Positions 1 through 64,000 of a stretch of DNA of 64,000 nucleotides are shown here, in pieces (the stretch's first letter is position 1; every line of letters begins with the position of its first letter). The DNA is from Leptolyngbyaceae cyanobacterium JSC-12 (GTDB lineage Bacteria; Cyanobacteriota; Cyanobacteriia; Leptolyngbyales; Leptolyngbyaceae), in assembly GCA_000309945.1 (NCBI GenBank), contig CM001633.1:1262723-1326722 (forward strand), written 5' to 3'. The position numbers were made by a program, and so were the translations under genes. Below the pieces are notes generated by a model. The model worked only from the letters and a program-made list of their open reading frames with translations, was not told where the DNA came from and ran no database searches.

Positions 1-94
1 TAGTTGTAAAGGAAAAAGCCTCGGCAGGAGAGTTAGAGATCATGAAACTAGCTGCAAGGAAACCAACTCCTGTGACGATTTGCTTCAGGTTCAT
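1..94 (-). CDS. 5' end of an exported protein (partial)
   Basis: An ATG on the minus strand at 94 opens a frame that runs off the left edge after 31 codons. It reads as a signal peptide: MNLKQIVTG, then a hydrophobic core (VGFLAASFMI), then a cleavage-like SPAEA site followed by FSFTT. Small secreted cyanobacterial proteins, including PEP-CTERM-type ones, often begin this way, but the mature part is missing, so no family can be named. No strong ribosome binding site is visible upstream. Confidence 0.6.
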   Translation of the reverse strand, partial: MNLKQIVTGVGFLAASFMISNSPAEAFSFTT

Positions 95-535
95 ACCAAG
101 AAACTTCTATAACGAAGTTAGTGAGACTACTCTTCTAGCATCTACAAACTCTTGGAAAAACCGAATAATCGTCTTCTAATTTTCACCAATCCCTTGCACA
201 GGCGCAAAAGCACAGAAGAAACTCTGAATGCCACCAAGGTTTCTAAATTCTTAAAAAGCTAGCTTTCTACTGATATATCAGTGATTTAACCCGAATCAAA
301 TCAAATTTTCTTAGCAATTAGAACTTAACTAAGTAATTTAGCGGAGCTTTGAAAGGAGCTTTGAAAAGGGTCACTTGTTATAGAAAACGTAACCATTTTT
401 AAGATTAGCCAAAAACACGTATTTATCGCTTTGGTTAGAAAGCTCCAGACAAAGCCTTTCTTGAAATGCTGAGTCTGGGTAGGCTTTCTGACTCGCGTTT
501 GCCAGATTACACATGGCGATAGCTATATTTTTGCT
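95..535. other. Intergenic stretch without a convincing gene
   Basis: About 440 bases between the partial exported-protein gene and the gap2 terminator. It is AT-rich and should hold the promoter of the gene reading leftward from 94. I see no coding pattern or RNA gene. A 65-codon frame at 371-568 begins inside the gap2 terminator hairpin and is treated as spurious. Confidence 0.5.
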
Positions 536-566
536 ACAAAAAGAGGCAGCTCCGCAGCTACCTCTC
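536..566 (-). terminator. Rho-independent terminator of gap2
   Basis: On the minus strand, 34 bases after the gap2 stop, GAGGTAGCT and AGCTGCCTC pair as a 9-bp stem (one G-U pair) around a GCGG loop, followed immediately by TTTTTG. This is a classical intrinsic terminator for transcription coming from gap2. Confidence 0.85.
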
Positions 567-599
567 ACGTAATCACTTATCTAACAGAGGATAAAAGGG

Positions 600-1619
600 C
601 TAGGCAACCCATTTCTCAGCCACAACCTCAGCCAGGTCAACTACCCTCTGACTGTAGCCCCACTCGTTGTCATACCAGGCAACGACCTTTACCATATCGC
701 CGCCCATTACCATTGTTAGAGCCGCGTCAATAATGGAAGATTCATTAGTTCCAGCATGATCGCTTGAAACTAATGGCAAGTCGCAGTATTTGAGAATGCC
801 TTTCATTGGACCTTCTGAGGCAGCTTTCAGTACCTCATTCACCTGATCTGCGATCGTGGTTTTTTCAACTTGAACTACTAAGTCCACAATCGAAACATTA
901 GGGGTAGGCACGCGCAAGGCAATCCCATTCAGCTTACCAGCCAGTTCGGGTAGTACTAGGGCAACTGCCTTTGCAGCACCAGTGGAAGTTGGAACAATAT
1001 TCATCGCGGCTGCCCGTGCCCGACGCAAATCCCGGTGGCTGGCATCGAGCAAGCGCTGGTCACCCGTATAGCTGTGGGTGGTGGTCATTGTCCCTTTGAT
1101 AATGCCAAAGTTTTCGTGCAGCACTTTGGCAACAGGGGCAAGACAGTTGGTGGTACAACTTGCATTGCTAATGATGTGATGTTGAGCATGATCATAATTT
1201 TGATGGTTTACACCAACCACAAAGGTGCCATCATCATTTTTGCCAGGGGCAGTGATTAATACCTTCTTAGCACCTGCATTAATATGCTTGGTTGCCCCTT
1301 CCCTGCTGGTAAATACCCCAGTTGATTCAATGATTAGATCGATTTCCCACTCTTTCCACGGCAGATTCTCGGGGTTGCGATCAGATGTACACTTAATTGT
1401 TTTTCCATTAACAGTAATGCTATTGTCGTCAGCGCTAATCTCAAAACGGTCATCGAGCTTGCCCAACATGGAATCATATCTTAAAAGGTGGGCATTGGTT
1501 CTAGGATCAGACGTGTCATTAATAGCAACTAGGTCGATTTGGCTATTTGTCCGACCCAGCCAGCATCGCATAAAATTTCGTCCGATACGTCCAAAGCCGT
1601 TAATCGCTACTCTAATCAC
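600..1619 (-). CDS. gap2: Glyceraldehyde-3-phosphate dehydrogenase, Gap2/Calvin-cycle type
   Basis: 339 residues. Interconverts 1,3-bisphosphoglycerate and glyceraldehyde-3-phosphate in the cytoplasm; Gap2-type enzymes of cyanobacteria use NADPH and serve the Calvin cycle. The N-terminus has the Rossmann motif INGFGRIGR, the catalytic cysteine is C155 in SNASCTTNC, and the C-terminus carries WYDNEWGYS. The segment [17 protein letters not shown] is typical of the photosynthetic GapA/B/Gap2 branch. The start is GTG at 1619, preceded by GAGGG about 10 bases upstream. The gene stands alone with its own terminator at 536-566. Gap2 rather than Gap1 is inferred from sequence character, not from a tree. 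Confidence 0.94.
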
Positions 1620-1798
1620 TGCGTCTTGCCCTCTGTAATAAATACCTAGTCGATAAAGGAATCATACGTTGGGAGGGGATCCCTTCGCAACAATTCTCTA
1701 TAGTCAGTCATTCGTTAAAAAATTACTGCGCTTGAGGAAGGGGTAAAGTGTTCGGGTTTGAACCTGGAGGAATATCTGCAACATTATTTTTGGCAACA

Positions 1799-2422
1799 TT
1801 ACTTTTTATAAAGATTTTGTGTAGCAATATATACTCTCACGGGATCTGGGACAAGATAACGCAGCGATCGCCCTTCCTGACAGTATTGACGAATCAGGCT
1901 GGAGGAAATTTCAATCTGCGGCATTTTCAACAAGTACCATCGCAGTTGCACGGCTCGACAAGCCAGGACACTGGCAACAGTTGCACCAATTGTTTGAGAT
2001 GGTTTTTGATTCCGTGGAGCTACTAGCCAGGTAGCCTGGGAGGCAATTTCTACACTACTGCGCCAGTCTGGCAAGCTTTGAAACGCATCAATGCCAATAA
2101 TCCAGTACCAGTCCACGTTGGGATATAAGTGTTGTAAGTCAGTCAAAGTGGCGATTGCATAAGAAATTCCTCCTCTTTTTTGATCAACATCTGAGGCAAT
2201 GAAATCAGGATGATCAGCGATCGCGCGTTTCAGCATTTCCCATCGGTGGTTAAACGCTACCAATTCTTTGGTTTTATGTGGCGACTGATAGGCTGGAACC
2301 CAAATGATTTGATCTAGATTAAACTGCTCCAAGGCTGTCTCAGCCATGAGCAGGTGTCCAACATGAATGGGATCGAATGTGCCACCGAGAATCCCTACTT
2401 TTTTCAGATGGTAACTACTCAC
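1799..2422 (-). CDS. nadD: Nicotinate-nucleotide adenylyltransferase
   Basis: 207 residues. Transfers AMP from ATP to nicotinate mononucleotide, giving deamido-NAD in NAD synthesis. The adenylyltransferase signature GGTFDPIHVGHLL lies at residues 13-25, and the second nucleotide-binding motif appears near the C-terminus as ISSSLIRQYCQEGRSLRYLVP. Length is normal for the family. The start is GTG at 2422; the segment just before the GGTFDP motif is short, as expected. It lies downstream of nothing on its strand, and gap2 follows 180 bases later, probably as a separate unit. Confidence 0.93.
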   Translation of the reverse strand: MSSYHLKKVGILGGTFDPIHVGHLLMAETALEQFNLDQIIWVPAYQSPHKTKELVAFNHRWEMLKRAIADHPDFIASDVDQKRGGISYAIATLTDLQHLYPNVDWYWIIGIDAFQSLPDWRSSVEIASQATWLVAPRNQKPSQTIGATVASVLACRAVQLRWYLLKMPQIEISSSLIRQYCQEGRSLRYLVPDPVRVYIATQNLYKK

Positions 2423-2822
2423 AAACTGCTCACAAATATCAATCCTAAATGCAGCGTCAAAAAATTTTCTATGCTGTACGCTTAATTAGCACTTAAACCT
2501 GCTGACTATCTGGACGAAATCCTGACCAATCGATTTGTATTCTATAGCTTGTAGCTGTTACGAGATTCTTTTATCTAGTTAGGCCCCCCGTTGTTAGGTG
2601 AGACCCCTTTCATGGGGCATCTTATACGGAGGACTGAGACAGCCATTGCCAGCGGGATTTCAGCTAAACGCTAAGAAAAAACTGGCAAACTTTTATTTAT
2701 TTGCTTAAATAAAGCCCTTTATCACTAAATGTAGCCAGAAACGATGAACTAATTTGTATGCCGAAAAGGTGATTCCTGATATGATAGCGCGTGACATTGG
2801 TGTGGTTTGTGAGGATTCTAAG
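2423..2822. other. Divergent nadD/murC intergenic region
   Basis: About 400 bases between the divergent starts of nadD and murC. It should hold both promoters. A short hairpin-forming CCCC/GGGG element lies near 2605-2622. A TTG at 2754 could extend murC upstream, but there is no binding site for it. No other gene is apparent. Confidence 0.45.
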
Positions 2823-4355
2823 ATGCCGACTTCCGTTGATTTCAGCGGCAGACCGTTTCATTTTATTGGTGTGGGTGGAATCGGGATGTCTGCTCTAGCG
2901 TATGTCCTTGCGAAGAGAAATTTACCTGTTTCTGGTTCTGATCTTCGTCTCAGTCATATTACTCAGCGGCTGCAAGAAAACGGAGTTCACATCTTCTGGA
3001 GCCAGGATGCCAGCAATTTGAGGTGTTTTCAGGTTTCATCTCGTCAGACCCAGGACGCGATCGCAGCAGATGAGTTCAACTCTGTGTGTTTAGACAGCAA
3101 GCCCCGACTTCCAGTTCAATCAGGTTCTAATTTGTTACCCCAGGTTGTTTGCTCAACGGCGATTCAATCCAGCAACTCCGAGTATCAGGCTGCGTGCGAA
3201 ATGCAATGCCCGATTTTCCATCGATCAGACATTTTGGCAGCCTTAATCAACGAGGAACAAGGTATTGCAGTCGCAGGAACCCATGGTAAGACAACCACCA
3301 GCAGTCTTATTGGATACTTGTTACTCCAGGCAGGACTAGATCCAACAATTATTGTAGGGGGCGAGGTTAATGCCTGGCAGGGGAATGCACGAGTTGGGCA
3401 AGGTGCTTATCTCGTAGCGGAGGCAGATGAATCTGATGGGTCTTTAGTCAAGTTCTCGGCGGCGATCGGGATCATCACAAACATCGAACTTGACCACATC
3501 GATCACTACAAGAGTTTGGATGAAATTGTTGAAACCTTCCAAACCTTTGCTGAAAATTGCCAAACACTGATTGGCTGTCTTGATTGTCCAACTATCCGGG
3601 AGCGTCTTGACCCTGCAATTTCCTACAGTCTGAATGCGACTTCTGGTGCCACCTATACGGTTGACTGTGTTTCTTATCGGGCTGATGGAACAACAGCCAG
3701 AGTATGGGAGCGAGGTGCAATTCTCGGACGGATGAATTTGCGGTTGTTAGGACAACATAATTTGAGTAATGCGTTGGCAGCAGTCGCAGTTGGGCGCTTG
3801 CTAGGGCTGGATTTCCTAACAATTTCTCGTGCGATCGCCACCTTTGAGGGAGCACGCCGCCGCATGGAGCGCCGCGGAGAGTTTAACAACATTCTCTTTG
3901 TAGACGACTACGCTCACCATCCCAGCGAAATTCGAGCCACCTTGGCTGCTGCCCGTTTACAAATCCAAGAATCCGTCATCTCGGCTCGTAAACGCCTGGT
4001 TGCCGTTTTTCAACCCCATCGCTACAGCCGGACAAAAGCCTTTCTGGCGGACTTCGCAGAATCTTTTGCAGATGCAGATCTTGTTGTTACCAGCGACATT
4101 TACAGTGCTGGTGAACCAAAATCCAGTGAGATTACAGGTGAATTGGTTGCAGCCCTCATCGCTGAACATCACGAAAACGTTCTCTATCGCTCCTCGCTTC
4201 AATCAGTTAGCCAACTACTAACGGAAATTCTGGTTCCTGGTGACCTTGTTCTTTTCTTAGGGGCAGGCAATCTGAACCAAATCATTCCGGAGGTAATGGC
4301 ATTTTACCAGGGTGTTGAACAAGAGCTATCGCAAGAATGGCGCAGTCACGCCTGA
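2823..4355 (+). CDS. murC: UDP-N-acetylmuramate--L-alanine ligase
   Basis: 510 residues from the preferred start. Adds L-alanine to UDP-MurNAc in peptidoglycan precursor synthesis, using ATP. The N-terminal Rossmann-like motif is FHFIGVGGIGMSALAY, the ATP-binding motif GTHGKTTTSSLIG is near residue 152, and the conserved DDYAHHPSEI is near residue 360. The ATG at 2823 is chosen because GAGGA sits 7 bases upstream and the protein then begins just before the conserved fold; TTG 2754 and ATG 2781 are in frame but lack binding sites. The N-terminal domain has a longer loop (about residues 60-110) than E. coli MurC. murB follows 85 bases downstream, probably in the same transcript. Confidence 0.95.
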   Translation: MPTSVDFSGRPFHFIGVGGIGMSALAYVLAKRNLPVSGSDLRLSHITQRLQENGVHIFWSQDASNLRCFQVSSRQTQDAIAADEFNSVCLDSKPRLPVQSGSNLLPQVVCSTAIQSSNSEYQAACEMQCPIFHRSDILAALINEEQGIAVAGTHGKTTTSSLIGYLLLQAGLDPTIIVGGEVNAWQGNARVGQGAYLVAEADESDGSLVKFSAAIGIITNIELDHIDHYKSLDEIVETFQTFAENCQTLIGCLDCPTIRERLDPAISYSLNATSGATYTVDCVSYRADGTTARVWERGAILGRMNLRLLGQHNLSNALAAVAVGRLLGLDFLTISRAIATFEGARRRMERRGEFNNILFVDDYAHHPSEIRATLAAARLQIQESVISARKRLVAVFQPHRYSRTKAFLADFAESFADADLVVTSDIYSAGEPKSSEITGELVAALIAEHHENVLYRSSLQSVSQLLTEILVPGDLVLFLGAGNLNQIIPEVMAFYQGVEQELSQEWRSHA

Positions 4356-4440
4356 GCTGATAGCAAAATTGCTGCTTATCCCACCGTTCGATAGAGACCT
4401 TTAAACCTTCCTGGAAACGGGCTTTTTGTTTAACGCAACC

Positions 4441-5439
4441 ATGACTCTCTCATACGATCCCCCTAAAGTAGCCACTCCTGGCTCAAACCTAACTCCCCTG
4501 TCTCGCCAATTTGTGTTTCCAACCTCCGACTCTCAAATTCAGCTACCGCGAACTGAATGCTTAATTAAACCCCACGTTCCCTTAGCCCACCTAACCTCCT
4601 TCCGAGTCGGTGGACCGGCAGAGTGGTATGTTGCTCCCTGTACTTTGGAAGAGCTTCAAGCCAGTTCTGAGTGGGCAAAAGCACAGGATTTGCCAATCAC
4701 AATTCTTGGGGCAGGTTCTAACCTACTAATTAGCGATCGCGGTCTGCCCGGACTTGTGATTGGCACACGCCGCTTGCGGCAATCAAACTTCGATACCAGG
4801 ACAGGACAGGTAACCGTTGGTGCTGGCGAACCACTCCCTCGGTTGGCATGGCAGGCAGCAGAACGAGGCTGGCGAGGACTAGAGTGGGCAGTTGGGATTC
4901 CAGGTACCGTAGGAGGTGCAGTTGTGATGAACGCAGGAGCACACGGGGGATGTACCGCTGATCGCCTAGTCAACGCTCAAGTACTATTACCAAACGGCAC
5001 CATAAAACTGCTTACCGCTGCTGAGTTAGGCTACGGATACCGCACATCCAACCTACAAGGGAAAGATTGGACAGTAACACAAGCTACATTTCAATTAGAG
5101 CCAGGGCATGATCCCACTGCTTTAACGGCTGAAACTAGCAACCATCTCAACCATCGCCGCACAACCCAGCCTTACCATATGCCAAGTTGTGGTAGTGTCT
5201 TCCGAAACCCAGAGCAGTACAAAGCTGGTTGGTTGATTGAGCAAGTTGGTTTGAAAGGATACCAGATTGGAGGTGCCCAGGTAGCCCAACGCCATGCTAA
5301 TTTCATACTTAACTGTGGCTCTGCCTCTGCAATGGATATTTTTCAACTGATTCGTCACGTTCAGCAGGAAGTTGATAAACAATGGCGATTGTGGCTAGAA
5401 CCAGAAGTTAGAATCTTAGGCGAGTTCCAATCAGTCTAA
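4441..5439 (+). CDS. murB: UDP-N-acetylenolpyruvoylglucosamine reductase
   Basis: 332 residues from ATG 4441. FAD-dependent, NADPH-using reductase that converts UDP-GlcNAc-enolpyruvate to UDP-MurNAc, the step before MurC. Visible signatures: [11 protein letters not shown] (FAD domain start), [40 protein letters not shown], and the catalytic serine context CGSVFRNPE followed by EQVGLKG. The first 40 residues are a variable extension. A TTG at 4426 is also in frame; the ATG is preferred though neither has a clear binding site. The murC-murB order matches the usual cyanobacterial arrangement. Confidence 0.95.
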
Positions 5440-5568
5440 TCTAATCAATCATGATTGCTCTCAACTGGCTGACCCAGATTTTAATTTCACAAAAGCGAAA
5501 CTTGGGTGGATCAGCAGTGGCATAATGGGACAATTGCTAATTTTGAACTTTTACCTTAGTAGCGCGTT

Positions 5569-5913
5569 ATGTCACAAGGACAGGGATTTGGCTTCGGGCT
5601 TGGCAAGATGAAAGAGCTTGCGGAAGCTTTCAAGAAAGCTCAACAGGTTCAAGAAGGAGCTAAAAAACTTCAAGAAGAACTTGAGCAAATGGAAATTGAA
5701 GGTGAAGCTGGCGGTGGATTAGTCAAAGTTGTACTTAGTGGGAATCAGGAGCCGCTTCGTGTCGCCATTTCGCCAGATGTACTGGCAGAAGGGGCTGAAG
5801 TTCTCTCTGATCTAGTTACGGCTGCTATGAAGGATGCATACAATAAATCGACTGCCACTATGCGGGAACGTATGGAAGAGTTAACAGGCGGATTAAACCT
5901 TCCTGGCATGTAA
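5569..5913 (+). CDS. ybaB: YbaB/EbfC nucleoid-associated protein
   Basis: 114 residues. Small dimeric DNA-binding protein of the YbaB/EbfC family, thought to coat the nucleoid. The glycine-rich start ([25 protein letters not shown]), the central [27 protein letters not shown] and the C-terminal amphipathic helix ([23 protein letters not shown]) are diagnostic. It lies between murB and the phosphatase gene on the same strand; a hairpin at 5950-5967 may end its transcript. Confidence 0.93.
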
Positions 5914-5949
5914 TTTGCATTGGTCGGCAATCAACTGACATCTTAAGCT

Positions 5950-5967
5950 CCGGGGAGTCTTCCCCGG
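5950..5967 (+). terminator. GC-rich hairpin after ybaB, possible terminator
   Basis: CCGGGGA and TCCCCGG form a perfect 7-bp stem with a 4-base loop, 37 bases after the ybaB stop. The T-tract behind it is weak (TCTCTGTTT), so it may act as a terminator, an attenuator or an mRNA end stabiliser before the next gene. Confidence 0.5.
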
Positions 5968-5996
5968 TCTCTGTTTATAGAGTGGTGATTTCCTTC

Positions 5997-6488
5997 ATGC
6001 CATACAAACTTTTATTTGTCTGTCTAGGAAACATTTGTCGATCGCCTGCTGCCGAAAACATCATGAACTATCTGATTGAGCAAGCAGGATTAAGGAACCA
6101 GATTGTATGTGATTCTGCTGGAACTTCCAGTTATCATGTGGGCAACCCACCCGATCGCCGAATGACCGTTGCCGCTGTCAACAAATTTGGGATCCAAATG
6201 CAAGGCTGCGCCCGCCAATTCACCAAAGCTGATTTTGAAGCATTTGATTTGATTTTGGCGATGGATCAGGAGAATTTTGCGAACATTGGTTATCTTGACC
6301 CGACAGGCAGTTATCGCCACAAAGTCCATCTCATCTGTGACTTTTGTACCCAGCACAACCTGAAAGAAGTACCCGATCCATACTACGGTGGAATAGAGGG
6401 ATTTAATCACGTCTTAGATTTGCTAATGGATGCTTGTCAAGGATTGTTGGACTACGTACTCAAAGAAATTGCCGTGAATCCACCATAA
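5997..6488 (+). CDS. Low-molecular-weight protein-tyrosine phosphatase
   Basis: 163 residues from ATG 5997. Cytoplasmic phosphatase of the LMW-PTP family. The P-loop CX5R is C9-LGNIC-R15-S at the very N-terminus, and the general-acid motif is VPDPYYGG (Asp about 127), both intact. GTG 5982 is in frame, but the ATG puts the P-loop at the family's standard position. No partner tyrosine kinase is in view. It ends 16 bases from the convergent regulator gene. Confidence 0.93.
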   Translation: MPYKLLFVCLGNICRSPAAENIMNYLIEQAGLRNQIVCDSAGTSSYHVGNPPDRRMTVAAVNKFGIQMQGCARQFTKADFEAFDLILAMDQENFANIGYLDPTGSYRHKVHLICDFCTQHNLKEVPDPYYGGIEGFNHVLDLLMDACQGLLDYVLKEIAVNPP

Positions 6489-6504
6489 ACCACTGAGATA
6501 ACTA

Positions 6505-7164
6505 TCATACTAAGTGATGATCAACCGCAAAGCGGAGCAATTCTGAGCGATTATTCGTATCGGTTTTATTCAGTAAACTACTGACGTGTTTTTCCACAGT
6601 CCGAGGGCTAAGATGCAGGCGATCGCCAATCTGCACGTTGGATAAGCCCTCTGCCAAAAGCGCGAGTACTTCCTTCTCCCGAGGCGTGAAAGCAATTGTC
6701 ACATCCATCGACGTAGTTGCCAGTTTTGGATCTGTCACAACATTCACTGTAGCAGCTGTTGTACTTCGAGATCGCCACTCTGACTCAATCATTTGCAACC
6801 GTTCTAGCAAATTTCGCACAATCACTCCCAGTTCCTGAAGCTCAAATGGCTTCGGTAGATAAACATCACAACCTAACTGATAGCCACGGATGCGATCGCG
6901 AGTTTCAGCACGAGCCGTCAAAAAAACAACCGGGAGCAATCGCAACGCCGGACGCTGGCGCACCCGTCGAACAAACTCATATCCATCCATTTGCGGCATG
7001 GTTACATCTGTAACAATCAGATGAGGCTGAAATTCATCCACGAGTTTCATTGCCTCAGAGCCGTTTTCAGCCACCACTACTGAATAACCAGCCGCCTCGA
7101 GGTAATCGCTGATCGCCAAACGGGTTCCCAGATCATCATCCACCACCAATATCGTCAGAGGCAT
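6505..7164 (-). CDS. NarL/LuxR-type two-component response regulator, Ycf29-like
   Basis: 219 residues from ATG 7164. An N-terminal receiver domain begins MPLTILVVDDDLGTRLAISDYLEAAGY with the phosphoacceptor Asp in HLIVTDVTMPQMDGYEFV, and the Lys motif YLPKPFELQEL. The C-terminal LuxR helix-turn-helix reads FTPREKEVLALLAEGLSNVQIGDRLHLSPRTVEKHVSSLL. It probably controls transcription in response to an unlinked histidine kinase. The combination and order resemble the cyanobacterial Ycf29 group, but that assignment is by eye. An upstream in-frame start at 7236 would add 24 residues unlike any receiver domain, so it is not used. Confidence 0.85.
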   Translation of the reverse strand: MPLTILVVDDDLGTRLAISDYLEAAGYSVVVAENGSEAMKLVDEFQPHLIVTDVTMPQMDGYEFVRRVRQRPALRLLPVVFLTARAETRDRIRGYQLGCDVYLPKPFELQELGVIVRNLLERLQMIESEWRSRSTTAATVNVVTDPKLATTSMDVTIAFTPREKEVLALLAEGLSNVQIGDRLHLSPRTVEKHVSSLLNKTDTNNRSELLRFAVDHHLV

Positions 7165-7236
7165 TGGGCAAAGCTGTAAACAGAATTGATCCCTAGAGTA
7201 CGTCATGTCACTCTGAAAGACCTCAGCTTTCAGCAA

Positions 7237-8019
7237 GATTTATCCTACAACGGCTGAAAGCGAGATACTGTTCATAGTCCCAAACTAAACTATGAACAAA
7301 ATAGGATTTTAGTAATGCGTATGGCAATTCCAGAAGAGTATTGCTCAATTGTGCATTGTTAGACTTGTCGGCTAAACACGTGACAGAACGTTTAATGAAC
7401 TTGCCAAGAATTTCTTACAGCAAGAGTATTGCCCGTAACAGTCATCGCAAATACTCTAAAGTCTCATAAATTCAAGATATTCTGCTTGAACACTCGACAG
7501 TCGCAATTACACTAACTGCCTTTCCTCAGTAAAGTTAAGGTGAAAAGAGGATTTGTTTCCTTGAAGACCATGATCTCTACGTATATATTCTGATTATTGG
7601 ATAGGTTAAAACTCTCAGAAAACGTAGCTATCGCTACGCACATCTTAAGTGAAGTTACTTAGGATTGAGACCTACCAAATATGATTCTAGGAGAAACTCT
7701 TTCTAAGGATTGATTCCAATGAATGTTTTGTTAACCAATCCATAAGTTCAGAAAGGTAAGCTTGCAGCTACGTGTATCTGCATCGCTATATCAAGCCATC
7801 TAGTAGCCTGAAGTTCACCAAGCCTCTAAGCGTTGGTTAAGAGTGATCGCACCGTACGCTTTCAACTCACGTTAGTAGGCAAATGAGTGTCTAATCATGG
7901 TTGCTTTTAGAGGCGAACTTCAGAAAGCTATCACCTCCAGGAGATGCTGAGTTGTTCTGTTCCAATTGGATTGGTTCTTGAATCTATCTGTTTACCCCCT
8001 CATTAACACCTCAACAGCT
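7237..8019. other. Long non-coding stretch before wecE
   Basis: Nearly 0.8 kb with no frame that looks coding. It contains a short perfect hairpin near 7624-7639 (CGTAGC TATC GCTACG) and a wider inverted repeat at 7808-7923 listed separately. Promoters of the NarL regulator (leftward) and of the aminotransferase (rightward) must lie here. No tRNA or known RNA gene was recognised. Confidence 0.5.
7808..7923. repeat. Imperfect inverted repeat upstream of wecE
   Basis: CTGAAGTTC (7808-7816) plus CCTCTAA (7823-7829) are complementary to TTAGAGG (7907-7913) plus GAACTTCAG (7915-7923). The arms give 16 paired bases with a small internal asymmetry and enclose 77 bases. It ends about 100 bases before the aminotransferase start. 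It could be a leader structure or a tiny degenerate transposable repeat. Confidence 0.5.
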
Positions 8020-9243
8020 ATGAAAAAGTTAAGCGTTCCTTTCTCCAGACTGCATACTACCGGAAATGAGCTAATTTACCTGCAACAGGCTATCGAGAAT
8101 GGTCAAACCGCAGGTGATGGCTTGTTTACAAAACGATGTCAGTCCTGGCTGGAAGAGCATTTTGGCAGTCAGAAGGTTTTACTTACAAACTCTTGCACAG
8201 CCGCGTTGGAAATGGCAGCAATTTTGGCAGATATCCAACCTGGTGATGAAGTAATCATGCCATCCTACACATTTGTCTCCACTGCAAACGCTGTTGTATT
8301 AAGAGGGGGAATTCCAGTATTTGTTGATGTACGCCCTGATACTTTGAACCTGGATGAATCACAGGTAGAGGCAGCAATTACATCGAAAACTAAAGCAATT
8401 TCACCTGTGCACTATGCTGGGGTCGGTTGCGAGATGGATGAAATTCTGGCGATCGCGAATCGTCATGGGCTGACTGTAATTGAGGATGCTGCTCAAGGTT
8501 CCTTTGCTCAATACCAAGGTAAACCTTTGGGAACCTTTGGACATTTAGCTGCATTCAGCTTTCATGCCACCAAAAATATTGTGTCTGGCGAAGGCGGAGC
8601 TCTTGTGATTAATGATCCAAAGATGGTTGAACGGGCAGAAATCATTTGGGAAAAAGGCACAAATCGCAGTCAGTTTTTCCGGGGTGAAGTTGATAAATAT
8701 ACCTGGATTGATGTTGGGTCGTCTTTCTTACCCAGTGAACTAACTGCAGCGTTCCTCTATGCTCAACTAGAATGCGGTGAGGAAATTACTCAGCGTCGAT
8801 TAGCCTTCTGGAATCGCTATCATTGGGCATTTGCCAAGCTAGAGTTTGAAGGATTGGCGAATCGTCCTAAAATTCCGCTTCACTGCCAGCACAATGCTCA
8901 TATCTATCACTTGATGCTGGATAGTTTAGAAACTCGAACCCGAGTACTCTCCTATCTCAAAGAGCGCGGAGTTCAGGCAACGTTCCACTATGCCCCCTTG
9001 CACAGTTCACCTGCTGGACAAAAGTTTGGGCGGTTCGTAGGAGATATGGCGGTAACCAATGACATTGCTGATCGCATCTTGCGGTTACCCATGTCTGCCA
9101 ATATGACGTTAGAAGAGGTAGATCAAATTATTACCCTGGTGTTTGAGGCATTAGGAACTCATTGGAGTGTACGGAACATGTTCTACCAGCCTTATCATCA
9201 GCAAAAGGTTGTGCAACCAGATCGGGACCTAACACGAGTCTAG
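8020..9243 (+). CDS. wecE: dTDP-4-amino-4,6-dideoxygalactose transaminase (WecE/RffA-like)
   Basis: 407 residues from ATG 8020. PLP-dependent sugar aminotransferase of the DegT/DnrJ/EryC1 family, which aminates dTDP-4-keto-6-deoxyglucose for surface polysaccharide. It tracks E. coli WecE closely along its length: GDGLFTKRCQSWLE, GDEVIMPSYTFVSTANAVVLRGG, SPVHYAGVGCEMD, VIEDAAQGSFAQYQGKPLGTFGH, EIIWEKGTNRSQFFRG. The PLP lysine is in SFHATKN. The C-terminus is about 30 residues longer than the E. coli enzyme. It is transcribed alone: a strong terminator follows at 9275-9308. No other dTDP-sugar gene is nearby, so substrate specificity is inferred. Confidence 0.88.
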   Translation: MKKLSVPFSRLHTTGNELIYLQQAIENGQTAGDGLFTKRCQSWLEEHFGSQKVLLTNSCTAALEMAAILADIQPGDEVIMPSYTFVSTANAVVLRGGIPVFVDVRPDTLNLDESQVEAAITSKTKAISPVHYAGVGCEMDEILAIANRHGLTVIEDAAQGSFAQYQGKPLGTFGHLAAFSFHATKNIVSGEGGALVINDPKMVERAEIIWEKGTNRSQFFRGEVDKYTWIDVGSSFLPSELTAAFLYAQLECGEEITQRRLAFWNRYHWAFAKLEFEGLANRPKIPLHCQHNAHIYHLMLDSLETRTRVLSYLKERGVQATFHYAPLHSSPAGQKFGRFVGDMAVTNDIADRILRLPMSANMTLEEVDQIITLVFEALGTHWSVRNMFYQPYHQQKVVQPDRDLTRV

Positions 9244-9274
9244 CTAGCCATTGTTTAGAGATGAGGTGAGAGTA

Positions 9275-9308
9275 GTGGAGAAGGGCTTCGGCTATTCTCC
9301 ACTTTTTT
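9275..9308 (+). terminator. Rho-independent terminator between wecE and murF
   Basis: GTGGAGAA (9275-9282) pairs with TTCTCCAC (9295-9302), with a TTCG tetraloop region inside, followed by six T. It ends wecE transcription and also argues against a murF start as far upstream as TTG 9251. Confidence 0.9.
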
Positions 9309-9376
9309 GCCATCAGGGTTGCAAAAGAACAAGGCTACAGCGTTCAATGGCAGCTAGACCTTTTAACGATGTGACT

Positions 9377-10768
9377 ATGACTTGTCAGGCAACGCTGGCT
9401 CAGCTAACTTCTCTTCTCGATGCAACTCCTGTTAATGTACTGGATTCTGTGTTGCCAACTCTTGCAACTGCGATTAACACAGATACTCGCAGTCTTCAAC
9501 CTGGGGAAGTATTTTTGGCATTGCGGGGAGAAACTTTTGATGGTCACTCGTTTGTTGAAACCGCTTTTGAGAAGGGGGCAATCGCAGCAATTGTTGATTC
9601 TCCCGCTCCTATCCCTTATCCCTTTTTACAAGTTCCAGATACCCTGAAGGCTTATCAAGCAATCGCCCACTGGTGGCGAACTCAGTTCACAAACCCTGTC
9701 ATCGCAGTCACAGGTTCTGTGGGCAAAACTACCACGAAAGAACTGATTGCAGCCGTTTTGTCAGTGCCTCGCAGTTCAGACTTTACGCCTCAAGTGCTGA
9801 AAACTCAGGCGAATTTTAACAATGAGATTGGGGTGCCCAAAACCCTCTTAGAACTGGGTTCCAACCATGATTACGCGATTGTTGAAATGGGGATGCGGGC
9901 ACGAGGAGAAATCGCCCTACTGAGCCAGATTACCCAACCGGATATTGCCGTCATTACGAATGTGGGAACCGCACACATTGGACGCCTGGGATCAGAGGCA
10001 GCGATCGCCCAGGCAAAATGTGAACTCTTAGCTGAAATGCCCACTAGCAGCATCGCTGTTTTGAATCACGACAATCCCTTACTGCTGCACACTGCACAAT
10101 CCATCTGGCAAGGCAAAACTATCACGTTTGGGCTGGAAGGGGGTGATATTCAAGGGCAACTGGTATCTCCCGAAATATTGCGCGTCGATGGAATTGATTT
10201 GCCGTTGCCCCTCGCTGGTCGCCATAACGCTTTAAACTACTTGGCAGCGCTGGCAGTTGCCAAAGTTCTAGGGCTGGATTGGGCACCCTTAACTGCTGGA
10301 TTATCTGTTGAGTTGCCAGGTGGACGAGCAAAACGGCTGGAGTTACCAAATGATGTGGTGATTTTGGATGAAACCTATAATGCTGGACTGGAATCTATGT
10401 TGGCATCATTGCATCTGCTAGCGCAAACCTCTGGTCGGCGTCGTATCGCTGTATTAGGCACAATGAAAGAGTTGGGAGAGCAATCGCCGAAGTTTCATTA
10501 CCAAGTTGGCGCCTTTGTGCAGCAACTCCAGCTTGATCACCTGCTGATTTTGGCAGAAGAACCGGAAGCCAGCGCTATGCAGGATGGAGCAGGCAACGTT
10601 CCGGCTGAAAAATTTACGAATCATGTCGCAGTCGTGGAGCGCTTGCAAGAGCTAGTGCAACCGGGCGATCGCTTATTGTTCAAAGCGTCTCGTGCTGTAG
10701 CGTTAGATCGGGTCGTCGCGCAGTTTAGGCAGGACTATGAGAGTTGTTCAAGCTCGAAGCCAGTTTAG
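9377..10768 (+). CDS. murF: UDP-N-acetylmuramoyl-tripeptide--D-alanyl-D-alanine ligase
   Basis: 463 residues from ATG 9377. Adds D-Ala-D-Ala to the UDP-MurNAc tripeptide, the last cytoplasmic peptidoglycan precursor step. Visible: INTDTRSLQPGEVFLALRGETFDGHSFV (N-terminal substrate domain), the ATP-binding VTGSVGKTTTKELI, the central EMGMRARGEIALLSQITQPDIAVITNVGTAHIGRLGS, and the C-terminal LDETYNAGLESM. Length fits the family. ATG 9347 is an alternative adding 10 residues; TTG 9251 is excluded because it lies before the terminator hairpin. Probably monocistronic or followed by proA 53 bases later. Confidence 0.94.
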   Translation: MTCQATLAQLTSLLDATPVNVLDSVLPTLATAINTDTRSLQPGEVFLALRGETFDGHSFVETAFEKGAIAAIVDSPAPIPYPFLQVPDTLKAYQAIAHWWRTQFTNPVIAVTGSVGKTTTKELIAAVLSVPRSSDFTPQVLKTQANFNNEIGVPKTLLELGSNHDYAIVEMGMRARGEIALLSQITQPDIAVITNVGTAHIGRLGSEAAIAQAKCELLAEMPTSSIAVLNHDNPLLLHTAQSIWQGKTITFGLEGGDIQGQLVSPEILRVDGIDLPLPLAGRHNALNYLAALAVAKVLGLDWAPLTAGLSVELPGGRAKRLELPNDVVILDETYNAGLESMLASLHLLAQTSGRRRIAVLGTMKELGEQSPKFHYQVGAFVQQLQLDHLLILAEEPEASAMQDGAGNVPAEKFTNHVAVVERLQELVQPGDRLLFKASRAVALDRVVAQFRQDYESCSSSKPV

Positions 10769-10821
10769 TTTTTCACGTAGACTGGAATAGTCCGCTTTTG
10801 TTATTAAGTTGGTGATTGGCG

Positions 10822-12141
10822 ATGGTTTCCCCTTCAACGGTTGCTCCAAATTCCACAGCCTCTTTGGTCAAAATGGCTCAACGCACCAGAGCCAGTGCCC
10901 GTTTGTTAGGAACAACGCCAACCGAGCAAAAAAATCAGGCATTAGAAGCGATCGCTCAATCGTTAGAAACCTCTGCACTAGATATTTTGGCTGCAAACCA
11001 GGCAGACTGTGAGGCAGCCAAGGCAGAAGGCATTCCCAATTCGTTGTATGCTCGCTTGAAACTGGATGACACAAAACTGCAAAGTGCGATCGCAGGTGTG
11101 CGCGATGTTGCCAAGCTGCCTGATCCTGTAGGAACTGTACAACTTCATCGAGAATTGGATACGGGATTAGAACTGAAACGAGTTACCTGTCCATTGGGCA
11201 TATTAGGGGTGATTTTTGAAGCCCGCCCCGATGCAGTCGTACAAATTTCCAGTCTGGCAGTGAAGTCTGGTAATGGGGTGATTCTCAAAGGAGGTAAGGA
11301 GGCAATTCGCTCTTGCGAAGCACTGGTAAAAGCCATTCATCATGGCTTGGAACAGGTTGGCATTGATCCAGCCGTAGTGCAACTGTTGACCACGCGAGAA
11401 GAAACCCTGGAATTGCTAAAGCTTGACCAGTACGTGGACTTGATTATTCCCAGAGGCTCGAATTCGTTTGTGCGTTTTGTGCAAGACAACACTCGCATTC
11501 CCGTGTTGGGACACGCTGATGGCATTTGCCATGTGTATGTGGACAAAGCCGCTAATATTCAGCAGGCGATCGCCATTACGGTAGACTCCAAAATTCAATA
11601 TCCGGCAGCTTGCAATGCTGTAGAAACATTGTTAGTGCATCAAGCGATCGCAACAGATTTTTTGCTAGAAGCAGTCACCATTCTGCAAGGCAAAAATGTG
11701 GAACTGCGAGGGGATGCTCGCACGCTGGATATTCTCAATATCAAGCCCGCTACTGAAGCAGATTGGTCTACTGAATATGGTGATCTAATTCTGGCAATTA
11801 AAATTGTCGATTCCTTAGACGACGCGATCTCCCATATCAATACTTATGGATCAAGACATACGGAAGCAATCGTCACAAACAATGCTGAAACGGCAAAAAT
11901 CTTCATGTCCCAAGTGGATGCCGCTGGCGTCTATCATAACTGTTCCACGCGCTTTGCTGACGGCTTCCGCTATGGTTTTGGTGCAGAAGTCGGCATCAGC
12001 ACACAGAAAATGCCGCCTCGTGGGCCCGTTGGGTTAGAAGGCTTAGTGACTTACAAATATCAACTGGAAGGGAACGGACATATTGTTGCGACCTATGCGG
12101 GCTCGAATGCAAAACCATTTACACATCGGGATTTGGCTTGA
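10822..12141 (+). CDS. proA: Glutamate-5-semialdehyde dehydrogenase (gamma-glutamyl phosphate reductase)
   Basis: 439 residues from ATG 10822. NADPH-dependent reduction of gamma-glutamyl phosphate in proline synthesis. Typical segments are [66 protein letters not shown], the catalytic cysteine region [17 protein letters not shown], and the end [26 protein letters not shown] two codons upstream (10816) is in frame but unneeded. Full length; proB is not in the window. Confidence 0.95.
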
Positions 12142-12189
12142 CTCTTACGAGTGATCTACCATCTTTCGATAACGCTCCTAAGCTATATT

Positions 12190-12229
12190 AAAAACCAAGT
12201 AATTTAGGTAAAAACCAAGTGATTTAGAA
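12190..12229. repeat. Two tandem copies of a 20-bp unit
   Basis: AAAAACCAAGTAATTTAGGT at 12190-12209 is followed directly by the same 20-mer with three differences at 12210-12229. It lies just past proA in the gene-poor stretch leading into the first IS200-like copy. No function is evident. Confidence 0.75.
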
Positions 12230-12395
12230 CAACCGTAGAGCTACTTTGATCTAAGTAAAATTAGCCTTTTTTTTCAGGAACCGAGCATTTTTTCTTAAAG
12301 AATTGGGACAAGCAGGTTGTCATTGCAAAAGCAGCAAGGATAGAAATCATTATTCTTGAGCATTGCGAATCGTCCAGGGTGCAATGAGCATTGCC

Positions 12396-12925
12396 AATGA
12401 ACTACCCCGCTGCAAGCAGACGGGGTATCAGAATCAAAAAAGAGTAAGCTGCTCATCTCGGTGTAGCTTGAGATATTCGTTACCCTGATTTTTGACGTAG
12501 TTCGCAATCATCCCTTCATCCCCGTGTTTCCCAACTGTACTTGCAAAATAGCCATCACTCCAAAACTCTCCACCCCATAGCTTTTGCTTCACCTGAGGAC
12601 AACGCCGAAACACTTCCCTTGCGGTCAAACTCTTGATCATTTTGACCAATTTGGTCACGCTGTATGTCGGCACCGATTGGACTAAAAAGTGCACATGGTC
12701 TTTGTCTACACCGATTTCTATAAATTTAATCTCGTAGCGTTTCTCAATCTCCAGGCAAACTTCTCGCAAAACTTCATCGACCTGTTCATCAAACACAGCC
12801 CGCCGATACTTTGCTGGAAACACAAGGTGGTATAGCAAAACCGTAACGTTATGACTTTTGTGGATGTACTCGCTCATCCCTGCATTTTACGCTGCAGAGC
12901 AGCGGGGAATTGACCCATAGAGATT
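12396..12925 (-). mobile_element. IS200/IS605-like element, copy 1 (530 bp)
   Basis: A 530-bp unit identical in compared stretches to 57933-58462 but inverted. It carries one Y1-transposase gene and has no terminal inverted repeats; instead each end has a subterminal hairpin (left CGCTGC-TCT-GCAGCG, right TACCCCG...CGGGGTA), as in the IS200/IS605 family. In its own orientation it lies directly after TTTT in both copies, with no target duplication, the expected pattern for single-strand transposition next to a fixed tetranucleotide. Here it interrupts a GT39-like gene. The right boundary is defined by loss of identity after GTTCATT and could shift by one base. Confidence 0.9.
12434..12877 (-). 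CDS. tnpA: IS200/IS605 family transposase TnpA (Y1 HUH nuclease)
   Basis: 147 residues, identical to the product of 57981-58424. A REP-family Y1 transposase that cuts and joins single-stranded DNA at the element ends. The HUH metal motif is DHVHFLV and the nucleophilic tyrosine is in EGMIANYVKNQG near the C-terminus. The N-terminus HNVTVLLYHLVFPAKYRRAVF is typical. The element has no tnpB, so it is an IS200-type single-gene element. The reading frame is intact and it may be active. Confidence 0.93.
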   Translation of the reverse strand: MSEYIHKSHNVTVLLYHLVFPAKYRRAVFDEQVDEVLREVCLEIEKRYEIKFIEIGVDKDHVHFLVQSVPTYSVTKLVKMIKSLTAREVFRRCPQVKQKLWGGEFWSDGYFASTVGKHGDEGMIANYVKNQGNEYLKLHRDEQLTLF

Positions 12926-13600
12926 AAAATAAACATGATTACCATTGAGATAAAACTTTTAGCAATTTCTCTTGTTTTTGCGTATTCCAGAACAAACAAC
13001 AAGATAGGAATTAACAATGCAATTGGTTTCACATAACTTGCACCAGCAAGAACAATCCCAATAACGCCAGATCTAAACCAGAGAGCAAGAGATTCATTTG
13101 TCCATATCGCTAGAGAAAGCACGATTAATGCAGTGAAAAGCTGTTCACTTGCTAACACAGTAGTAAATTGAATTTGACTTGGCCATAGCGCCAGTAAAAT
13201 TCCTGTAATTACAGCAACTCGTTGATCAAAAAAGTGCTTTGCTAAATGCATGGATAACCAAATTGTTAGCAAACCCAGAAAAATATTTAAGATGGCAATT
13301 TGAAAATAATTATGACCAAAAAATCGGAAAAACAATGAATAAACAAATGATGTGCCAACTGGCCAATAGGCAGATGGAGAGTGCGCTGTCCAGCCGTATC
13401 CTGCACCATTGGCTAGATTTTGAGCAAATACATCATAGGCATGGCTGTCAGAAATCGGTACAACAGGAACCGCACTACTAGATATAGGGTTTGCACTTCT
13501 GCCAAAGTTGGGGCGATCTACATAAAGTTCTGGTGAACTCCCAACAGATAGCTCCGCATTAATACGGGGAGTATGCAAGAATCTTTTTAGAAAAAATAAT
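12926..13600 (-). pseudogene. Fragment of a GT39/ArnT-like glycosyltransferase, cut by the IS200-like element
   Basis: The minus-strand frame encodes SDSHAYDVFAQNLANG, then HSPSAYWPVGTSFVYSLFFR and several membrane helices (ILNIFLGLLTIWLSMHL, AVITGILLALWPSQI, SGVIGIVLAGASYVKPIALL), the pattern of membrane GT39-type glycosyltransferases that use lipid-linked sugars. The usual first helix is missing, and the frame upstream of about 13600 is antisense to another gene, so the N-terminus is lost. At the other end the frame enters the IS. Joining across the IS continues in frame as LAMLIAPWTIRNAQE and a stop; APWTIRN is a hallmark of this family. The gene is therefore broken at both ends. Confidence 0.75.
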
Positions 13601-13626
13601 TGATTGGTGAGCAAGGTGTTGCAAAC

Positions 13627-14444
13627 CGATAGCGGTATCTTTAACGCAGGCACACTGGATACCAGCTTTGGCAATAATGGAACCGTCGTCACTCCCTCTG
13701 CTGGGTTTGCCCACAGTATCACCCTACAGGATGACGGCAAACTGCTGGTGGCTGGAACAACCCTAGGCGGCAGCAGCTTTGCTCTGGGTCGCTACACCAA
13801 CGATGGTAGGCTAGACTCCAGCTTTGGCGCAGGCGGTATTGTCACTACGAACTTCTACACTCCCCCACCCTTCCTTAGCGGCTTTGATACTGAGATCGGC
13901 TTCAGCGTTCTGACTCAGGCAGATGAACTGATGCAAATCAGGCTCCGACCAACTTAAGTTTGAGCAACACCAACATTGCAGAGAATTTGGCAAGCGGGGC
14001 GATCGTCGGCACATTCACCACCAGTCGTTCAACTTTGAGGCAAAATCCGCCTACAGTATTCGAGTTCGCACCGATGATGGCAAAGGTGGTGTTTTGGAGC
14101 AAGTCTTCACAATTCGAGTGCAGGATGTGAATGATGCTCCTAGTGCTGCCACACCACTCACTAATCGCACGGCAACCGTGGGCAGGTCATTCCGCTATGT
14201 GGTTCCAGCCAACACCTTCTTTGATGAGGATGCTGCTGCTAATGATGAAGCAGATTGGCTGACTTTTAGTGCAACGCTAAGTAATGGGAACCCCTTGCCC
14301 AGTTGGCTCAGGTTTAACCCAAACACGAGAACCTTTAGCGGAACCCCCACTAGTGTAAATGTTGGTACTTTAAATATCGTCGTGAGAGCCAGCGATCGCG
14401 CTGGTGCTTCCGCAAGTTCCAGTTTCTTGCTCACTGTCCGGTAA
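13627..14444 (+). pseudogene. Collapsed remnant of a large repeat/adhesin-type surface protein
   Basis: Three pieces in different frames. 13604-13957 holds two delta-60 (DUF5122) propeller repeats, TLDTSFGNNGTVV and GRLDSSFGAGGIVTTNF. A frame change near 13930 gives NQAPTNLSLSNTNIAENLASGAIVGTF. Another change near 14030 gives FNFEAKSAYSIRVRTDDGKGG and VQDVNDAPS, a cadherin-like repeat end, then an Ig/CADG module (DEADWLTFSATLSNGNPLPSWLRFNPNTRTFSGTP) to the stop at 14444. A normal cadherin-like repeat has about 30 more residues between the second and third pieces, so internal deletions have occurred. No signal peptide remains. Confidence 0.75.
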
Positions 14445-14457
14445 GTTGATTGCGAAC

Positions 14458-14498
14458 AAGGGGACGTTGCATCGGGTTTTACAATGTTACGTCCCTTT
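14458..14498. terminator. Hairpin between convergent genes
   Basis: AAGGGGACGT (14458-14467) pairs with ACGTCCCTTT (14489-14498) apart from one G-T pair, in the 60-base gap between the adhesin remnant and the convergent glycosidase-like gene. There is no T-tract on either strand, so termination is only suggested by position. Confidence 0.35.
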
Positions 14499-14505
14499 GC
14501 CTACG

Positions 14506-16485
14506 TTAAACAAATACCACAACTCCTAGACTTTCTTGTGCTAAGCGATTGACAGAGCAGAGGGCATAGGTTCCTGACTGGAGGGCAAGAGAACTGACGG
14601 TTGCGGGAAGAATGCGCTGCAAAATCCATTGGTTACCAGTTTGCCGATACAATGTCCAGGATCGAACCTCTGGTGAAGCAGCATTCCAGTTGAGAGTTCC
14701 GTTGCCGCCTCGAACACCTGCAGGCAGTTTAGGCGGGAGAGCCGTCAGCCAGGGAATAACTGGTGCTAAAGCGGGAGTGCGATAGGTAACGGTGCGGAAG
14801 CGATCGCTCACCCCTTGCCGATTCTCCAAAAGCGTATTCATGCTGAAAAAGATGTTTCCTAGTACTTCTGGAGAGGTGACCTGGCGAGTAATTTCAATTT
14901 GACGCTCAATTTCTGAGAGTTCCCAAGCTCTGCCATCCAGTTGAGCAATATTATTCCCGATGTAAAGGTGGCGCTGTTTGGGATTATTACTTGCCCACCA
15001 ATTCAGCAGCACTGGGTAACTTTGAGCAGGTGAATCGATGCGCCAATAGAGTTGGGGAGCGAGATAATCCACCCAACCCTGTTGCAGCCATTTCAGCGCA
15101 TCGGCATAGAGTTGGTCATAGGCATCCAAGCCGCGAATTTGGGGCGGTTGTCCGGGGCGATAAATACCAAAGGGACTGATGCCAAACTTGACATGGGGCT
15201 TGGCGGCACGGATGCCAGAAGCAAGTCGCTGAATCAGTTGATTCACATTGTCTCTGCGCCAATCGCTGAGAGACAGAGTGCCGCCACTGTTGCGATAAGC
15301 CTGGTAGGTTTTGCTGTCGGGAAAACTCTGTCCGGCAATGGGGTAGGGGTAAAAGTAGTCGTCCAGATGAATGCCATCCACATCATAACGCTGCACCACA
15401 TCCATAATCACGTTATAAGTGCGGTCTTGCACCACCTTCACGCCTGGATCCATCCAGAGTTGAGTGCCCCATTCGTAAACCACGTCTGGATTGGTAACGG
15501 CAATGTGGGGACGCACATTCACCGTATTGCGAGAGGTGCGGGCACGATAGGGGTTAAACCAGGCATGAAGTTCAATGTTGCGTTTGTGGCACTCGGCGAT
15601 CGCAAATGCCAATGGGTCATACAGTGGATTGGGCGCTTGTCCTTGCGTTCCCGTCAACCAGTTGCTCCACGGATCGAGGGAGGATTGGTACAACGCATCG
15701 CCTTCGGGACGTACCTGGAGAATCAGTGCATTGAAGTTGGTAGCTTGCAGTTGCTCCAGAATCCGGATGAATTCCGCCTGTTGCTGTTGGGAGGAAAGCC
15801 CGGTTCTGGAGGGCCAATCCTTATTCCAAACAGAGGTAATCCAGGCGGCACGAAATTCTCGTGGATGGCTGACTTGCACGATTTGCACAGGTGACCATTG
15901 CACAATGTAGGGAGAGGCGATCGCGGGCGCCTGATTCAACGCCACCAAACATTGATAAACGAAGGCTGAAACTTCAGCGCGGGTGGTGGGCTGGGTGGGG
16001 CGCAGGCGGCGCAGGGCAGGATAATTCACAACGATTTGGTTTGCCGTAGCTGTGGCGATCGCGCTGCTTGCCCAAGTTGGAATTTGGGCTGCATCTTCGT
16101 ACATATCTGGCAGGGGAACAGTTTCTGTGGTTGTTAGCCCTAACCCACCGACCAGCGATACAAGAGTATGCGATCGCGGAATTGAGTCATTGGGGCGAAA
16201 CTGCTGCCCTGGAAAACCGCTCAAAAACCCTGTCTCATACGCCCAACGAATGGCGCTAGCTGCCCAAAAGCTAGCTGGCACATCCACAAATGGCACATAG
16301 GGGCGAGTTCCAGTTCGGGGAAAGGCGGTTTGCAAGATCACGGCAAATTCTGCCCGCGTTACGCCTCGTTCTGGGCGAAAAGTGCCATCGGGAAACCCAC
16401 GAATGATATTGCGTTGGGCTAATCCTTCGATGAATGAGCGGGCCCAGTGAGTTCGCACATCCAAAAAACGGGCAGAAGCAACCAT
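14506..16485 (-). CDS. SLH-domain protein with GHL10 (family-10-like glycosyl hydrolase, DUF187) domain
   Basis: 659 residues from ATG 16485. Residues about 1-205 hold three S-layer homology repeats (FIEGLAQRNIIRGFPDGTFRPERGVTRAEFAVIL; AIRWAYETGFLSGFPGQQFRPNDSIPR; TTRAEVSAFVYQC), which bind cell-wall polymer or outer-membrane surface. A GHL10 TIM barrel follows: FRAAWITSVWNKDWPS, LILQVRPEGDALY, ELHAWFNPYRA, YDVDGIHLDDYFYPYP, VKFGISPFGIYRP, VDYLAPQLYWRI. The family is presumed to act on peptidoglycan or glycans. The last 100 residues resemble a fibronectin-like tail. Curiously, no signal peptide precedes the first SLH repeat; GTG 16575 adds 30 residues without making one. Confidence 0.85.
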   Translation of the reverse strand: MVASARFLDVRTHWARSFIEGLAQRNIIRGFPDGTFRPERGVTRAEFAVILQTAFPRTGTRPYVPFVDVPASFWAASAIRWAYETGFLSGFPGQQFRPNDSIPRSHTLVSLVGGLGLTTTETVPLPDMYEDAAQIPTWASSAIATATANQIVVNYPALRRLRPTQPTTRAEVSAFVYQCLVALNQAPAIASPYIVQWSPVQIVQVSHPREFRAAWITSVWNKDWPSRTGLSSQQQQAEFIRILEQLQATNFNALILQVRPEGDALYQSSLDPWSNWLTGTQGQAPNPLYDPLAFAIAECHKRNIELHAWFNPYRARTSRNTVNVRPHIAVTNPDVVYEWGTQLWMDPGVKVVQDRTYNVIMDVVQRYDVDGIHLDDYFYPYPIAGQSFPDSKTYQAYRNSGGTLSLSDWRRDNVNQLIQRLASGIRAAKPHVKFGISPFGIYRPGQPPQIRGLDAYDQLYADALKWLQQGWVDYLAPQLYWRIDSPAQSYPVLLNWWASNNPKQRHLYIGNNIAQLDGRAWELSEIERQIEITRQVTSPEVLGNIFFSMNTLLENRQGVSDRFRTVTYRTPALAPVIPWLTALPPKLPAGVRGGNGTLNWNAASPEVRSWTLYRQTGNQWILQRILPATVSSLALQSGTYALCSVNRLAQESLGVVVFV

Positions 16486-16622
16486 AAGTTTGCAGATGAA
16501 TTTTTCTCTTCCATTAAATATTTGCCCAGTGCAAATGGAGATGGGGTAATTTAAATTTTTCGTAAGTGCGATCACGATTGATTAATGAACCTCGCGATCG
16601 CTTCTCACTAATCGTCAGCAAG

Positions 16623-18590
16623 TTAGCCTTGCCGCAATTTTTCCAGAACAGAGCGATCTTCCAATGTTGAGGTATCACCTGAGACGTCTTCGCCGGATGC
16701 GAGGGAGCGCAGTAAGCGGCGCATGATTTTGCCGGAGCGGGTTTTGGGCAGGGCATCGGCAAAGCGGATTTCCCCAGGACGAGCGATCGCGCCAATTTCA
16801 TCCGCCACATGTTTCTTCAATTCATTTTTCAACTCGTCGCTAGCAGAAACATTCCCTTCCAGTGTCACAAACGCCACAATATCCTGCCCCTTCAGTTCAT
16901 CGGGTTTACCTACCACAGCAGCTTCTGCTACGGCGGGATGGGAGACGAGTGCCGATTCAATTTCCATCGTGCCGAGGCGGTGTCCAGCCACGTTGATTAC
17001 ATCATCTACCCGGCCCATCACCCAGAAGTAACCATCCTCATCCTGACGAGCACCATCGCCTGCAAAATAGAGGTATTGCCCGTCTCTGGGAGGGATGTGC
17101 TCCCAGTAGGTACGGCGGAAGCGGTCTGGATCACCATACACGGTCCGCATCATACCGGGCCACGGGTGGGTCACTGCCAAGTAACCACCTTCATTCGTAG
17201 CAGCAGGATTGCCATCCAGATCCACAATCTCTGCCAGGATACCAGGGAAAGGCAGGGTTGCTGAACCAGGTTTTGTAGGAATTGCCCCTGGAAGTGCCGT
17301 GATCATAATGCCGCCCGTCTCAGTTTGCCACCAGGTATCGACAATTGGGCAGCGTTCTCTACCAATTACGCGGTAGTACCACATCCAAGCTTCAGGATTA
17401 ATCGGTTCGCCCACCGTTCCCAACAGCCGTAATGAGGAAAGATTACGAGCATTGGGCAAATGTTCACCCATCTTGATGAAAGCTCGAATAGCAGTGGGAG
17501 CGGTGTAAAAAATATTGACCCCGTATTTTTCAATCACATCCCAGAAGCAACCAGGATTGGAAGGGCGGGGTGCCCCTTCGTACATTAGCGTCGTTGCGCC
17601 ATTTGATAAAGGACCATAGACGATGTAGCTATGTCCGGTAATCCAGCCCACATCAGCAGTGCACCAATACACATCGGTATCTCGCAGATCAAAAATCCAT
17701 TTGGTCGTCATGTGGGTATAGAGATTGTACCCGCCTGTGGTGTGCACCACGCCTTTCGGTTTTCCAGTACTGCCAGAGGTGTAGAGGATGAATAGCATGT
17801 CTTCGCTATCCATTGGTTCGGCGGGGCAATCAGCAGATGCGCCTTGCTGCAAATCGTGCCACCAATGATCTCGTCCTGGTTCCATGTGCACAGTTTGTTT
17901 CGTGCGTTGGACAACCAGCACATTTTCGACACTGGGTGCGCCATTGGTTGCCAAGGCTTTGTCTACCTGGTCTTTCAAGGGCACGATCGCATCTTTGCGC
18001 CAGCCCCCATCTGCTGTAACCACCAGTTTGGCTTCGGCATCCACCAGGCGATCGCGCAGGGCTTCTGCACTGAATCCACCAAAGACAACCGAATGGGGGG
18101 CACCAATCCGGGCACAGGCAAGCATCGCGATCGCCGCTTCTGGAATCATGGGCATATAAATCCCTACGCGATCGCCCTTTTTCACGCCTAATTGCTTCAA
18201 CACATTAGCAAACTGGCACACTTCCCGGTGTAGTTGGGCATAGGTGAGGGTGCGCGAATCCCCCGGTTCGCCTTCCCAAATTAGGGCAGCCTTGTTGCGT
18301 CGCCAGGTATGAAGATGGCGATCCAGACAGTTGTAGGAAATATTGATTTTGCCGTTGACAAACCATTTCACAAACGGCGGTTGCCAATCCATCACCGTGT
18401 CCCATTTCTGAAACCAGTGCAGTTCTTGCTCAGCTAACTCTGCCCAAAATGCCTGGGGATCTGCCTTAGCTTTGTCATAAAGCTGTCTATACTCGTCCAG
18501 GCTTTTGATGTGAGCTTGTTGCGAAAACTCAGCAGGCGGCTTAAATAGCCGATTTTCGTGGAGAACCGATTCAATCGTAGGCTGAGACAT
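16623..18590 (-). CDS. acs: Acetyl-CoA synthetase (acetate--CoA ligase, AMP-forming)
   Basis: 655 residues from ATG 18590. Activates acetate to acetyl-CoA through acetyl-AMP. Signatures: the AMP-binding P-loop [19 protein letters not shown], the acetate pocket [35 protein letters not shown], and the C-terminal [10 protein letters not shown] whose lysine is the regulatory acetylation site in this family. Length is standard. An in-frame start 10 codons upstream (18620) is ignored because [16 protein letters not shown] matches the usual cyanobacterial N-terminus. The glycosidase-like gene follows 137 bases downstream. Confidence 0.96.
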
Positions 18591-19261
18591 GGGCTTATTA
18601 AACGAGATTAAGATTGGCAATTCTTGATTTTAGAGTGCTGTTCTATGAATTGAGCATTGTTTGATGGAGTTTTTAGATTTTGACTGCGATCGCAAGCGTT
18701 CAAGAGTCTGTTGCATTTATACTGCATGGCAGTAGAAAAGTCACGGTATCCAGTCCTGAATAAATCAGCATTCCCAGACCAATGAAGCAATAGAGGGATG
18801 AGTGATGGCAAAACAAGCCCTCCTCTACTGTCAATAACTCAGTCTGATACCCACTAGGAGTCTTGTTTCTGCATCTCCATGACTTTCCATTTCTTATAGA
18901 GCGAGTTCTAACTGGATTTTTTGTACTTCTCAGTTTTGGTCTTCAAAAGCCGGATGCGCTACAAGTCTCCTGTATTTTGATGGGGATTTACTCTAACCAG
19001 TTAGACGAGCAAAAACCAACTCTTCCTATATCCCTGGTTACTTCCTTAGCGTTAGTTGCTTTCGTTCCCAAAATACTTGCAGTTCTTGGTCTAGGTCAAT
19101 ATCAGGTTACCAATCCCTCCCTCTTCCAATATGCCGTTGCGTATTAGTTGGAATGTTTTGGTCACCTATTTTGGAATACGGCAGAAAGTTAATCAACAGA
19201 TGATGTTCATTTTCAACTGGTTTCCTGGTTCAGAATAGTTTTTGCTCAAAAGGTCGTCATT
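18591..19261. other. Gene-poor stretch between acs and the M50 protease gene
   Basis: About 670 bases. A 94-codon TTG-initiated frame (18863-19147) has hydrophobic patches but no binding site and no recognisable family; I do not call it a gene. The acs promoter should lie near 18600-18700 and the protease promoter near 19150-19260. Confidence 0.4.
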
Positions 19262-19873
19262 ATGTTCTTCACTGAATTATTTACGAATCCAGTCTTCTTT
19301 TTCCGCTATGTCGCGATCGTCATTATTTCCATTACTGTGCACGAGCTGGCGCATGGTTGGGTAGCCGTTGCACAAGGAGACGATACTCCACAAAAAACAG
19401 GGCATCTCACGCCAAATCCTCTAGTTCACATAGGTGTGGGATCAATTATCTTCCTCTGTGTGGCTGGAATTGCCGCTGGGCAAATGCCTGTGAATCCTGC
19501 TAAGTTCCGATCTCCTCGCCTCAGCAGTATTCTGGTTTCCGCTGCTGGTCCATGCTCAAACCTGGCATTGGGGCTTCTTTGCATTGTCATCCTTAATCTA
19601 ATTACAAAGACCTCTTCTGCTCACGTCTGGAGTGTTGACCTCTTTCTCCTGGCAACCCAAATCAATCTCGTGCTGTTTTTGTTTAATCTGCTGCCTGCCC
19701 CGCCTCTCGATGGGTTTCGGATTTCGTGCGAGTTTTTCCCGGAATTTAAGCTTTTGGATGACGCGATCGGGGTATTTCTCTTGATGATTCTGCTACTCAT
19801 GCCAGCTACAGTCCCCGGATTAGTCAGACTGGCTGATATGGCGATCGCTGTGATGACAGGACTATCGCGATAA
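19262..19873 (+). CDS. Site-2 protease family (M50) membrane metalloprotease
   Basis: 203 residues. Polytopic membrane protein with the zinc motif HELAH (H27, E28, H31) at the end of the first membrane helix and the third-ligand motif NLLPAPPLDGFRI about 130 residues later. No PDZ domain, so it belongs to the compact S2P group (like the short cyanobacterial and plant EGY-like or archaeal types) rather than RseP. Four to five hydrophobic segments are visible. Substrate unknown; the neighbouring secreted-protein gene is not an evident partner. Confidence 0.87.
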   Translation: MFFTELFTNPVFFFRYVAIVIISITVHELAHGWVAVAQGDDTPQKTGHLTPNPLVHIGVGSIIFLCVAGIAAGQMPVNPAKFRSPRLSSILVSAAGPCSNLALGLLCIVILNLITKTSSAHVWSVDLFLLATQINLVLFLFNLLPAPPLDGFRISCEFFPEFKLLDDAIGVFLLMILLLMPATVPGLVRLADMAIAVMTGLSR

Positions 19874-20397
19874 CGAAGCTGCAAGCAAGACAGCCATACC
19901 TGCAACAAGGCGTGAATAAATTTAGCAACACCGACCAATGAATCAATAGAGAGGCTGAGACCCAGAAAAGAACATCTCTTCAGGTGAAAGCCCCTGCCCA
20001 ACGCCACAAAATTGACCACAAACCTTCATTATTTTCAGGAACTTGTCATCATGTCTACACAAACAATTGCCTCCATGTCTGTTCTTTTCGTTTCTGCAAG
20101 TTTACTGACAAGCTTACCCGCCCAAGCTTCGGATACTAATTTTTGCAATCGGGTCTATCAGCAAGTGGCGAATGCTTCATCCAGCCAAAGTTCTAAAGGT
20201 CACAACATGCGTGGAGGCATAGGCTATGGACCCATTTCGATTGGTGGTGGCTCTCAATACCATCGCTCAAACGCCGCCAGTCAAGCTGATATCAACACCT
20301 ATTATGCGATGAACTGCGACAACTACATTCGGGCGATCTATGGTGTGAAGCTGGCAGATATTCTAGCCAGAGAACGTATGAATGCCCACAATAATCG

Positions 20398-21248
20398 GGT
20401 AATGTTCTAGACATGGGGCTAAGGATCAGGGTAAATAGAATTACCAAATCAGTTAGGGTAGTTCAAAACGACTACGATGGTACTCGAACCTGTACACTGT
20501 CCCACTTGCAACAGCACTAACATCGTCAAACATGGCAAGACGGCTGAAGGCAAACAACGATATAAATGTCGGAATTCCGAATGCACTCGCCATAGCTTTG
20601 TTCTGGAGTATTCCTACCGAGGTTACTTACCTGATGTGAAACAACAGATTTGTGAGATGGCACTCAATGGCAGCGGAATTCGCGATACTGCACGAGTACT
20701 CAGAATTAGTCCGACTACTGTCATTGAAGAATTAAAAAAAGATCGTCATCTTGAACAGATCAATCGATCATTGTTGGAACAACTGGAGCCAACAGCTGTG
20801 ACTATTGCCAAACACATCGAAGAAGCCGAAGCAGACGAGATGTGGAGCTTTGTCCGGTGTAAAAAACAGGAACGTTGGCTGTGGCATGCCATTGACCATC
20901 AGACGGGGCAGGTATTGGCGTATGTGCTGGCAGACCATCAAGACCAAGCGTTGGTCGAGTTAAAAGCATTGTTAGCACCGTTTGGGGTTCAAACCTTTTA
21001 TACCGATGGATGGGGAGCCTATGCTCGCTTGTTCGATGAAGACCAGCATGTGGTTGGTAAACAGAATACACAGAAAATTGAGCGCAAGCATTTGACGTTA
21101 CGAACCCGAATTAAGCGATTAGCTCGCAAGACGATCTGCTTCTCCAAGTCCGAACGGCTACATGACATTGTGATTGGGTTGTTCATCAATCGCTATGAAT
21201 TTGGACGGGTAGTTTGACCTTATCGATCCCCATGTCTAGCACACTACC
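20398..21248 (+). mobile_element. IS1 family insertion sequence (851 bp)
   Basis: Bounded by imperfect inverted repeats of 21 bp (19 matching): 20398-20418 begins GGTAATGTTCTAGACATGGG and 21228-21248 reads, reverse complemented, GGTAGTGTGCTAGACATGGG. The 8-bp direct repeat AATAATCG lies at 20390-20397 and 21249-21256, the duplication size typical of IS1. A single complete transposase gene fills the element. Confidence 0.93.
20477..21217 (+). CDS. IS1 family transposase (single-frame InsAB)
   Basis: 246 residues. The N-terminal zinc-finger-like part CPTCNSTNIVKHGKTAEGKQRYKCRN and a helix-turn-helix (GIRDTARVLRISPTTVIEEL) correspond to InsA; the rest is the InsB DDE domain, with DEMWSFVRCKKQERWLWHAID, FYTDGWGAYARLF and KIERKHLTLRTRIKRLARKTICFSKS. 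Both halves are in one frame, without the programmed frameshift of E. coli IS1, as is common in cyanobacterial members. Intact. Confidence 0.93.
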   Translation: MVLEPVHCPTCNSTNIVKHGKTAEGKQRYKCRNSECTRHSFVLEYSYRGYLPDVKQQICEMALNGSGIRDTARVLRISPTTVIEELKKDRHLEQINRSLLEQLEPTAVTIAKHIEEAEADEMWSFVRCKKQERWLWHAIDHQTGQVLAYVLADHQDQALVELKALLAPFGVQTFYTDGWGAYARLFDEDQHVVGKQNTQKIERKHLTLRTRIKRLARKTICFSKSERLHDIVIGLFINRYEFGRVV

Positions 21249-21865
21249 AATAATCGAACGAACTTGCAAATTGTCCAAAATACCAACGGGGCAAATGTGC
21301 AGATGAATCAAGAAGACAACAAGAGCAGGCGACTTGAAAGTAAACATAGTTTAATTGGCAATGGTCTGGGGGCACTGGCACAAATTGTCGTGGCATCTAT
21401 TAACCGTCCTCGTAATCCCGAACCTGAACCTGTTCAGCAGGTTGCAAGTAATCCTGCTCCCGTCTCTGCTGTTGAGCCTTCTATGCAGCCTGTCGCTCCA
21501 GCTTATGCACCAGCACCCTCCCAGATTGCCTATGCTCCATCGTTGCCTGCGACTTCTTTTGTCATGTTCAGTAGTAATCCAGCGATTCCAGTCTCACCCG
21601 TGATTGTGGCAAAGGTGAATGCAGCTTTATCCAGCCAGGGGCTTTTACCAGCAGCCTGTGTAGCAAGTCCAATCGTGGTTTTAAATGTTGCTAATGGGCA
21701 GTATATTGCCTGTGCCCAACCCAGTGCCACGTTTCCTCCTGGAAATTATCGATTAAATATTCCCGGTTTATAGGCATTTGTGTTCTTAATTAGTAACTAT
21801 TTTGTTCTATAAGGGGTATTCATGAGAATATCCCTATAGATAGAAACAACATTTTTGGAACACAA

Positions 21866-21992
21866 TTAGTCAATGCTATCAGTCCGCTCCAGGGTAAATC
21901 CCAAATCTGCCAAGATATCTTGAGGCGCATAGGGCAGGTCAAAGTACTTTAAACGTATAGGATTCCTGCGGGTCAAGAACTCTAGGCTGCAT
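21866..21992 (-). pseudogene. Frameshifted gene end, unknown family
   Basis: On the minus strand ATG 21992 opens MQPRVLDPQESYTF and then meets a stop. Dropping one A near 21948 continues the frame as KYFDLPYAPQDILADLGFTLERTDSID and a stop at 21866. The combined peptide (about 43 residues) looks like protein rather than chance reading, and resembles the start of small cyanobacterial proteins beginning LDPxxSYTF; the family is not established. It lies 90 bases from IS701-like copy 1, in a region with other decayed genes. Confidence 0.4.
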
Positions 21993-22083
21993 AAAATAGC
22001 TGTATCAGTTTAGGCAATGAAACTCATTACTTAAGTTCTGCCTCCATCCTAGTGCAATCAGGCTTTGGATTTTCATAAAATTA

Positions 22084-23539
22084 CACAACTTGGCAAGTTA
22101 CCGAAGTAGAAAAAACGATCGCCAATCAACTGGGGAGGAGAGCTTGTAAAATCTGTTCATTTGTATGTCCGTGAGAACATCGCGTCACAATGAATTGCAG
22201 CAAATCATCAAAGGCTTGACGAGTGAGGGTATAGAGCTTCTGTCCCACCGTTTGCTTGCCTTGAGCAAACTCAAATCGTTCAGATTGTGCGCCAGAACAG
22301 GCAGTCCGTTGCAGAATCGACTGCGCCACGCAACTAAGACGGAAGTGACGGTTGACCGCTTCCTCGTTCCGCACCTGAGCCGACTCTAGCCCGGTGTGCT
22401 GTTTGCTCACCTCATGAAAGACCTCGCAGGACCATCGATAACTCCAAGTCTGCATGACTCGCCCACTTTCCCAATGCAACGCATCGGTGAGCAGGAAGCG
22501 AGGTGGGTCTTGTAAATCTGCTTGCTCGTGGACGATGACCAATCGCTTGCGTCCAAACTTCTTGAGGCGCACGACTTTGGTAAATGCCCAAATCGGTTTC
22601 GTTTCGCCGTTGCGGCAAGTGACTTGAATCGGGCGAAAGCTCTCTGGGTGATGGATTCTGAGTTCTAAACCAATCGCATCTACCCGTTGCCATTGGTCAT
22701 TCCACAAGATGTTGCGAGAACTTTCAACTTCACTCACCCAGTGTTTTCCTGCGGACTCAATCATGGTGGTTAACTCAACAGTCAACACCCCATTGTCAAA
22801 CGCATAATCGGCGGTGGGAAATTGTCCTTCCGCTTCCACTTGGCGCACAATCTCGACGGCAATCTCGGTGCGTTTGCGATACTCCAATCGATTCTTGTGA
22901 TAATGCAACATCTCAATCAGTCGTTCTCGCACTTGGTCTAAATCGTCATAGTGGGATTTTGCCGTCACCTTCAGATACTCCCGTTCTGCCACTGAAAAAT
23001 CTGGAAACTGCACCACCACGTCAATCCCATCAATTAGGTGGCGGTTCGCAATCGTCGCCGTCACCACCGTTTGAAAGCAACTCATCCGATGTTCCACATA
23101 ATCATAGGATCGCTTCACCCCAAAGATCTGCTTGCCCCAATCGTGATGGCTGAGCGTCCAATCCAGACTGATGACTTCTCGCCCTCGCCCCTGATGCTCT
23201 TTGGCTATCACAGCACGATGATGGGACATTAACTCTGAACTCCTCCAGCCCGCCTCAAACACCGCTGCGTGCATCGCTCTTCGTCCGCCGACCTCCCCAC
23301 CTGCTACCCATTGTCCGGCAATCCCTTGCAAGGTTTTGTTCTCACTCAACAGCAATCCGGTCACATAGCGACTCACCTGCTCAAAGCCTGCGCCTCGGCA
23401 GAACAGGTCTCGATATTTCCCAAACTCTTGAGCAATCGTCGATGGCACAGCGACAAAGGGCAGCATGATACGGCTACGGCTAACGTCTCCTACATTTTCT
23501 GCTTATCTTTTTCCTTTCTGGGTAACTTGCCAAGTCGTG
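22084..23539 (-). mobile_element. IS701-like insertion sequence, copy 1 (1456 bp)
   Basis: Ends are inverted repeats of 19 bp with one mismatch: CACAACTTGGCAAGTTACC on the left and, reverse complemented, CACGACTTGGCAAGTTACC on the right. A direct repeat TAAAATTA flanks it at 22076-22083 and 23540-23547. A second copy with the same length is at 50492-51947; the only base difference I noticed is A at 22780 versus G at 51188. The family label rests on the transposase style and is provisional. Confidence 0.88.
22126..23466 (-). CDS. DDE transposase, IS701-like
   Basis: 446 residues, identical in sequence to the product of 50534-51874. The N-terminal part (FGKYRDLFCRGAGFEQVSRYVTGLLLSENKTLQGIAGQWV) is like the DDE_5/IS701 group. 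The first catalytic Asp is probably in VISLDWTLSHHDWGKQ, the second in FPTADYAFDNGVLT, and the Glu around SYRWSCEVFHEVSKQHTGLESAQVRNEEA. Intact and probably functional. Confidence 0.85.
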   Translation of the reverse strand: MLPFVAVPSTIAQEFGKYRDLFCRGAGFEQVSRYVTGLLLSENKTLQGIAGQWVAGGEVGGRRAMHAAVFEAGWRSSELMSHHRAVIAKEHQGRGREVISLDWTLSHHDWGKQIFGVKRSYDYVEHRMSCFQTVVTATIANRHLIDGIDVVVQFPDFSVAEREYLKVTAKSHYDDLDQVRERLIEMLHYHKNRLEYRKRTEIAVEIVRQVEAEGQFPTADYAFDNGVLTVELTTMIESAGKHWVSEVESSRNILWNDQWQRVDAIGLELRIHHPESFRPIQVTCRNGETKPIWAFTKVVRLKKFGRKRLVIVHEQADLQDPPRFLLTDALHWESGRVMQTWSYRWSCEVFHEVSKQHTGLESAQVRNEEAVNRHFRLSCVAQSILQRTACSGAQSERFEFAQGKQTVGQKLYTLTRQAFDDLLQFIVTRCSHGHTNEQILQALLPS

Positions 23540-23753
23540 TAAAATTACCTTCTGGCATACCCAATACTCTACAAAAAAACCTCCTGATCAGGACTACACC
23601 AGACAATGTTTTTCTATCTCTGCGATGGTTGAGTGATTTACCTGTTCGAATGGGTAGGTGCGATTGCAATAAAATGCAACAGTCTGAATACAATAGCCTG
23701 ATCAACCTATTCGGAATGATTTAAAGGATAAAATTACGACTCAAATAAAATCA

Positions 23754-23978
23754 GTGCAAACAGTAACAGAAAATTCATTTAATCTATTACTATTTATTAG
23801 TCTTGGCATTATATTTTGGATTACGGGTGTATTATTTATCTGCTTTGCTGGATCATCATTATTCGAATGCAATAAGCCTTGGCTCTTGCCGCTGTTTGTT
23901 GCTGCCATTCCCCTTTCTTGGATTTTCGTTAAAACCATTGCTACTATTGGGTATCTCGCTGATCGTCTCACAGCCTGA
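23754..23978 (+). CDS. Small hypothetical membrane protein
   Basis: 74 residues from GTG 23754. Two hydrophobic segments are visible, LLLFISLGIIFWITGVLFICFAG and LLPLFVAAIPLSWIFVKTIATI, separated by a short polar loop (SSLFECNKP). No ribosome binding site and no recognised family. It lies between IS701-like copy 1 and the futB end, in a region with degraded fragments, so it may also be a truncated gene. Confidence 0.4.
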   Translation: MQTVTENSFNLLLFISLGIIFWITGVLFICFAGSSLFECNKPWLLPLFVAAIPLSWIFVKTIATIGYLADRLTA

Positions 23979-23989
23979 TAATGCCTTGT

Positions 23990-24110
23990 TGTAGGGCTTT
24001 TACCACTACACGAATGCGAAATAGTTCAATCACCTGCTGCCCATTATCAGCTTCAGCAATTACCCTCCTATCAGGTTGAGCATTCAAAATAGGAATGAAT
24101 CCTTTAAAGT
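23990..24110 (-). pseudogene. Possible receiver-domain remnant (NarL-type response regulator)
   Basis: A 63-codon minus-strand frame contains ILNAQPDRRVIAEADNGQQVIELFR, which matches the second strand and helix of NarL-type receiver domains (usually EPD..VVGEADNGQ.AIEL). The preceding DDQ start and the following phosphoacceptor strand are absent, and the frame ends after 15 unrelated residues. It reads as a fragment left downstream of the futB stop. Confidence 0.4.
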
Positions 24111-24133
24111 CGTTACTACAAACATAAGAATAT

Positions 24134-25900
24134 TTAGGGCTGTGAGCTGGAATAGTCATGTCGTTGGCGCGATCGCGTAATTTGCCAGCTTAGGAGAATC
24201 ACGGGAACCAAGCCCACCAAGATAATCGCTAAAGCAGGGGCAGCCGCTTCTCGCAGACGTTCATCGGAAGCAAGATTATATACCCGGACTGCCAGCGTAT
24301 CAAAGTTAAAGGGACGCACGATGAGTGTGGCAGGTAGTTCTTTCATTACATCGACAAATACCAACATCGCAGCCGTGAGAATTCCGCTCCACATCAGCGG
24401 AGCATGCACTCGAAAGAGCGTGCTGGTGGGTGTATGTCCGAGGCTGCGAGCAGCATCATCCAGGCTAGGCTTGATACTTGCAAGGCTGGCATCCACACTG
24501 CTGAACGAGACTGCCAGAAAGCGAACGAGATAGGCATACACCAGAGCTGTAATTGTGCCACTGAATAGCAACCCCGTCGAAAAGCCAAAGGTGGAACGAG
24601 TCCAACTATCAACCGCGTTATCCACCAAACCCAACGGCACTAAAATGCCTACTGCGATGACTGAACCGGGAACAGCATAACCCATGACTGCAACCTGAGT
24701 GGCTAACCGGATGGCAGGCTTCGGGAACAGTCGCAGTCCATAGGCAAGAAGGATAGAAAGAACTACTGCGATCGCGGCGGTTGCCAGTGCCAGTGTAAAA
24801 CTGTGAGATGCAAAACTCCAGAACTGTTCATTGGTATTCGCTGCCACAAATTCACTGGAACCATAGTCACTCTCTGCATCGCTATCTGAACTGGCAGCAG
24901 GTTCCAACACCATTTTTAACAGCAACCCACCCGGAATCAGTAACCCCAGGAAAATCGGCAGCAAACAGGTGAAAAAGGCAGCGATCGCTCGAACTCCCCC
25001 CAAACGGTAGCTAGATAATTGATGAATGGTGTTTGCTGTTTGATAAAACTTTGCCCGTCCCCGTGACCAACGTTCTACTAGAATCAACCCCAACACAAAC
25101 AGCAACAGCATGGCTGAGAGTTGAGTTGCCGCTGGACGCTCTCCCATGCCAAACCAAGTGCGATAAATGCCCGTGGTAAAAGTATCCACACCGAAATGCT
25201 GCACTGTGCCAAAGTCATTTAATGTTTCCATCAACGCCAGCGATAGTCCCGCCATAATCGCAGGACGTGCCAAGGGTAACGCTACAGTGAGAAAGCTACG
25301 CCAGGGATTGCACCCTAAATTTCGGCTGGCTTCTAAGGTACAGGTTGATTGTGCTAGAAACGCAGTTCTTGCCAGCAGGTACACGTAGGGATAGAGGGTT
25401 AGAACAAGCATGAAGACTGCACCCCACAGCGATCGCACATTGGGAAACCAATAATCCTGCACACTTTCCCAACCAAACCAATCGCGTAGCGTAGTTTGCA
25501 CAGGACCGTAGAAGGCTAACCATTCCGTATAGACATAGGCCAGCAGATAAGCCGGAGCCGCCAGAGGCAACAACAACGCCCATTCAAACACTTGCTGACC
25601 AGGAAACCGACACATGGTAATCAGCCATGCCGTGCTAACCCCCACTAGTAACACGCCTACGCCCACACCTACCATCAGCAACAGTGAGTTGGTGATATAG
25701 GCTGGCAGCACAGTTGCAGCCAGATGGTTCCAGGTATCAACAGAATTGGTAAAAATCCCTGCCAAAATCACTAGCACTGGAGCGGCAATCAGTGCAGCGA
25801 TCGCCCATGCCATTGCTGCCCAGCTATTAGGGAGCAGTAATGAACGCCATGTTGTTTGGGGCGATCGTGAAGTAGAACGCCTCGATGATGCGCTTTCCAT
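24134..25900 (-). CDS. futB: Iron(III) ABC transporter permease, FutB/FbpB-like
   Basis: 588 residues. Inner-membrane permease of the FbpB/SfuB family with two fused copies of the binding-protein-dependent transport domain, roughly 60-290 and 370-575. Each has an EAA-type loop: TLEASRNLGCNPWRSFLTVALPLARPAI and LDDAARSLGHTPTSTLFRVHAPLMWSGI. About twelve membrane helices. Its ATPase is the divergent futC 107 bases away; the periplasmic iron-binding protein is not in the window. A Fur-like site lies 6 bases upstream of the ATG. Iron specificity is inferred from family and site; thiamine permeases are similar. Confidence 0.88.
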   Translation of the reverse strand: MESASSRRSTSRSPQTTWRSLLLPNSWAAMAWAIAALIAAPVLVILAGIFTNSVDTWNHLAATVLPAYITNSLLLMVGVGVGVLLVGVSTAWLITMCRFPGQQVFEWALLLPLAAPAYLLAYVYTEWLAFYGPVQTTLRDWFGWESVQDYWFPNVRSLWGAVFMLVLTLYPYVYLLARTAFLAQSTCTLEASRNLGCNPWRSFLTVALPLARPAIMAGLSLALMETLNDFGTVQHFGVDTFTTGIYRTWFGMGERPAATQLSAMLLLFVLGLILVERWSRGRAKFYQTANTIHQLSSYRLGGVRAIAAFFTCLLPIFLGLLIPGGLLLKMVLEPAASSDSDAESDYGSSEFVAANTNEQFWSFASHSFTLALATAAIAVVLSILLAYGLRLFPKPAIRLATQVAVMGYAVPGSVIAVGILVPLGLVDNAVDSWTRSTFGFSTGLLFSGTITALVYAYLVRFLAVSFSSVDASLASIKPSLDDAARSLGHTPTSTLFRVHAPLMWSGILTAAMLVFVDVMKELPATLIVRPFNFDTLAVRVYNLASDERLREAAAPALAIILVGLVPVILLSWQITRSRQRHDYSSSQP

Positions 25901-25906
25901 GCTTAG

Positions 25907-25921
25907 TGAGAATTATTCTGA
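25907..25921. promoter_or_regulatory. Candidate Fur box in the futB-futC divergent region
   Basis: TGAGAATTATTCTGA fits the 7-1-7 Fur pattern TGATAAT-N-ATTATCA at 11 of 14 positions. It sits within a wider perfect inverted repeat, GTGAGAA at 25906-25912 and TTCTCAC at 25923-25929. Located 6 bases upstream of the futB start and about 87 bases upstream of futC, it could repress futB, or both genes, when iron is sufficient. Confidence 0.5.
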
Positions 25922-26007
25922 TTTCTCACTTTACTATAGTCATGGCTCTGTTGATGCTAGATTGCAATAAACACGAATATCCACACCAAACACACGATTA
26001 GAAACAC

Positions 26008-27096
26008 ATGGGTCAGGCTGAAATTTTACGTCTGGAAAGTGTCACCAGACAGTTTTCTAACAATACAGTACCTGCAGTGAACCAGGTCACTTTTGGGTTA
26101 CAGCAAGGGGATGTTCTGGGGTTATTGGGAGCATCTGGCTGTGGCAAAACCACACTTTTGCGGCTCATTGCTGGATTTGAGCGTCCCCAAGCGGGCAGCA
26201 TTATCCTGAATGGCGAAACGGTTGCAGGAGAGGGCGTTTGGACTCCACCTGAACGGCGTGATGTGGGGATGGTGTTTCAGGACTATGCGCTGTTCCCCCA
26301 TCTTACGGTGTCCAAAAATGTGGCATTTGGACTGGCAAACCAGGGACGCAGAGGCTCGCGGCGATTTAGCCCCAAACAAATTCAAGAACTCACTACAGAT
26401 GCGATCGCCCTCGTGGGCTTGCAAGGGTTAGAACACCGCTATCCTCATGAACTTTCAGGGGGACAGCAGCAGCGAGTGGCCCTTGCTCGTGCACTAGCAC
26501 CTCATCCCACATTGATATTACTGGATGAACCCTTAAGCAATTTAGATGTGCAAGTAAGACTGCGCCTGCGGGAAGAAATTCGTACCGTTCTCAAAACTAC
26601 GGGGACCTCGGCGATTTTCGTCACCCATGATCAGGAAGAAGCTCTTTGCATTTCTGACTGGGTAGCAGTAATGAAGCAGGGGCGCATTGAACAGTTTGGT
26701 ACCCCAGAAGCCATTTATCAGGAGCCAGCTTCGCGCTTTGTGGCAGAGTTTGTAACTCAAGCAAACTTTCTTCCTGCCGCCTTCAATGGTTCCACCTGGG
26801 AAACAGAGGTAGGATGTTTTGTCCAGCCTTCAGTGCTCCACTCTCAACCTTCCGCCAACGCCGATCTAATGATCCGGCAGGAAGACCTCCAGCTAGAACC
26901 AGATGATGCAGCTTCCGTAGTGATTCGCGATCGCCAATTCCTAGGTCGAGAACATCGTTATTGCCTGTTAACCCCTTCTGGACGCGAACTACACGCCCGC
27001 ACCACCTGCGATCGCTTACTCCCAATCGGAACACGAGTCAAACTTTCGGTTCTTGAATCAGCATTGCGCGTTTTTCCCAAAGAATCGGCATCCTGA
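26008..27096 (+). CDS. futC: Iron(III) ABC transporter ATP-binding protein, FutC/FbpC-like
   Basis: 362 residues. Energises the FutB permease. Walker A GASGCGKTT (residues 41-49), Q-loop VFQDYALFPHLTV, signature LSGGQQQRVALARAL, Walker B LILLDEPLSNLD, H-loop FVTHDQEEAL. A C-terminal regulatory domain of about 110 residues (TOBE-like, FLGREHRYCLLTPSGRELHART) is as in FbpC. Divergent from futB with a shared 107-base control region. Full length. Confidence 0.9.
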   Translation: MGQAEILRLESVTRQFSNNTVPAVNQVTFGLQQGDVLGLLGASGCGKTTLLRLIAGFERPQAGSIILNGETVAGEGVWTPPERRDVGMVFQDYALFPHLTVSKNVAFGLANQGRRGSRRFSPKQIQELTTDAIALVGLQGLEHRYPHELSGGQQQRVALARALAPHPTLILLDEPLSNLDVQVRLRLREEIRTVLKTTGTSAIFVTHDQEEALCISDWVAVMKQGRIEQFGTPEAIYQEPASRFVAEFVTQANFLPAAFNGSTWETEVGCFVQPSVLHSQPSANADLMIRQEDLQLEPDDAASVVIRDRQFLGREHRYCLLTPSGRELHARTTCDRLLPIGTRVKLSVLESALRVFPKESAS

Positions 27097-27178
27097 ACAG
27101 GCAACTTGTTCAACCACATCCGACTCGAAAACTGAAGATTTCTCTAAGCAAGACCTAAGAATTTGACGCGACCAAGGT

Positions 27179-27889
27179 TTAACTTGGATTGTCCAATTTT
27201 TGGGCAACTTCGTCTTTGTCCAGTTGAGTGGGGTTCAACACATACACCGTTCCTTGCAACGTCGAGAGTAAGTGCAGATAATACTTCGTGGCTCCATTCC
27301 TAGAGACTTGAGACACTCTAAATCCGGTGTCATCCTCAAGCTCTAACTCAGTGAGTTGATAACCCTGTTCTGAAAGCTGTTGTTGCACGTTTTGATACAC
27401 TGCTCGCCACTGACTATCCCCTGACTGCCAACATCCCTCCAGGTTTTTGCACGGTTTGGTATTAGGGAGGCGTCCTAAATTCACTACCAAATCACCAGGA
27501 GCAGCAAGTGAAGCAGGAGTAGGGTTAGGACGAATCTTTGGTTGAGAAACAGCACTGGGACGAGAGAAATTAGGCTGCGATCGCGCTTTTTGAGGAACTG
27601 GTGATGGCTGAACTTGAGGGGTTGGGATTGGGCGAGGTTGAGGTGGTTCCCGCCTGAGCGCAGGCACTGGCAGCGAGGAAACTGCCCGATTCACTCGATT
27701 TTGCACAGCAGCTTTCTTTGCGGTAGCAGCTTGCGGTAATACGGTTACTCGCACCCGCCCTGATTCTGATTTTGACGACTGCTTGGTTGGAAGCGACACA
27801 ACAGGAAACACAAGCAACAGCCCATGAATCGCGATCGCAATCAGCCAGGTAGCAGCTGGAGTATACGCTGACTTATTCCACCGTTTCAA
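27179..27889 (-). CDS. TonB-like proline-rich envelope protein
   Basis: 236 residues from TTG 27889, with AAGGA 9 bases upstream. An N-terminal hydrophobic anchor (TPAATWLIAIAIHGLLLVFPVVSL), in the style of TonB with a His in the helix, leads to a basic proline-rich spacer (about residues 75-125, many PxP) that could cross the periplasm. The C-terminal 100 residues (CKNLEGCWQSGDSQWRAVYQNVQQQL...YYLHLLSTLQGTVYVLNP) are not a canonical TonB_C domain that I recognise. Position beside futC suggests a link to iron uptake but this is only contextual. Confidence 0.65.
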   Translation of the reverse strand: MKRWNKSAYTPAATWLIAIAIHGLLLVFPVVSLPTKQSSKSESGRVRVTVLPQAATAKKAAVQNRVNRAVSSLPVPALRREPPQPRPIPTPQVQPSPVPQKARSQPNFSRPSAVSQPKIRPNPTPASLAAPGDLVVNLGRLPNTKPCKNLEGCWQSGDSQWRAVYQNVQQQLSEQGYQLTELELEDDTGFRVSQVSRNGATKYYLHLLSTLQGTVYVLNPTQLDKDEVAQKLDNPS

Positions 27890-27992
27890 TGTTCAAAATC
27901 CTTGCTTAAAGCTTTTTGAACCCGTCTTCAAAATATCTAAACATTATCCTATAAATACTTGAGAAAATTCGTCAATTAAACTGCGGCTATAT

Positions 27993-28946
27993 TCAAATAA
28001 GTTGGCGGTGTTGAGCGATCGCCCGAAGGGACTGCGGCAACCACTCCAGATAGTGTGGATACACCGGCAGGCGCGGAACCAATTGCCAGCCAGCCTCCGC
28101 CAGCCGAGTTTGTAAGTCAGTAGGCACAGGGTGAGGATAATCTGGATTCACTTCGTCACAAGGTCCAATGCCGCCCAGATCTCGTGCTCCAGCTTCCAGA
28201 CAAGCAGTTAACAATGAGAATTCCAGGATTAAGTTAGGGGGGACTTGAATGGTGATCGCGGGTGGCAAGATTCGACGGGCGATCCCCACCAACTCGACCA
28301 GATCGGCTGGACGCATTGCACAACCACCCCAGGCTTCAGTACTTCCGGGGCTGTAGGGTTGCAAAATCACTTCCTGGATATGTCCAAACTGAGTATGGAT
28401 TTGGGCGATCGCTTCCAGCGTTGCCAGGCGATCGTGGACGGTTTCCCCAATCCCCAGTAACAGCCCAGTCGTAAACGGGATCTGGAGTTCTCCTGCCCAC
28501 CGTAACTGTTGCAGTCGAAGTTCTGGCTGCTTACTGGGAGCATGGCGATGAACTGTTTGCACCAAAGCGGGTGTGATCTGTTCCAGCATTAGGCCCATTG
28601 ATGCATTGACCCCTTTGAGCCGCTCCATTTCCTGATAGCTCAGGGGTCCAGCATTCGTATGAGGCAAAAAGCCAAGGGACAACGCCAGCTCACACAAATG
28701 GTAGATGTGCTCAAACCAGACAGTTCGGCGTGGACTGTTGGGATGGACCTCACCGCTGAGCACCAAAATTTCAGTTACGGAAGAAGGCAGCGATCGCAGC
28801 TTTGCTTCTGCCTCAGTCAAGGTAATCCAGGGACTCTCACCTGGATCGGCACGGAAATTACAGTAGCTACATCGATTAAAACACTCATAGGTGGGAACCA
28901 GAGTGTAAGCCGGACTGTAGGTAACTCTTGTGCAAGACGTTGCCAT
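27993..28946 (-). CDS. cofG: 7,8-didemethyl-8-hydroxy-5-deazariboflavin synthase subunit CofG
   Basis: 317 residues. Radical-SAM half of the enzyme making the deazaflavin F0 chromophore, used in cyanobacteria as antenna of DNA photolyase. The iron-sulfur motif CX3CX2C is C22-FNR-C26-SY-C29, following PTYECFNRCSYCNFR. Further family segments: ILVLSGEVHPNS, LPHTNAGPLSYQEM, TTGLLLGIGET, VILQPYSPG, and the end GARDLGGIGPCDEVNPDYPHP. CofH, the partner subunit, is not in the window. Start ATG at 28946. Confidence 0.93.
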   Translation of the reverse strand: MATSCTRVTYSPAYTLVPTYECFNRCSYCNFRADPGESPWITLTEAEAKLRSLPSSVTEILVLSGEVHPNSPRRTVWFEHIYHLCELALSLGFLPHTNAGPLSYQEMERLKGVNASMGLMLEQITPALVQTVHRHAPSKQPELRLQQLRWAGELQIPFTTGLLLGIGETVHDRLATLEAIAQIHTQFGHIQEVILQPYSPGSTEAWGGCAMRPADLVELVGIARRILPPAITIQVPPNLILEFSLLTACLEAGARDLGGIGPCDEVNPDYPHPVPTDLQTRLAEAGWQLVPRLPVYPHYLEWLPQSLRAIAQHRQLI

Positions 28947-29014
28947 AGATCACAGAGACGCTACATTCTACACCCTACACTCCGTCGCCCCTACATCTGA
29001 TTTTCTTTGCTTCC

Positions 29015-29773
29015 TTAACACCAGAACTTTTCTTTGCCCTGGCAACTGCGGCGCTTAGCATAAACATTCTTCACGTGAGTTTTTACCGTGTTTAAGCTAA
29101 TTTGCAGCTTTTGAGCAATTTCCTGATAGGTGTTCTCTTGCCGCAGCAGCATCCAGATTTCCGCTTCGCGATCAGTCAAATCGTACTTCTTCTGTTGAAT
29201 TGCCATCTCCTGCCGCATTACCTCCTCACAGTTTTCTAGGATCACAGCGATAAAGGCAGATGTTCCATTTGCGGTGTCACCAGACATCACACGACCACCA
29301 GAAGACAGGTCATGAGTGGTTGCCCTTTCTAGCCAACGCGCACTCACTCTAACGATATGTCCGCTTGAGGTCTGGCATTCCAGGATTAACGCGGTATCTA
29401 ATGCTGAATGTTCTCGAATTATCCGATGACACGCCTCCGATACTGGGAGTGGCAAGGTTGAGCCAGAAAACTCGGCATCCGTCAGCGATCGACAAAGTTG
29501 CTTTGCTTTCTGATTCCAATACACTGGGGTCAGGTTCCGCGAGACAACAATGACCCCTTGCGGCAAAAGTTCCAACAACCGACTCCAGATGAGGCTGAGG
29601 TCGGTTAGTTCAGTAGGATGGTTGGCGCTAAGACGATCGCGCGATCGATTGGCACCACTCGGCTTACCAGCAGAACGTGGGGCAAGCGTCCCAGTAAACG
29701 GCTGCGGACGATATTCAAACAGAGAATCAATCGGCAGAAAATCGATTGAACTAGTCAAAATGGGGGCTGTCAT
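29015..29773 (-). CDS. LuxR-type transcriptional regulator with PAS-like sensor domain
   Basis: 252 residues. After a 60-residue variable N-terminus, a PAS-like domain (LELLPQGVIVVSRNLTPVYWNQKAKQLC ... GHIVRVSARWLER) is followed by a LuxR helix-turn-helix (YDLTDREAEIWMLLRQENTYQEIAQKLQISLNTVKTHVKNVYAKR). There is no receiver domain, so it should sense a ligand, redox state or light directly. This layout is widespread in cyanobacteria, but the regulon is unknown. It is divergent from the conserved unknown gene at 30247 across 473 bases. It is followed on its strand by cofG after a 68-base gap. Confidence 0.85.
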   Translation of the reverse strand: MTAPILTSSIDFLPIDSLFEYRPQPFTGTLAPRSAGKPSGANRSRDRLSANHPTELTDLSLIWSRLLELLPQGVIVVSRNLTPVYWNQKAKQLCRSLTDAEFSGSTLPLPVSEACHRIIREHSALDTALILECQTSSGHIVRVSARWLERATTHDLSSGGRVMSGDTANGTSAFIAVILENCEEVMRQEMAIQQKKYDLTDREAEIWMLLRQENTYQEIAQKLQISLNTVKTHVKNVYAKRRSCQGKEKFWC

Positions 29774-30246
29774 AGATCCGGCTCCTTCGAGTGCTAACGC
29801 CCATTCTCAATGCCTTATCAATGAAGGTGCAATGAGCAGGCTGCAGCAGAGTCAATAACGCCGAAGCTATACCAGCCCCCCTGAAGCTTTTCGAAGTAGC
29901 CTGAAGTGAGGTGAAGTTTTTCCTGCCAAGTTCTTCACGAACAGAAAACACTCGTTGATAATAATGATTACCACAACCAACCAAGTCTTGACGGCAACCC
30001 TCTAGCAGCGAGCTGCATCTCTCACCACTGGTCGCAATTATCTTAATAATTGTCCAGATTATGGGCTGATGACGGAAGCTCCTTTCTAAGAATCCTTTAG
30101 ATTCAGCTTGTTTACTCCTATTTCGGATTTTCCTTTGATTTTCTCTAAAAAGGTTCACCCTTTTGGGTAGCTTTTCCCGCAATTCAGGGTTGTTCAAAGC
30201 TCTAACCATTACGCCTCAAACCTATCCTTTAAGGAACCTGCTGTTA
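29774..30246. other. Divergent control region without genes
   Basis: About 470 bases between the PAS-LuxR gene and the unknown gene at 30247. A long minus-strand frame across 29751-30209 is not protein-like (basic, low complexity) and is judged chance. Both promoters must lie here. Confidence 0.4.
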
Positions 30247-31329
30247 ATGATCCCGTTTCAACCTGGTTCTGAATCTCACCCATCGATACAGCCAGATGTG
30301 CTTGATCAACTTTTCTCACGTGAGCACCAACATAATTATGTGAACCTACTGCAAGGTAGAGGAGGGTTGACTCGACGGCGGGCTGAATACTTTGTTAGGC
30401 TTTGGGCTTACTTATTACTGAAGCAACAAAACGACCTCAATCATCATGAGCTTCAACCGCTGACCCAGTTACTGCCAACAGAGACGCTAGTGTCATGTAC
30501 ACATCGTGAAGCGGCTGAGTTGTTTTACGGTCAAAAAGATCGTGGCAGCGATCGCGCAGCGGGCATGATGATCGATCAGCTCGTCGCACTGGGACTGCTA
30601 GAAAAACGATTTGACGGGCAAACGTTGTGTCTTCGAGTGCGTCCACTTCCCGAACTCACCGCCGATCCCAAAGCACAACCTGCTTTCCAGATCAAAGCTG
30701 ATAGCTTTAATCCACGAACGGACGCAATTCCAGTAGCTGGGTTAATTCGCCAAACTTATGCAATGGCAGCCGATGATGCGGCGATCGCCCCACAACGCAT
30801 CGCTAGAATCTTGCGACAGTGGGCAGATGAATACCCGTTAGGGTTGCGAGTTCTACGCCGAACCGACAACTTTAACCCAGTAGGCGTTTCGATTCTTTAT
30901 CCCACTGCCAGGGAAACAGAAGATATATTTTCTCGCCCCCCTGGTAAAAGCTTTTATCTCACTTCCAACGTTGACATAGATCCTGTGCAACGAGCAAAGC
31001 CAGGCGATCCAAATTGCATGGCGGTTTACATTCGGGCATGGCTGGTTGATATGACCTACCTCAAACGTCCCTACCTCTGCGAATTGCTAAAAGATACCCA
31101 GGAGACATTGCGCAAAATGCAAGTGGATTTTCCAAATCTGTGTGATTTATACTCTCCCGTAATTCATCCACTATACGAAGAACTACGGATGGTACTAGGG
31201 TTTCAAAGAACCTGCGAAGAACATCGCCCCTTTTACTGGATCTATCTCTCCCTAGATCGTTATTTGGAGCTTGATATTGAGCAAGCTCTGGCAAAACTGC
31301 AATTGAGTGACCCCTCTGGCTCTGCTTAG
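30247..31329 (+). CDS. Conserved hypothetical protein
   Basis: 360 residues from ATG 30247, which has AAGGA about 11 bases upstream; 28 codons of upstream frame are not protein-like. Soluble, no signal peptide or membrane helix. The segment VNLLQGRGGLTRRRAEYFVRLWAYLLLKQQ and SCTHREAAELFYGQKDRGSDRAAGMMIDQLVALGLLEKR look like helical/winged-helix DNA-binding style modules; the middle contains EDIFSRPPGKSFYLTSNVDIDPVQRAKPGDPN. I do not recognise a named family. It ends 333 bases before psbA on the same strand, but psbA has its own leader. Confidence 0.75.
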   Translation: MIPFQPGSESHPSIQPDVLDQLFSREHQHNYVNLLQGRGGLTRRRAEYFVRLWAYLLLKQQNDLNHHELQPLTQLLPTETLVSCTHREAAELFYGQKDRGSDRAAGMMIDQLVALGLLEKRFDGQTLCLRVRPLPELTADPKAQPAFQIKADSFNPRTDAIPVAGLIRQTYAMAADDAAIAPQRIARILRQWADEYPLGLRVLRRTDNFNPVGVSILYPTARETEDIFSRPPGKSFYLTSNVDIDPVQRAKPGDPNCMAVYIRAWLVDMTYLKRPYLCELLKDTQETLRKMQVDFPNLCDLYSPVIHPLYEELRMVLGFQRTCEEHRPFYWIYLSLDRYLELDIEQALAKLQLSDPSGSA

Positions 31330-31434
31330 AAAAACTCCTGACCCAATACTCTCTCGTCTCTGGTAATCCAGGAAAACCTGATGTAGCATCGTGCAACCAA
31401 GCGAATCCTATTCAGAGAAATTCGTAACATTTGG

Positions 31435-31476
31435 TTACCTTAATTTAGTTTTTTATTACCTTAATCTAGTTTTTTA
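31435..31476 (+). promoter_or_regulatory. Tandem 21-bp repeat upstream of psbA
   Basis: TTACCTTAATTTAGTTTTTT plus A at 31435-31455 is followed head-to-tail by the same 21-mer with one C/T change at 31456-31476. It lies about 190-230 bases before the D1 start codon, with a small palindrome (TTGCTTA AGG TAAGCAA) just behind it at 31481-31497. Two identical sites exactly two helical turns apart suggest a cooperative regulator binding site; the TTAC cores recall the HLR1 direct repeats bound by RpaB, but the spacing differs. Confidence 0.5.
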
Positions 31477-31662
31477 ATATTTGCTTAAGGTAAGCAACCT
31501 TAACTAAACCGCCCTGATCCTGATCTGAAAAAGCTTTTGACCCTGAGCGACAAATTCTTAATTAGATGCTTTACAAAAAGCAATGAAGAAGCTTAAACTA
31601 CACATTAAGCAACACTCGTTGCCCAAAATCATACAAGTTACATCAAGCACTCATAACGGACT

Positions 31663-32745
31663 ATGACCACGACCTTACAGCGCGCCGAGCGCCAAAACGT
31701 GTGGAGTCAGTTTTGCGAGTGGATCACCTCAACCGAAAACCGCCTATACATCGGCTGGTTCGGCGTATTGATGATCCCCACCCTCCTGGCTGCCACCATC
31801 TGCTACGTCATCGCCTTCATCGCTGCTCCCCCTGTGGACATCGATGGCATTCGTGAACCCGTCGCTGGCTCCCTACTGTACGGCAACAACATCATCTCCG
31901 GTGCAGTTGTCCCCTCCAGCAATGCCATTGGACTACACTTCTACCCCATCTGGGAAGCCGCCTCTCTAGACGAGTGGCTATACAACGGCGGTCCCTACCA
32001 ACTGGTTGTCCTGCACTTCCTGATCGGCGTCTTCTGCTACATGGGACGTGAATGGGAACTATCCTACCGTCTAGGCATGCGCCCCTGGATCTGCGTCGCC
32101 TACTCCGCCCCCGTTGCGGCAGCAACCGCTGTTTTCCTGATCTACCCCATCGGACAAGGCTCCTTCTCCGACGGCATGCCCCTGGGCATCTCCGGCACCT
32201 TCAACTTCATGTTCGTGTTCCAAGCCGAGCACAACATCCTGATGCACCCCTTCCACATGCTGGGTGTAGCCGGAGTCTTCGGCGGCAGCTTGTTCTCCGC
32301 CATGCACGGTTCCTTGGTGACCTCCTCCTTAGTGCGTGAGACCACCGAAACCGAGTCACAGAACTACGGGTACAAGTTTGGTCAAGAAGAAGAAACCTAC
32401 AACATCGTAGCGGCTCACGGCTACTTCGGTCGGTTGATCTTCCAATACGCGAGCTTCAACAACTCTCGTTCCTTGCACTTCTTCCTGGGTGCATGGCCTG
32501 TGATTGGGATTTGGTTCACCGCATTGGGCATCAGCACCATGGCGTTCAACCTCAACGGGTTCAACTTCAATCAGTCCATCATCGACTCTCAAGGTCGTGT
32601 GGTTGCTACCTGGGCTGATGTGCTCAACCGTGCCAACCTAGGGATGGAAGTGATGCACGAGCGCAACGCTCACAACTTCCCATTGGATTTGGCGGCAGGT
32701 GAAGCGACTCCTGTGGCTTTGACTGCTCCTGCGATCAATGGCTAA
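31663..32745 (+). CDS. psbA: Photosystem II D1 protein
   Basis: 360 residues. Reaction-centre core subunit that binds P680, pheophytin, QB and the Mn4CaO5 cluster in the thylakoid membrane. Key residues are all present: Y161, the cluster ligands D170, E189, H332, E333, H337, D342 and A344 (the processed C-terminus), H198, H215, H272 and the QB-site S264. Residue 130 is Glu, the form found in the high-light D1 isoform rather than the low-light Gln form. The 16-residue tail after A344 is removed by a CtpA-type protease. Codon use is sharply biased, as for a highly expressed gene. A terminator follows at 32780. Confidence 0.99.
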
Positions 32746-32779
32746 TGGCTTAGGCTTCGGTTAGTCTTTGGTCACGCGA

Positions 32780-32808
32780 AGCCCTCTCCAGCTAGGAGGG
32801 GGCTTTTT
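32780..32808 (+). terminator. Rho-independent terminator of psbA
   Basis: AGCCCTCTCC (32780-32789) pairs with GGAGGGGGCT (32795-32804), a 10-bp stem with one G-T pair and a 5-base loop, followed by TTTTT. Located 35 bases after the psbA stop. Confidence 0.92.
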
Positions 32809-32914
32809 ACGTTGCTTTGGAGTAAATGCTGGGGCGATCGCGGCACCCACATTTCTGGAAAGTCCTGCACTGCCAATGTAGTTACGGAAAATCATATCCA
32901 CAGCATTAGGAAAG

Positions 32915-33607
32915 ATGCGTGACAACCGCTTAATACGCCTGATTCAGTCAGCTAACGTGTTCATCTTTTTTGGAGTTGGATTACTCCTGCTGAGCGTGCT
33001 AGGTTACATAACTTATCAGATTTACCAGAGTTCATTCAGAGAGCGAACTATTTCAGGTGTTGTCAATACTGAAAATACTCATCAAACCCAGCAAGCAAAA
33101 GTGAGCTTAGGCGCGTTTACGCCAATTGAAGGGACTCCCTACCATTTCGCTCCCATCAGTGCTAAACAAAATTATCGGCAAGATTATTATGACAAGGCTG
33201 CACTGAGTACTCGAAACTACCTGATTTTAGATACTAAAGACAGGTCTGCTGTACGCCTTGTACCAAATAACGATGCCTTATTTTTGAGTATTGAAAAATT
33301 AGGTCATTCAGCCCAAAGCGGCAAGTTAGAAAAAACTGAAGGGCTTTGGTATCAAGTCGTTAAGGCAGACACGAATGGCGATAAAAGGTTGACTGAAACT
33401 GATCTCAAAACCATTGCAGTTTCAGAAGTCTCAGGAAAAAGCTACAAAGAGCTGATTTCTCAGGTTGAGCAAGTACTGGGGAGTTCTCAACCTTCCCCCA
33501 ATACATTACTTGTGATTTATCGAACAAATGCCAGACACTTTGTCAGTGAAATTGATCTGCTAGCTCAGAAAGTTGTTGCTACGCAAGAGCTACCATCAAT
33601 CGAGTAG
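32915..33607 (+). CDS. Membrane-anchored hypothetical protein with EF-hand-like loop
   Basis: 230 residues. One N-terminal membrane helix (ANVFIFFGVGLLLLSVLGYITYQIY) anchors a soluble domain, probably periplasmic or lumenal. Around residues 151-162 the loop DTNGDKRLTETD has the DxNxDxxxxxxD spacing of a calcium-binding EF-hand, placed in WYQVVKADTNGDKRLTETDLKTIAVSEVSG. The C-terminus has a beta-rich stretch, LLVIYRTNARHFVSEIDLLAQKVV. Family not named. It lies just past the psbA terminator and has its own promoter region. Confidence 0.8.
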   Translation: MRDNRLIRLIQSANVFIFFGVGLLLLSVLGYITYQIYQSSFRERTISGVVNTENTHQTQQAKVSLGAFTPIEGTPYHFAPISAKQNYRQDYYDKAALSTRNYLILDTKDRSAVRLVPNNDALFLSIEKLGHSAQSGKLEKTEGLWYQVVKADTNGDKRLTETDLKTIAVSEVSGKSYKELISQVEQVLGSSQPSPNTLLVIYRTNARHFVSEIDLLAQKVVATQELPSIE

Positions 33608-33764
33608 CAACAAAAGGACTGTACCTGTTCATGAAACACCTCTTTGGCTGACCCCAATAGTAAAGCTGCCAACAAACAGGGCTTTTTGCTATGAGCATAG
33701 GACTGACTTAAGCGATCGCGGATCTGCTACAACCACCCCTCTAATGCTTGAGAAGGAAAACGCT

Positions 33765-33968
33765 ATGCCCTGTAAACTTGGAGAAATTGCTTTCACCCCA
33801 GAAGTACAGGCAACCCAGTCTAAGTGCAGTTCTCGTGCTAAGGGGCAAACAAATGATGAAAGCCCAGTTTTCACTGAGCCTTTCAAAAGCAAAGAAGAAC
33901 ACAATCTTCTTCCAAAGCACGCTTTTTATTTGTCAGAAACATCACAGGTAAGAGGGCATGCTGCGTAA
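33765..33968 (+). CDS. Possible small protein, 67 residues
   Basis: ATG 33765 is preceded by AAGGA with 7 to 8 bases of spacing, a good binding site. The product is polar, with two Cys (MPCKLGEIAFTPE, QSKCSSRAKG) and no membrane helix. Its last 43 bases overlap the end of the convergent membrane-protein gene. No family is recognised, so the binding site is the main support. Confidence 0.4.
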   Translation: MPCKLGEIAFTPEVQATQSKCSSRAKGQTNDESPVFTEPFKSKEEHNLLPKHAFYLSETSQVRGHAA

Positions 33969-34303
33969 ACTGACTCATGCTTCAGGTCAGCTTCACCACG
34001 CATCCAAGGCAGCCAACTTACATTTTTTGGATGAACGCCTTTAAAGGTTAAGACTGCTGCCGCAACTAAAACACCTAATACTTGAACTCCAATAACGCCG
34101 CCTGCGACTAGCAAAATTCCCACGCCTGGCAGGAAGGATTGAAGAACCATTGCCAATAATGAACCGATTGTCACAATCAAAATACCAACAGGAAACCCAA
34201 GAATCAGCAAGCAAACCGTCAAAATTCCTGTCCACAACAAAAAGCTTCTTAGCATCAACCCATAGTCAGACTGATTAACCATCTGGCTTTGAGAAACAGT
34301 CAC
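33926..34303 (-). CDS. Small hypothetical membrane protein
   Basis: 125 residues from GTG 34303, with an excellent binding site (GGAGG, 7 bases upstream). Two to three hydrophobic helices: SFLLWTGILTVCLLILGFPVGILIVTIGSLLAMVL and LPGVGILLVAGGVIGVQVLGVLVAAAVLTF, the second glycine-rich. A short polar tail with two cysteines follows. No known family. Overlaps the end of the small gene at 33765 tail to tail. Confidence 0.7.
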   Translation of the reverse strand: MTVSQSQMVNQSDYGLMLRSFLLWTGILTVCLLILGFPVGILIVTIGSLLAMVLQSFLPGVGILLVAGGVIGVQVLGVLVAAAVLTFKGVHPKNVSWLPWMRGEADLKHESVYAACPLTCDVSDK

Positions 34304-34853
34304 GTCTTACCTCCAAAAATTTGCTTATAACTTGAACGGATTGCTTGCAACGCAAATGATTGCGATGAAAGTGATTGGTTTTGACAAGTTTATAGAAATT
34401 CTCCTCAAAATATAAGAGCTATTCTAAAAACTTAACAAGACGCTGTTCTTTTTCATAAACCCATCTCAGTGCTTTGTGAGTATTTACTTATCAAACCTGA
34501 TGCAACATTCAGTTAAAAATAAGGATTTCAAGTTTGTCATAGCTTTTACAATCTTGGTTTGAACCTTGGGACTTTACCACTTACTTCTAGTTGATATGGC
34601 CAAAGCGAAAACTACAGGCTTCTTCAAGGAAAAACAAAAGACTTAGATATAGACAAGGTTTCGTTTGAAGAATTCTAGCTGATACTGGAGGATGCAGTTT
34701 AGGGATTGTGGGCTTTTACTAAACTTAATATTTTTCTCATAAATACTCATGGATAGATTTTTTATAAATAGATTTTTTCGTTACGCTTTAGCCTGTGAGA
34801 CATTGAAAGGTGGGCAGAATTGCTAAAGTTTAGAGTTTTGAAAGTTGGACAGT
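34304..34853. other. Divergent non-coding region
   Basis: About 550 AT-rich bases between the small membrane-protein gene and the dehydrogenase gene. No coding pattern, RNA gene or clear repeat was seen; short frames on the minus strand overlapping the dehydrogenase start are shadows. Confidence 0.45.
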
Positions 34854-35936
34854 ATGTTAGCAGCGTTGTTGTACGGAAAAGAAGATTTGCGGTTGGAGCA
34901 GGTTGAACCACCAGCACCCGGGGTTGGAGAGATTGTAGTACAGGTGAAGGCAGCGACAACGTGTGGAACAGACTTAAAGGTGTGGCGAAGAGGTGGACAT
35001 GCAAAGATGCTAACGCTTCCAACCTTGTTTGGGCATGAGGCAGCGGGCGAAATCGCTGCAATTGGGGAAGGCATTACAGGTTGGCGTGTTGGCGATCGCG
35101 TTGTTGCCAACAATTCTGCCCCATGCATGGAGTGTTTTTTCTGTCAAAAAGAAGAATATTCCCTCTGCCAGAATTTGCTGTTTAATAATGGCACCTTTGC
35201 CGAATATCTGAAAATTCCGGCACCAATTGTTCAACACAATCTATTGCCCATTCCCGATGGCGTCCCCTTTGAATTGGCGTCGATGACAGAACCTCTAGCG
35301 TGTGTCTTGCATGGAGCAGCTCGCTCTAATGTAAAGCTGGGCGATCGCGTCGTGGTGCTGGGCGATGGAGCAATCGGACTAATGTTTGTTGCGGTGCTTG
35401 CATCTGGTGAGGGAAACTGGCTGCCTGTTTCCCAGGTTTCGTTTTCCTCCCCTCAGTTTGCAGAGGTAATTTTGTTGGGTGGTAACGATGAACGCTTAAC
35501 GATTGGGGAAAAACTGGGCGCTGCAAAAACGTTTAATTACAAGCAAGTGAGTGACGTTCCAGCTCTGGTCAAACAGTTAACTGATGGGTGGGGGGCCGAT
35601 GTGGTGGTTGAAGCAACGGGTATTCCCGCTGTTTGGGAAATGGCGATCGCTTGTGCTCGTCCAGGGGCAACTGTCAACCTGTTCGGTGGCTGCCCACGAG
35701 ATACCGCTATTAACGTGAATACCGAGCAACTGCACTATAGTGAATTAACGCTAAAAGGCGTTTTTCACAACACCCCCCAATTTGTCCGTTCGGCACTTAA
35801 CTTGTTAGCCAGTCGAACAGTACCGTTCGATCTACTCATTAGTGGGTCAGCCTCTCTTAAGGATTTGGGGCAAGTTTTTGAAGAGATGAAGCAACGTAAG
35901 GTAATCAAGGTTGCGATCGCCCCTGACCGATCCTAA
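34854..35936 (+). CDS. Zinc-dependent medium-chain alcohol/threonine dehydrogenase-like protein
   Basis: 360 residues from ATG 34854. NAD(P)-dependent oxidoreductase of the MDR superfamily, sorbitol/threonine-dehydrogenase-like. The catalytic-zinc region is TTCGTDLKVW and FGHEAAGEIAAIGEG; the structural-zinc cysteines are in PCMECFFCQKEEYSLC; the nucleotide fold is RVVVLGDGAIGLMFV. An insertion (about residues 180-200) lengthens the loop after the nucleotide motif. Substrate unknown. It is alone between oppositely oriented genes. Confidence 0.87.
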   Translation: MLAALLYGKEDLRLEQVEPPAPGVGEIVVQVKAATTCGTDLKVWRRGGHAKMLTLPTLFGHEAAGEIAAIGEGITGWRVGDRVVANNSAPCMECFFCQKEEYSLCQNLLFNNGTFAEYLKIPAPIVQHNLLPIPDGVPFELASMTEPLACVLHGAARSNVKLGDRVVVLGDGAIGLMFVAVLASGEGNWLPVSQVSFSSPQFAEVILLGGNDERLTIGEKLGAAKTFNYKQVSDVPALVKQLTDGWGADVVVEATGIPAVWEMAIACARPGATVNLFGGCPRDTAINVNTEQLHYSELTLKGVFHNTPQFVRSALNLLASRTVPFDLLISGSASLKDLGQVFEEMKQRKVIKVAIAPDRS

Positions 35937-35964
35937 CGGCTGCAAGATACATTACCCAAGCACC

Positions 35965-36783
35965 TTACTTAGATGAGTTCCCTGACTTTGTTGGAGTGCT
36001 TGGTGGCGGTTGAACAACTAATCTGCCATCCTTCTCAAAGATCTTCCCGCCCAACTGAAAAATTTCTCGCTTTGCCCGGTCTTGAGTTTGCTGATCACCA
36101 ACGGCTGCTGCCTGCTGATATATCGCTGCCCATGCAGACACGCGAACTGGCTTACTATTAGGGTCTTTACGTAAAAATTCGGCAGTTTGGCGAAAAACAG
36201 AGTTTAATTCAGCGTGAGGAGTTCCCTCTACCCACTGGGCTGCCATTTCTAGCGATCGCACTGCACCAGAAATATCACCCAACAGCAACAATTGATCTAG
36301 GCTCATAAACCGCCAAACTTGGAAAGCCAGCGGATCAATTTGTGGAGACAGTGCATCAGTGCCCCGTCGCATCATTTCAACTGCTAATTCCGGTCTGCCT
36401 GCTTGATGAGAAACACTGTTAGATAGAAAGATATAGATCCCAGCAAATCGAGGGTCACGACGGGTCACAATATCAAAATACTCTGGACTTAAGGCATAAC
36501 CTGTTTTGTCACGCGCCTCATCATCTCCGTAGTACTGAAGAAAATTCAGAAAGACCCAATCAGCAAAAAGATTGTCGAAGCCAAAGCTCGGAGTTTGCTT
36601 CAATAATTCAAGTCTGAATTTTTCTTGTTCAGTCGCCTGGACAGGATCGTTTAGCCAAAGGGAGGGCTGATTTAAGCGAGAGCGCTGGAGTACAACTACA
36701 CCAGAGAACGCAGCCACTGCGATCGCGGCGATCGCACCAATCTTGAGCCAGGAGACTTGAGAACAGGTATGGACAGATCTCAT
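35965..36783 (-). CDS. Conserved hypothetical protein, membrane-anchored, TPR-like helical
   Basis: 272 residues from ATG 36783. An N-terminal hydrophobic helix (WLKIGAIAAIAVAAFSGVVVL) anchors a mostly helical domain: FGFDNLFADWVFLNFLQYYGDDEARDKTGYALSPEYFDIVTRRDPRF, then paired helices such as RPELAVEMMRRGTDALSP and GDISGAVRSLEMAAQWVEG that look like tetratricopeptide-type repeats. A family of this form is common in cyanobacteria without a known role. Convergent with the dehydrogenase gene. Confidence 0.78.
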   Translation of the reverse strand: MRSVHTCSQVSWLKIGAIAAIAVAAFSGVVVLQRSRLNQPSLWLNDPVQATEQEKFRLELLKQTPSFGFDNLFADWVFLNFLQYYGDDEARDKTGYALSPEYFDIVTRRDPRFAGIYIFLSNSVSHQAGRPELAVEMMRRGTDALSPQIDPLAFQVWRFMSLDQLLLLGDISGAVRSLEMAAQWVEGTPHAELNSVFRQTAEFLRKDPNSKPVRVSAWAAIYQQAAAVGDQQTQDRAKREIFQLGGKIFEKDGRLVVQPPPSTPTKSGNSSK

Positions 36784-37217
36784 CACCAAACAGAACCCTT
36801 AAATAAAAATAGAAATAGTGATTTGCCCTCGAAAAAGCATCTCAATAGCCAGATTTTGTAAAGATTTTAAAATTTTCAGCAAACTTTAGGGGAAGCCCCT
36901 ATGCGAATTCATCGATCTTTGGTTACATTGTCGCAAAAGCGATGTTCAAGCTTAACGATGCATTGGAGTACACAGGAATGATTGAGACTCCGGACAATCA
37001 GCAAACTGTCATCTTTTTTATAGACTTAAGGCTAACCACACAGCTATTCTAGGTTCAAATACATAAAGGCAGTTCAACTGCTTGGTTTTCCGGCTAAAGC
37101 AAAATCGTAATGGAAATGAATATCATTGCTCAATAGGGGTTAACCTCTGTAGCAATGTTTCATATGTGCTCTACGTGCTCTTCAGCAACTTATCTGTAAT
37201 ACTCGAGCGCAAACTCA
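36784..37217. other. Divergent non-coding region before ctp
   Basis: About 430 bases between the helical-protein gene and the protease gene. It must hold both promoters. A short frame at 37082-37345 overlaps the protease start out of frame and is a shadow. No RNA gene seen. Confidence 0.4.
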
Positions 37218-38555
37218 ATGAACCGACCCTCGCACCATCTTTCGCTCTCCAAAATGGCACTTTGTGGCGGAGCGGTTGCGGCAACTGCTGCTATTTCCTT
37301 GTTTGGTCCAGGCTTAGGGCGTGTCCGGGCAGCATTGCAGGATAGTCCCAAAGCCGTAATTGATGAGGCATGGCAAATTGTTAATCGTGAATACGTCGAT
37401 AGCTCCTTTAATCGGGTTAACTGGCAAGCTGAACGGCAAATCTTGTTGGATAAGAGTTACTCTTCCCGACAAGAAGCTTATGCAGCATTACGGAAGTCAC
37501 TGGAGAAGCTGGATGATCCCTACACTCGTTTTATGGATCCAAAGCAATATGAGGCGTTAAGTAATCAAACCTCTGGTGAAGTTTCGGGTGTTGGCATTCG
37601 GCTAGAAGTAAACGAGAAAACAAAGCTTCTCACAGTCGTTGAACCTATTGAAAATTCCCCAGCAAGCCGGGCTGGCATCCAATCAGGTGATCATATTCTC
37701 TCTATTAACGGTAAATCTACTCGCGGGATGTCCGTCGAAGATGCCTCTAGCTTGATTCGGGGGGAGGTAGGAACAAAGGTTAGTTTAGAAATTCGCCGGG
37801 GAACTACACCCAACAGTTTTACAGTGTCGTTGATGCGGGCCCGCATTGAATTGCCAACCGTTCGATATTCGCTGAAGCAAGAAGGCAATAACCGGATTGG
37901 GTACATTCGCTTGAATGAGTTTAGTGCCCATGCCGCTGAGCAAATGCGTCGTGCAATTCAAGATCTAAGTAAGCAAGACGTGAATGGTTTTGTACTAGAT
38001 TTACGTGGCAACCCAGGTGGCTTGCTTCAAGCCAGTATTGAAATCAGCCGCATGTGGATGGATCAGGGAGCCATTGTTCGCACGGTTGATCGTCGTGGTA
38101 AGGATGAAGAAGTATCTGCAAATCAAACAGCACTAACGAAGTTACCCCTGGTTGTTTTAGTGGATGGTAATTCGGCTAGTTCCAGCGAAATCCTAACTGG
38201 GGCATTGAAAGATAACGGACGAGCAACCATTGTTGGAAGTCAGACCTTTGGGAAAGCCTTGGTTCAGTCTGTCCATAATCTGGCAGATGGTTCTGGTTTA
38301 GCAGTGACAATCGCCCACTATTACACACCCAAGGGTACCGACATTAGCCATAAAGGGATTACTCCAGATGTCAAGATTGACTTAACTGAGTCAGATCAGA
38401 AAAAGTTGTTATCCGATCCAAAATTGCTGGCAACCTTGCAAGACCCCCAATATGCACGAGCAGTTGCTGAGTTGGAAAAAATCATTCTGGCTCAACCCCA
38501 GCCAAACGCCCCTGACAAGCAAGCAGTTGCCATTCCACAGCATAAAATCCCTTAG
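37218..38555 (+). CDS. Carboxyl-terminal processing protease (S41, CtpA/CtpB-like)
   Basis: 445 residues. Exported serine protease. The N-terminus has a signal-type segment (MALCGGAVAATAAISLFGPGLGRVRAA). A PDZ domain lies about residues 120-200 (GVGIRLEV ... GIQSGDHILSINGKSTRGM), followed by the S41 catalytic domain: FVLDLRGNPGGLL, the nucleophile in DGNSASSSEILTGAL (S321) and the lysine in QTFGKALVQ (K346). This family includes the enzyme that trims the D1 C-terminus; whether this is the D1-processing paralogue or another Ctp cannot be told from this window. A strong terminator follows. Confidence 0.92.
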   Translation: MNRPSHHLSLSKMALCGGAVAATAAISLFGPGLGRVRAALQDSPKAVIDEAWQIVNREYVDSSFNRVNWQAERQILLDKSYSSRQEAYAALRKSLEKLDDPYTRFMDPKQYEALSNQTSGEVSGVGIRLEVNEKTKLLTVVEPIENSPASRAGIQSGDHILSINGKSTRGMSVEDASSLIRGEVGTKVSLEIRRGTTPNSFTVSLMRARIELPTVRYSLKQEGNNRIGYIRLNEFSAHAAEQMRRAIQDLSKQDVNGFVLDLRGNPGGLLQASIEISRMWMDQGAIVRTVDRRGKDEEVSANQTALTKLPLVVLVDGNSASSSEILTGALKDNGRATIVGSQTFGKALVQSVHNLADGSGLAVTIAHYYTPKGTDISHKGITPDVKIDLTESDQKKLLSDPKLLATLQDPQYARAVAELEKIILAQPQPNAPDKQAVAIPQHKIP

Positions 38556-38578
38556 CTATATATTGACCACAATGCAGA

Positions 38579-38614
38579 AAGGATTGCTCATACGGCAATC
38601 CTTTTTTCTTTTTT
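38579..38614 (+). terminator. Rho-independent terminator of ctp
   Basis: AAGGATTGC (38579-38587) pairs with GCAATCCTT (38595-38603) around a 7-base loop, followed by a T-rich tract with one C up to 38614. Located 24 bases after the protease stop. Confidence 0.92.
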
Positions 38615-38671
38615 ACGGTCATCCTCTTTTTTGAGCTGTTTTTGCATAAACAAGATGCAAATTTGGAGGCT

Positions 38672-39175
38672 TCAACTCTGTAACTGCTGAACTAAGTGCC
38701 TCAGTTCGGGCAAGATTAACCGTTGCATTGCCAATGCTACAGCGTTACTGGAGCCTGGTACAGAAAAAATCAATTTGTTGCGGTAAATCCCCGCGATCGC
38801 CCGTGATGCGATCGCGCGTGAGCCAATCTCCTGATAACTCAACCAGCGAAAGAGTTCTCCAAAGCCAGGTAATGTTTTTTCCAACAGTGTTTCAATCGCA
38901 TCGTAGGTGGTATCTCGTGGAGCAATCCCAGTGCCTCCGTTGAGAATCATTGCATGAATCTCGTTTTGTTGACTGAAGTGTTCAACCTGTGCCTGAATCT
39001 GTTCTGGCTCATCTCGAATTAATGTATAAGCCTTGATCTGATGCTGATTATCCATCAATAACTGCTGAATTAATTGACCACTGCGATCAGTTGCAATAGT
39101 CCGAGTATCACTGACAGTGATCACAGCACAAACCACCGCAAATTCAGCCGTATCAGGATGAGGAATTGCAGCCAT
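38672..39175 (-). CDS. moaB: Molybdenum cofactor biosynthesis protein MoaB
   Basis: 167 residues from ATG 39175. MogA/MoaB-type molybdopterin-binding protein, which adenylates molybdopterin before molybdenum insertion. Motifs: VITVSDTRTIATDRSGQ, ILNGGTGIAPRDTTYDAIE, FGELFRWLSYQEIGSRAIASRAIAG, and FSVPGSSNAVALAMQRLILPEL. An upstream in-frame extension to 39313 overlaps psb28 and is not used. It lies 68 bases behind psb28 on the same strand, probably co-transcribed. Confidence 0.92.
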   Translation of the reverse strand: MAAIPHPDTAEFAVVCAVITVSDTRTIATDRSGQLIQQLLMDNQHQIKAYTLIRDEPEQIQAQVEHFSQQNEIHAMILNGGTGIAPRDTTYDAIETLLEKTLPGFGELFRWLSYQEIGSRAIASRAIAGIYRNKLIFSVPGSSNAVALAMQRLILPELRHLVQQLQS

Positions 39176-39243
39176 GAAGTTTACCAGAAGGGGACAGTCT
39201 TGAGTAAGGGGGTGGAAAGAACCCAATCCCCTGCCTCCTGATT

Positions 39244-39582
39244 TTATGATTTTGTAAAACCCAGATCGTTTTCCTCTGCGTATCGCTCCATAAACCGAAT
39301 AAAACGATCCCACTCGCTAGCCGATTTCATCAGGTATACAGCTTCAATCGCATCCGGCTGCCCATTTACGAACTTTGCCTTTACTTCTCGTGTACTGATT
39401 TCCCCCTCATCATCAATCAAATACATTCCCGTAATTTCTTCAGTCATGTTGCTAGACAGAGCTTTAGGGTTCTGGAAGTAAAATGTCGCTGTCCCGTTAC
39501 TGCCATCCTTAGCACGGGTTAAGCGAACATTGGGAATGATCTCCTCATCGATCCCTCTAGCAAACTGAATTCGAGCAACCAT
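39244..39582 (-). CDS. psb28: Photosystem II assembly factor Psb28
   Basis: 112 residues. Soluble cytoplasmic-side protein that binds assembly intermediates of photosystem II and affects chlorophyll-protein synthesis. The sequence is typical over its whole length: [88 protein letters not shown]. Leads a probable two-gene unit with moaB. Confidence 0.96.
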
Positions 39583-39751
39583 AGTCTTCTACTTCGTAAA
39601 ATTTGGACAAAAATCGATATTTCTTCATCTTCTCACACGAGACTTACAGGAATCGTAAAAAAGCATAAGAGACTAAACTTTTTTTGGGAGACAATAAACC
39701 TTAAGGAGACAATGAAGCCTCAGAATTTTCCAGAGGGCATCAGTTAGACTG

Positions 39752-40141
39752 TTGGCGGAATACAACCTGAGTTTTCAAAAAATTGGAACATTTGTGAAGT
39801 ACTTTTTTCTATCAGACGGGTGGATTATTGGCAGAGTCTGGGAATTGGGCGGACTGTGGGATGAAAGCGCATGGAGACGGAAACCGCAAATTCAGCAGAT
39901 GGAACTGTGCATTTGGGAGAATGAAGAGAAGTTGTGGCTATATCGGGTTGAGGATGCAGTATTGATGGTCGAAGTGAAGCCTGGTGAAAACCTTGTGACG
40001 ACATCTGCAGCAAAACCGATTGGGCAGGTGGTGCTAAAACGGCTGATTTCAGCTGACCAGGCGATCGATCTGCTTTGTTCAGCGCAAATCCGCAACGCTG
40101 GTTTGAATCAACAGTTGCTAACTCGAGATGCGACTGGCTGA
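39752..40141 (+). CDS. Conserved hypothetical protein
   Basis: 129 residues from TTG 39752; no ATG occurs before residue 50, so a non-ATG start is needed if this gene is real. The product is compact and tryptophan-rich (KYFFLSDGWIIGRVWELGGLWDESAWRRKPQIQQMELCIWENEEKLWLYRVEDAVLMVEV), with no signal or membrane helix, and ends SADQAIDLLCSAQIRNAGLN. The composition is protein-like. Family unknown. Convergent with pheS. Confidence 0.65.
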   Translation: MAEYNLSFQKIGTFVKYFFLSDGWIIGRVWELGGLWDESAWRRKPQIQQMELCIWENEEKLWLYRVEDAVLMVEVKPGENLVTTSAAKPIGQVVLKRLISADQAIDLLCSAQIRNAGLNQQLLTRDATG

Positions 40142-40165
40142 AGATAAACCTGGGTAAAGAATTTT

Positions 40166-41167
40166 TTAAAACTGCTTCAGGAAGCGCAAATCGCTGTTGT
40201 AGAGACGACGAATATCATCGATTTGGTATAGCACTGCCGCTAATCGCTCTACCCCCAGACCACCTGCAAAGCCGGTGTAAATTTCGGGATCGTATCCTAC
40301 GGCTTTCAACACATTGGGATCAACCATGCCGCATCCCATAATTTCCAACCAGCGTCCTTTCCATTGCAAATCCACTTCGGCAGAGGGCTCGGTAAAGGGG
40401 AAGAAACTGGGACGCATTCGAATTGGCACTTCACCAAACAATTGTTCCAGAAACATCCGTAGCGTGCCTTTCAAATCAGTAAAGGTCAAGCCTTCGTCGA
40501 TCGCCAGGAATTCAATCTGGTGAAACACAGCCGTATGGGTCGCATCCACTGTATCACGGCGGTAGCAGCGTCCTGGCATCACAATGCGAACGGGGGGTTC
40601 GTTTTCTTCCATGTAGCGAATCTGTACGGAAGACGTGTGCGTCCGCAGAATATTGCCATCAGGCAGGAAGAGGGTATCTTGCATATCCCGCGCTGGGTGG
40701 TCGGGCAAGAAGTTCAGCGCTTCAAAGTTGTAGTAGTCTGTTTCCATTTCTGGACCTTCTGCCACGGTATAGCCCAAGCCCACAAAAATATCGATCACCC
40801 GATCTATGATACTGTTGAGCGGGTGAACTTTTCCCTGAGGACGGTAAATTCCGGGCATGGTCACGTCTAATGTCTCAGACTCAAGTGTTGCCTGAAGTTG
40901 TGCCGCTTGCAGGAGTGTTTTACGTTGCTCAAGTTCTGTTTGAATGGCTTCCTTCACTTCATTGGCTCTTGCACCAATGCGGGGGCGATCGCTGGGGTCA
41001 AGTTTCCCCATCCCACCCAATACTTGCGGAATTGGACCTTTTTTACCTAAGTATTTGACACGCAGTTGCTCAAGCTGATCAAGCGAGTCTGCCGCTGCAA
41101 GAGCCTGTTGGGCTTCTTGTCGAATAGCATCTAACTGGGCTTCCAATTCAGTGGACTGAACAGTCAT
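40166..41167 (-). CDS. pheS: Phenylalanyl-tRNA synthetase alpha subunit
   Basis: 333 residues. Catalytic subunit of the alpha2beta2 class II synthetase. An N-terminal coiled coil (about 1-95) precedes the aminoacylation domain: [85 protein letters not shown], and the class II motif 3 [22 protein letters not shown]. Length is standard. pheT is elsewhere. Confidence 0.97.
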
Positions 41168-41333
41168 ACAAGAGGTAGTAAAGAAGTGAAGTAGTGAAGT
41201 CGAAATTTGACTGATGGGATGATTTGTAACGCAACCCGCTATATCCTACCAGTCTATCGATCTTCCGGAGCGATTTCAGGCGGAGTTGGGCAAACTTGTT
41301 CGTAGGATAGGAACAGCAGCAACAGGAATGGGC

Positions 41334-42122
41334 ATGAAACTGTTAATTAGCAACGATGATGGCATTTATTCAGAAGGGGTGCGGGAATTAGCCAATGGAT
41401 TAGCTGCTGCCGGACATGATGTGACAGTAGTGTGCCCTGACCGAGAACGATCAGCAACAGGACACGGGTTAACGTTGCACCAACCGATTCGGGCGGAAGT
41501 GGTGCAGTCGGTGTTTCATCCAACCGTCAAGGCATGGGCATGTTCTGGAACTCCGGCTGATTGTGTCAAACTAGCACTTTGGGCATTATTGGACAGCAAA
41601 CCAGATTTGGTGCTATCCGGAATTAACCATGGTTCTAATTTGGGAACCGATGTGCTGTATTCGGGCACGGTGTCAGCCGCGATGGAAGGCTTAGTAGAGG
41701 GGATTCCAGCGATCGCGATTAGTCTCACAAGTTTTACGGTGCGCGAGTTTGCTCCTGCCGCCACCTTTGCCCAAGATCTGGTAAAGCAACTCGAAAAGCA
41801 TCCCCTGCCAGAACTGCTGTTGTTGAATGTGAATGTGCCAGCCGTACCCGCTGAAGCGATCGCCGGAGTTGCGATTACTCGTCAGGGAACTCGTCGCTAC
41901 GTAGATGTGTTTGAAAAACGCATTGATCCACGGGGCAAGACCTATTACTGGCTGGCTGGAGAGGTATTAGAAGACGTGGAAGACTCCTCTGACTTTGCTG
42001 AATATGCCATGACCGATGTGCAGGCAAATCGTGAAAACTACATCTCCATCACGCCTCTGCAATACAATCTCACCTCCGTTCGAGGACTTGCCGCTCTGAA
42101 GGAATGGAGGCTCACTCCCTGA
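41334..42122 (+). CDS. surE: 5'/3'-nucleotidase SurE
   Basis: 262 residues from ATG 41334, with AGGA a few bases upstream. Metal-dependent phosphatase of nucleoside monophosphates and survival protein. The N-terminal metal motif is [17 protein letters not shown], followed by [59 protein letters not shown]. An upstream in-frame start (41286) would add 16 non-conserved residues. Convergent with the cupin gene, one base apart. Confidence 0.95.
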
Positions 42123-42123
42123 T

Positions 42124-42579
42124 TCAAATTCCATTCAACAGTGCTCGTGCCATTTCCAGATCATAAGGTTTGCGGATGGGAATGGGTTGGTAGTCACGGA
42201 TATGAGCAACTCCATGACGTATCACTGAGTTAATGGCAATACAGGGTTCACTCGTGAGATTAATCGCTCCGTGGGGAATTCCTGGTGGAATTTTGACCAC
42301 TTGCAGATCGCGATCACTCAACAAAATGTAGCGATACTGCCCTTCCTGCAACACCGTCAGCACAATTCGTCCCTTGACAACCAGAAGTTGGTCGGTTTGG
42401 AAATGATGCACAAACAAGTCTTCAACCGTACCAGGCGCGATCTCAACTAAATTGGTTTCGTGACTTGTGGGAATTTGATACTCCTGCACACCTGCCGCAT
42501 CAACCGGACAAATTTCAATGCCCCTGGTTGGACTAATACAAACAATTGGATTAATTTCAATCTGTTTTGTTAAGCCCAT
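42124..42579 (-). CDS. Cupin-fold protein, dTDP-dehydrorhamnose epimerase-like
   Basis: 151 residues from ATG 42579, with AAGGAG 8 bases upstream. A double-stranded beta-helix is indicated by VEIAPGTVEDLFVHHFQTDQLLVVKGRIVLTVLQEG and VVKIPPGIPHGAINLTSEPCIAINSVIRHG. This is the pattern of cupins and of RmlC-like sugar epimerases, but the catalytic His-Asp pair of RmlC is not clearly seen. Function unknown; ends one base from surE. Confidence 0.75.
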   Translation of the reverse strand: MGLTKQIEINPIVCISPTRGIEICPVDAAGVQEYQIPTSHETNLVEIAPGTVEDLFVHHFQTDQLLVVKGRIVLTVLQEGQYRYILLSDRDLQVVKIPPGIPHGAINLTSEPCIAINSVIRHGVAHIRDYQPIPIRKPYDLEMARALLNGI

Positions 42580-42652
42580 CGTGATTCTCCTTTATGAGAA
42601 AAGGGCTTCCGACTCAAAAAATATCGCAACAATCAGCCAACCTAAGTCAGGA

Positions 42653-42817
42653 CTAATCAGCTAAATCGTAGTCTGGGAATGCAAATTGCCAGCCGTTTTT
42701 CTGATTCCTTTCCAACACGGCAGGCAGCTGCATGTGAATTGAATAAGAAGCCCAGAATGCCAGGTATTTGGCGCGATGCCCTATGAACTCCTCAAACCTA
42801 TACCTATGTTCATAGTG
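42653..42817 (-). pseudogene. Orphan C-terminal gene fragment (54 residues)
   Basis: A minus-strand frame with no start codon at its head, preceded by a stop, encodes HYEHRYRFEEFIGHRAKYLA, FWASYSIHMQLPAVLERNQK and NGWQFAFPDYDLAD before a stop at 42653. Its composition is protein-like and the frame is shorter than common gene-calling limits. It looks like the surviving C-terminus of a lost gene. Family not recognised. Confidence 0.45.
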
Positions 42818-42820
42818 CTA

Positions 42821-43080
42821 ACATTTACGATCCCCAGTTGTCTACTTTGTTACCAGCCTACGCTTTGACTCAGTCAACATACATCAGTTCAACAGCGATA
42901 CTGCAATTCCGTACCAGGACGAAAAAATCCCTGACCCTTAAAATAGAGCTTTAGTTAGAAAAGACGGTCTTTCAAAGCGCTGTCATTTTACTCCCTAGGC
43001 TAAATGCCTCTTATAGTTGAAGAATAGTAGTCGAAGAATAGTTTGTAACCCGCTTAATCCGCAAAGTAGACGAGACACTT
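42821..43080. other. Promoter region of tldD
   Basis: About 260 bases without a gene. A short direct repeat (GAAGAATAGT twice, near 43020-43042) lies about 40 bases before the tldD start. Confidence 0.4.
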
Positions 43081-44553
43081 ATGCTGGCTTTACCTCTCCT
43101 TCAGTCCAAAGAATTACCAACATTGCAATACACCTTCACGGGCGATCGCTTTGACGCAACCTGGGAATCCCCCTTGTCTACCTTGTTAGGACTGGGTAGA
43201 GCGGCTGGAGCAAACTTTATTGAGTTTTTCCTGGAACGGGTCAACTACGTTAGTTGTCTGGCAGAAGATGACTCTATCACCAGCATCTCCCCTCGCCTCT
43301 CCACTGGGGCTGGGGTGCGCGTCTTTCGAGGACATGCCGACTGTTACGTCAGCACGAATGACCTCTCCTTTCACGGCTTGAAAGCTGCCCTGGAAAAAGG
43401 TTTGTCCATCCTGGGTTTACAATTACCTGCCCCCGGAGCCTTCATTCCTGAAATTAACCTGGAACCCTTGCGGGATTACGCGACTCTGCGCGCCAAAGAA
43501 AACTGGCTGGGTCAATGCAGTTCTATGCGGGAAATGGGTGATGTGCTCCTTTCCGCCAATATGCAACTCCAGCAAGCAGCATCTCATATCCAATCTCGCC
43601 GCACTACATACTTTCGTGACTGGCAGGAAGTGTTAATTGCCTCCAGTGATGGCACCTTTGCGCGAGACATTCGGTTAACGCAAACCGTTGCATCTATGCT
43701 GTTGTGTGCTGATGGTGCTCACCGTACTGCGATCGCTCGCCGACTGGGCGACACTAGCAACCCCAACTTCCTACGCGGCTGGAACTACACCCAAACCGCT
43801 GAAGACATCGCTGAATCTGCTGGCAAGATGCTCTACGCCGATTTTGTCGAATCTGGCACCTACCCGATTGTGATGGCAAATGAGTTTGGTGGTGTAATCT
43901 TCCATGAGGCTTGTGGGCACTTGCTGGAAACCACCCAGATTGAAAAACGCACTACCCCTTTTGCCGATAAAAAAGGCGAAAAAATTGCCCACGAAAACCT
44001 AACTGCCTGGGACGAAGGACTGTCTCCGAACGCCTTCGGCACTATTGATATGGACGACGAAGGCATGCCCGCCCAACGCACTTTGTTAATTGAAAAAGGT
44101 GTGCTCAAGAACTTCATCGCCGATCGCGCAGGTTCCATTCGCACCGGACATCCTCGCACGGGTAGTGGGCGTCGTCAGGATTACACCTTCCCCGCTGCTT
44201 CCCGAATGCGCAATACTTACATTGCTACTGGCGAATACTCCATTGATGACCTGTTCGCTTCAATCGACAAAGGCATCTACTGCAAGAAGATGGGCGGCGG
44301 CAGCGTTGGTGCAACGGGACAATTTAACTTTGGGGTAGATGAAGCCTATCTGATTGAAAATGGCAAAGTCACCAAACCGCTGAAAGGTGCAACCCTGATT
44401 GGCGAAGCCAAGGAAATCATGAACAAAATTTCCATGTGCTCTCAGGATCTGTCTCTGGCTCCTGGCTTCTGCGGTTCTGTCAGCGGCAGCATCTACACCA
44501 CTGTTGGACAACCCCACCTCAAAGTCGATTCCATCACTGTCGGTGGACGGTAA
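43081..44553 (+). CDS. tldD: Metalloprotease TldD
   Basis: 490 residues. Zinc-peptidase subunit of the TldD/TldE heterodimer, a cytoplasmic protease that degrades unfolded peptides and in enterobacteria matures microcins. The HExxxH motif is H275-E276-ACG-H280 in [16 protein letters not shown], and the C-terminal metal-cradle segments include [54 protein letters not shown] and [30 protein letters not shown]. The partner tldE is 1.4 kb downstream on the same strand, separated by one opposing gene. Confidence 0.95.
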
Positions 44554-44888
44554 TTGTCGTCATGAACACTGACCAAGTGATCGCAGGCTTCTGCCCATTC
44601 TTACTCCCTTTATGTGGAGATGTATACCCTTGACAACACAGCCAGATGGGGGGCCGGGATTGCAACCAAAAGTTGGAGAGCGATCGCACCAAAACCGCTC
44701 CAATCAAAGGTTTAGTTTTTCCAAGGCTTACAGTTGGCATGCTAGCCCTACTGCAAGATGGTTTGGCGATCGCTTCTCTTAACCTGATGGCTGCAACCCT
44801 ACAACCCTATTAAGCGCGGGGTGATAACGCAATAACACCCGTCTTACCTCTGATATCAAGCAAGAGCATTTGTTCGGGTTCAACCATC
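44554..44888. other. Non-coding stretch between tldD and the secreted-protein gene
   Basis: About 335 bases between convergent ends. It contains two HIP1-type octamer-like sites and several short frames with no protein character. No clear terminator hairpin was identified. Confidence 0.4.
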
Positions 44889-45704
44889 TTAGCGGGGTTG
44901 CGGTCTAACAGTAGATGGCAGGGAACAAGCGTAGGACATGAGTTCGCGGGCGTTGGGATTGTAACCGAGATATTTTTGTCCATCGTAGACTTGATCTTGG
45001 GTCGTGCAATCGGCATACCAGCGAAAATCGATCGCACTAGCATCAGTTTTCACCAAAAAATTGCGGCGTTTAGCACTGACATCTTCATAGCCTGTATCCT
45101 TAACGCGCAATCCGGATTCATATCCAGGAATGCCCATAAATTTACGGGTAGAGTAACCTTCGGGATACTGACTACCAGTTGCCACTTCAACCCCCCGATT
45201 AATCGTCGTCGCGCCCCCAATCACAGCATAGCGACATTCCAATTCATACCGGCGTTGATCACGGTAGGTGCCTTCCATGTCCATCAAAAAGGTTGTTCCA
45301 GCGGGTCTGGCGGCTGTCTGCTTGTAAACTTTGTAGCCCAAGTCCTTAGCTTTGTTGAGGCAGGCACGTTCTGCCCGAACTGCAGCAGATTGACTGGAAT
45401 TGCCACCTGTGACATTTTCGGGTTTGGGACCGCGCTCTACTTGCCACTTCGTTGTTGAACCAGTGCGACTGACAAAGCAATAGCCAGAAGACCTATAGCG
45501 AGGAATTGACCAGTTGACATACTGACCACGGGCACTGACTTGGGAGGGGCGAACATCGATCTGGTTAGGTGAAATGCTGTATTTCCCAGCTGTGAAGTTA
45601 CTACAAATATCGGTAGCACCAGGGACAGGCGCAATCGCCCACGCCATTGCAGGTGCCAGGACTGCTCCTACGGTTGCGAGCGTCAAAGTTGCATATTTCA
45701 CCAT
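44889..45704 (-). CDS. Secreted protein of unknown function
   Basis: 271 residues. A signal peptide (KYATLTLATVGAVLAPAMAWA) is followed by a mature region with several cysteines (ATDICSNFTAG, SGYCFVSR, AERACLNKAKDLGYKVYKQ, YELECRYAVIG, WYADCTTQDQ, ELMSYACSLP), suggesting disulfides in the periplasm or outside. No family recognised. It sits between tldD and tldE but on the opposite strand. Confidence 0.8.
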   Translation of the reverse strand: MVKYATLTLATVGAVLAPAMAWAIAPVPGATDICSNFTAGKYSISPNQIDVRPSQVSARGQYVNWSIPRYRSSGYCFVSRTGSTTKWQVERGPKPENVTGGNSSQSAAVRAERACLNKAKDLGYKVYKQTAARPAGTTFLMDMEGTYRDQRRYELECRYAVIGGATTINRGVEVATGSQYPEGYSTRKFMGIPGYESGLRVKDTGYEDVSAKRRNFLVKTDASAIDFRWYADCTTQDQVYDGQKYLGYNPNARELMSYACSLPSTVRPQPR

Positions 45705-45928
45705 TGCAGTGACCCTACACTTTTCTGAAAGAAATTGAAATTTAGTAGTACTGGTATCACATCTACTGTGTTTTTGTTATCGGCTATGGAAAATTAGAAG
45801 ACACAGGAATTTGTAAAGACAACATTCAATGTTGGGAGATTCTCCCTTGCCGCCCTCCTCTCCTCCCTACTCCTTACCCCCTCTGCCATACTGAAGTAAG
45901 AAGCAACCGTAAAGAAGAGGATAGAGTC

Positions 45929-47269
45929 GTGCCGGATATTCAGGAACTCACTGCCCAGACAAAAGAGATTGCTGAAAAACTGGGAATTCGCAAGTTTGAT
46001 ATTTATGGTGCAACAGTGGATGAAACCAGTGTCAAAGTAGACCAGGGTGAAGCCGATCAGGTAAAAGCATCCAGCCGTTCCAGCGTGACAGTCCGTGTGT
46101 GGAATGACGAAAATACAATGGGCGTGACTTCTACTACGGATGTTGACCCAACCGGGCTGGAATTGGCGTTGAAAACCGCTTATGAAGCTAGCTTTTTTGG
46201 TGTGAAAGAAAATGTACCTGATTTTAGCCCAGAATCAACTGCCCCGATTACTGCAACTGGAAAAGCACCTGCTCAACCTGTACCTGTTTCTGACTTGCTG
46301 GAAACATTGCTCGCTGCTGAAAAAACGTTAATGGATGCCCATCCTGCGATTGTAGGAGTTCCTTACAATGGGCTAGCCCAACGGTTGAGCGATCGCTTCT
46401 ACCTCAACAGCGATGGAGCTAACCGCCAAGAAGCTCGATCTACTGCATCCATTTATCTCTACAGCAAAACCGAGGAAGAAGGGAAAAAGCCTCGTAGCGC
46501 TGGAGCCTTTCGCATCAGCCGCAGCATTGCCGAGTTAGACGTAGAGGGTTGTCTGAAGGAAACGGCTGATAAAACCATCAGCCACCTTAACTACGCTAAA
46601 ATTCCCAGTGGTAAGTATCGGGTTGTGTTCTCACCGGAAGCCTTCTTGAGTTTACTGAGTGCCTTTTCCAATCTCTTTAATGCCCAGAGCATTCTGGATC
46701 GGCAAAGTCTTTCCACGCCTGAATCTTTGGGAACTCAAATTGCTTCTCCTCTACTATCTGTAGCAGATGATGCCTTGCATCCCGAAAACGCTGCACCTAT
46801 TACTTTTGATGGCGAAGGCACTCCAACACGACGAGTTCTACTCATCGCCAATGGAGTGCTAACGAGCTTTATCCATAGTGCTGGCACAGCGAAGCGACTG
46901 AATGCCCAGCCGACTGGAAATGCCAGCATCGGTGCCAAAGTCTCAGTTAGTCCCAACTTTTACCATGTGTTTGCAGGGGATGCTGCTACTCAGACATACA
47001 ATCTAGACACCGCCGAAAACGTGGTGTTGATCGATGAGGTTCATGCGCTGCATGCCGGAGTCAAAGCTTTGCAAGGCTCCTTCTCGCTACCGTTTGATGG
47101 TTGGCTTGTGAATAACGGCGATCGCACCAGCGTTGAATCGGCAACCGTTGCAGGCGATTTTCTGGAATTGCTCAAGTCCATCATTTATGTAGAACCACAA
47201 GGACATCTAACCTCATCCGGCGTGTGTCCCTATATTTGGGTGGATGAACTATCAATTACTGGAGATTAA
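45929..47269 (+). CDS. tldE: TldE/PmbA family protein, TldD partner
   Basis: 446 residues from GTG 45929, preceded by GAGGA 7 bases upstream. Non-catalytic partner that forms the active heterodimer with TldD; it lacks HExxxH, as usual. Family stretches: EIAEKLGIRKFDIYGATVDETSVKVDQGEADQVKASSRSSVTVRVWND, GKYRVVFSPEAFLSLLSAFSNLFNAQSILDRQS, FDGEGTPTRRVLLIANGVLTSFIHSAGTAKR, IGAKVSVSPNFYHVFAG, and the C-terminal GSFSLPFDGWLVNNGDRTSVESATVAGDFLELL. Full length. Confidence 0.94.
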   Translation: MPDIQELTAQTKEIAEKLGIRKFDIYGATVDETSVKVDQGEADQVKASSRSSVTVRVWNDENTMGVTSTTDVDPTGLELALKTAYEASFFGVKENVPDFSPESTAPITATGKAPAQPVPVSDLLETLLAAEKTLMDAHPAIVGVPYNGLAQRLSDRFYLNSDGANRQEARSTASIYLYSKTEEEGKKPRSAGAFRISRSIAELDVEGCLKETADKTISHLNYAKIPSGKYRVVFSPEAFLSLLSAFSNLFNAQSILDRQSLSTPESLGTQIASPLLSVADDALHPENAAPITFDGEGTPTRRVLLIANGVLTSFIHSAGTAKRLNAQPTGNASIGAKVSVSPNFYHVFAGDAATQTYNLDTAENVVLIDEVHALHAGVKALQGSFSLPFDGWLVNNGDRTSVESATVAGDFLELLKSIIYVEPQGHLTSSGVCPYIWVDELSITGD

Positions 47270-47388
47270 ATAGAAATCGGTGATGAGTAATCGGGAATTA
47301 GGAGAGTGAAGGGATTGGCGAGGGAAGATTGGGCAAGTGGTTGGGTGAGTCGTTCGACTAAGGCTTACGACGGTCTTCAATCGACAAT

Positions 47389-48237
47389 CTAAAATTCCTT
47401 CGCTCTTGTTTTTACTCTCATCGAACGGCTTTTAGCTGGAGCCAATTCACGCGGCGCAATTTGGATTAAGGGGGCTGTAGCTTGCTTAAGCTGATGCACG
47501 ATGTCTAAGGTTTGTAGACCGTCGTAGATGGCATCTCGCACAATTGGGTCTTCTTCACGCAGCAGCATGAGGCGAAAGTAATCTGCAATTTCCTTGCGAG
47601 ATACCTTTTTCATGGAACCAGAACGGCGATCGCTTTCATCATCCAGACACGAAACAGCATCGGTTAATTGACGAACGGCGATTAATCGTTTCAGCGGATC
47701 TTCATGTACAAGGTGAGACACCCAGCGATTGTATTGAGTCCGCTCTCGTCGTTCTTGCCGATTCAGCATTTGAGTAATCAACAGCAACAGCACTGCCAGC
47801 GTTCCCATACTTTGCAAGATCGCACCTGAGGCAATCCACGGGCTTTTAGAATCTGCCCACACTGATATAGCCATGTATGCCAGTAACGTCGCGATCGCTC
47901 CCGCCCCAGTGGCAATTACGAAGGGTTGATTCCATCCATGTAAAAACTTCCGCAACTCTGATACATTGACCTTTGGCTTCCACTCATGCATCCAGTACAC
48001 TAGCAGCATAGTGGCAATTCCAGTTCCGGTGGCAAAAAACAGCCGCCCGTTCACATGCAGCATGGTGAGCGCACCAGCCGTAATCACCAGCCAACCCTTT
48101 GCGCCCGTCCACTGCTGAGAAGCGAAGTATCTGCCAATTGGGGTTGCCATTTGGTCTAATCGCAAGTCTTGCAGCGCGTTGAGCAGAAATCGCCAGCGAA
48201 ATGCATCTTTTGCCACTGGAGATGAAGCCTTAGCCAC
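47389..48237 (-). CDS. Conserved membrane protein with C-terminal helical domain
   Basis: 282 residues from GTG 48237. Four hydrophobic helices (GWLVITAGALTMLHV, LFFATGTGIATMLLVYWM, FVIATGAGAIATLLAYMAISVW, ILQSMGTLAVLLLLITQML) precede a cytoplasmic helical region (WVSHLVHEDPLKRLIAVRQLTDAV ... DPIVRDAIYDGLQTLDIVHQL) resembling armadillo/HEAT-type repeats. Such proteins are conserved in cyanobacteria with unknown role. Convergent with tldE; divergent from pdxJ across 120 bases. Confidence 0.78.
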   Translation of the reverse strand: MAKASSPVAKDAFRWRFLLNALQDLRLDQMATPIGRYFASQQWTGAKGWLVITAGALTMLHVNGRLFFATGTGIATMLLVYWMHEWKPKVNVSELRKFLHGWNQPFVIATGAGAIATLLAYMAISVWADSKSPWIASGAILQSMGTLAVLLLLITQMLNRQERRERTQYNRWVSHLVHEDPLKRLIAVRQLTDAVSCLDDESDRRSGSMKKVSRKEIADYFRLMLLREEDPIVRDAIYDGLQTLDIVHQLKQATAPLIQIAPRELAPAKSRSMRVKTRAKEF

Positions 48238-48357
48238 CTTTTCAAATCCCTTGGGAATGGTTGAAATTGAATCCTTCTAGATTCTACAACCGGAATCCCT
48301 TTCTCGCAGCGATTCAGCTACAATCAAGGGCGATCGCTTTTCTAGAGGGAATTTGCC

Positions 48358-49080
48358 GTGTTGACACTGGGTGTGAATATTGACCACATCGCAACCATCC
48401 GACAGGCGCGGCGAACGGTGGAACCCGATCCCGTTGCAGCAGCAGTGTTAGCAGAATTAGCCGGAGCTGATGGCATTACAGTGCATTTGCGAGAAGACCG
48501 CCGCCATATTCAAGAGCGGGACGTGCGTCTATTGCGGCAAACGGTGCGTACTCACCTAAATTTGGAAATGGCAGCGACGGATGAAATGGTTGCAATCGCC
48601 CTTGATATCCAACCCGATTACGTCACGCTTGTACCAGAACGTCGCGAAGAAGTGACCACAGAAGGTGGATTGGATGTTGCAGGTCAGGCAAATCGCATGG
48701 AGCAGGTCGTTACATCGCTGCAAAATGCAGGTATTCCCGTCAGTCTATTTATCGATGCCGATCCCAAACAAATTGAAACCGCTGCTACTGTTCAAGCTAA
48801 ATTCATCGAGTTACATACTGGACGGTATGCCGAAGCCAAGAGGGATGTGGAGCGAGGTCAAGAACTGAAGCTTTTAAAGGCAGGGTGCGATCGCGCATTA
48901 GCCGCAGGACTGCGAATCAACGCCGGACACGGACTCACTTATTGGAACGTCTATCCTGTTGCCTGCTTACCCGGCATGGAGGAGTTGAACATAGGACACA
49001 CGATTGTTAGCCGCGCTGCCTTAGTCGGCATGGAACGCGCTGTTCGAGAAATGAAACTAGCAATGCGCGGAGAGCTATAG
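48358..49080 (+). CDS. pdxJ: Pyridoxine 5'-phosphate synthase
   Basis: 240 residues from GTG 48358, with GAGGG 9 bases upstream. Condenses 3-amino-2-oxopropyl phosphate with deoxyxylulose 5-phosphate in vitamin B6 synthesis. Family motifs: [86 protein letters not shown], and [42 protein letters not shown]. Full length. Confidence 0.96.
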
Positions 49081-49218
49081 CCAGAACGCCATAACAAAAG
49101 TTATGAATCAGAAGACCTGACTTTTGCCTAGAATTATCTGCTTGGAATGCCTGTTATTTTGTAAGACGCATTTCACACCATCAAGACTCTGCTTCTCAAG
49201 ATCCAAGAACAACCCACT

Positions 49219-49545
49219 ATGCAAACCTATTACTACGTCCTCGCCAGCCAGCAGTTTTTGTCTGAAGAACCCCTTGACGAAGTGCTGAAAGAACGCACCC
49301 GTTACTATCAAGAGCAAGAAAAAGAAATCGATTTTTGGCTGGTGCATCAGCCAGCCTTCCTGGAAACACCAGAATTCGCCTCAGTGAAAGCGATCTGCCC
49401 CCAACCTGCCACAGCAATCATTTCGACCAATCCACAATTTATTACCTGGCTGAAACTCCGTTTGGAATTTGTACTCACTGGGGAATTCCAGGCTCCTTCT
49501 GCTACGATTCCCCAACCCCTTGCCTCTCTGGCAACTGCTTCTTAA
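49219..49545 (+). CDS. ycf54: Ycf54, subunit of Mg-protoporphyrin monomethyl ester cyclase complex
   Basis: 108 residues. Small conserved protein required for the oxidative cyclase that builds ring E of chlorophyll. Diagnostic sequence: TYYYVLASQQFLSEEPLDEVLKERTRYYQEQEKEIDFWLVHQPAFLE, then CPQPATAIISTNPQFITWLKLRLEFVLTGEFQAPS. Start ATG at 49219. Probably shares a transcript with pdxJ or has its own promoter in the 138-base gap. Confidence 0.94.
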   Translation: MQTYYYVLASQQFLSEEPLDEVLKERTRYYQEQEKEIDFWLVHQPAFLETPEFASVKAICPQPATAIISTNPQFITWLKLRLEFVLTGEFQAPSATIPQPLASLATAS

Positions 49546-49631
49546 CATCCTAAATTTCTGTTCCTGGTTGCATCTGCGTCGGAAAAATGAGGGTATTGTT
49601 AATTGTTTTCAGCCCTTGTGCCTAGGGGACT

Positions 49632-50396
49632 ATGAACCATACGATTCAGATATCAAACCAATGGCTTGGAACTTTTCTCACTGTAGCCACACTTTTTTCG
49701 ATTACTAATATCGGGGTTCAAGCTCAATTACCATCTGGGCAAGCTTTTCCTAGACAGAGAACGAACCTAATAGTCTGCCAGCCTCCACAACCCAGCGAAT
49801 TTCTCTTACTAGTTGTGACCCGAACACCCGATAGCCAAGCACAGGTTCAACAACTTTTACCCCCTAATACCTCAGTTGTGACCTGCAATTATTTGAACGA
49901 CTTGGTTACGCGAGTTGGAGGGTTTAGAACGGTAGAACGAGCAAATGCCTGGGCACGTTATATCACTGAGACTACGGGTCTGGCTGCATATGTAGCGCGC
50001 CCGGCTGAAGCTCCATCTGTCGCGGCAACTTCCCCCCCATTAGAAACACCCAGACCCGTTGCCACCTCACCCTCCCCGCCACCACAAACGACTAAACCAG
50101 CAAAACCAGGGTCATCTGGTTACAATCCCAAGCCCCTGGGTCCGGGATATGCGGTTTTAGTAGATTATGCGAACCAGCCAGAAGTCGCGGCAAAAGTAAA
50201 ACAAGCACTTGGAAAAGATGTGGGACTGGTAACTTATGGGCAGTCTCCATTTTTGCTGGCGCTTTACACAACGGATTCGGATGCGGCGTATGCCACACTG
50301 CAAGCATTGAGCGATCGCGGCTTTTGGGCAACCCTGGTAGATAGTCGTCGGGTTGTGCTGTTAAAACAAACAGTATCCTCACCAGGAGTAGACTAA
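49632..50396 (+). CDS. Secreted proline-rich protein with SPOR-like repeats
   Basis: 254 residues. A signal peptide (WLGTFLTVATLFSITNIGVQA-Q) precedes a domain LLLVVTRTPDSQAQVQQLLPPNTSVVTCNYLNDLVTRVGGFRTVERANAWARYITETTGLAAYVARP, a proline/threonine-rich linker (about residues 125-170), and a second similar domain GYAVLVDYANQPEVAAKVKQALGKDVGLVTYGQSPFLLALYTTDSDAAYATLQALSDRGFWATLVDSRRVVLL. Both are beta-alpha-beta-like, resembling SPOR or FIST-type folds. Role unknown. Confidence 0.75.
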   Translation: MNHTIQISNQWLGTFLTVATLFSITNIGVQAQLPSGQAFPRQRTNLIVCQPPQPSEFLLLVVTRTPDSQAQVQQLLPPNTSVVTCNYLNDLVTRVGGFRTVERANAWARYITETTGLAAYVARPAEAPSVAATSPPLETPRPVATSPSPPPQTTKPAKPGSSGYNPKPLGPGYAVLVDYANQPEVAAKVKQALGKDVGLVTYGQSPFLLALYTTDSDAAYATLQALSDRGFWATLVDSRRVVLLKQTVSSPGVD

Positions 50397-50491
50397 ACCT
50401 ATGAAAATGGGGGGAACTTCCTCAGGTAGGCTTAGAGGATTGGAGGATTGACCCAGGAGTTTTGAGTTTGAGTGCTATGGGACTGAGCGAT

Positions 50492-51947
50492 CACAACTTG
50501 GCAAGTTACCGAAGTAGAAAAAACGATCGCCAATCAACTGGGGAGGAGAGCTTGTAAAATCTGTTCATTTGTATGTCCGTGAGAACATCGCGTCACAATG
50601 AATTGCAGCAAATCATCAAAGGCTTGACGAGTGAGGGTATAGAGCTTCTGTCCCACCGTTTGCTTGCCTTGAGCAAACTCAAATCGTTCAGATTGTGCGC
50701 CAGAACAGGCAGTCCGTTGCAGAATCGACTGCGCCACGCAACTAAGACGGAAGTGACGGTTGACCGCTTCCTCGTTCCGCACCTGAGCCGACTCTAGCCC
50801 GGTGTGCTGTTTGCTCACCTCATGAAAGACCTCGCAGGACCATCGATAACTCCAAGTCTGCATGACTCGCCCACTTTCCCAATGCAACGCATCGGTGAGC
50901 AGGAAGCGAGGTGGGTCTTGTAAATCTGCTTGCTCGTGGACGATGACCAATCGCTTGCGTCCAAACTTCTTGAGGCGCACGACTTTGGTAAATGCCCAAA
51001 TCGGTTTCGTTTCGCCGTTGCGGCAAGTGACTTGAATCGGGCGAAAGCTCTCTGGGTGATGGATTCTGAGTTCTAAACCAATCGCATCTACCCGTTGCCA
51101 TTGGTCATTCCACAAGATGTTGCGAGAACTTTCAACTTCACTCACCCAGTGTTTTCCTGCGGACTCAATCATGGTGGTTAACTCAACGGTCAACACCCCA
51201 TTGTCAAACGCATAATCGGCGGTGGGAAATTGTCCTTCCGCTTCCACTTGGCGCACAATCTCGACGGCAATCTCGGTGCGTTTGCGATACTCCAATCGAT
51301 TCTTGTGATAATGCAACATCTCAATCAGTCGTTCTCGCACTTGGTCTAAATCGTCATAGTGGGATTTTGCCGTCACCTTCAGATACTCCCGTTCTGCCAC
51401 TGAAAAATCTGGAAACTGCACCACCACGTCAATCCCATCAATTAGGTGGCGGTTCGCAATCGTCGCCGTCACCACCGTTTGAAAGCAACTCATCCGATGT
51501 TCCACATAATCATAGGATCGCTTCACCCCAAAGATCTGCTTGCCCCAATCGTGATGGCTGAGCGTCCAATCCAGACTGATGACTTCTCGCCCTCGCCCCT
51601 GATGCTCTTTGGCTATCACAGCACGATGATGGGACATTAACTCTGAACTCCTCCAGCCCGCCTCAAACACCGCTGCGTGCATCGCTCTTCGTCCGCCGAC
51701 CTCCCCACCTGCTACCCATTGTCCGGCAATCCCTTGCAAGGTTTTGTTCTCACTCAACAGCAATCCGGTCACATAGCGACTCACCTGCTCAAAGCCTGCG
51801 CCTCGGCAGAACAGGTCTCGATATTTCCCAAACTCTTGAGCAATCGTCGATGGCACAGCGACAAAGGGCAGCATGATACGGCTACGGCTAACGTCTCCTA
51901 CATTTTCTGCTTATCTTTTTCCTTTCTGGGTAACTTGCCAAGTCGTG
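50492..51947 (-). mobile_element. IS701-like insertion sequence, copy 2 (1456 bp)
   Basis: Same length and ends as copy 1 at 22084-23539, and the same orientation on the window. The only base difference noticed is G at 51188 against A at 22780. It is flanked by AGCGATC repeats, before the left end (50485-50491) and after the right end (51948-51954); the exact duplication length is ambiguous by one to two bases. It is inserted in the 3' end of a histidine kinase gene. Confidence 0.88.
50534..51874 (-). CDS. DDE transposase, IS701-like (copy 2)
   Basis: 446 residues, identical in amino-acid sequence to the product of 22126-23466; the single base difference I saw is silent. Intact, so either copy could supply transposase. 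Confidence 0.85.
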   Translation of the reverse strand: MLPFVAVPSTIAQEFGKYRDLFCRGAGFEQVSRYVTGLLLSENKTLQGIAGQWVAGGEVGGRRAMHAAVFEAGWRSSELMSHHRAVIAKEHQGRGREVISLDWTLSHHDWGKQIFGVKRSYDYVEHRMSCFQTVVTATIANRHLIDGIDVVVQFPDFSVAEREYLKVTAKSHYDDLDQVRERLIEMLHYHKNRLEYRKRTEIAVEIVRQVEAEGQFPTADYAFDNGVLTVELTTMIESAGKHWVSEVESSRNILWNDQWQRVDAIGLELRIHHPESFRPIQVTCRNGETKPIWAFTKVVRLKKFGRKRLVIVHEQADLQDPPRFLLTDALHWESGRVMQTWSYRWSCEVFHEVSKQHTGLESAQVRNEEAVNRHFRLSCVAQSILQRTACSGAQSERFEFAQGKQTVGQKLYTLTRQAFDDLLQFIVTRCSHGHTNEQILQALLPS

Positions 51948-54248
51948 AGCGATCGCTGGTTCGAAAGAAGATATGCTCTCTTCATCAAACCCTAGACTTT
52001 TAGCACGCGATTGATGAGATGGAATCCGAATCACAAACTCAGTGCCTTCTCCCAGTGTTGAGTTGCAGAGCAACTGTCCGCCATGCTTCTCTACTACAAT
52101 CTGGTAACTGATTGACATCCCAATGCCAGTGCCTTTACCAACAGGTTTCGTCGTGAAGAAGGGATCAAATACTTTTTTCCGAATCTCATCTGGCATTCCA
52201 GAGCCATTGTCAGCGATGCGGATTTCAATCCAGCGTTCATCCACAACAGTTGTTTGAATCCAGATTGTAGGCAATGGACAGGAGAGCATGGATTGTAGCG
52301 TATCCACTTCCTGCGGTATAACTCGATGGCTGGGTGTCACACCTTCTCGCTCCGCCGCGATTGCTTTACATTCAGCGTAGAGTGGAAATGAGGTTGACTC
52401 TTGTGCCTGAGCAGGCTCTAGCAAGCGAGTAGTCTCCAGGGCATCGATCGCATTGGCTAAAATATTCATAAATACCTGATTGAGTTGCCCTGGATAGCAT
52501 TCCACTGGATATGGATTGCTGTAATCTTTGATAATTTGAATTCCCAAATATCCAGGCTTCGGTTTCAAGCGATTTTGTAGAATCAGTAGGGTATTCTCTA
52601 ACCCTTCGTGGATATCAACTTCTTTCTTTTCTGCTTCATCTAGTCGCGAGAAGTTACGTAAAGAGAGCACCAGTTGCCGAATGCGCTCCGTCCCCATTTG
52701 CATCGACTCTAGCACTTTGGTGAGATCATGAATCAGAAAATCAAGATCAATCTCATCTGCTTTTGCCTGCACAGCGGGAACCGGATCGGGATAATGAGCC
52801 TGATACACTTTCACTAATTCGATCAGATCTTGCATATAGCGTTCAGCGTAGGGCAAGTTGGCATGGATGAAGTTCACAGGATTGTTAATTTCATGTGCGA
52901 CCCCTGCAATCATTTGTCCTAAACTAGACATTTTTTCAGTCTGGATCAGGTGCGTTTGAGTTTGCTGCAACTCTTGCAACATTTGTTCTAATTGAAATGC
53001 TTGTTGCTTTAGTTGGGCTTCAGATGCTTGCAACACCTGGTTTGCCGTCGCGAGTTCTGCGGTGCGGGCTGCAACTCGATTTTCCAACTCCGCCTGGGAT
53101 TTCAACAGTGCTGCTTCTGCCCGTTGTCGTTCCTGGACTTCCTGTTGGAGTTTACGATTGGTTTCTGCCAATTCAGTAGAGCGGTCTTCTGCCTGTTCTA
53201 AAAGCCGCAGTTGTTGCACCCCAATCATGGTGGCGATCGCAAAAACCCCTGCTACCACCATTGCCAGCGTATTCAAGGCATTCAACTGGTTTTCCACTTG
53301 TTCGGTGGGAATCACCAATGCGATCGACCAGTTTGCCTGCCGTAACGGCGCATAGGCCACATACACCCACTCCTGCCCCAGCTTGACTCGCTGCACGCCC
53401 TGTTTCTGCTGCACCATCGTTTGGTAAACGGGCTTCCAGACAGGATTACCTTGACTGAGTAAATTATCAGTTTGTGATAAGCGGCTGCCCTCTGGATGAG
53501 CGATTGGTTTCCCTTGAGCATCTAGAATAAAAGCGTAACTACCCGGAACTTTGGGAATCGCAGCCACTTCATCTGCAATGTGTTTGACTGGGATGACTCC
53601 CACCAACACTCCCACAGGTTTAGGCTTTTGATAGGGATTGCTGGGTAGCCCAAATGCATACAGGTTCTCCGCCCGAATTTCTGCCCGTTCTTTGGAAATT
53701 TTCCGTCGCAGAGGAGAGGCAGACCAGATGGGAGCTGCAATGCTAACCTGTTGCGGAGCATTCGCATTTGAATGCATCAAGCCAGAGATGCGAGTTTGCC
53801 CCGCGATCGCTCGCTTAAAGTATGGGGCACTGGCAAGCTTATGGTCTCTGACAAATCCCTTATCTGTGCGGTAATGGGACCCATCTGGATAGGCATATAG
53901 TAAAAAGTCATACTCTGGCAGGCGATCAGCTTCTAACGACAGAAATGGAATCACAGCCTCCAGATGCATTGATCGAATTGCCACCTGGTTTGCCAACGTT
54001 TCGACCTCTGCCACACGGGTTGCCAGCCATTGATCAATATCATCCCCTGCCTTTTCAACCGTTAGTTGGGCGTTTGTTTTCACGCTATCTAAAATAATCT
54101 GACGCACCAACCAATAACTGGTTACAGCAGTTGCACCGACAATCAACAGGCTAGTTGTTAGCAGGGTTAAGGATGCCCAGCGGCGCGATCGCCGACTCAA
54201 AAACGGTTTGCCTCGAAGAACTTGAACAAGCGTTTTGATTGAAACCAT
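51888..54248 (-). CDS. Membrane sensor histidine kinase, C-terminus replaced by IS sequence
   Basis: 786 residues. Order: TM1 about 26-47, a Cache-like periplasmic domain to about 320 ([37 protein letters not shown]), TM2 about 324-345, a coiled coil about 350-435, the HisKA site H452 in [20 protein letters not shown], and an HATPase domain with [40 protein letters not shown] and [21 protein letters not shown]. All catalytic boxes are intact. Past FEPAIA the frame enters IS701-like copy 2, which supplies the last 20 residues and the stop. Excising the IS would give AQSHSTQTQNSWVNPPIL instead. The kinase core is complete, so it probably still functions. No linked regulator is visible. Confidence 0.92.
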
Positions 54249-54760
54249 AACCGTTCACAAATTTAAGTTTTTAAACAAGAAACGGAAACACAAATTGATT
54301 TCGCTCTTATCAGGTTATGAGCGATCGTGAGCACCCTTGATTAATTCACCTACCCCTTCGAGAATTCCGAAAAGTTCCCTCAAAGCGCAATAATTTGTCA
54401 GAAAAAAGGTAACTTAAATTTAAATTCCTGCTATTGGATGTAAATATCTTTACAAAGACAAATGCAAACCCTACCTGCATTAGATGCATCAAACTAGACG
54501 CAACCCTAAAGTAAAAAATGTAAGATACAAAAATGTAAGACAATATTGCTCTAATCTTGTTTTAAGACAAGTACTAAGTATTATTAATTATAGAATCCAT
54601 TTGAGATTTCTAAGAAGAAGCGAGGCGCTTGAGCATTAATTTGACAAAGCAGAGATTGAGCTTTGTGGTGGCATTCAGTCAGCCAGCCTTCGCCTCTTAA
54701 CAGATATCTTTCGTCCGTCCGCTGCCATGCAACGACTAATGTTGCAGCAACGATCTTGCG
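54249..54760. other. AT-rich intergenic region upstream of the histidine kinase
   Basis: About 500 bases. It should hold the kinase promoter. The 54600-54760 part continues, on the minus strand, the degenerate sequence behind the IS630 remnant (GEGWLTECHHKAQSLLCQINAQAPRFF can be read), perhaps another gene scrap. No intact gene. Confidence 0.4.
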
Positions 54761-55178
54761 TCAATGCGTTTCCAACCAGGTCATAATCTCCTGGTTTTTT
54801 TACCAACTTTGGGTCTACCTTTGGATTGCACTTTTGCGTTTTCTTCCAGCTAATCCCAGCTTGCTCAAACAGGGTGTAGTAACGTTGCTGGCGTCAAACA
54901 CCACCTCATACTCCTGCTCAATGTCAGCTTGCAGTTCAGCCAAGTTCCGGTAGCTCTTGCCCTTTATAGCCAGGCAATCACCGACTGCCGTTGCTCAGGC
55001 TCTAGAGACCCGACTGAACCGGAATACCTCAGTCTCAATCCATTCACCCCTAACTATTCGTACTGCCCAGTCCACTTGCTAATAAAGCCTGAACTCACTC
55101 CGATACGCTTGCTAATCTCCCAATGTTTGTACTCTTTGAGAAGCATCTGGACGGCAACAGCCTGTTATAAGGCTGAAA
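54761..55178 (-). pseudogene. Remnant of an IS630-family transposase
   Basis: Reading the minus strand in shifting frames gives the helix-turn-helix start of IS630/Tc1-mariner-like transposases: QMLLKEYKHWEISKRIGVSSGFISKWTGQYE, a stop, GLRLRYSGSVGSLEPEQRQS, a shift, KGKSYRNLAELQADIEQEYEVVFD, a shift, QRYYTLFEQAGISWKKTQKCNPKVDPKLV, a shift, and NQEIMTWLETH. At least one in-frame stop and three frameshifts are needed, and the DDE half is absent. A long-dead insertion. Confidence 0.75.
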
Positions 55179-55229
55179 TCCGGTAGAACCTGCTGTACCA
55201 TTTCAGGTATTTGTTGCAGAAAAACACCC

Positions 55230-56285
55230 ATGTTTCAGTCGGGTCTTCAGTTACCAAAATGGCTCCTTATCGTTCTGCTGTTTCCTCTGCTATTTCTAGA
55301 CGGGTGGCTGCTGCTACGATTGGGGCGATCGCTCGAACCCATGTTCAGCACCTTCGTAACTGCCGTGATTTTGTCTTTCCTGCTGGATTACCCCATTAGT
55401 TTTTTGCAGAAGAAGGGAATTTCACGCAACTTGGCAACAGGACTGGTTCTGCTGCTGGCTCTACTGGTCCTGGTAGTGTTGGCTTCAACCCTGCTCCCTC
55501 AAGTGCTGCAACAGGCAAGTGAACTCACAACCCGTTTGCCACAATGGATTGATTCAGGGCGTAAGCAGTTTCAAGCATTCAGGCAGTCAGAGTTTGCCCA
55601 AAATTTGCCGATTGACTTGAGCAATTTTGTAACACAAGCAATCGATACAATTGCAGCACAACTCCAGTCCATCAGTGGTCGCACTGTCAGCGTTATCTTC
55701 AGCACGGCAGGAAGTGTTGTCAACCTATTCATCACCCTGATTCTCACCATTTTTCTGGCATTAAATGGCGAGCAGATTTGGGAGGGCTTTTTAAGCTGGT
55801 TACCCCCCGTCTGGCAAAATTATCTGAGAAGCTCCCTCAGACACAATTTTGAAATGTATTTTGCTGGTCAGGCGACGTTAGCTGTGATTGCCAGCGGTAT
55901 ATTGATTATTGTCTTTTTCTTATTGCGAATTCCCTATGCACTGTTATTTGGTTTAGCGATCGGGTTAGCATCCTTCGTGCCCTACGGCAGCACAGTTACC
56001 ACCCTTGTCATCAGTACCCTAGTTGCATTTCAAAACGTTCAGTTAGGCGGTGAAGTCCTGGCTGCCGCAGCCATTACAGGACAGGTCGTGGATAACCTAA
56101 TTTCTCCTCGAATTTTGGGTGAAGCAACTGGGTTGAATCCGGTTTGGCTCATTCTTTCTTTGCTGATTGGCGCGAAATTGGGGGGAATTTTAGGATTACT
56201 GATTGCCGTTCCCCTTGCCAGTTTCATCAAAAAAACAGCAGATAAAATCCGCATGGATGACACGCTAGAAGAACCACTGCGATAG
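55230..56285 (+). CDS. AI-2E family transporter
   Basis: 351 residues. Polytopic membrane protein of the AI-2 exporter-like (UPF0118/PerM) family. About seven to eight helices; family features are the N-terminal pair of helices with MFSTFVTAVILSFLLDYPISFL, a long amphipathic loop (QQASELTTRLPQWIDSGRKQFQAF), and the C-terminal segment ALLFGLAIGLASFVPYGSTVTTLVISTLVAF followed by GQVVDNLISPRILGEATGLNPVWLILSLLIGAKLGGILGLLIAVPLASF. Substrate unknown; most members do not transport autoinducer-2. Followed by rluA after 26 bases, likely one operon. Confidence 0.9.
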   Translation: MFQSGLQLPKWLLIVLLFPLLFLDGWLLLRLGRSLEPMFSTFVTAVILSFLLDYPISFLQKKGISRNLATGLVLLLALLVLVVLASTLLPQVLQQASELTTRLPQWIDSGRKQFQAFRQSEFAQNLPIDLSNFVTQAIDTIAAQLQSISGRTVSVIFSTAGSVVNLFITLILTIFLALNGEQIWEGFLSWLPPVWQNYLRSSLRHNFEMYFAGQATLAVIASGILIIVFFLLRIPYALLFGLAIGLASFVPYGSTVTTLVISTLVAFQNVQLGGEVLAAAAITGQVVDNLISPRILGEATGLNPVWLILSLLIGAKLGGILGLLIAVPLASFIKKTADKIRMDDTLEEPLR

Positions 56286-56311
56286 AGTACAGAGGATAGA
56301 CCATAGCAGGA

Positions 56312-57934
56312 ATGAATCCTTTCCTTCGCCCTACATCCTATTCTTGTTTGCCCTACTGGTACGAGGGACGTTGCCCTTACACTGGTAATTGGTTAAGGCT
56401 GCCTCGAACTGCCCAAGTTGAAGCGATCGCCCATGAATTGATGCAACAGTTGGCAACCGATCCGCAGTATGCTCGTGAAGGTAAAATGTACGGCGTTCTC
56501 CTGGTGGAAACTGCCAGCGGAGAGCAGCAGGTGCTCAAAGCCTTTTCTGGATTGTTAAATGGGCAAGGGGAAGTTGCAGGCTGGGTGCCACCCATTCCAG
56601 GCAGAGAAGCAGTGGCATTGGCAGAAGCCTCTACCTTAGACCAGCTAGAGGCAATAAAACAAGAGATGATTAAACTCCAAAGTTTGCCAGAGCGATCGCA
56701 GCTTGCGACTCAAATCCAGGCATTTGCTGACCAACTGCAACAATTGGTTACAGAAAACACTCAACGCAGACAAATCCGTCAGCAACAACGGCAACTCTTG
56801 CAGCAAACACTCACTGGTAAAGCATTGGAAGCCGCTCTGGAGCAACTCGATGAGGAAAGCCGCTGGGATGGGATACAACGACGACGACTGAAGCAACAAC
56901 ACAATGCACAATTACAACCCCTGAAACAGATAGTGGAGCAGGCAGATACTCGAATGCGGGAATTGAAACATCAGCGCAAACAGTTATCTAGACAGCTTCA
57001 GGCACAGATGCATGCCGCCTACTGCCTCACTAATTTTGCCGGAGCAACTCAGTCATTGTTAACCCTGATGTCCTCTGGCTCTATGCCCACTGGAACAGGA
57101 GAGTGTTGCGCACCCAAACTGCTGCATTATGCCGCAACTCACAGTTTGCAGCCTTTAGCTATGGCAGAGTTCTGGTGGGGACCAGCTTCCTCAAGTGAAG
57201 ACAAAGTTCCTGGAGAATTCTATGGTGCCTGTGCAGAACGCTGTCAACCATTGATGGGATTTTTGCTATCGGGTTTGTCTGCCGCGGTGCTGGCTTCAAA
57301 TCGTCTGGTTTTGCCGATTCTTTACCAGGATAAGTGGTTGATAGCGGTGGAGAAACCAGCAGGATTGCTGTCAGTGCCAGGACGATATCACGATCGCCAG
57401 GATAGTGTGCAAAGTCGGTTAAGGTCCCTGTTTCCTAATGAAACGCTGACTGCAATCCATCGGTTAGATCAAGAGACTTCTGGAATTTTGCTGCTGGCGC
57501 GAGATATCCAGACCTATCGCCATTTCAGTCAACAGTTTCAACAGCGACAGGTGCATAAAGTGTATGAAGCAATTCTAGGGGGGAAGGTAATGGCTGATGC
57601 TGGCGTAATTGAACTCCCTTTGTGGGGAAACCCCAGCGATCGCCCCCGACAAACTGTAGACTGGCAACAAGGAAAACCTAGTACAACTAAGTTTCGTGTG
57701 TTAGCCAGGGAAGATGGAACAACAAGAGTTGACTTCTTACCTTTGACCGGGCGCACCCACCAGCTTCGCGTGCATGCGGCTGATTCATCCGGGTTAGGCA
57801 CGCCGATTCTGGGCGATCGCCTGTATGGATGCCGATCTAATGCTCAACGGCTCCACCTCCATGCTAAAGAAATTATTGTTCAACATCCCCACACTCACCA
57901 ACTTTTACATTTACAATCAACCACGCCCTTTTAA
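56312..57934 (+). CDS. RluA family pseudouridine synthase with long N-terminal extension
   Basis: 540 residues. The last 210 residues form the RluA catalytic domain: LIAVEKPAGLLSVPGR, the catalytic-Asp motif AIHRLDQETSGILLLARD, KVYEAILGGKV, and DFLPLTGRTHQLRVHAA...LGTPILGDRLYG. The first 330 residues include a YEGRCPYTG-type start, a long coiled coil (about 105-235) and GTGECCAPKLLHYAA, a known variant for ribosomal RNA modification. The last codon TAA is formed by one target T plus AA of the IS200-like element; without the IS the protein would end TTPFSKK with TGA overlapping the prmA start. Confidence 0.9.
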   Translation: MNPFLRPTSYSCLPYWYEGRCPYTGNWLRLPRTAQVEAIAHELMQQLATDPQYAREGKMYGVLLVETASGEQQVLKAFSGLLNGQGEVAGWVPPIPGREAVALAEASTLDQLEAIKQEMIKLQSLPERSQLATQIQAFADQLQQLVTENTQRRQIRQQQRQLLQQTLTGKALEAALEQLDEESRWDGIQRRRLKQQHNAQLQPLKQIVEQADTRMRELKHQRKQLSRQLQAQMHAAYCLTNFAGATQSLLTLMSSGSMPTGTGECCAPKLLHYAATHSLQPLAMAEFWWGPASSSEDKVPGEFYGACAERCQPLMGFLLSGLSAAVLASNRLVLPILYQDKWLIAVEKPAGLLSVPGRYHDRQDSVQSRLRSLFPNETLTAIHRLDQETSGILLLARDIQTYRHFSQQFQQRQVHKVYEAILGGKVMADAGVIELPLWGNPSDRPRQTVDWQQGKPSTTKFRVLAREDGTTRVDFLPLTGRTHQLRVHAADSSGLGTPILGDRLYGCRSNAQRLHLHAKEIIVQHPHTHQLLHLQSTTPF

Positions 57935-58462
57935 TCTCTATGGGTCAATTCCCCGCTGCTCTGCAGCGTAAAATGCAGGGATGAGCGAGTACATCCACAA
58001 AAGTCATAACGTTACGGTTTTGCTATACCACCTTGTGTTTCCAGCAAAGTATCGGCGGGCTGTGTTTGATGAACAGGTCGATGAAGTTTTGCGAGAAGTT
58101 TGCCTGGAGATTGAGAAACGCTACGAGATTAAATTTATAGAAATCGGTGTAGACAAAGACCATGTGCACTTTTTAGTCCAATCGGTGCCGACATACAGCG
58201 TGACCAAATTGGTCAAAATGATCAAGAGTTTGACCGCAAGGGAAGTGTTTCGGCGTTGTCCTCAGGTGAAGCAAAAGCTATGGGGTGGAGAGTTTTGGAG
58301 TGATGGCTATTTTGCAAGTACAGTTGGGAAACACGGGGATGAAGGGATGATTGCGAACTACGTCAAAAATCAGGGTAACGAATATCTCAAGCTACACCGA
58401 GATGAGCAGCTTACTCTTTTTTGATTCTGATACCCCGTCTGCTTGCAGCGGGGTAGTTCATT
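57933..58462 (+). mobile_element. IS200/IS605-like element, copy 2 (530 bp)
   Basis: Same 530-bp unit as 12396-12925, here in forward orientation, directly after TTTT (57929-57932). Left hairpin CGCTGC (57954-57959)/GCAGCG (57963-57968); right hairpin TACCCCG (58431-58437)/CGGGGTA (58449-58455), strengthened by CTGC/GCAG inside. It lies between rluA and prmA. No target duplication. Confidence 0.92.
57981..58424 (+). CDS. tnpA: IS200/IS605 family transposase TnpA (copy 2)
   Basis: 147 residues, identical to the product of 12434-12877: same HUH motif DHVHFLV and catalytic Tyr in EGMIANYV. Complete. Confidence 0.93.
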   Translation: MSEYIHKSHNVTVLLYHLVFPAKYRRAVFDEQVDEVLREVCLEIEKRYEIKFIEIGVDKDHVHFLVQSVPTYSVTKLVKMIKSLTAREVFRRCPQVKQKLWGGEFWSDGYFASTVGKHGDEGMIANYVKNQGNEYLKLHRDEQLTLF

Positions 58463-58469
58463 CTAAAAA

Positions 58470-59453
58470 ATGAACTGGATTGAATTAAGCACCGATGCTA
58501 CTCATGAAGCAATTGATTGGATTCGCACTTCTTTAGCAACCATAGATTTTATAAGCAAAATTCAGATTAAAGATTATGTTGCATTAGGTGAGAATCAAAT
58601 CCAAAATCAGTTGGAATCAAGTCATTGGACATTTACTGCTTATATTTACTTGCCAAATCAACCCAACCATCGGACTAAAGTAGAAACTATTGTTTATCTG
58701 CTGTCACCTTTGCACCGCACTGGCATGATTAGTGAGATTAGTGTTGCAACTGTGTCAGAAAAAGAGGTTGATCATGCTGAACCCTTCTTTTTCCGGGTGG
58801 GACGCTTTGTAATTGGGGCTGCCAATGTTCAAACGCAATCACTCGATGATATTCCGCTACTATTAGAACCGTCTCTTGCATTCGGCAGTGGGCTACATCC
58901 TGCCACTATTCTCAGCCTCAAGCTAATTGAGCGGTATGTAACTCCCAGCATGAACACGCTGGATCTGGGATGTGGATCGGGCATTTTGAGTGTAGCGATG
59001 GCAAAGTTGGGAGCGCGAGTATTGGCGATCGATAATGATGCGATCGCAGTGGAAGCCACTCAGGCAGCCATTCATTACAATCAGGTTGCTAATCAGGTCA
59101 CAGCTATGCTAGGTAGTTTAGGACAAGGGAGCAATTTGGGACATTGGCTGGGGGGTGATTTAACCTATGATATTCCAATGATTCAACCTAACTCTGCTTT
59201 TAACTTGATCACTGCTAACATCTTGGCACGAATTCATATTACTCTGGTCAATGACTATCGAGATGCACTACTCCAGGCTAACTCTCAAACTAGACTATTG
59301 ATCACCGCTGGATATACGAATGACTACGCTGAAGAAATTAATGAAACCTTTATCAAAGCTGGGTTTGAACAAATTGATAGTGAACACTTAAATGAGTGGA
59401 CTGCTTTTTTGCATCAACTAGAAAACCAAGATTTACATCAACCAGGCAATTAA
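58470..59453 (+). CDS. prmA: Ribosomal protein L11 methyltransferase
   Basis: 327 residues. S-adenosylmethionine-dependent trimethylation of ribosomal protein L11. The N-terminal substrate-recognition half (WIELSTDATHEAIDWIRTSL) precedes the Rossmann domain: PSLAFGSGLHPATILSLKLIERY, the SAM motif LDLGCGSGILSVAMAKLGARVLAIDNDAIAVEA, and NLITANILARIHI in place of the usual NILA motif. The ATG lies 8 bases past the IS200-like end, so its original translation context, an ATGA overlap with rluA, is lost; expression may now depend on the IS. The central linker is longer than in E. coli PrmA. Confidence 0.87.
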   Translation: MNWIELSTDATHEAIDWIRTSLATIDFISKIQIKDYVALGENQIQNQLESSHWTFTAYIYLPNQPNHRTKVETIVYLLSPLHRTGMISEISVATVSEKEVDHAEPFFFRVGRFVIGAANVQTQSLDDIPLLLEPSLAFGSGLHPATILSLKLIERYVTPSMNTLDLGCGSGILSVAMAKLGARVLAIDNDAIAVEATQAAIHYNQVANQVTAMLGSLGQGSNLGHWLGGDLTYDIPMIQPNSAFNLITANILARIHITLVNDYRDALLQANSQTRLLITAGYTNDYAEEINETFIKAGFEQIDSEHLNEWTAFLHQLENQDLHQPGN

Positions 59454-59632
59454 CAGCAATCCTCAAGAGATGAGGCTAATTGTCACTAGCCATTATCATT
59501 CCAAACTCAAAAATCATTAGAACTTTAGATACTACTAAATTAAGTTATGTAGGTTGAATTGAATATCATGAAATTCATATTTTCATCACTTATTGGCTTT
59601 CTCTATCACTTTACCCAATCGACAAAATTAAG

Positions 59633-61558
59633 TTAATTGACTCTCTCTGCCAGTTCCAGCCAACGCTCAGTTGCGGTATCAATCGCAGTTGATAATTCTG
59701 CCAGTCGAGTAGTCAATTTTTGCAGTTCAACATAGTCACTAGGCGGATTGCTGTAAAGTAAATTCTCTAACGCTGCCTTTTCAGTTTCCATTTCCGGGAT
59801 TTGAGTCTCCAGCGTTTCGTATTCTCGTTTCTCCTTAAAGGAGAGTTTTTTAGGTTTCATCAAATCTTTTGCCGGTTGCTCTGGCTTCTGAGTCCTGACT
59901 TCTGACTTCTGTCCCCTAATTTCTGGCTCCTGACTTTTGACTTTTGTTTCTTCCGCTTTCTTAAATTCCAGATACATTGAGTAGTTACCAGAATATTGCC
60001 GTAATGTCCCACTGGGTTCAAAGGCAAAAATGGTTTCAACAGTGCGATCAAGAAAGTAGCGATCGTGAGAAACCACAATTACACAACCGTTGAAGTCCTC
60101 CAGGTATTCTTCTAGAACGGCGAGGGTTTGCACATCTAAATCGTTGGTAGGTTCATCCAGAATCAACACGTTAGGCGCACTCATTAAAACACGCAGTAGG
60201 AATAAGCGACGTTTTTCGCCTCCTGAAAGTTTGTGAATGGGCGCATACTGTTGATTGGGCGGAAACAGAAAGCGTTCCAGCATTTGAGAGGCAGTGATGA
60301 TGCTGCCATCAGCAGTTTCAACCAGTTCTGCCACATTTTTGAGGTAATCGATAACACGCTGATTTTCATTCATTGCTACATCATCAGAGTGCTGATCAAA
60401 GTAGCCAATGTGAATTGTTGAACCGATTTCTACAGTACCGGTATCTGGTTGCACACTGCCTGTGATGATGTTCATTAGGGTCGATTTACCAGCCCCGTTG
60501 CTGCCAATAACCCCAACGCGATCTTCGGGATTGAATAGATAGGTGAAATTTTTAATCAGGGTGCGATCGCCGTACGCTTTGCTGATATTCGTTAGCTCAA
60601 TCACCTTCTTACCAATGCGCCGCCCTGCTGTAGAAATTTCCACTTTGCCCTGCCCCTGTTTGAACTCCTGCGCCTGCATTTCTCGAATGCGATTAATGCG
60701 GGCTTTTTGTTTGGTGCTGCGAGCTTTGGGTCCGCGTTTGAGCCATTCCAATTCACGTCTCAGGACTCCTGCATGTTTGCGCTGGCTACTAGCTGCGGAT
60801 TCTTCTGCTTCGGCTTTTTTCTCTAGGTAATAGCTGTAGTTGCCCGTGTAGGTGAATAAATCGCCCCGATCAATTTCCAGGATGCGGTTAGTGACTTGAT
60901 CAAGAAAGTAGCGATCATGAGTGATTAGCAGTAACGCTCCGCGATAGCGGTTTAAGTAACTCTGTAACCATTCAACTGAAAGAGCATCGAGGTGGTTGGT
61001 GGGTTCATCCATTAACAATACATCTGGTTCGGATAGCAGTGCTGTGGCGATCGCAATCCGCTTGCGGTACCCACCTGACAAATCACCAATGCGTGCCTCA
61101 AAATCTTGAATTCCCAACTGACTGAGAATCACTTTGGCGTTGGTTTCCAGTTCCCAGGCTCCAGCCATTTCAATGCGTTGAGATACGCTGGATAGCTGCG
61201 CCATCAACGTTTCAGCATTACCCTGTCTATGTGCTAACCGATCAGATAAGTCTTCGTACTCTCGCACCAGAGACAGGTTTTCACCACTGTCTGCAAATAC
61301 CTGTTCCAGGACTGTGCGCGAATCATCCAATTCAGGCTGCTGTGGCAAATACACAATCTTGGCACTGGAATTTACCCAAATATCCCCACTGTCGCAAGGT
61401 TCTAGTCCGGCAATAATTTTTAGCAAGGTTGATTTACCAGACCCATTAGTCCCAATTAGCCCCACCTTGTCGCCTTCTTCCAGGCTGAAACTGGCATCTC
61501 TCAAGATTTCCTTGATTCCAAAGTCTTTCTTGAGCGATCGCAACGTAATCAGAGTCAT
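59633..61558 (-). CDS. ABC-F family ATPase (Uup-like)
   Basis: 641 residues from ATG 61558. Soluble ABC-F protein with two ATP-binding domains and no membrane part, acting on the ribosome or DNA. First domain: GTNGSGKSTLLKI, LSGGYRKRIAIATAL, VLLMDEPTNHLD. Interdomain P-site-tRNA-interacting linker: RRELEWLKRGPKARSTKQKARINRI. Second domain: GSNGAGKSTLMNI, LSGGEKRRLFLLRVL, VLILDEPTNDLD. The C-terminal coiled coil is Uup type. Before it, about residues 546-569, a linker is encoded by degenerate heptanucleotide repeats (59881-59950). ATG 61588 would add 10 residues. Confidence 0.93.
   Translation of the reverse strand: MTLITLRSLKKDFGIKEILRDASFSLEEGDKVGLIGTNGSGKSTLLKIIAGLEPCDSGDIWVNSSAKIVYLPQQPELDDSRTVLEQVFADSGENLSLVREYEDLSDRLAHRQGNAETLMAQLSSVSQRIEMAGAWELETNAKVILSQLGIQDFEARIGDLSGGYRKRIAIATALLSEPDVLLMDEPTNHLDALSVEWLQSYLNRYRGALLLITHDRYFLDQVTNRILEIDRGDLFTYTGNYSYYLEKKAEAEESAASSQRKHAGVLRRELEWLKRGPKARSTKQKARINRIREMQAQEFKQGQGKVEISTAGRRIGKKVIELTNISKAYGDRTLIKNFTYLFNPEDRVGVIGSNGAGKSTLMNIITGSVQPDTGTVEIGSTIHIGYFDQHSDDVAMNENQRVIDYLKNVAELVETADGSIITASQMLERFLFPPNQQYAPIHKLSGGEKRRLFLLRVLMSAPNVLILDEPTNDLDVQTLAVLEEYLEDFNGCVIVVSHDRYFLDRTVETIFAFEPSGTLRQYSGNYSMYLEFKKAEETKVKSQEPEIRGQKSEVRTQKPEQPAKDLMKPKKLSFKEKREYETLETQIPEMETEKAALENLLYSNPPSDYVELQKLTTRLAELSTAIDTATERWLELAERVN
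59881..59950 (-). repeat. Degenerate heptanucleotide repeat inside the ABC-F gene
   Basis: Read on the plus strand the 70 bases divide exactly into ten 7-mers near the consensus CTGACTT: CTGGCTT, CTGAGTC, CTGACTT, CTGACTT, CTGTCCC, CTAATTT, CTGGCTC, CTGACTT, TTGACTT, TTGTTTC. Because three units make 21 bases, the protein shows a seven-residue period: VKSQEPE, IRGQKSE, VRTQKPE. This is the pattern of cyanobacterial short tandemly repeated repetitive (STRR) sequences. Confidence 0.85.
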
Positions 61559-61588
61559 ACAGTTATTTAACGGTCCATAAAGTCTCAA

Positions 61589-61956
61589 AGTGTGCTGTCA
61601 AAATGGTTTAACCTACCATCCAGTTGATTATGTCCTGATTATCGTCATCCTGCCTCCGCGCTTCACCCGATCGGATTATTCAGAAGGATGATGGTAATTC
61701 GTTAGTACTCGTAGTATTCTACTATTACTTATTGTAAACCTTTAGATTGGGGCGTGAAAGACTCAGTGTTTCAAGACTGTGAGGATTATCGGAATCAGGT
61801 CTATTTGTCCCATTAAATATTTTTCCCATTGAAACTTTTGAAATTTTTCTAGTCGGTGGCGTTCTTGGTTTGTCAGATTAAACGCCGCATTTAGCCCAAC
61901 TCGCACGAGGTTTCGCTGATTTGGGTGCCTAGTTCACTGTTCCCAAAGAGTCTGAT
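61589..61956. other. Divergent region between ABC-F and RND adaptor genes
   Basis: About 370 AT-rich bases without a gene. Both promoters should lie here. No strong inverted repeat for a TetR-type operator was found by eye. Confidence 0.4.
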
Positions 61957-63408
61957 ATGAGTGGCGAAGATACCAAATACACCCCTACAGTAGAGCCATC
62001 CTCTACTCCAGAGAGATTCAGTTCTCCAGCATCTACAAGTCCTGAACCAGACCCTCAAACATCGCGATCGCGCAAACGGTTTTTAGTACCTGCCTTGATT
62101 GTTGTAGCACTGTTAGGCGGAACTGGCTGGATTGTCTTTAATCGGATTATTTTCCCGATTCTAGTATTTAGCCAGATGAAGGCGCAGCCAACTCCGGTTG
62201 AAGTTTCTAGCCCCAAAACAGCGGCAATTGAAGATAGTTCTGACTACGCCGCTAGCCTGGACTCACGGCAATCGGTCACCCTGCAACCACGAGTATCTGG
62301 TCAGATTTCGACTATCTATGTCACGGCGGGCGATCGTGTGCAGCAAGGGCAACCGCTTCTACAGATTGATGCGGCTGAGCAACGAGCGCAAGTTGCTAGT
62401 CGGACAGCCGCAGCAGAAACAGCCGCGGCCGAAGTCGAGGCAGCACAGGCTGATGTAGCGAATGAAACCGATACGCTGCGATCGCTGCAAGCCAAACGGG
62501 CTTCAGCCCAGGCAAATGTGCAGTTAAATCAGCGCGAATACGAACGCTACCTGGAACTTTACAACCAAGGAGCATCCAGTCGCCAACTGCTGGATCAGCG
62601 CTTGAATGCTTTACAAACAGCACAAGCGACTCTCCGCCAAGTGGAGGCTGAGATCCAGGCACAGCAAGCTACCATCAGCCGGGCACAAGCAACTGTTAGC
62701 CGAAATCAACGTGCGCTAGATCAGGCTCAAGCCAATATCAAAGAAGGACAGGCACAGTTGCAGTTCTATACAATCACGGCTCCGTTCACTGGCATGATTG
62801 GCAACATCCCTGCAAAGGTTGGGGATTTTGTGAATACCTCCTCGCAACTGATGACCTTGACTCAAAATGAGCAATTGGAAATTCAAATCGCTATACCGTT
62901 AGAACGAGCGGCTGACTTGCGGCTGGGTTTACCCGTCAAGCTGTTGGACACGAATGATAAAGTCTTACAAACTGGGCGCATTTCTTTTATCGCCCCGACG
63001 GTTGATCCATCCACTCAATCGGTGCAGGCGAAAGCCATATTCCCGAATTCTGGCAATTTCCGTACCTCACAGTTTGTTCGTGCCAGAGTCGTATGGGATA
63101 CCGGACGCGGAGTCCTCGTACCAACGACTGCCATTTCTCGACTAGGCGGACGAAATTTTATTTTTGTTGCTGCTCCGTTTCAGTCATCTGGTTGTAAAGA
63201 GTTTGCTGCAGGGCAGGGTGGACCTCCAATGGCTCCTGATCCAAACCAACTAACTGCAGTCCAGAAACCGATTAAGCTGGGCAAAATTGTGGGAAATCAC
63301 CAAGAAGTGTTAGAGGGCATTAGCGCCAGCGATCGCATCGTTACTTCTGGCATCCTGCAACTGCAAAATTGTACGCCAATTGTGGTATCCAATGCAGCAC
63401 CCAAGTAA
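61957..63408 (+). CDS. RND efflux periplasmic adaptor (membrane fusion protein)
   Basis: 483 residues. A cytoplasmic N-terminus rich in S/P/T (about 45 residues) precedes one membrane helix (FLVPALIVVALLGGTGWIVFNRI). The barrel-sandwich domain has SRQSVTLQPRVSGQISTIYVTAGDRVQQGQPLLQID, a long alpha-helical hairpin (about residues 145-260, EVEAAQADVANETDTLRSLQAKRA...), then APFTGMIGNIPAKVGDFVN and a beta-barrel region. A C-terminal CKEFAAGQGGPPMAPDPNQ insertion lies near residue 410. It is followed at 40 bases by its pump gene. Confidence 0.93.
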   Translation: MSGEDTKYTPTVEPSSTPERFSSPASTSPEPDPQTSRSRKRFLVPALIVVALLGGTGWIVFNRIIFPILVFSQMKAQPTPVEVSSPKTAAIEDSSDYAASLDSRQSVTLQPRVSGQISTIYVTAGDRVQQGQPLLQIDAAEQRAQVASRTAAAETAAAEVEAAQADVANETDTLRSLQAKRASAQANVQLNQREYERYLELYNQGASSRQLLDQRLNALQTAQATLRQVEAEIQAQQATISRAQATVSRNQRALDQAQANIKEGQAQLQFYTITAPFTGMIGNIPAKVGDFVNTSSQLMTLTQNEQLEIQIAIPLERAADLRLGLPVKLLDTNDKVLQTGRISFIAPTVDPSTQSVQAKAIFPNSGNFRTSQFVRARVVWDTGRGVLVPTTAISRLGGRNFIFVAAPFQSSGCKEFAAGQGGPPMAPDPNQLTAVQKPIKLGKIVGNHQEVLEGISASDRIVTSGILQLQNCTPIVVSNAAPK

Positions 63409-63448
63409 AGGTAATTGAACCTGCTTTTTGCCCCTCTTCGAGGAACCT

Positions 63449-64000
63449 ATGATTTTCTCCATCTCGGATTTCTTCATCAGACGTCCCGTTTTTGCAACCG
63501 TTTGTTCGATCATCATTACCCTATTGGGGCTTGCCTGCATCCCCACCCTCCCGATCGCCCAATATCCAGAAATTGCTCCTCCCCAAGTCACGGTCACCTC
63601 TAACTATGTGGGAGCTAGTGCCGAAGTTGTAGAGTCTACAGTGACAAACATCCTGGAGCGAGAGCTAAACGGGATTAAAGGGGTAAGATATATCTCCTCT
63701 ACGAGTGCAAATGATGGCACCAGTAACATCAACCTAACATTTGAACTGGGAACCAATCAGGATATTGCCGCTGTGGACGTGCAAAACCGTGTGTCTACGG
63801 TTGAGTCCCGTTTACCGGCACCTGTCACCCAAACGGGAGTCCAGGTTTCCAAGGCAAATAACAACTTCTTGCTAGCGATCGGGCTATATTCTGATCGCGA
63901 TGAAAAAACTGGAAAAGACGTTTACGACGATATTTATCTGAGTAACTATGCCGATCTTTATCTGAGTGACGCAATCAAGCGGATTAAAGGGGTAGGAGGC
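63449..64000 (+). CDS. RND (HAE1/AcrB-like) efflux permease, 5' part
   Basis: 184 codons to the window edge. ATG 63449 has GAGGA 5 bases upstream. The N-terminus is diagnostic for hydrophobe/amphiphile RND pumps: FSISDFFIRRPVFATVCSIIITLLGLACIPTLPIAQYPEIAPPQVTVTSNYVGASAEVVESTVTNILERELNGIKGVRYISSTS, followed by the periplasmic porter subdomain DIAAVDVQNRVSTVESRLPAPVTQTGVQVSK. It drives proton-dependent export with the adaptor just upstream; an outer-membrane channel is not in view. Confidence 0.95.
   Translation, partial: MIFSISDFFIRRPVFATVCSIIITLLGLACIPTLPIAQYPEIAPPQVTVTSNYVGASAEVVESTVTNILERELNGIKGVRYISSTSANDGTSNINLTFELGTNQDIAAVDVQNRVSTVESRLPAPVTQTGVQVSKANNNFLLAIGLYSDRDEKTGKDVYDDIYLSNYADLYLSDAIKRIKGVGG

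What the first reader, a model, noticed from the sequence alone, without database searches (positions are those of the whole stretch)
20051..21773. IS1 insertion splits a secreted-protein gene; the frame is restored exactly on removal
An 851-bp IS1 element with 21-bp imperfect ends and an 8-bp target duplication AATAATCG sits in codon 114-116 of a gene with a signal peptide. Removing the IS and one repeat fuses 20051-20389 to 21249-21773 in the same frame, giving a 287-residue exported protein. The two flanking pieces would be annotated as unrelated hypotheticals. The frames on both sides are otherwise undamaged, so the insertion looks recent, and the strain is a natural knock-out of an uncharacterised secreted protein.
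Basis: seen in the sequence. Interest (0 to 1): 0.62.

Follow-up and report, generated by a model that had tools for sequence, protein, structure and literature searches.

The report
IS1 insertion breaks cyanobacterial exported-protein gene
A common jumping gene (IS1) has landed in a little-known cyanobacterial gene for a probably exported protein and cut it in two; this is ordinary genome wear, with the minor twist that the element carries a transposase gene fused into a single reading frame.

Summary
An 851-bp IS1 (20398-21248) lies between copies of AATAATCG (20390-20397, 21249-21256). Without it and one repeat, the flanks form one 287-codon frame. Codon bias lies in that frame in both halves. 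Of seven IS1 sites tested, only this one gives a long ORF across the empty site.

Homologues (Gloeocapsopsis, Elainella, others) cover only the C-terminal part, with a Cys-pair domain. Leptothermofonsia sichuanensis E412 has the same locus with a different break, a ~750-bp deletion joining the upstream DNA to the gene's 3' part. So the pieces were once contiguous, and the gene has been broken independently in two genera: decay of a dispensable gene.

Side result: this copy's transposase is one 246-codon ORF (A7 run). Five of nine near-identical copies in this genome are fused and four (A8) are split; fused copies also sit beside split ones in three relatives. Engineered fusion raises E. coli IS1 transposition about 900-fold (PMC12428005), so these may be natural deregulated variants. 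Homopolymer sequencing error is not excluded.

The parts
20051..20389 (+). 5' part of the broken gene (113 codons; predicted export signal about residues 1-27)
   Evidence: translation; coding score positive only in this frame; hydropathy
20390..20397 (+). target duplication, left copy AATAATCG (codons 114-116)
20398..21248 (+). IS1-family element, 851 bp, 19/21 terminal inverted repeat
20477..21217 (+). IS1 transposase as a single fused InsA-InsB' ORF, 246 aa
   Evidence: Pfam; NCBIfam
20734..20740 (+). A7 run at the InsA/InsB' junction; four sister copies have A8 and a split frame
21249..21256 (+). target duplication, right copy AATAATCG
21249..21773 (+). 3' part of the broken gene, holding the conserved C-terminal Cys-pair domain (joined residues about 218-283, about 21561-21758)
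21808..21845 (+). strong hairpin after the stop codon, terminator-like, also present in Leptothermofonsia E412
   Evidence: z = -5.4; alignment
19899..19937 (+). upstream DNA that in E412 is joined directly to the gene's 3' part
   Evidence: alignment score 39 against a maximum of 27 in 2000 shuffles

Best explanation
An IS1-family element transposed into codons 114-116 of a single 287-codon gene for a probably exported protein, duplicating 8 bp. The insertion truncates the protein to 119 residues and leaves the conserved C-terminal Cys-pair domain in a headless 3' fragment with no export signal. Shown: the duplication, the frame, the coding bias on both sides, and contiguity of the 5' flank and the 3' part in E412. 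Inferred: export, loss of function, recency. The gene is a sparse, dispensable member of a cyanobacterial family, broken a second, independent way (a ~750-bp deletion) in E412. The inserted copy belongs to a fused-frame subset of the genome's IS1. It should make InsAB' transposase without frameshifting and little or no InsA repressor (inferred from E. coli IS1).
For: Exact target duplication and 287-codon joined frame. Coding score positive only in the shared frame: 5' half 0.07, 3' half 0.15, other frames -0.13 to -0.51; the spanning ORF is unique among seven emptied IS1 sites and absent in 400 Markov sequences. E412 locus: window 19899-19937 and 21546-21767 homologous and 2 nt apart, followed by the same hairpin. 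Family homologues with N-terminal hydrophobic leaders and the C-terminal domain. Near-identical copies in the genome. Fused and split copies side by side.
Against: No homologue spans residue 116. The 5' half has no convincing relative (only a low-complexity match in G034). The N-terminus lacks a basic residue. No sister strain with an empty site is held.
Confidence: 0.88

Rival explanations
1. The two flanks were never one gene; the IS sits between two neighbouring ORFs that happen to be in frame.
For: No homologue spans the junction. Homologues from other genera align only with the 3' piece.
Against: The AATAATCG duplication falls inside both frames, the joined frame is open for 287 codons, coding bias is in the same frame on both sides, and the 3' piece has no leader of its own while all full homologues do.
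Confidence: 0.05
2. The gene was already non-functional before the IS arrived, so the insertion is neutral debris rather than a knock-out.
For: A second breakage in E412. The partner gene found downstream in relatives is missing from this genome. Another IS (22085-23540) and a gene fragment lie just downstream. The M50 neighbour has no match in same-genus genomes.
Against: Both halves are free of stops and frameshifts and keep coding bias.
Confidence: 0.3
3. The A7/A8 difference between IS1 copies is homopolymer sequencing error, so the element is not really fused.
For: The difference lies in a poly-A run. At least one relative (E412) was assembled from Nanopore plus Illumina reads (PMC8997340), and short-read polishing inside near-identical repeats is unreliable (own knowledge).
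Against: In G030 the fusing base is outside the run (CGACTG against CGCTG). Three E412 copies are two bases shorter than the 28 A9 copies. The five A7 copies of this genome include two that share a separate SNP.
Confidence: 0.3

Closest known systems
IS1 of Escherichia coli (IS1 family)
   Same: Zn-ribbon plus HTH plus DDE transposase, imperfect terminal repeats of about 20 bp, 8-9 bp target duplication, poly-A junction between InsA and InsB'
   Different: 851 bp rather than 768; InsA and InsB' are in one frame in this copy, where native E. coli IS1 needs a -1 ribosomal shift at A6C (PMC12428005)
Engineered fused-frame IS1 (IS1E.fs, PMC12428005)
   Same: InsAB' is the default product without frameshifting
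   Different: natural, by a changed base count at the junction; keeps an uninterrupted A run, so slippage could still give some InsA; activity not measured
Cyanobacterial exported proteins with one or two copies of a Cys-pair domain (Gloeocapsopsis crepidinum L035, Elainella saxicola L036); no Pfam or NCBIfam family
   Same: hydrophobic N-terminus, Pro-rich linker, C-terminal GLxxxxC...QYxACAxP...PxGxY domain
   Different: only the last domain copy is recognisable here; the first 160 residues are unrelated; the conserved downstream partner gene is absent

Membership tests
IS1 family | IS1-type DDE transposase with Zn-ribbon and HTH | tested here: met
   Pfam and NCBIfam NF033558 at 207 bits against a cut-off of 100
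IS1 family | imperfect terminal inverted repeats of about 20-25 bp | tested here: met
   19 of 21
IS1 family | 8-9 bp target duplication | tested here: met
   8 bp here; 8 or 9 bp at several other copies
IS1 family | two ORFs joined by frameshifting at a poly-A run (usual, not universal) | tested here: not met
   single 246-codon ORF here; split in four sister copies
IS1 family | mobility | tested here: inconclusive
   near-identical copies with target duplications and one inversion pair with exchanged flanks imply past activity; not assayed
Cys-pair exported protein family (unnamed) | C-terminal domain with the conserved Cys pair and PxGxY | tested here: met
Cys-pair exported protein family (unnamed) | two copies of the domain | tested here: not met
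   only the C-terminal copy is recognisable
Cys-pair exported protein family (unnamed) | downstream partner gene (FTFTNxLEYxxCL type) | tested here: not met
   no match in this genome; present in E412 and four other genera

The most novel reading that the evidence does not exclude
Cyanobacterial IS1 elements repeatedly give rise, within single genomes, to fused-frame copies that escape frameshift control of transposase. The insertion in this gene would be the work of such a deregulated variant, with the junction base count acting as a mutable switch between fused and split forms.
Probability: 0.3. Interest if true: 0.45.

Novelty: new member of a known kind. Interest (0 to 1): 0.2.

Why it matters
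As a gene disruption it is routine: IS elements break dispensable genes all the time. It helps annotation, because the two halves can be recorded as one pseudogene and an unnamed family of exported cyanobacterial proteins gains two broken members. The more useful by-product is a set of near-identical IS1 copies in one genome that differ in whether the transposase needs a frameshift, a natural counterpart of an E. coli experiment.

Tried and rejected
Homologues spanning the junction: searched in 58 relatives, the family and order (42 genomes), 390 genomes of the class, one other family (36), and genome contigs twice; none. The weak G034 match to the 5' half is a low-complexity Gly/Ser stretch of an unrelated 559-aa ORF. 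No match in plasmids. No Pfam or NCBIfam family for either half or for the homologues. No solved relative. A model of the Elainella homologue had pLDDT 56, so no fold search was run. The idea that fused copies are younger, judged by intact target duplications, failed: duplications are equally patchy in fused and split copies of E412 and G030. No frameshift-stimulating RNA structure stands out after the run (z = 0.2). My first reading of A8 as a canonical -1 site was wrong: A8 needs +1, and A9 (most E412 copies) is the -1 form. No Rfam hit. Literature searches found no report of naturally fused IS1 copies beside split ones, but the library is partial.

Full report
What is there. The window lies at 1,262,723-1,326,722 of a single-contig 5.53-Mb genome. 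It is a relative of Leptothermofonsia sichuanensis: genome G026, placed in the same family, has contig length 6,426,061, the published size of strain E412 (PMC8997340). At 20398-21248 there is an 851-bp IS1-family element with 19/21 matching ends and an 8-bp duplication AATAATCG. Its 246-aa product matches the IS1 transposase models in Pfam and NCBIfam. The genome holds nine full copies and two left-end fragments.

Was one gene split? The empty site reads as 287 codons and a stop. Among seven IS1 sites emptied in the same way, only this one gives a long ORF across the junction (300 codons from an upstream TTG, 287 from the ATG; the next best is 112), and 0 of 400 Markov sequences reach 287. 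Codon usage trained on 25 long ORFs of the window scores both halves positive in the shared frame and negative in the other five. The 3' half ends before a strong hairpin (z = -5.4).

Relatives. Homologues from Gloeocapsopsis, Elainella and other cyanobacteria match joined residues from about 163 to 283 only. They have a hydrophobic leader, one or two copies of a Cys-pair domain and a conserved partner gene downstream. The closest relative is a remnant in E412, 84% identical over residues 209-287. There, DNA homologous to window 19899-19937 is followed after 2 nt by DNA homologous to window 21546-21767 and then by the same hairpin. E412 has therefore lost about 750 bp including the start codon. 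That shows the 5' flank and the 3' part contiguous without an IS, and a second independent breakage. The partner gene is present in E412 but not in the window genome.

Consequence. Translation from the ATG runs 3 codons into the IS and stops at 119 residues; the 3' part has no leader. Loss of an exported protein is the likely result. Because the gene is sparse and twice broken, little fitness cost is expected (inference).

The element itself. Copies in this genome differ by a one-base step in a poly-A run at the InsA/InsB' junction: five have A7 and one fused ORF, four have A8 and a split frame, with otherwise near-complete identity. In the zero frame A7 gives 246 aa, A8 gives a 92-aa InsA and needs a +1 shift, and A9 gives 108 aa and needs -1. 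E412 has 3 A7, 6 A8 and 28 A9 matches; G033 has 1 A7 and 4 A8. In G030 one of 16 copies is fused, by an extra base outside the run. Within E412 and G030 fused and split copies are more than 99% identical, in G033 97%, so fusion probably arose separately in each lineage. Engineered fusion in E. coli raises IS1 transposition about 900-fold (PMC12428005). Activity here is untested, target duplications do not show fused copies to be younger, and homopolymer error remains possible for the poly-A cases. Two fused copies near 0.3 Mb lie inverted with exchanged flanks (AGATTGCCT/ACTATTGA), as expected of an intramolecular replicative event.

Verdict. Ordinary IS disruption of a decaying gene; interest 0.2.

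Noticed in passing
window 22085-23540: A second IS (1456 bp, 40-nt imperfect inverted ends, 8-bp duplication AAAATTAC at 22077-22084 and 23541-23548, DDE_5 transposase 22126-23466 on the minus strand) lies 300 bp downstream of the broken gene.
   Followed up: partly
window 21879-21994 (- strand): Fragment homologous (79%) to DNA that lies upstream of the gene remnant in E412 (L012 1320-1436) and may encode the start of an ORF (MPPKVLAPQESYTF...); probably a gene remnant.
   Followed up: partly
G000:C1:299556-301408 (L034): Two identical fused-frame IS1 copies in inverted orientation, about 150 bp apart, with exchanged flanking 8-9-mers: a scar of adjacent inversion by replicative transposition. 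An IS1-end-like sequence lies between them.
   Followed up: partly
L035 5732-6373, L036 5471-5983, L037 5237-5815, L012 1842-2441: A conserved exported-protein partner gene (FTFTNxLEYxxCLxxIL...DFYxTxxLxxxxYPPxGxR) lies next to the Cys-pair gene in several cyanobacteria; in Gloeocapsopsis it appears to carry a copy of the same Cys-pair domain. No known family.
   Followed up: partly
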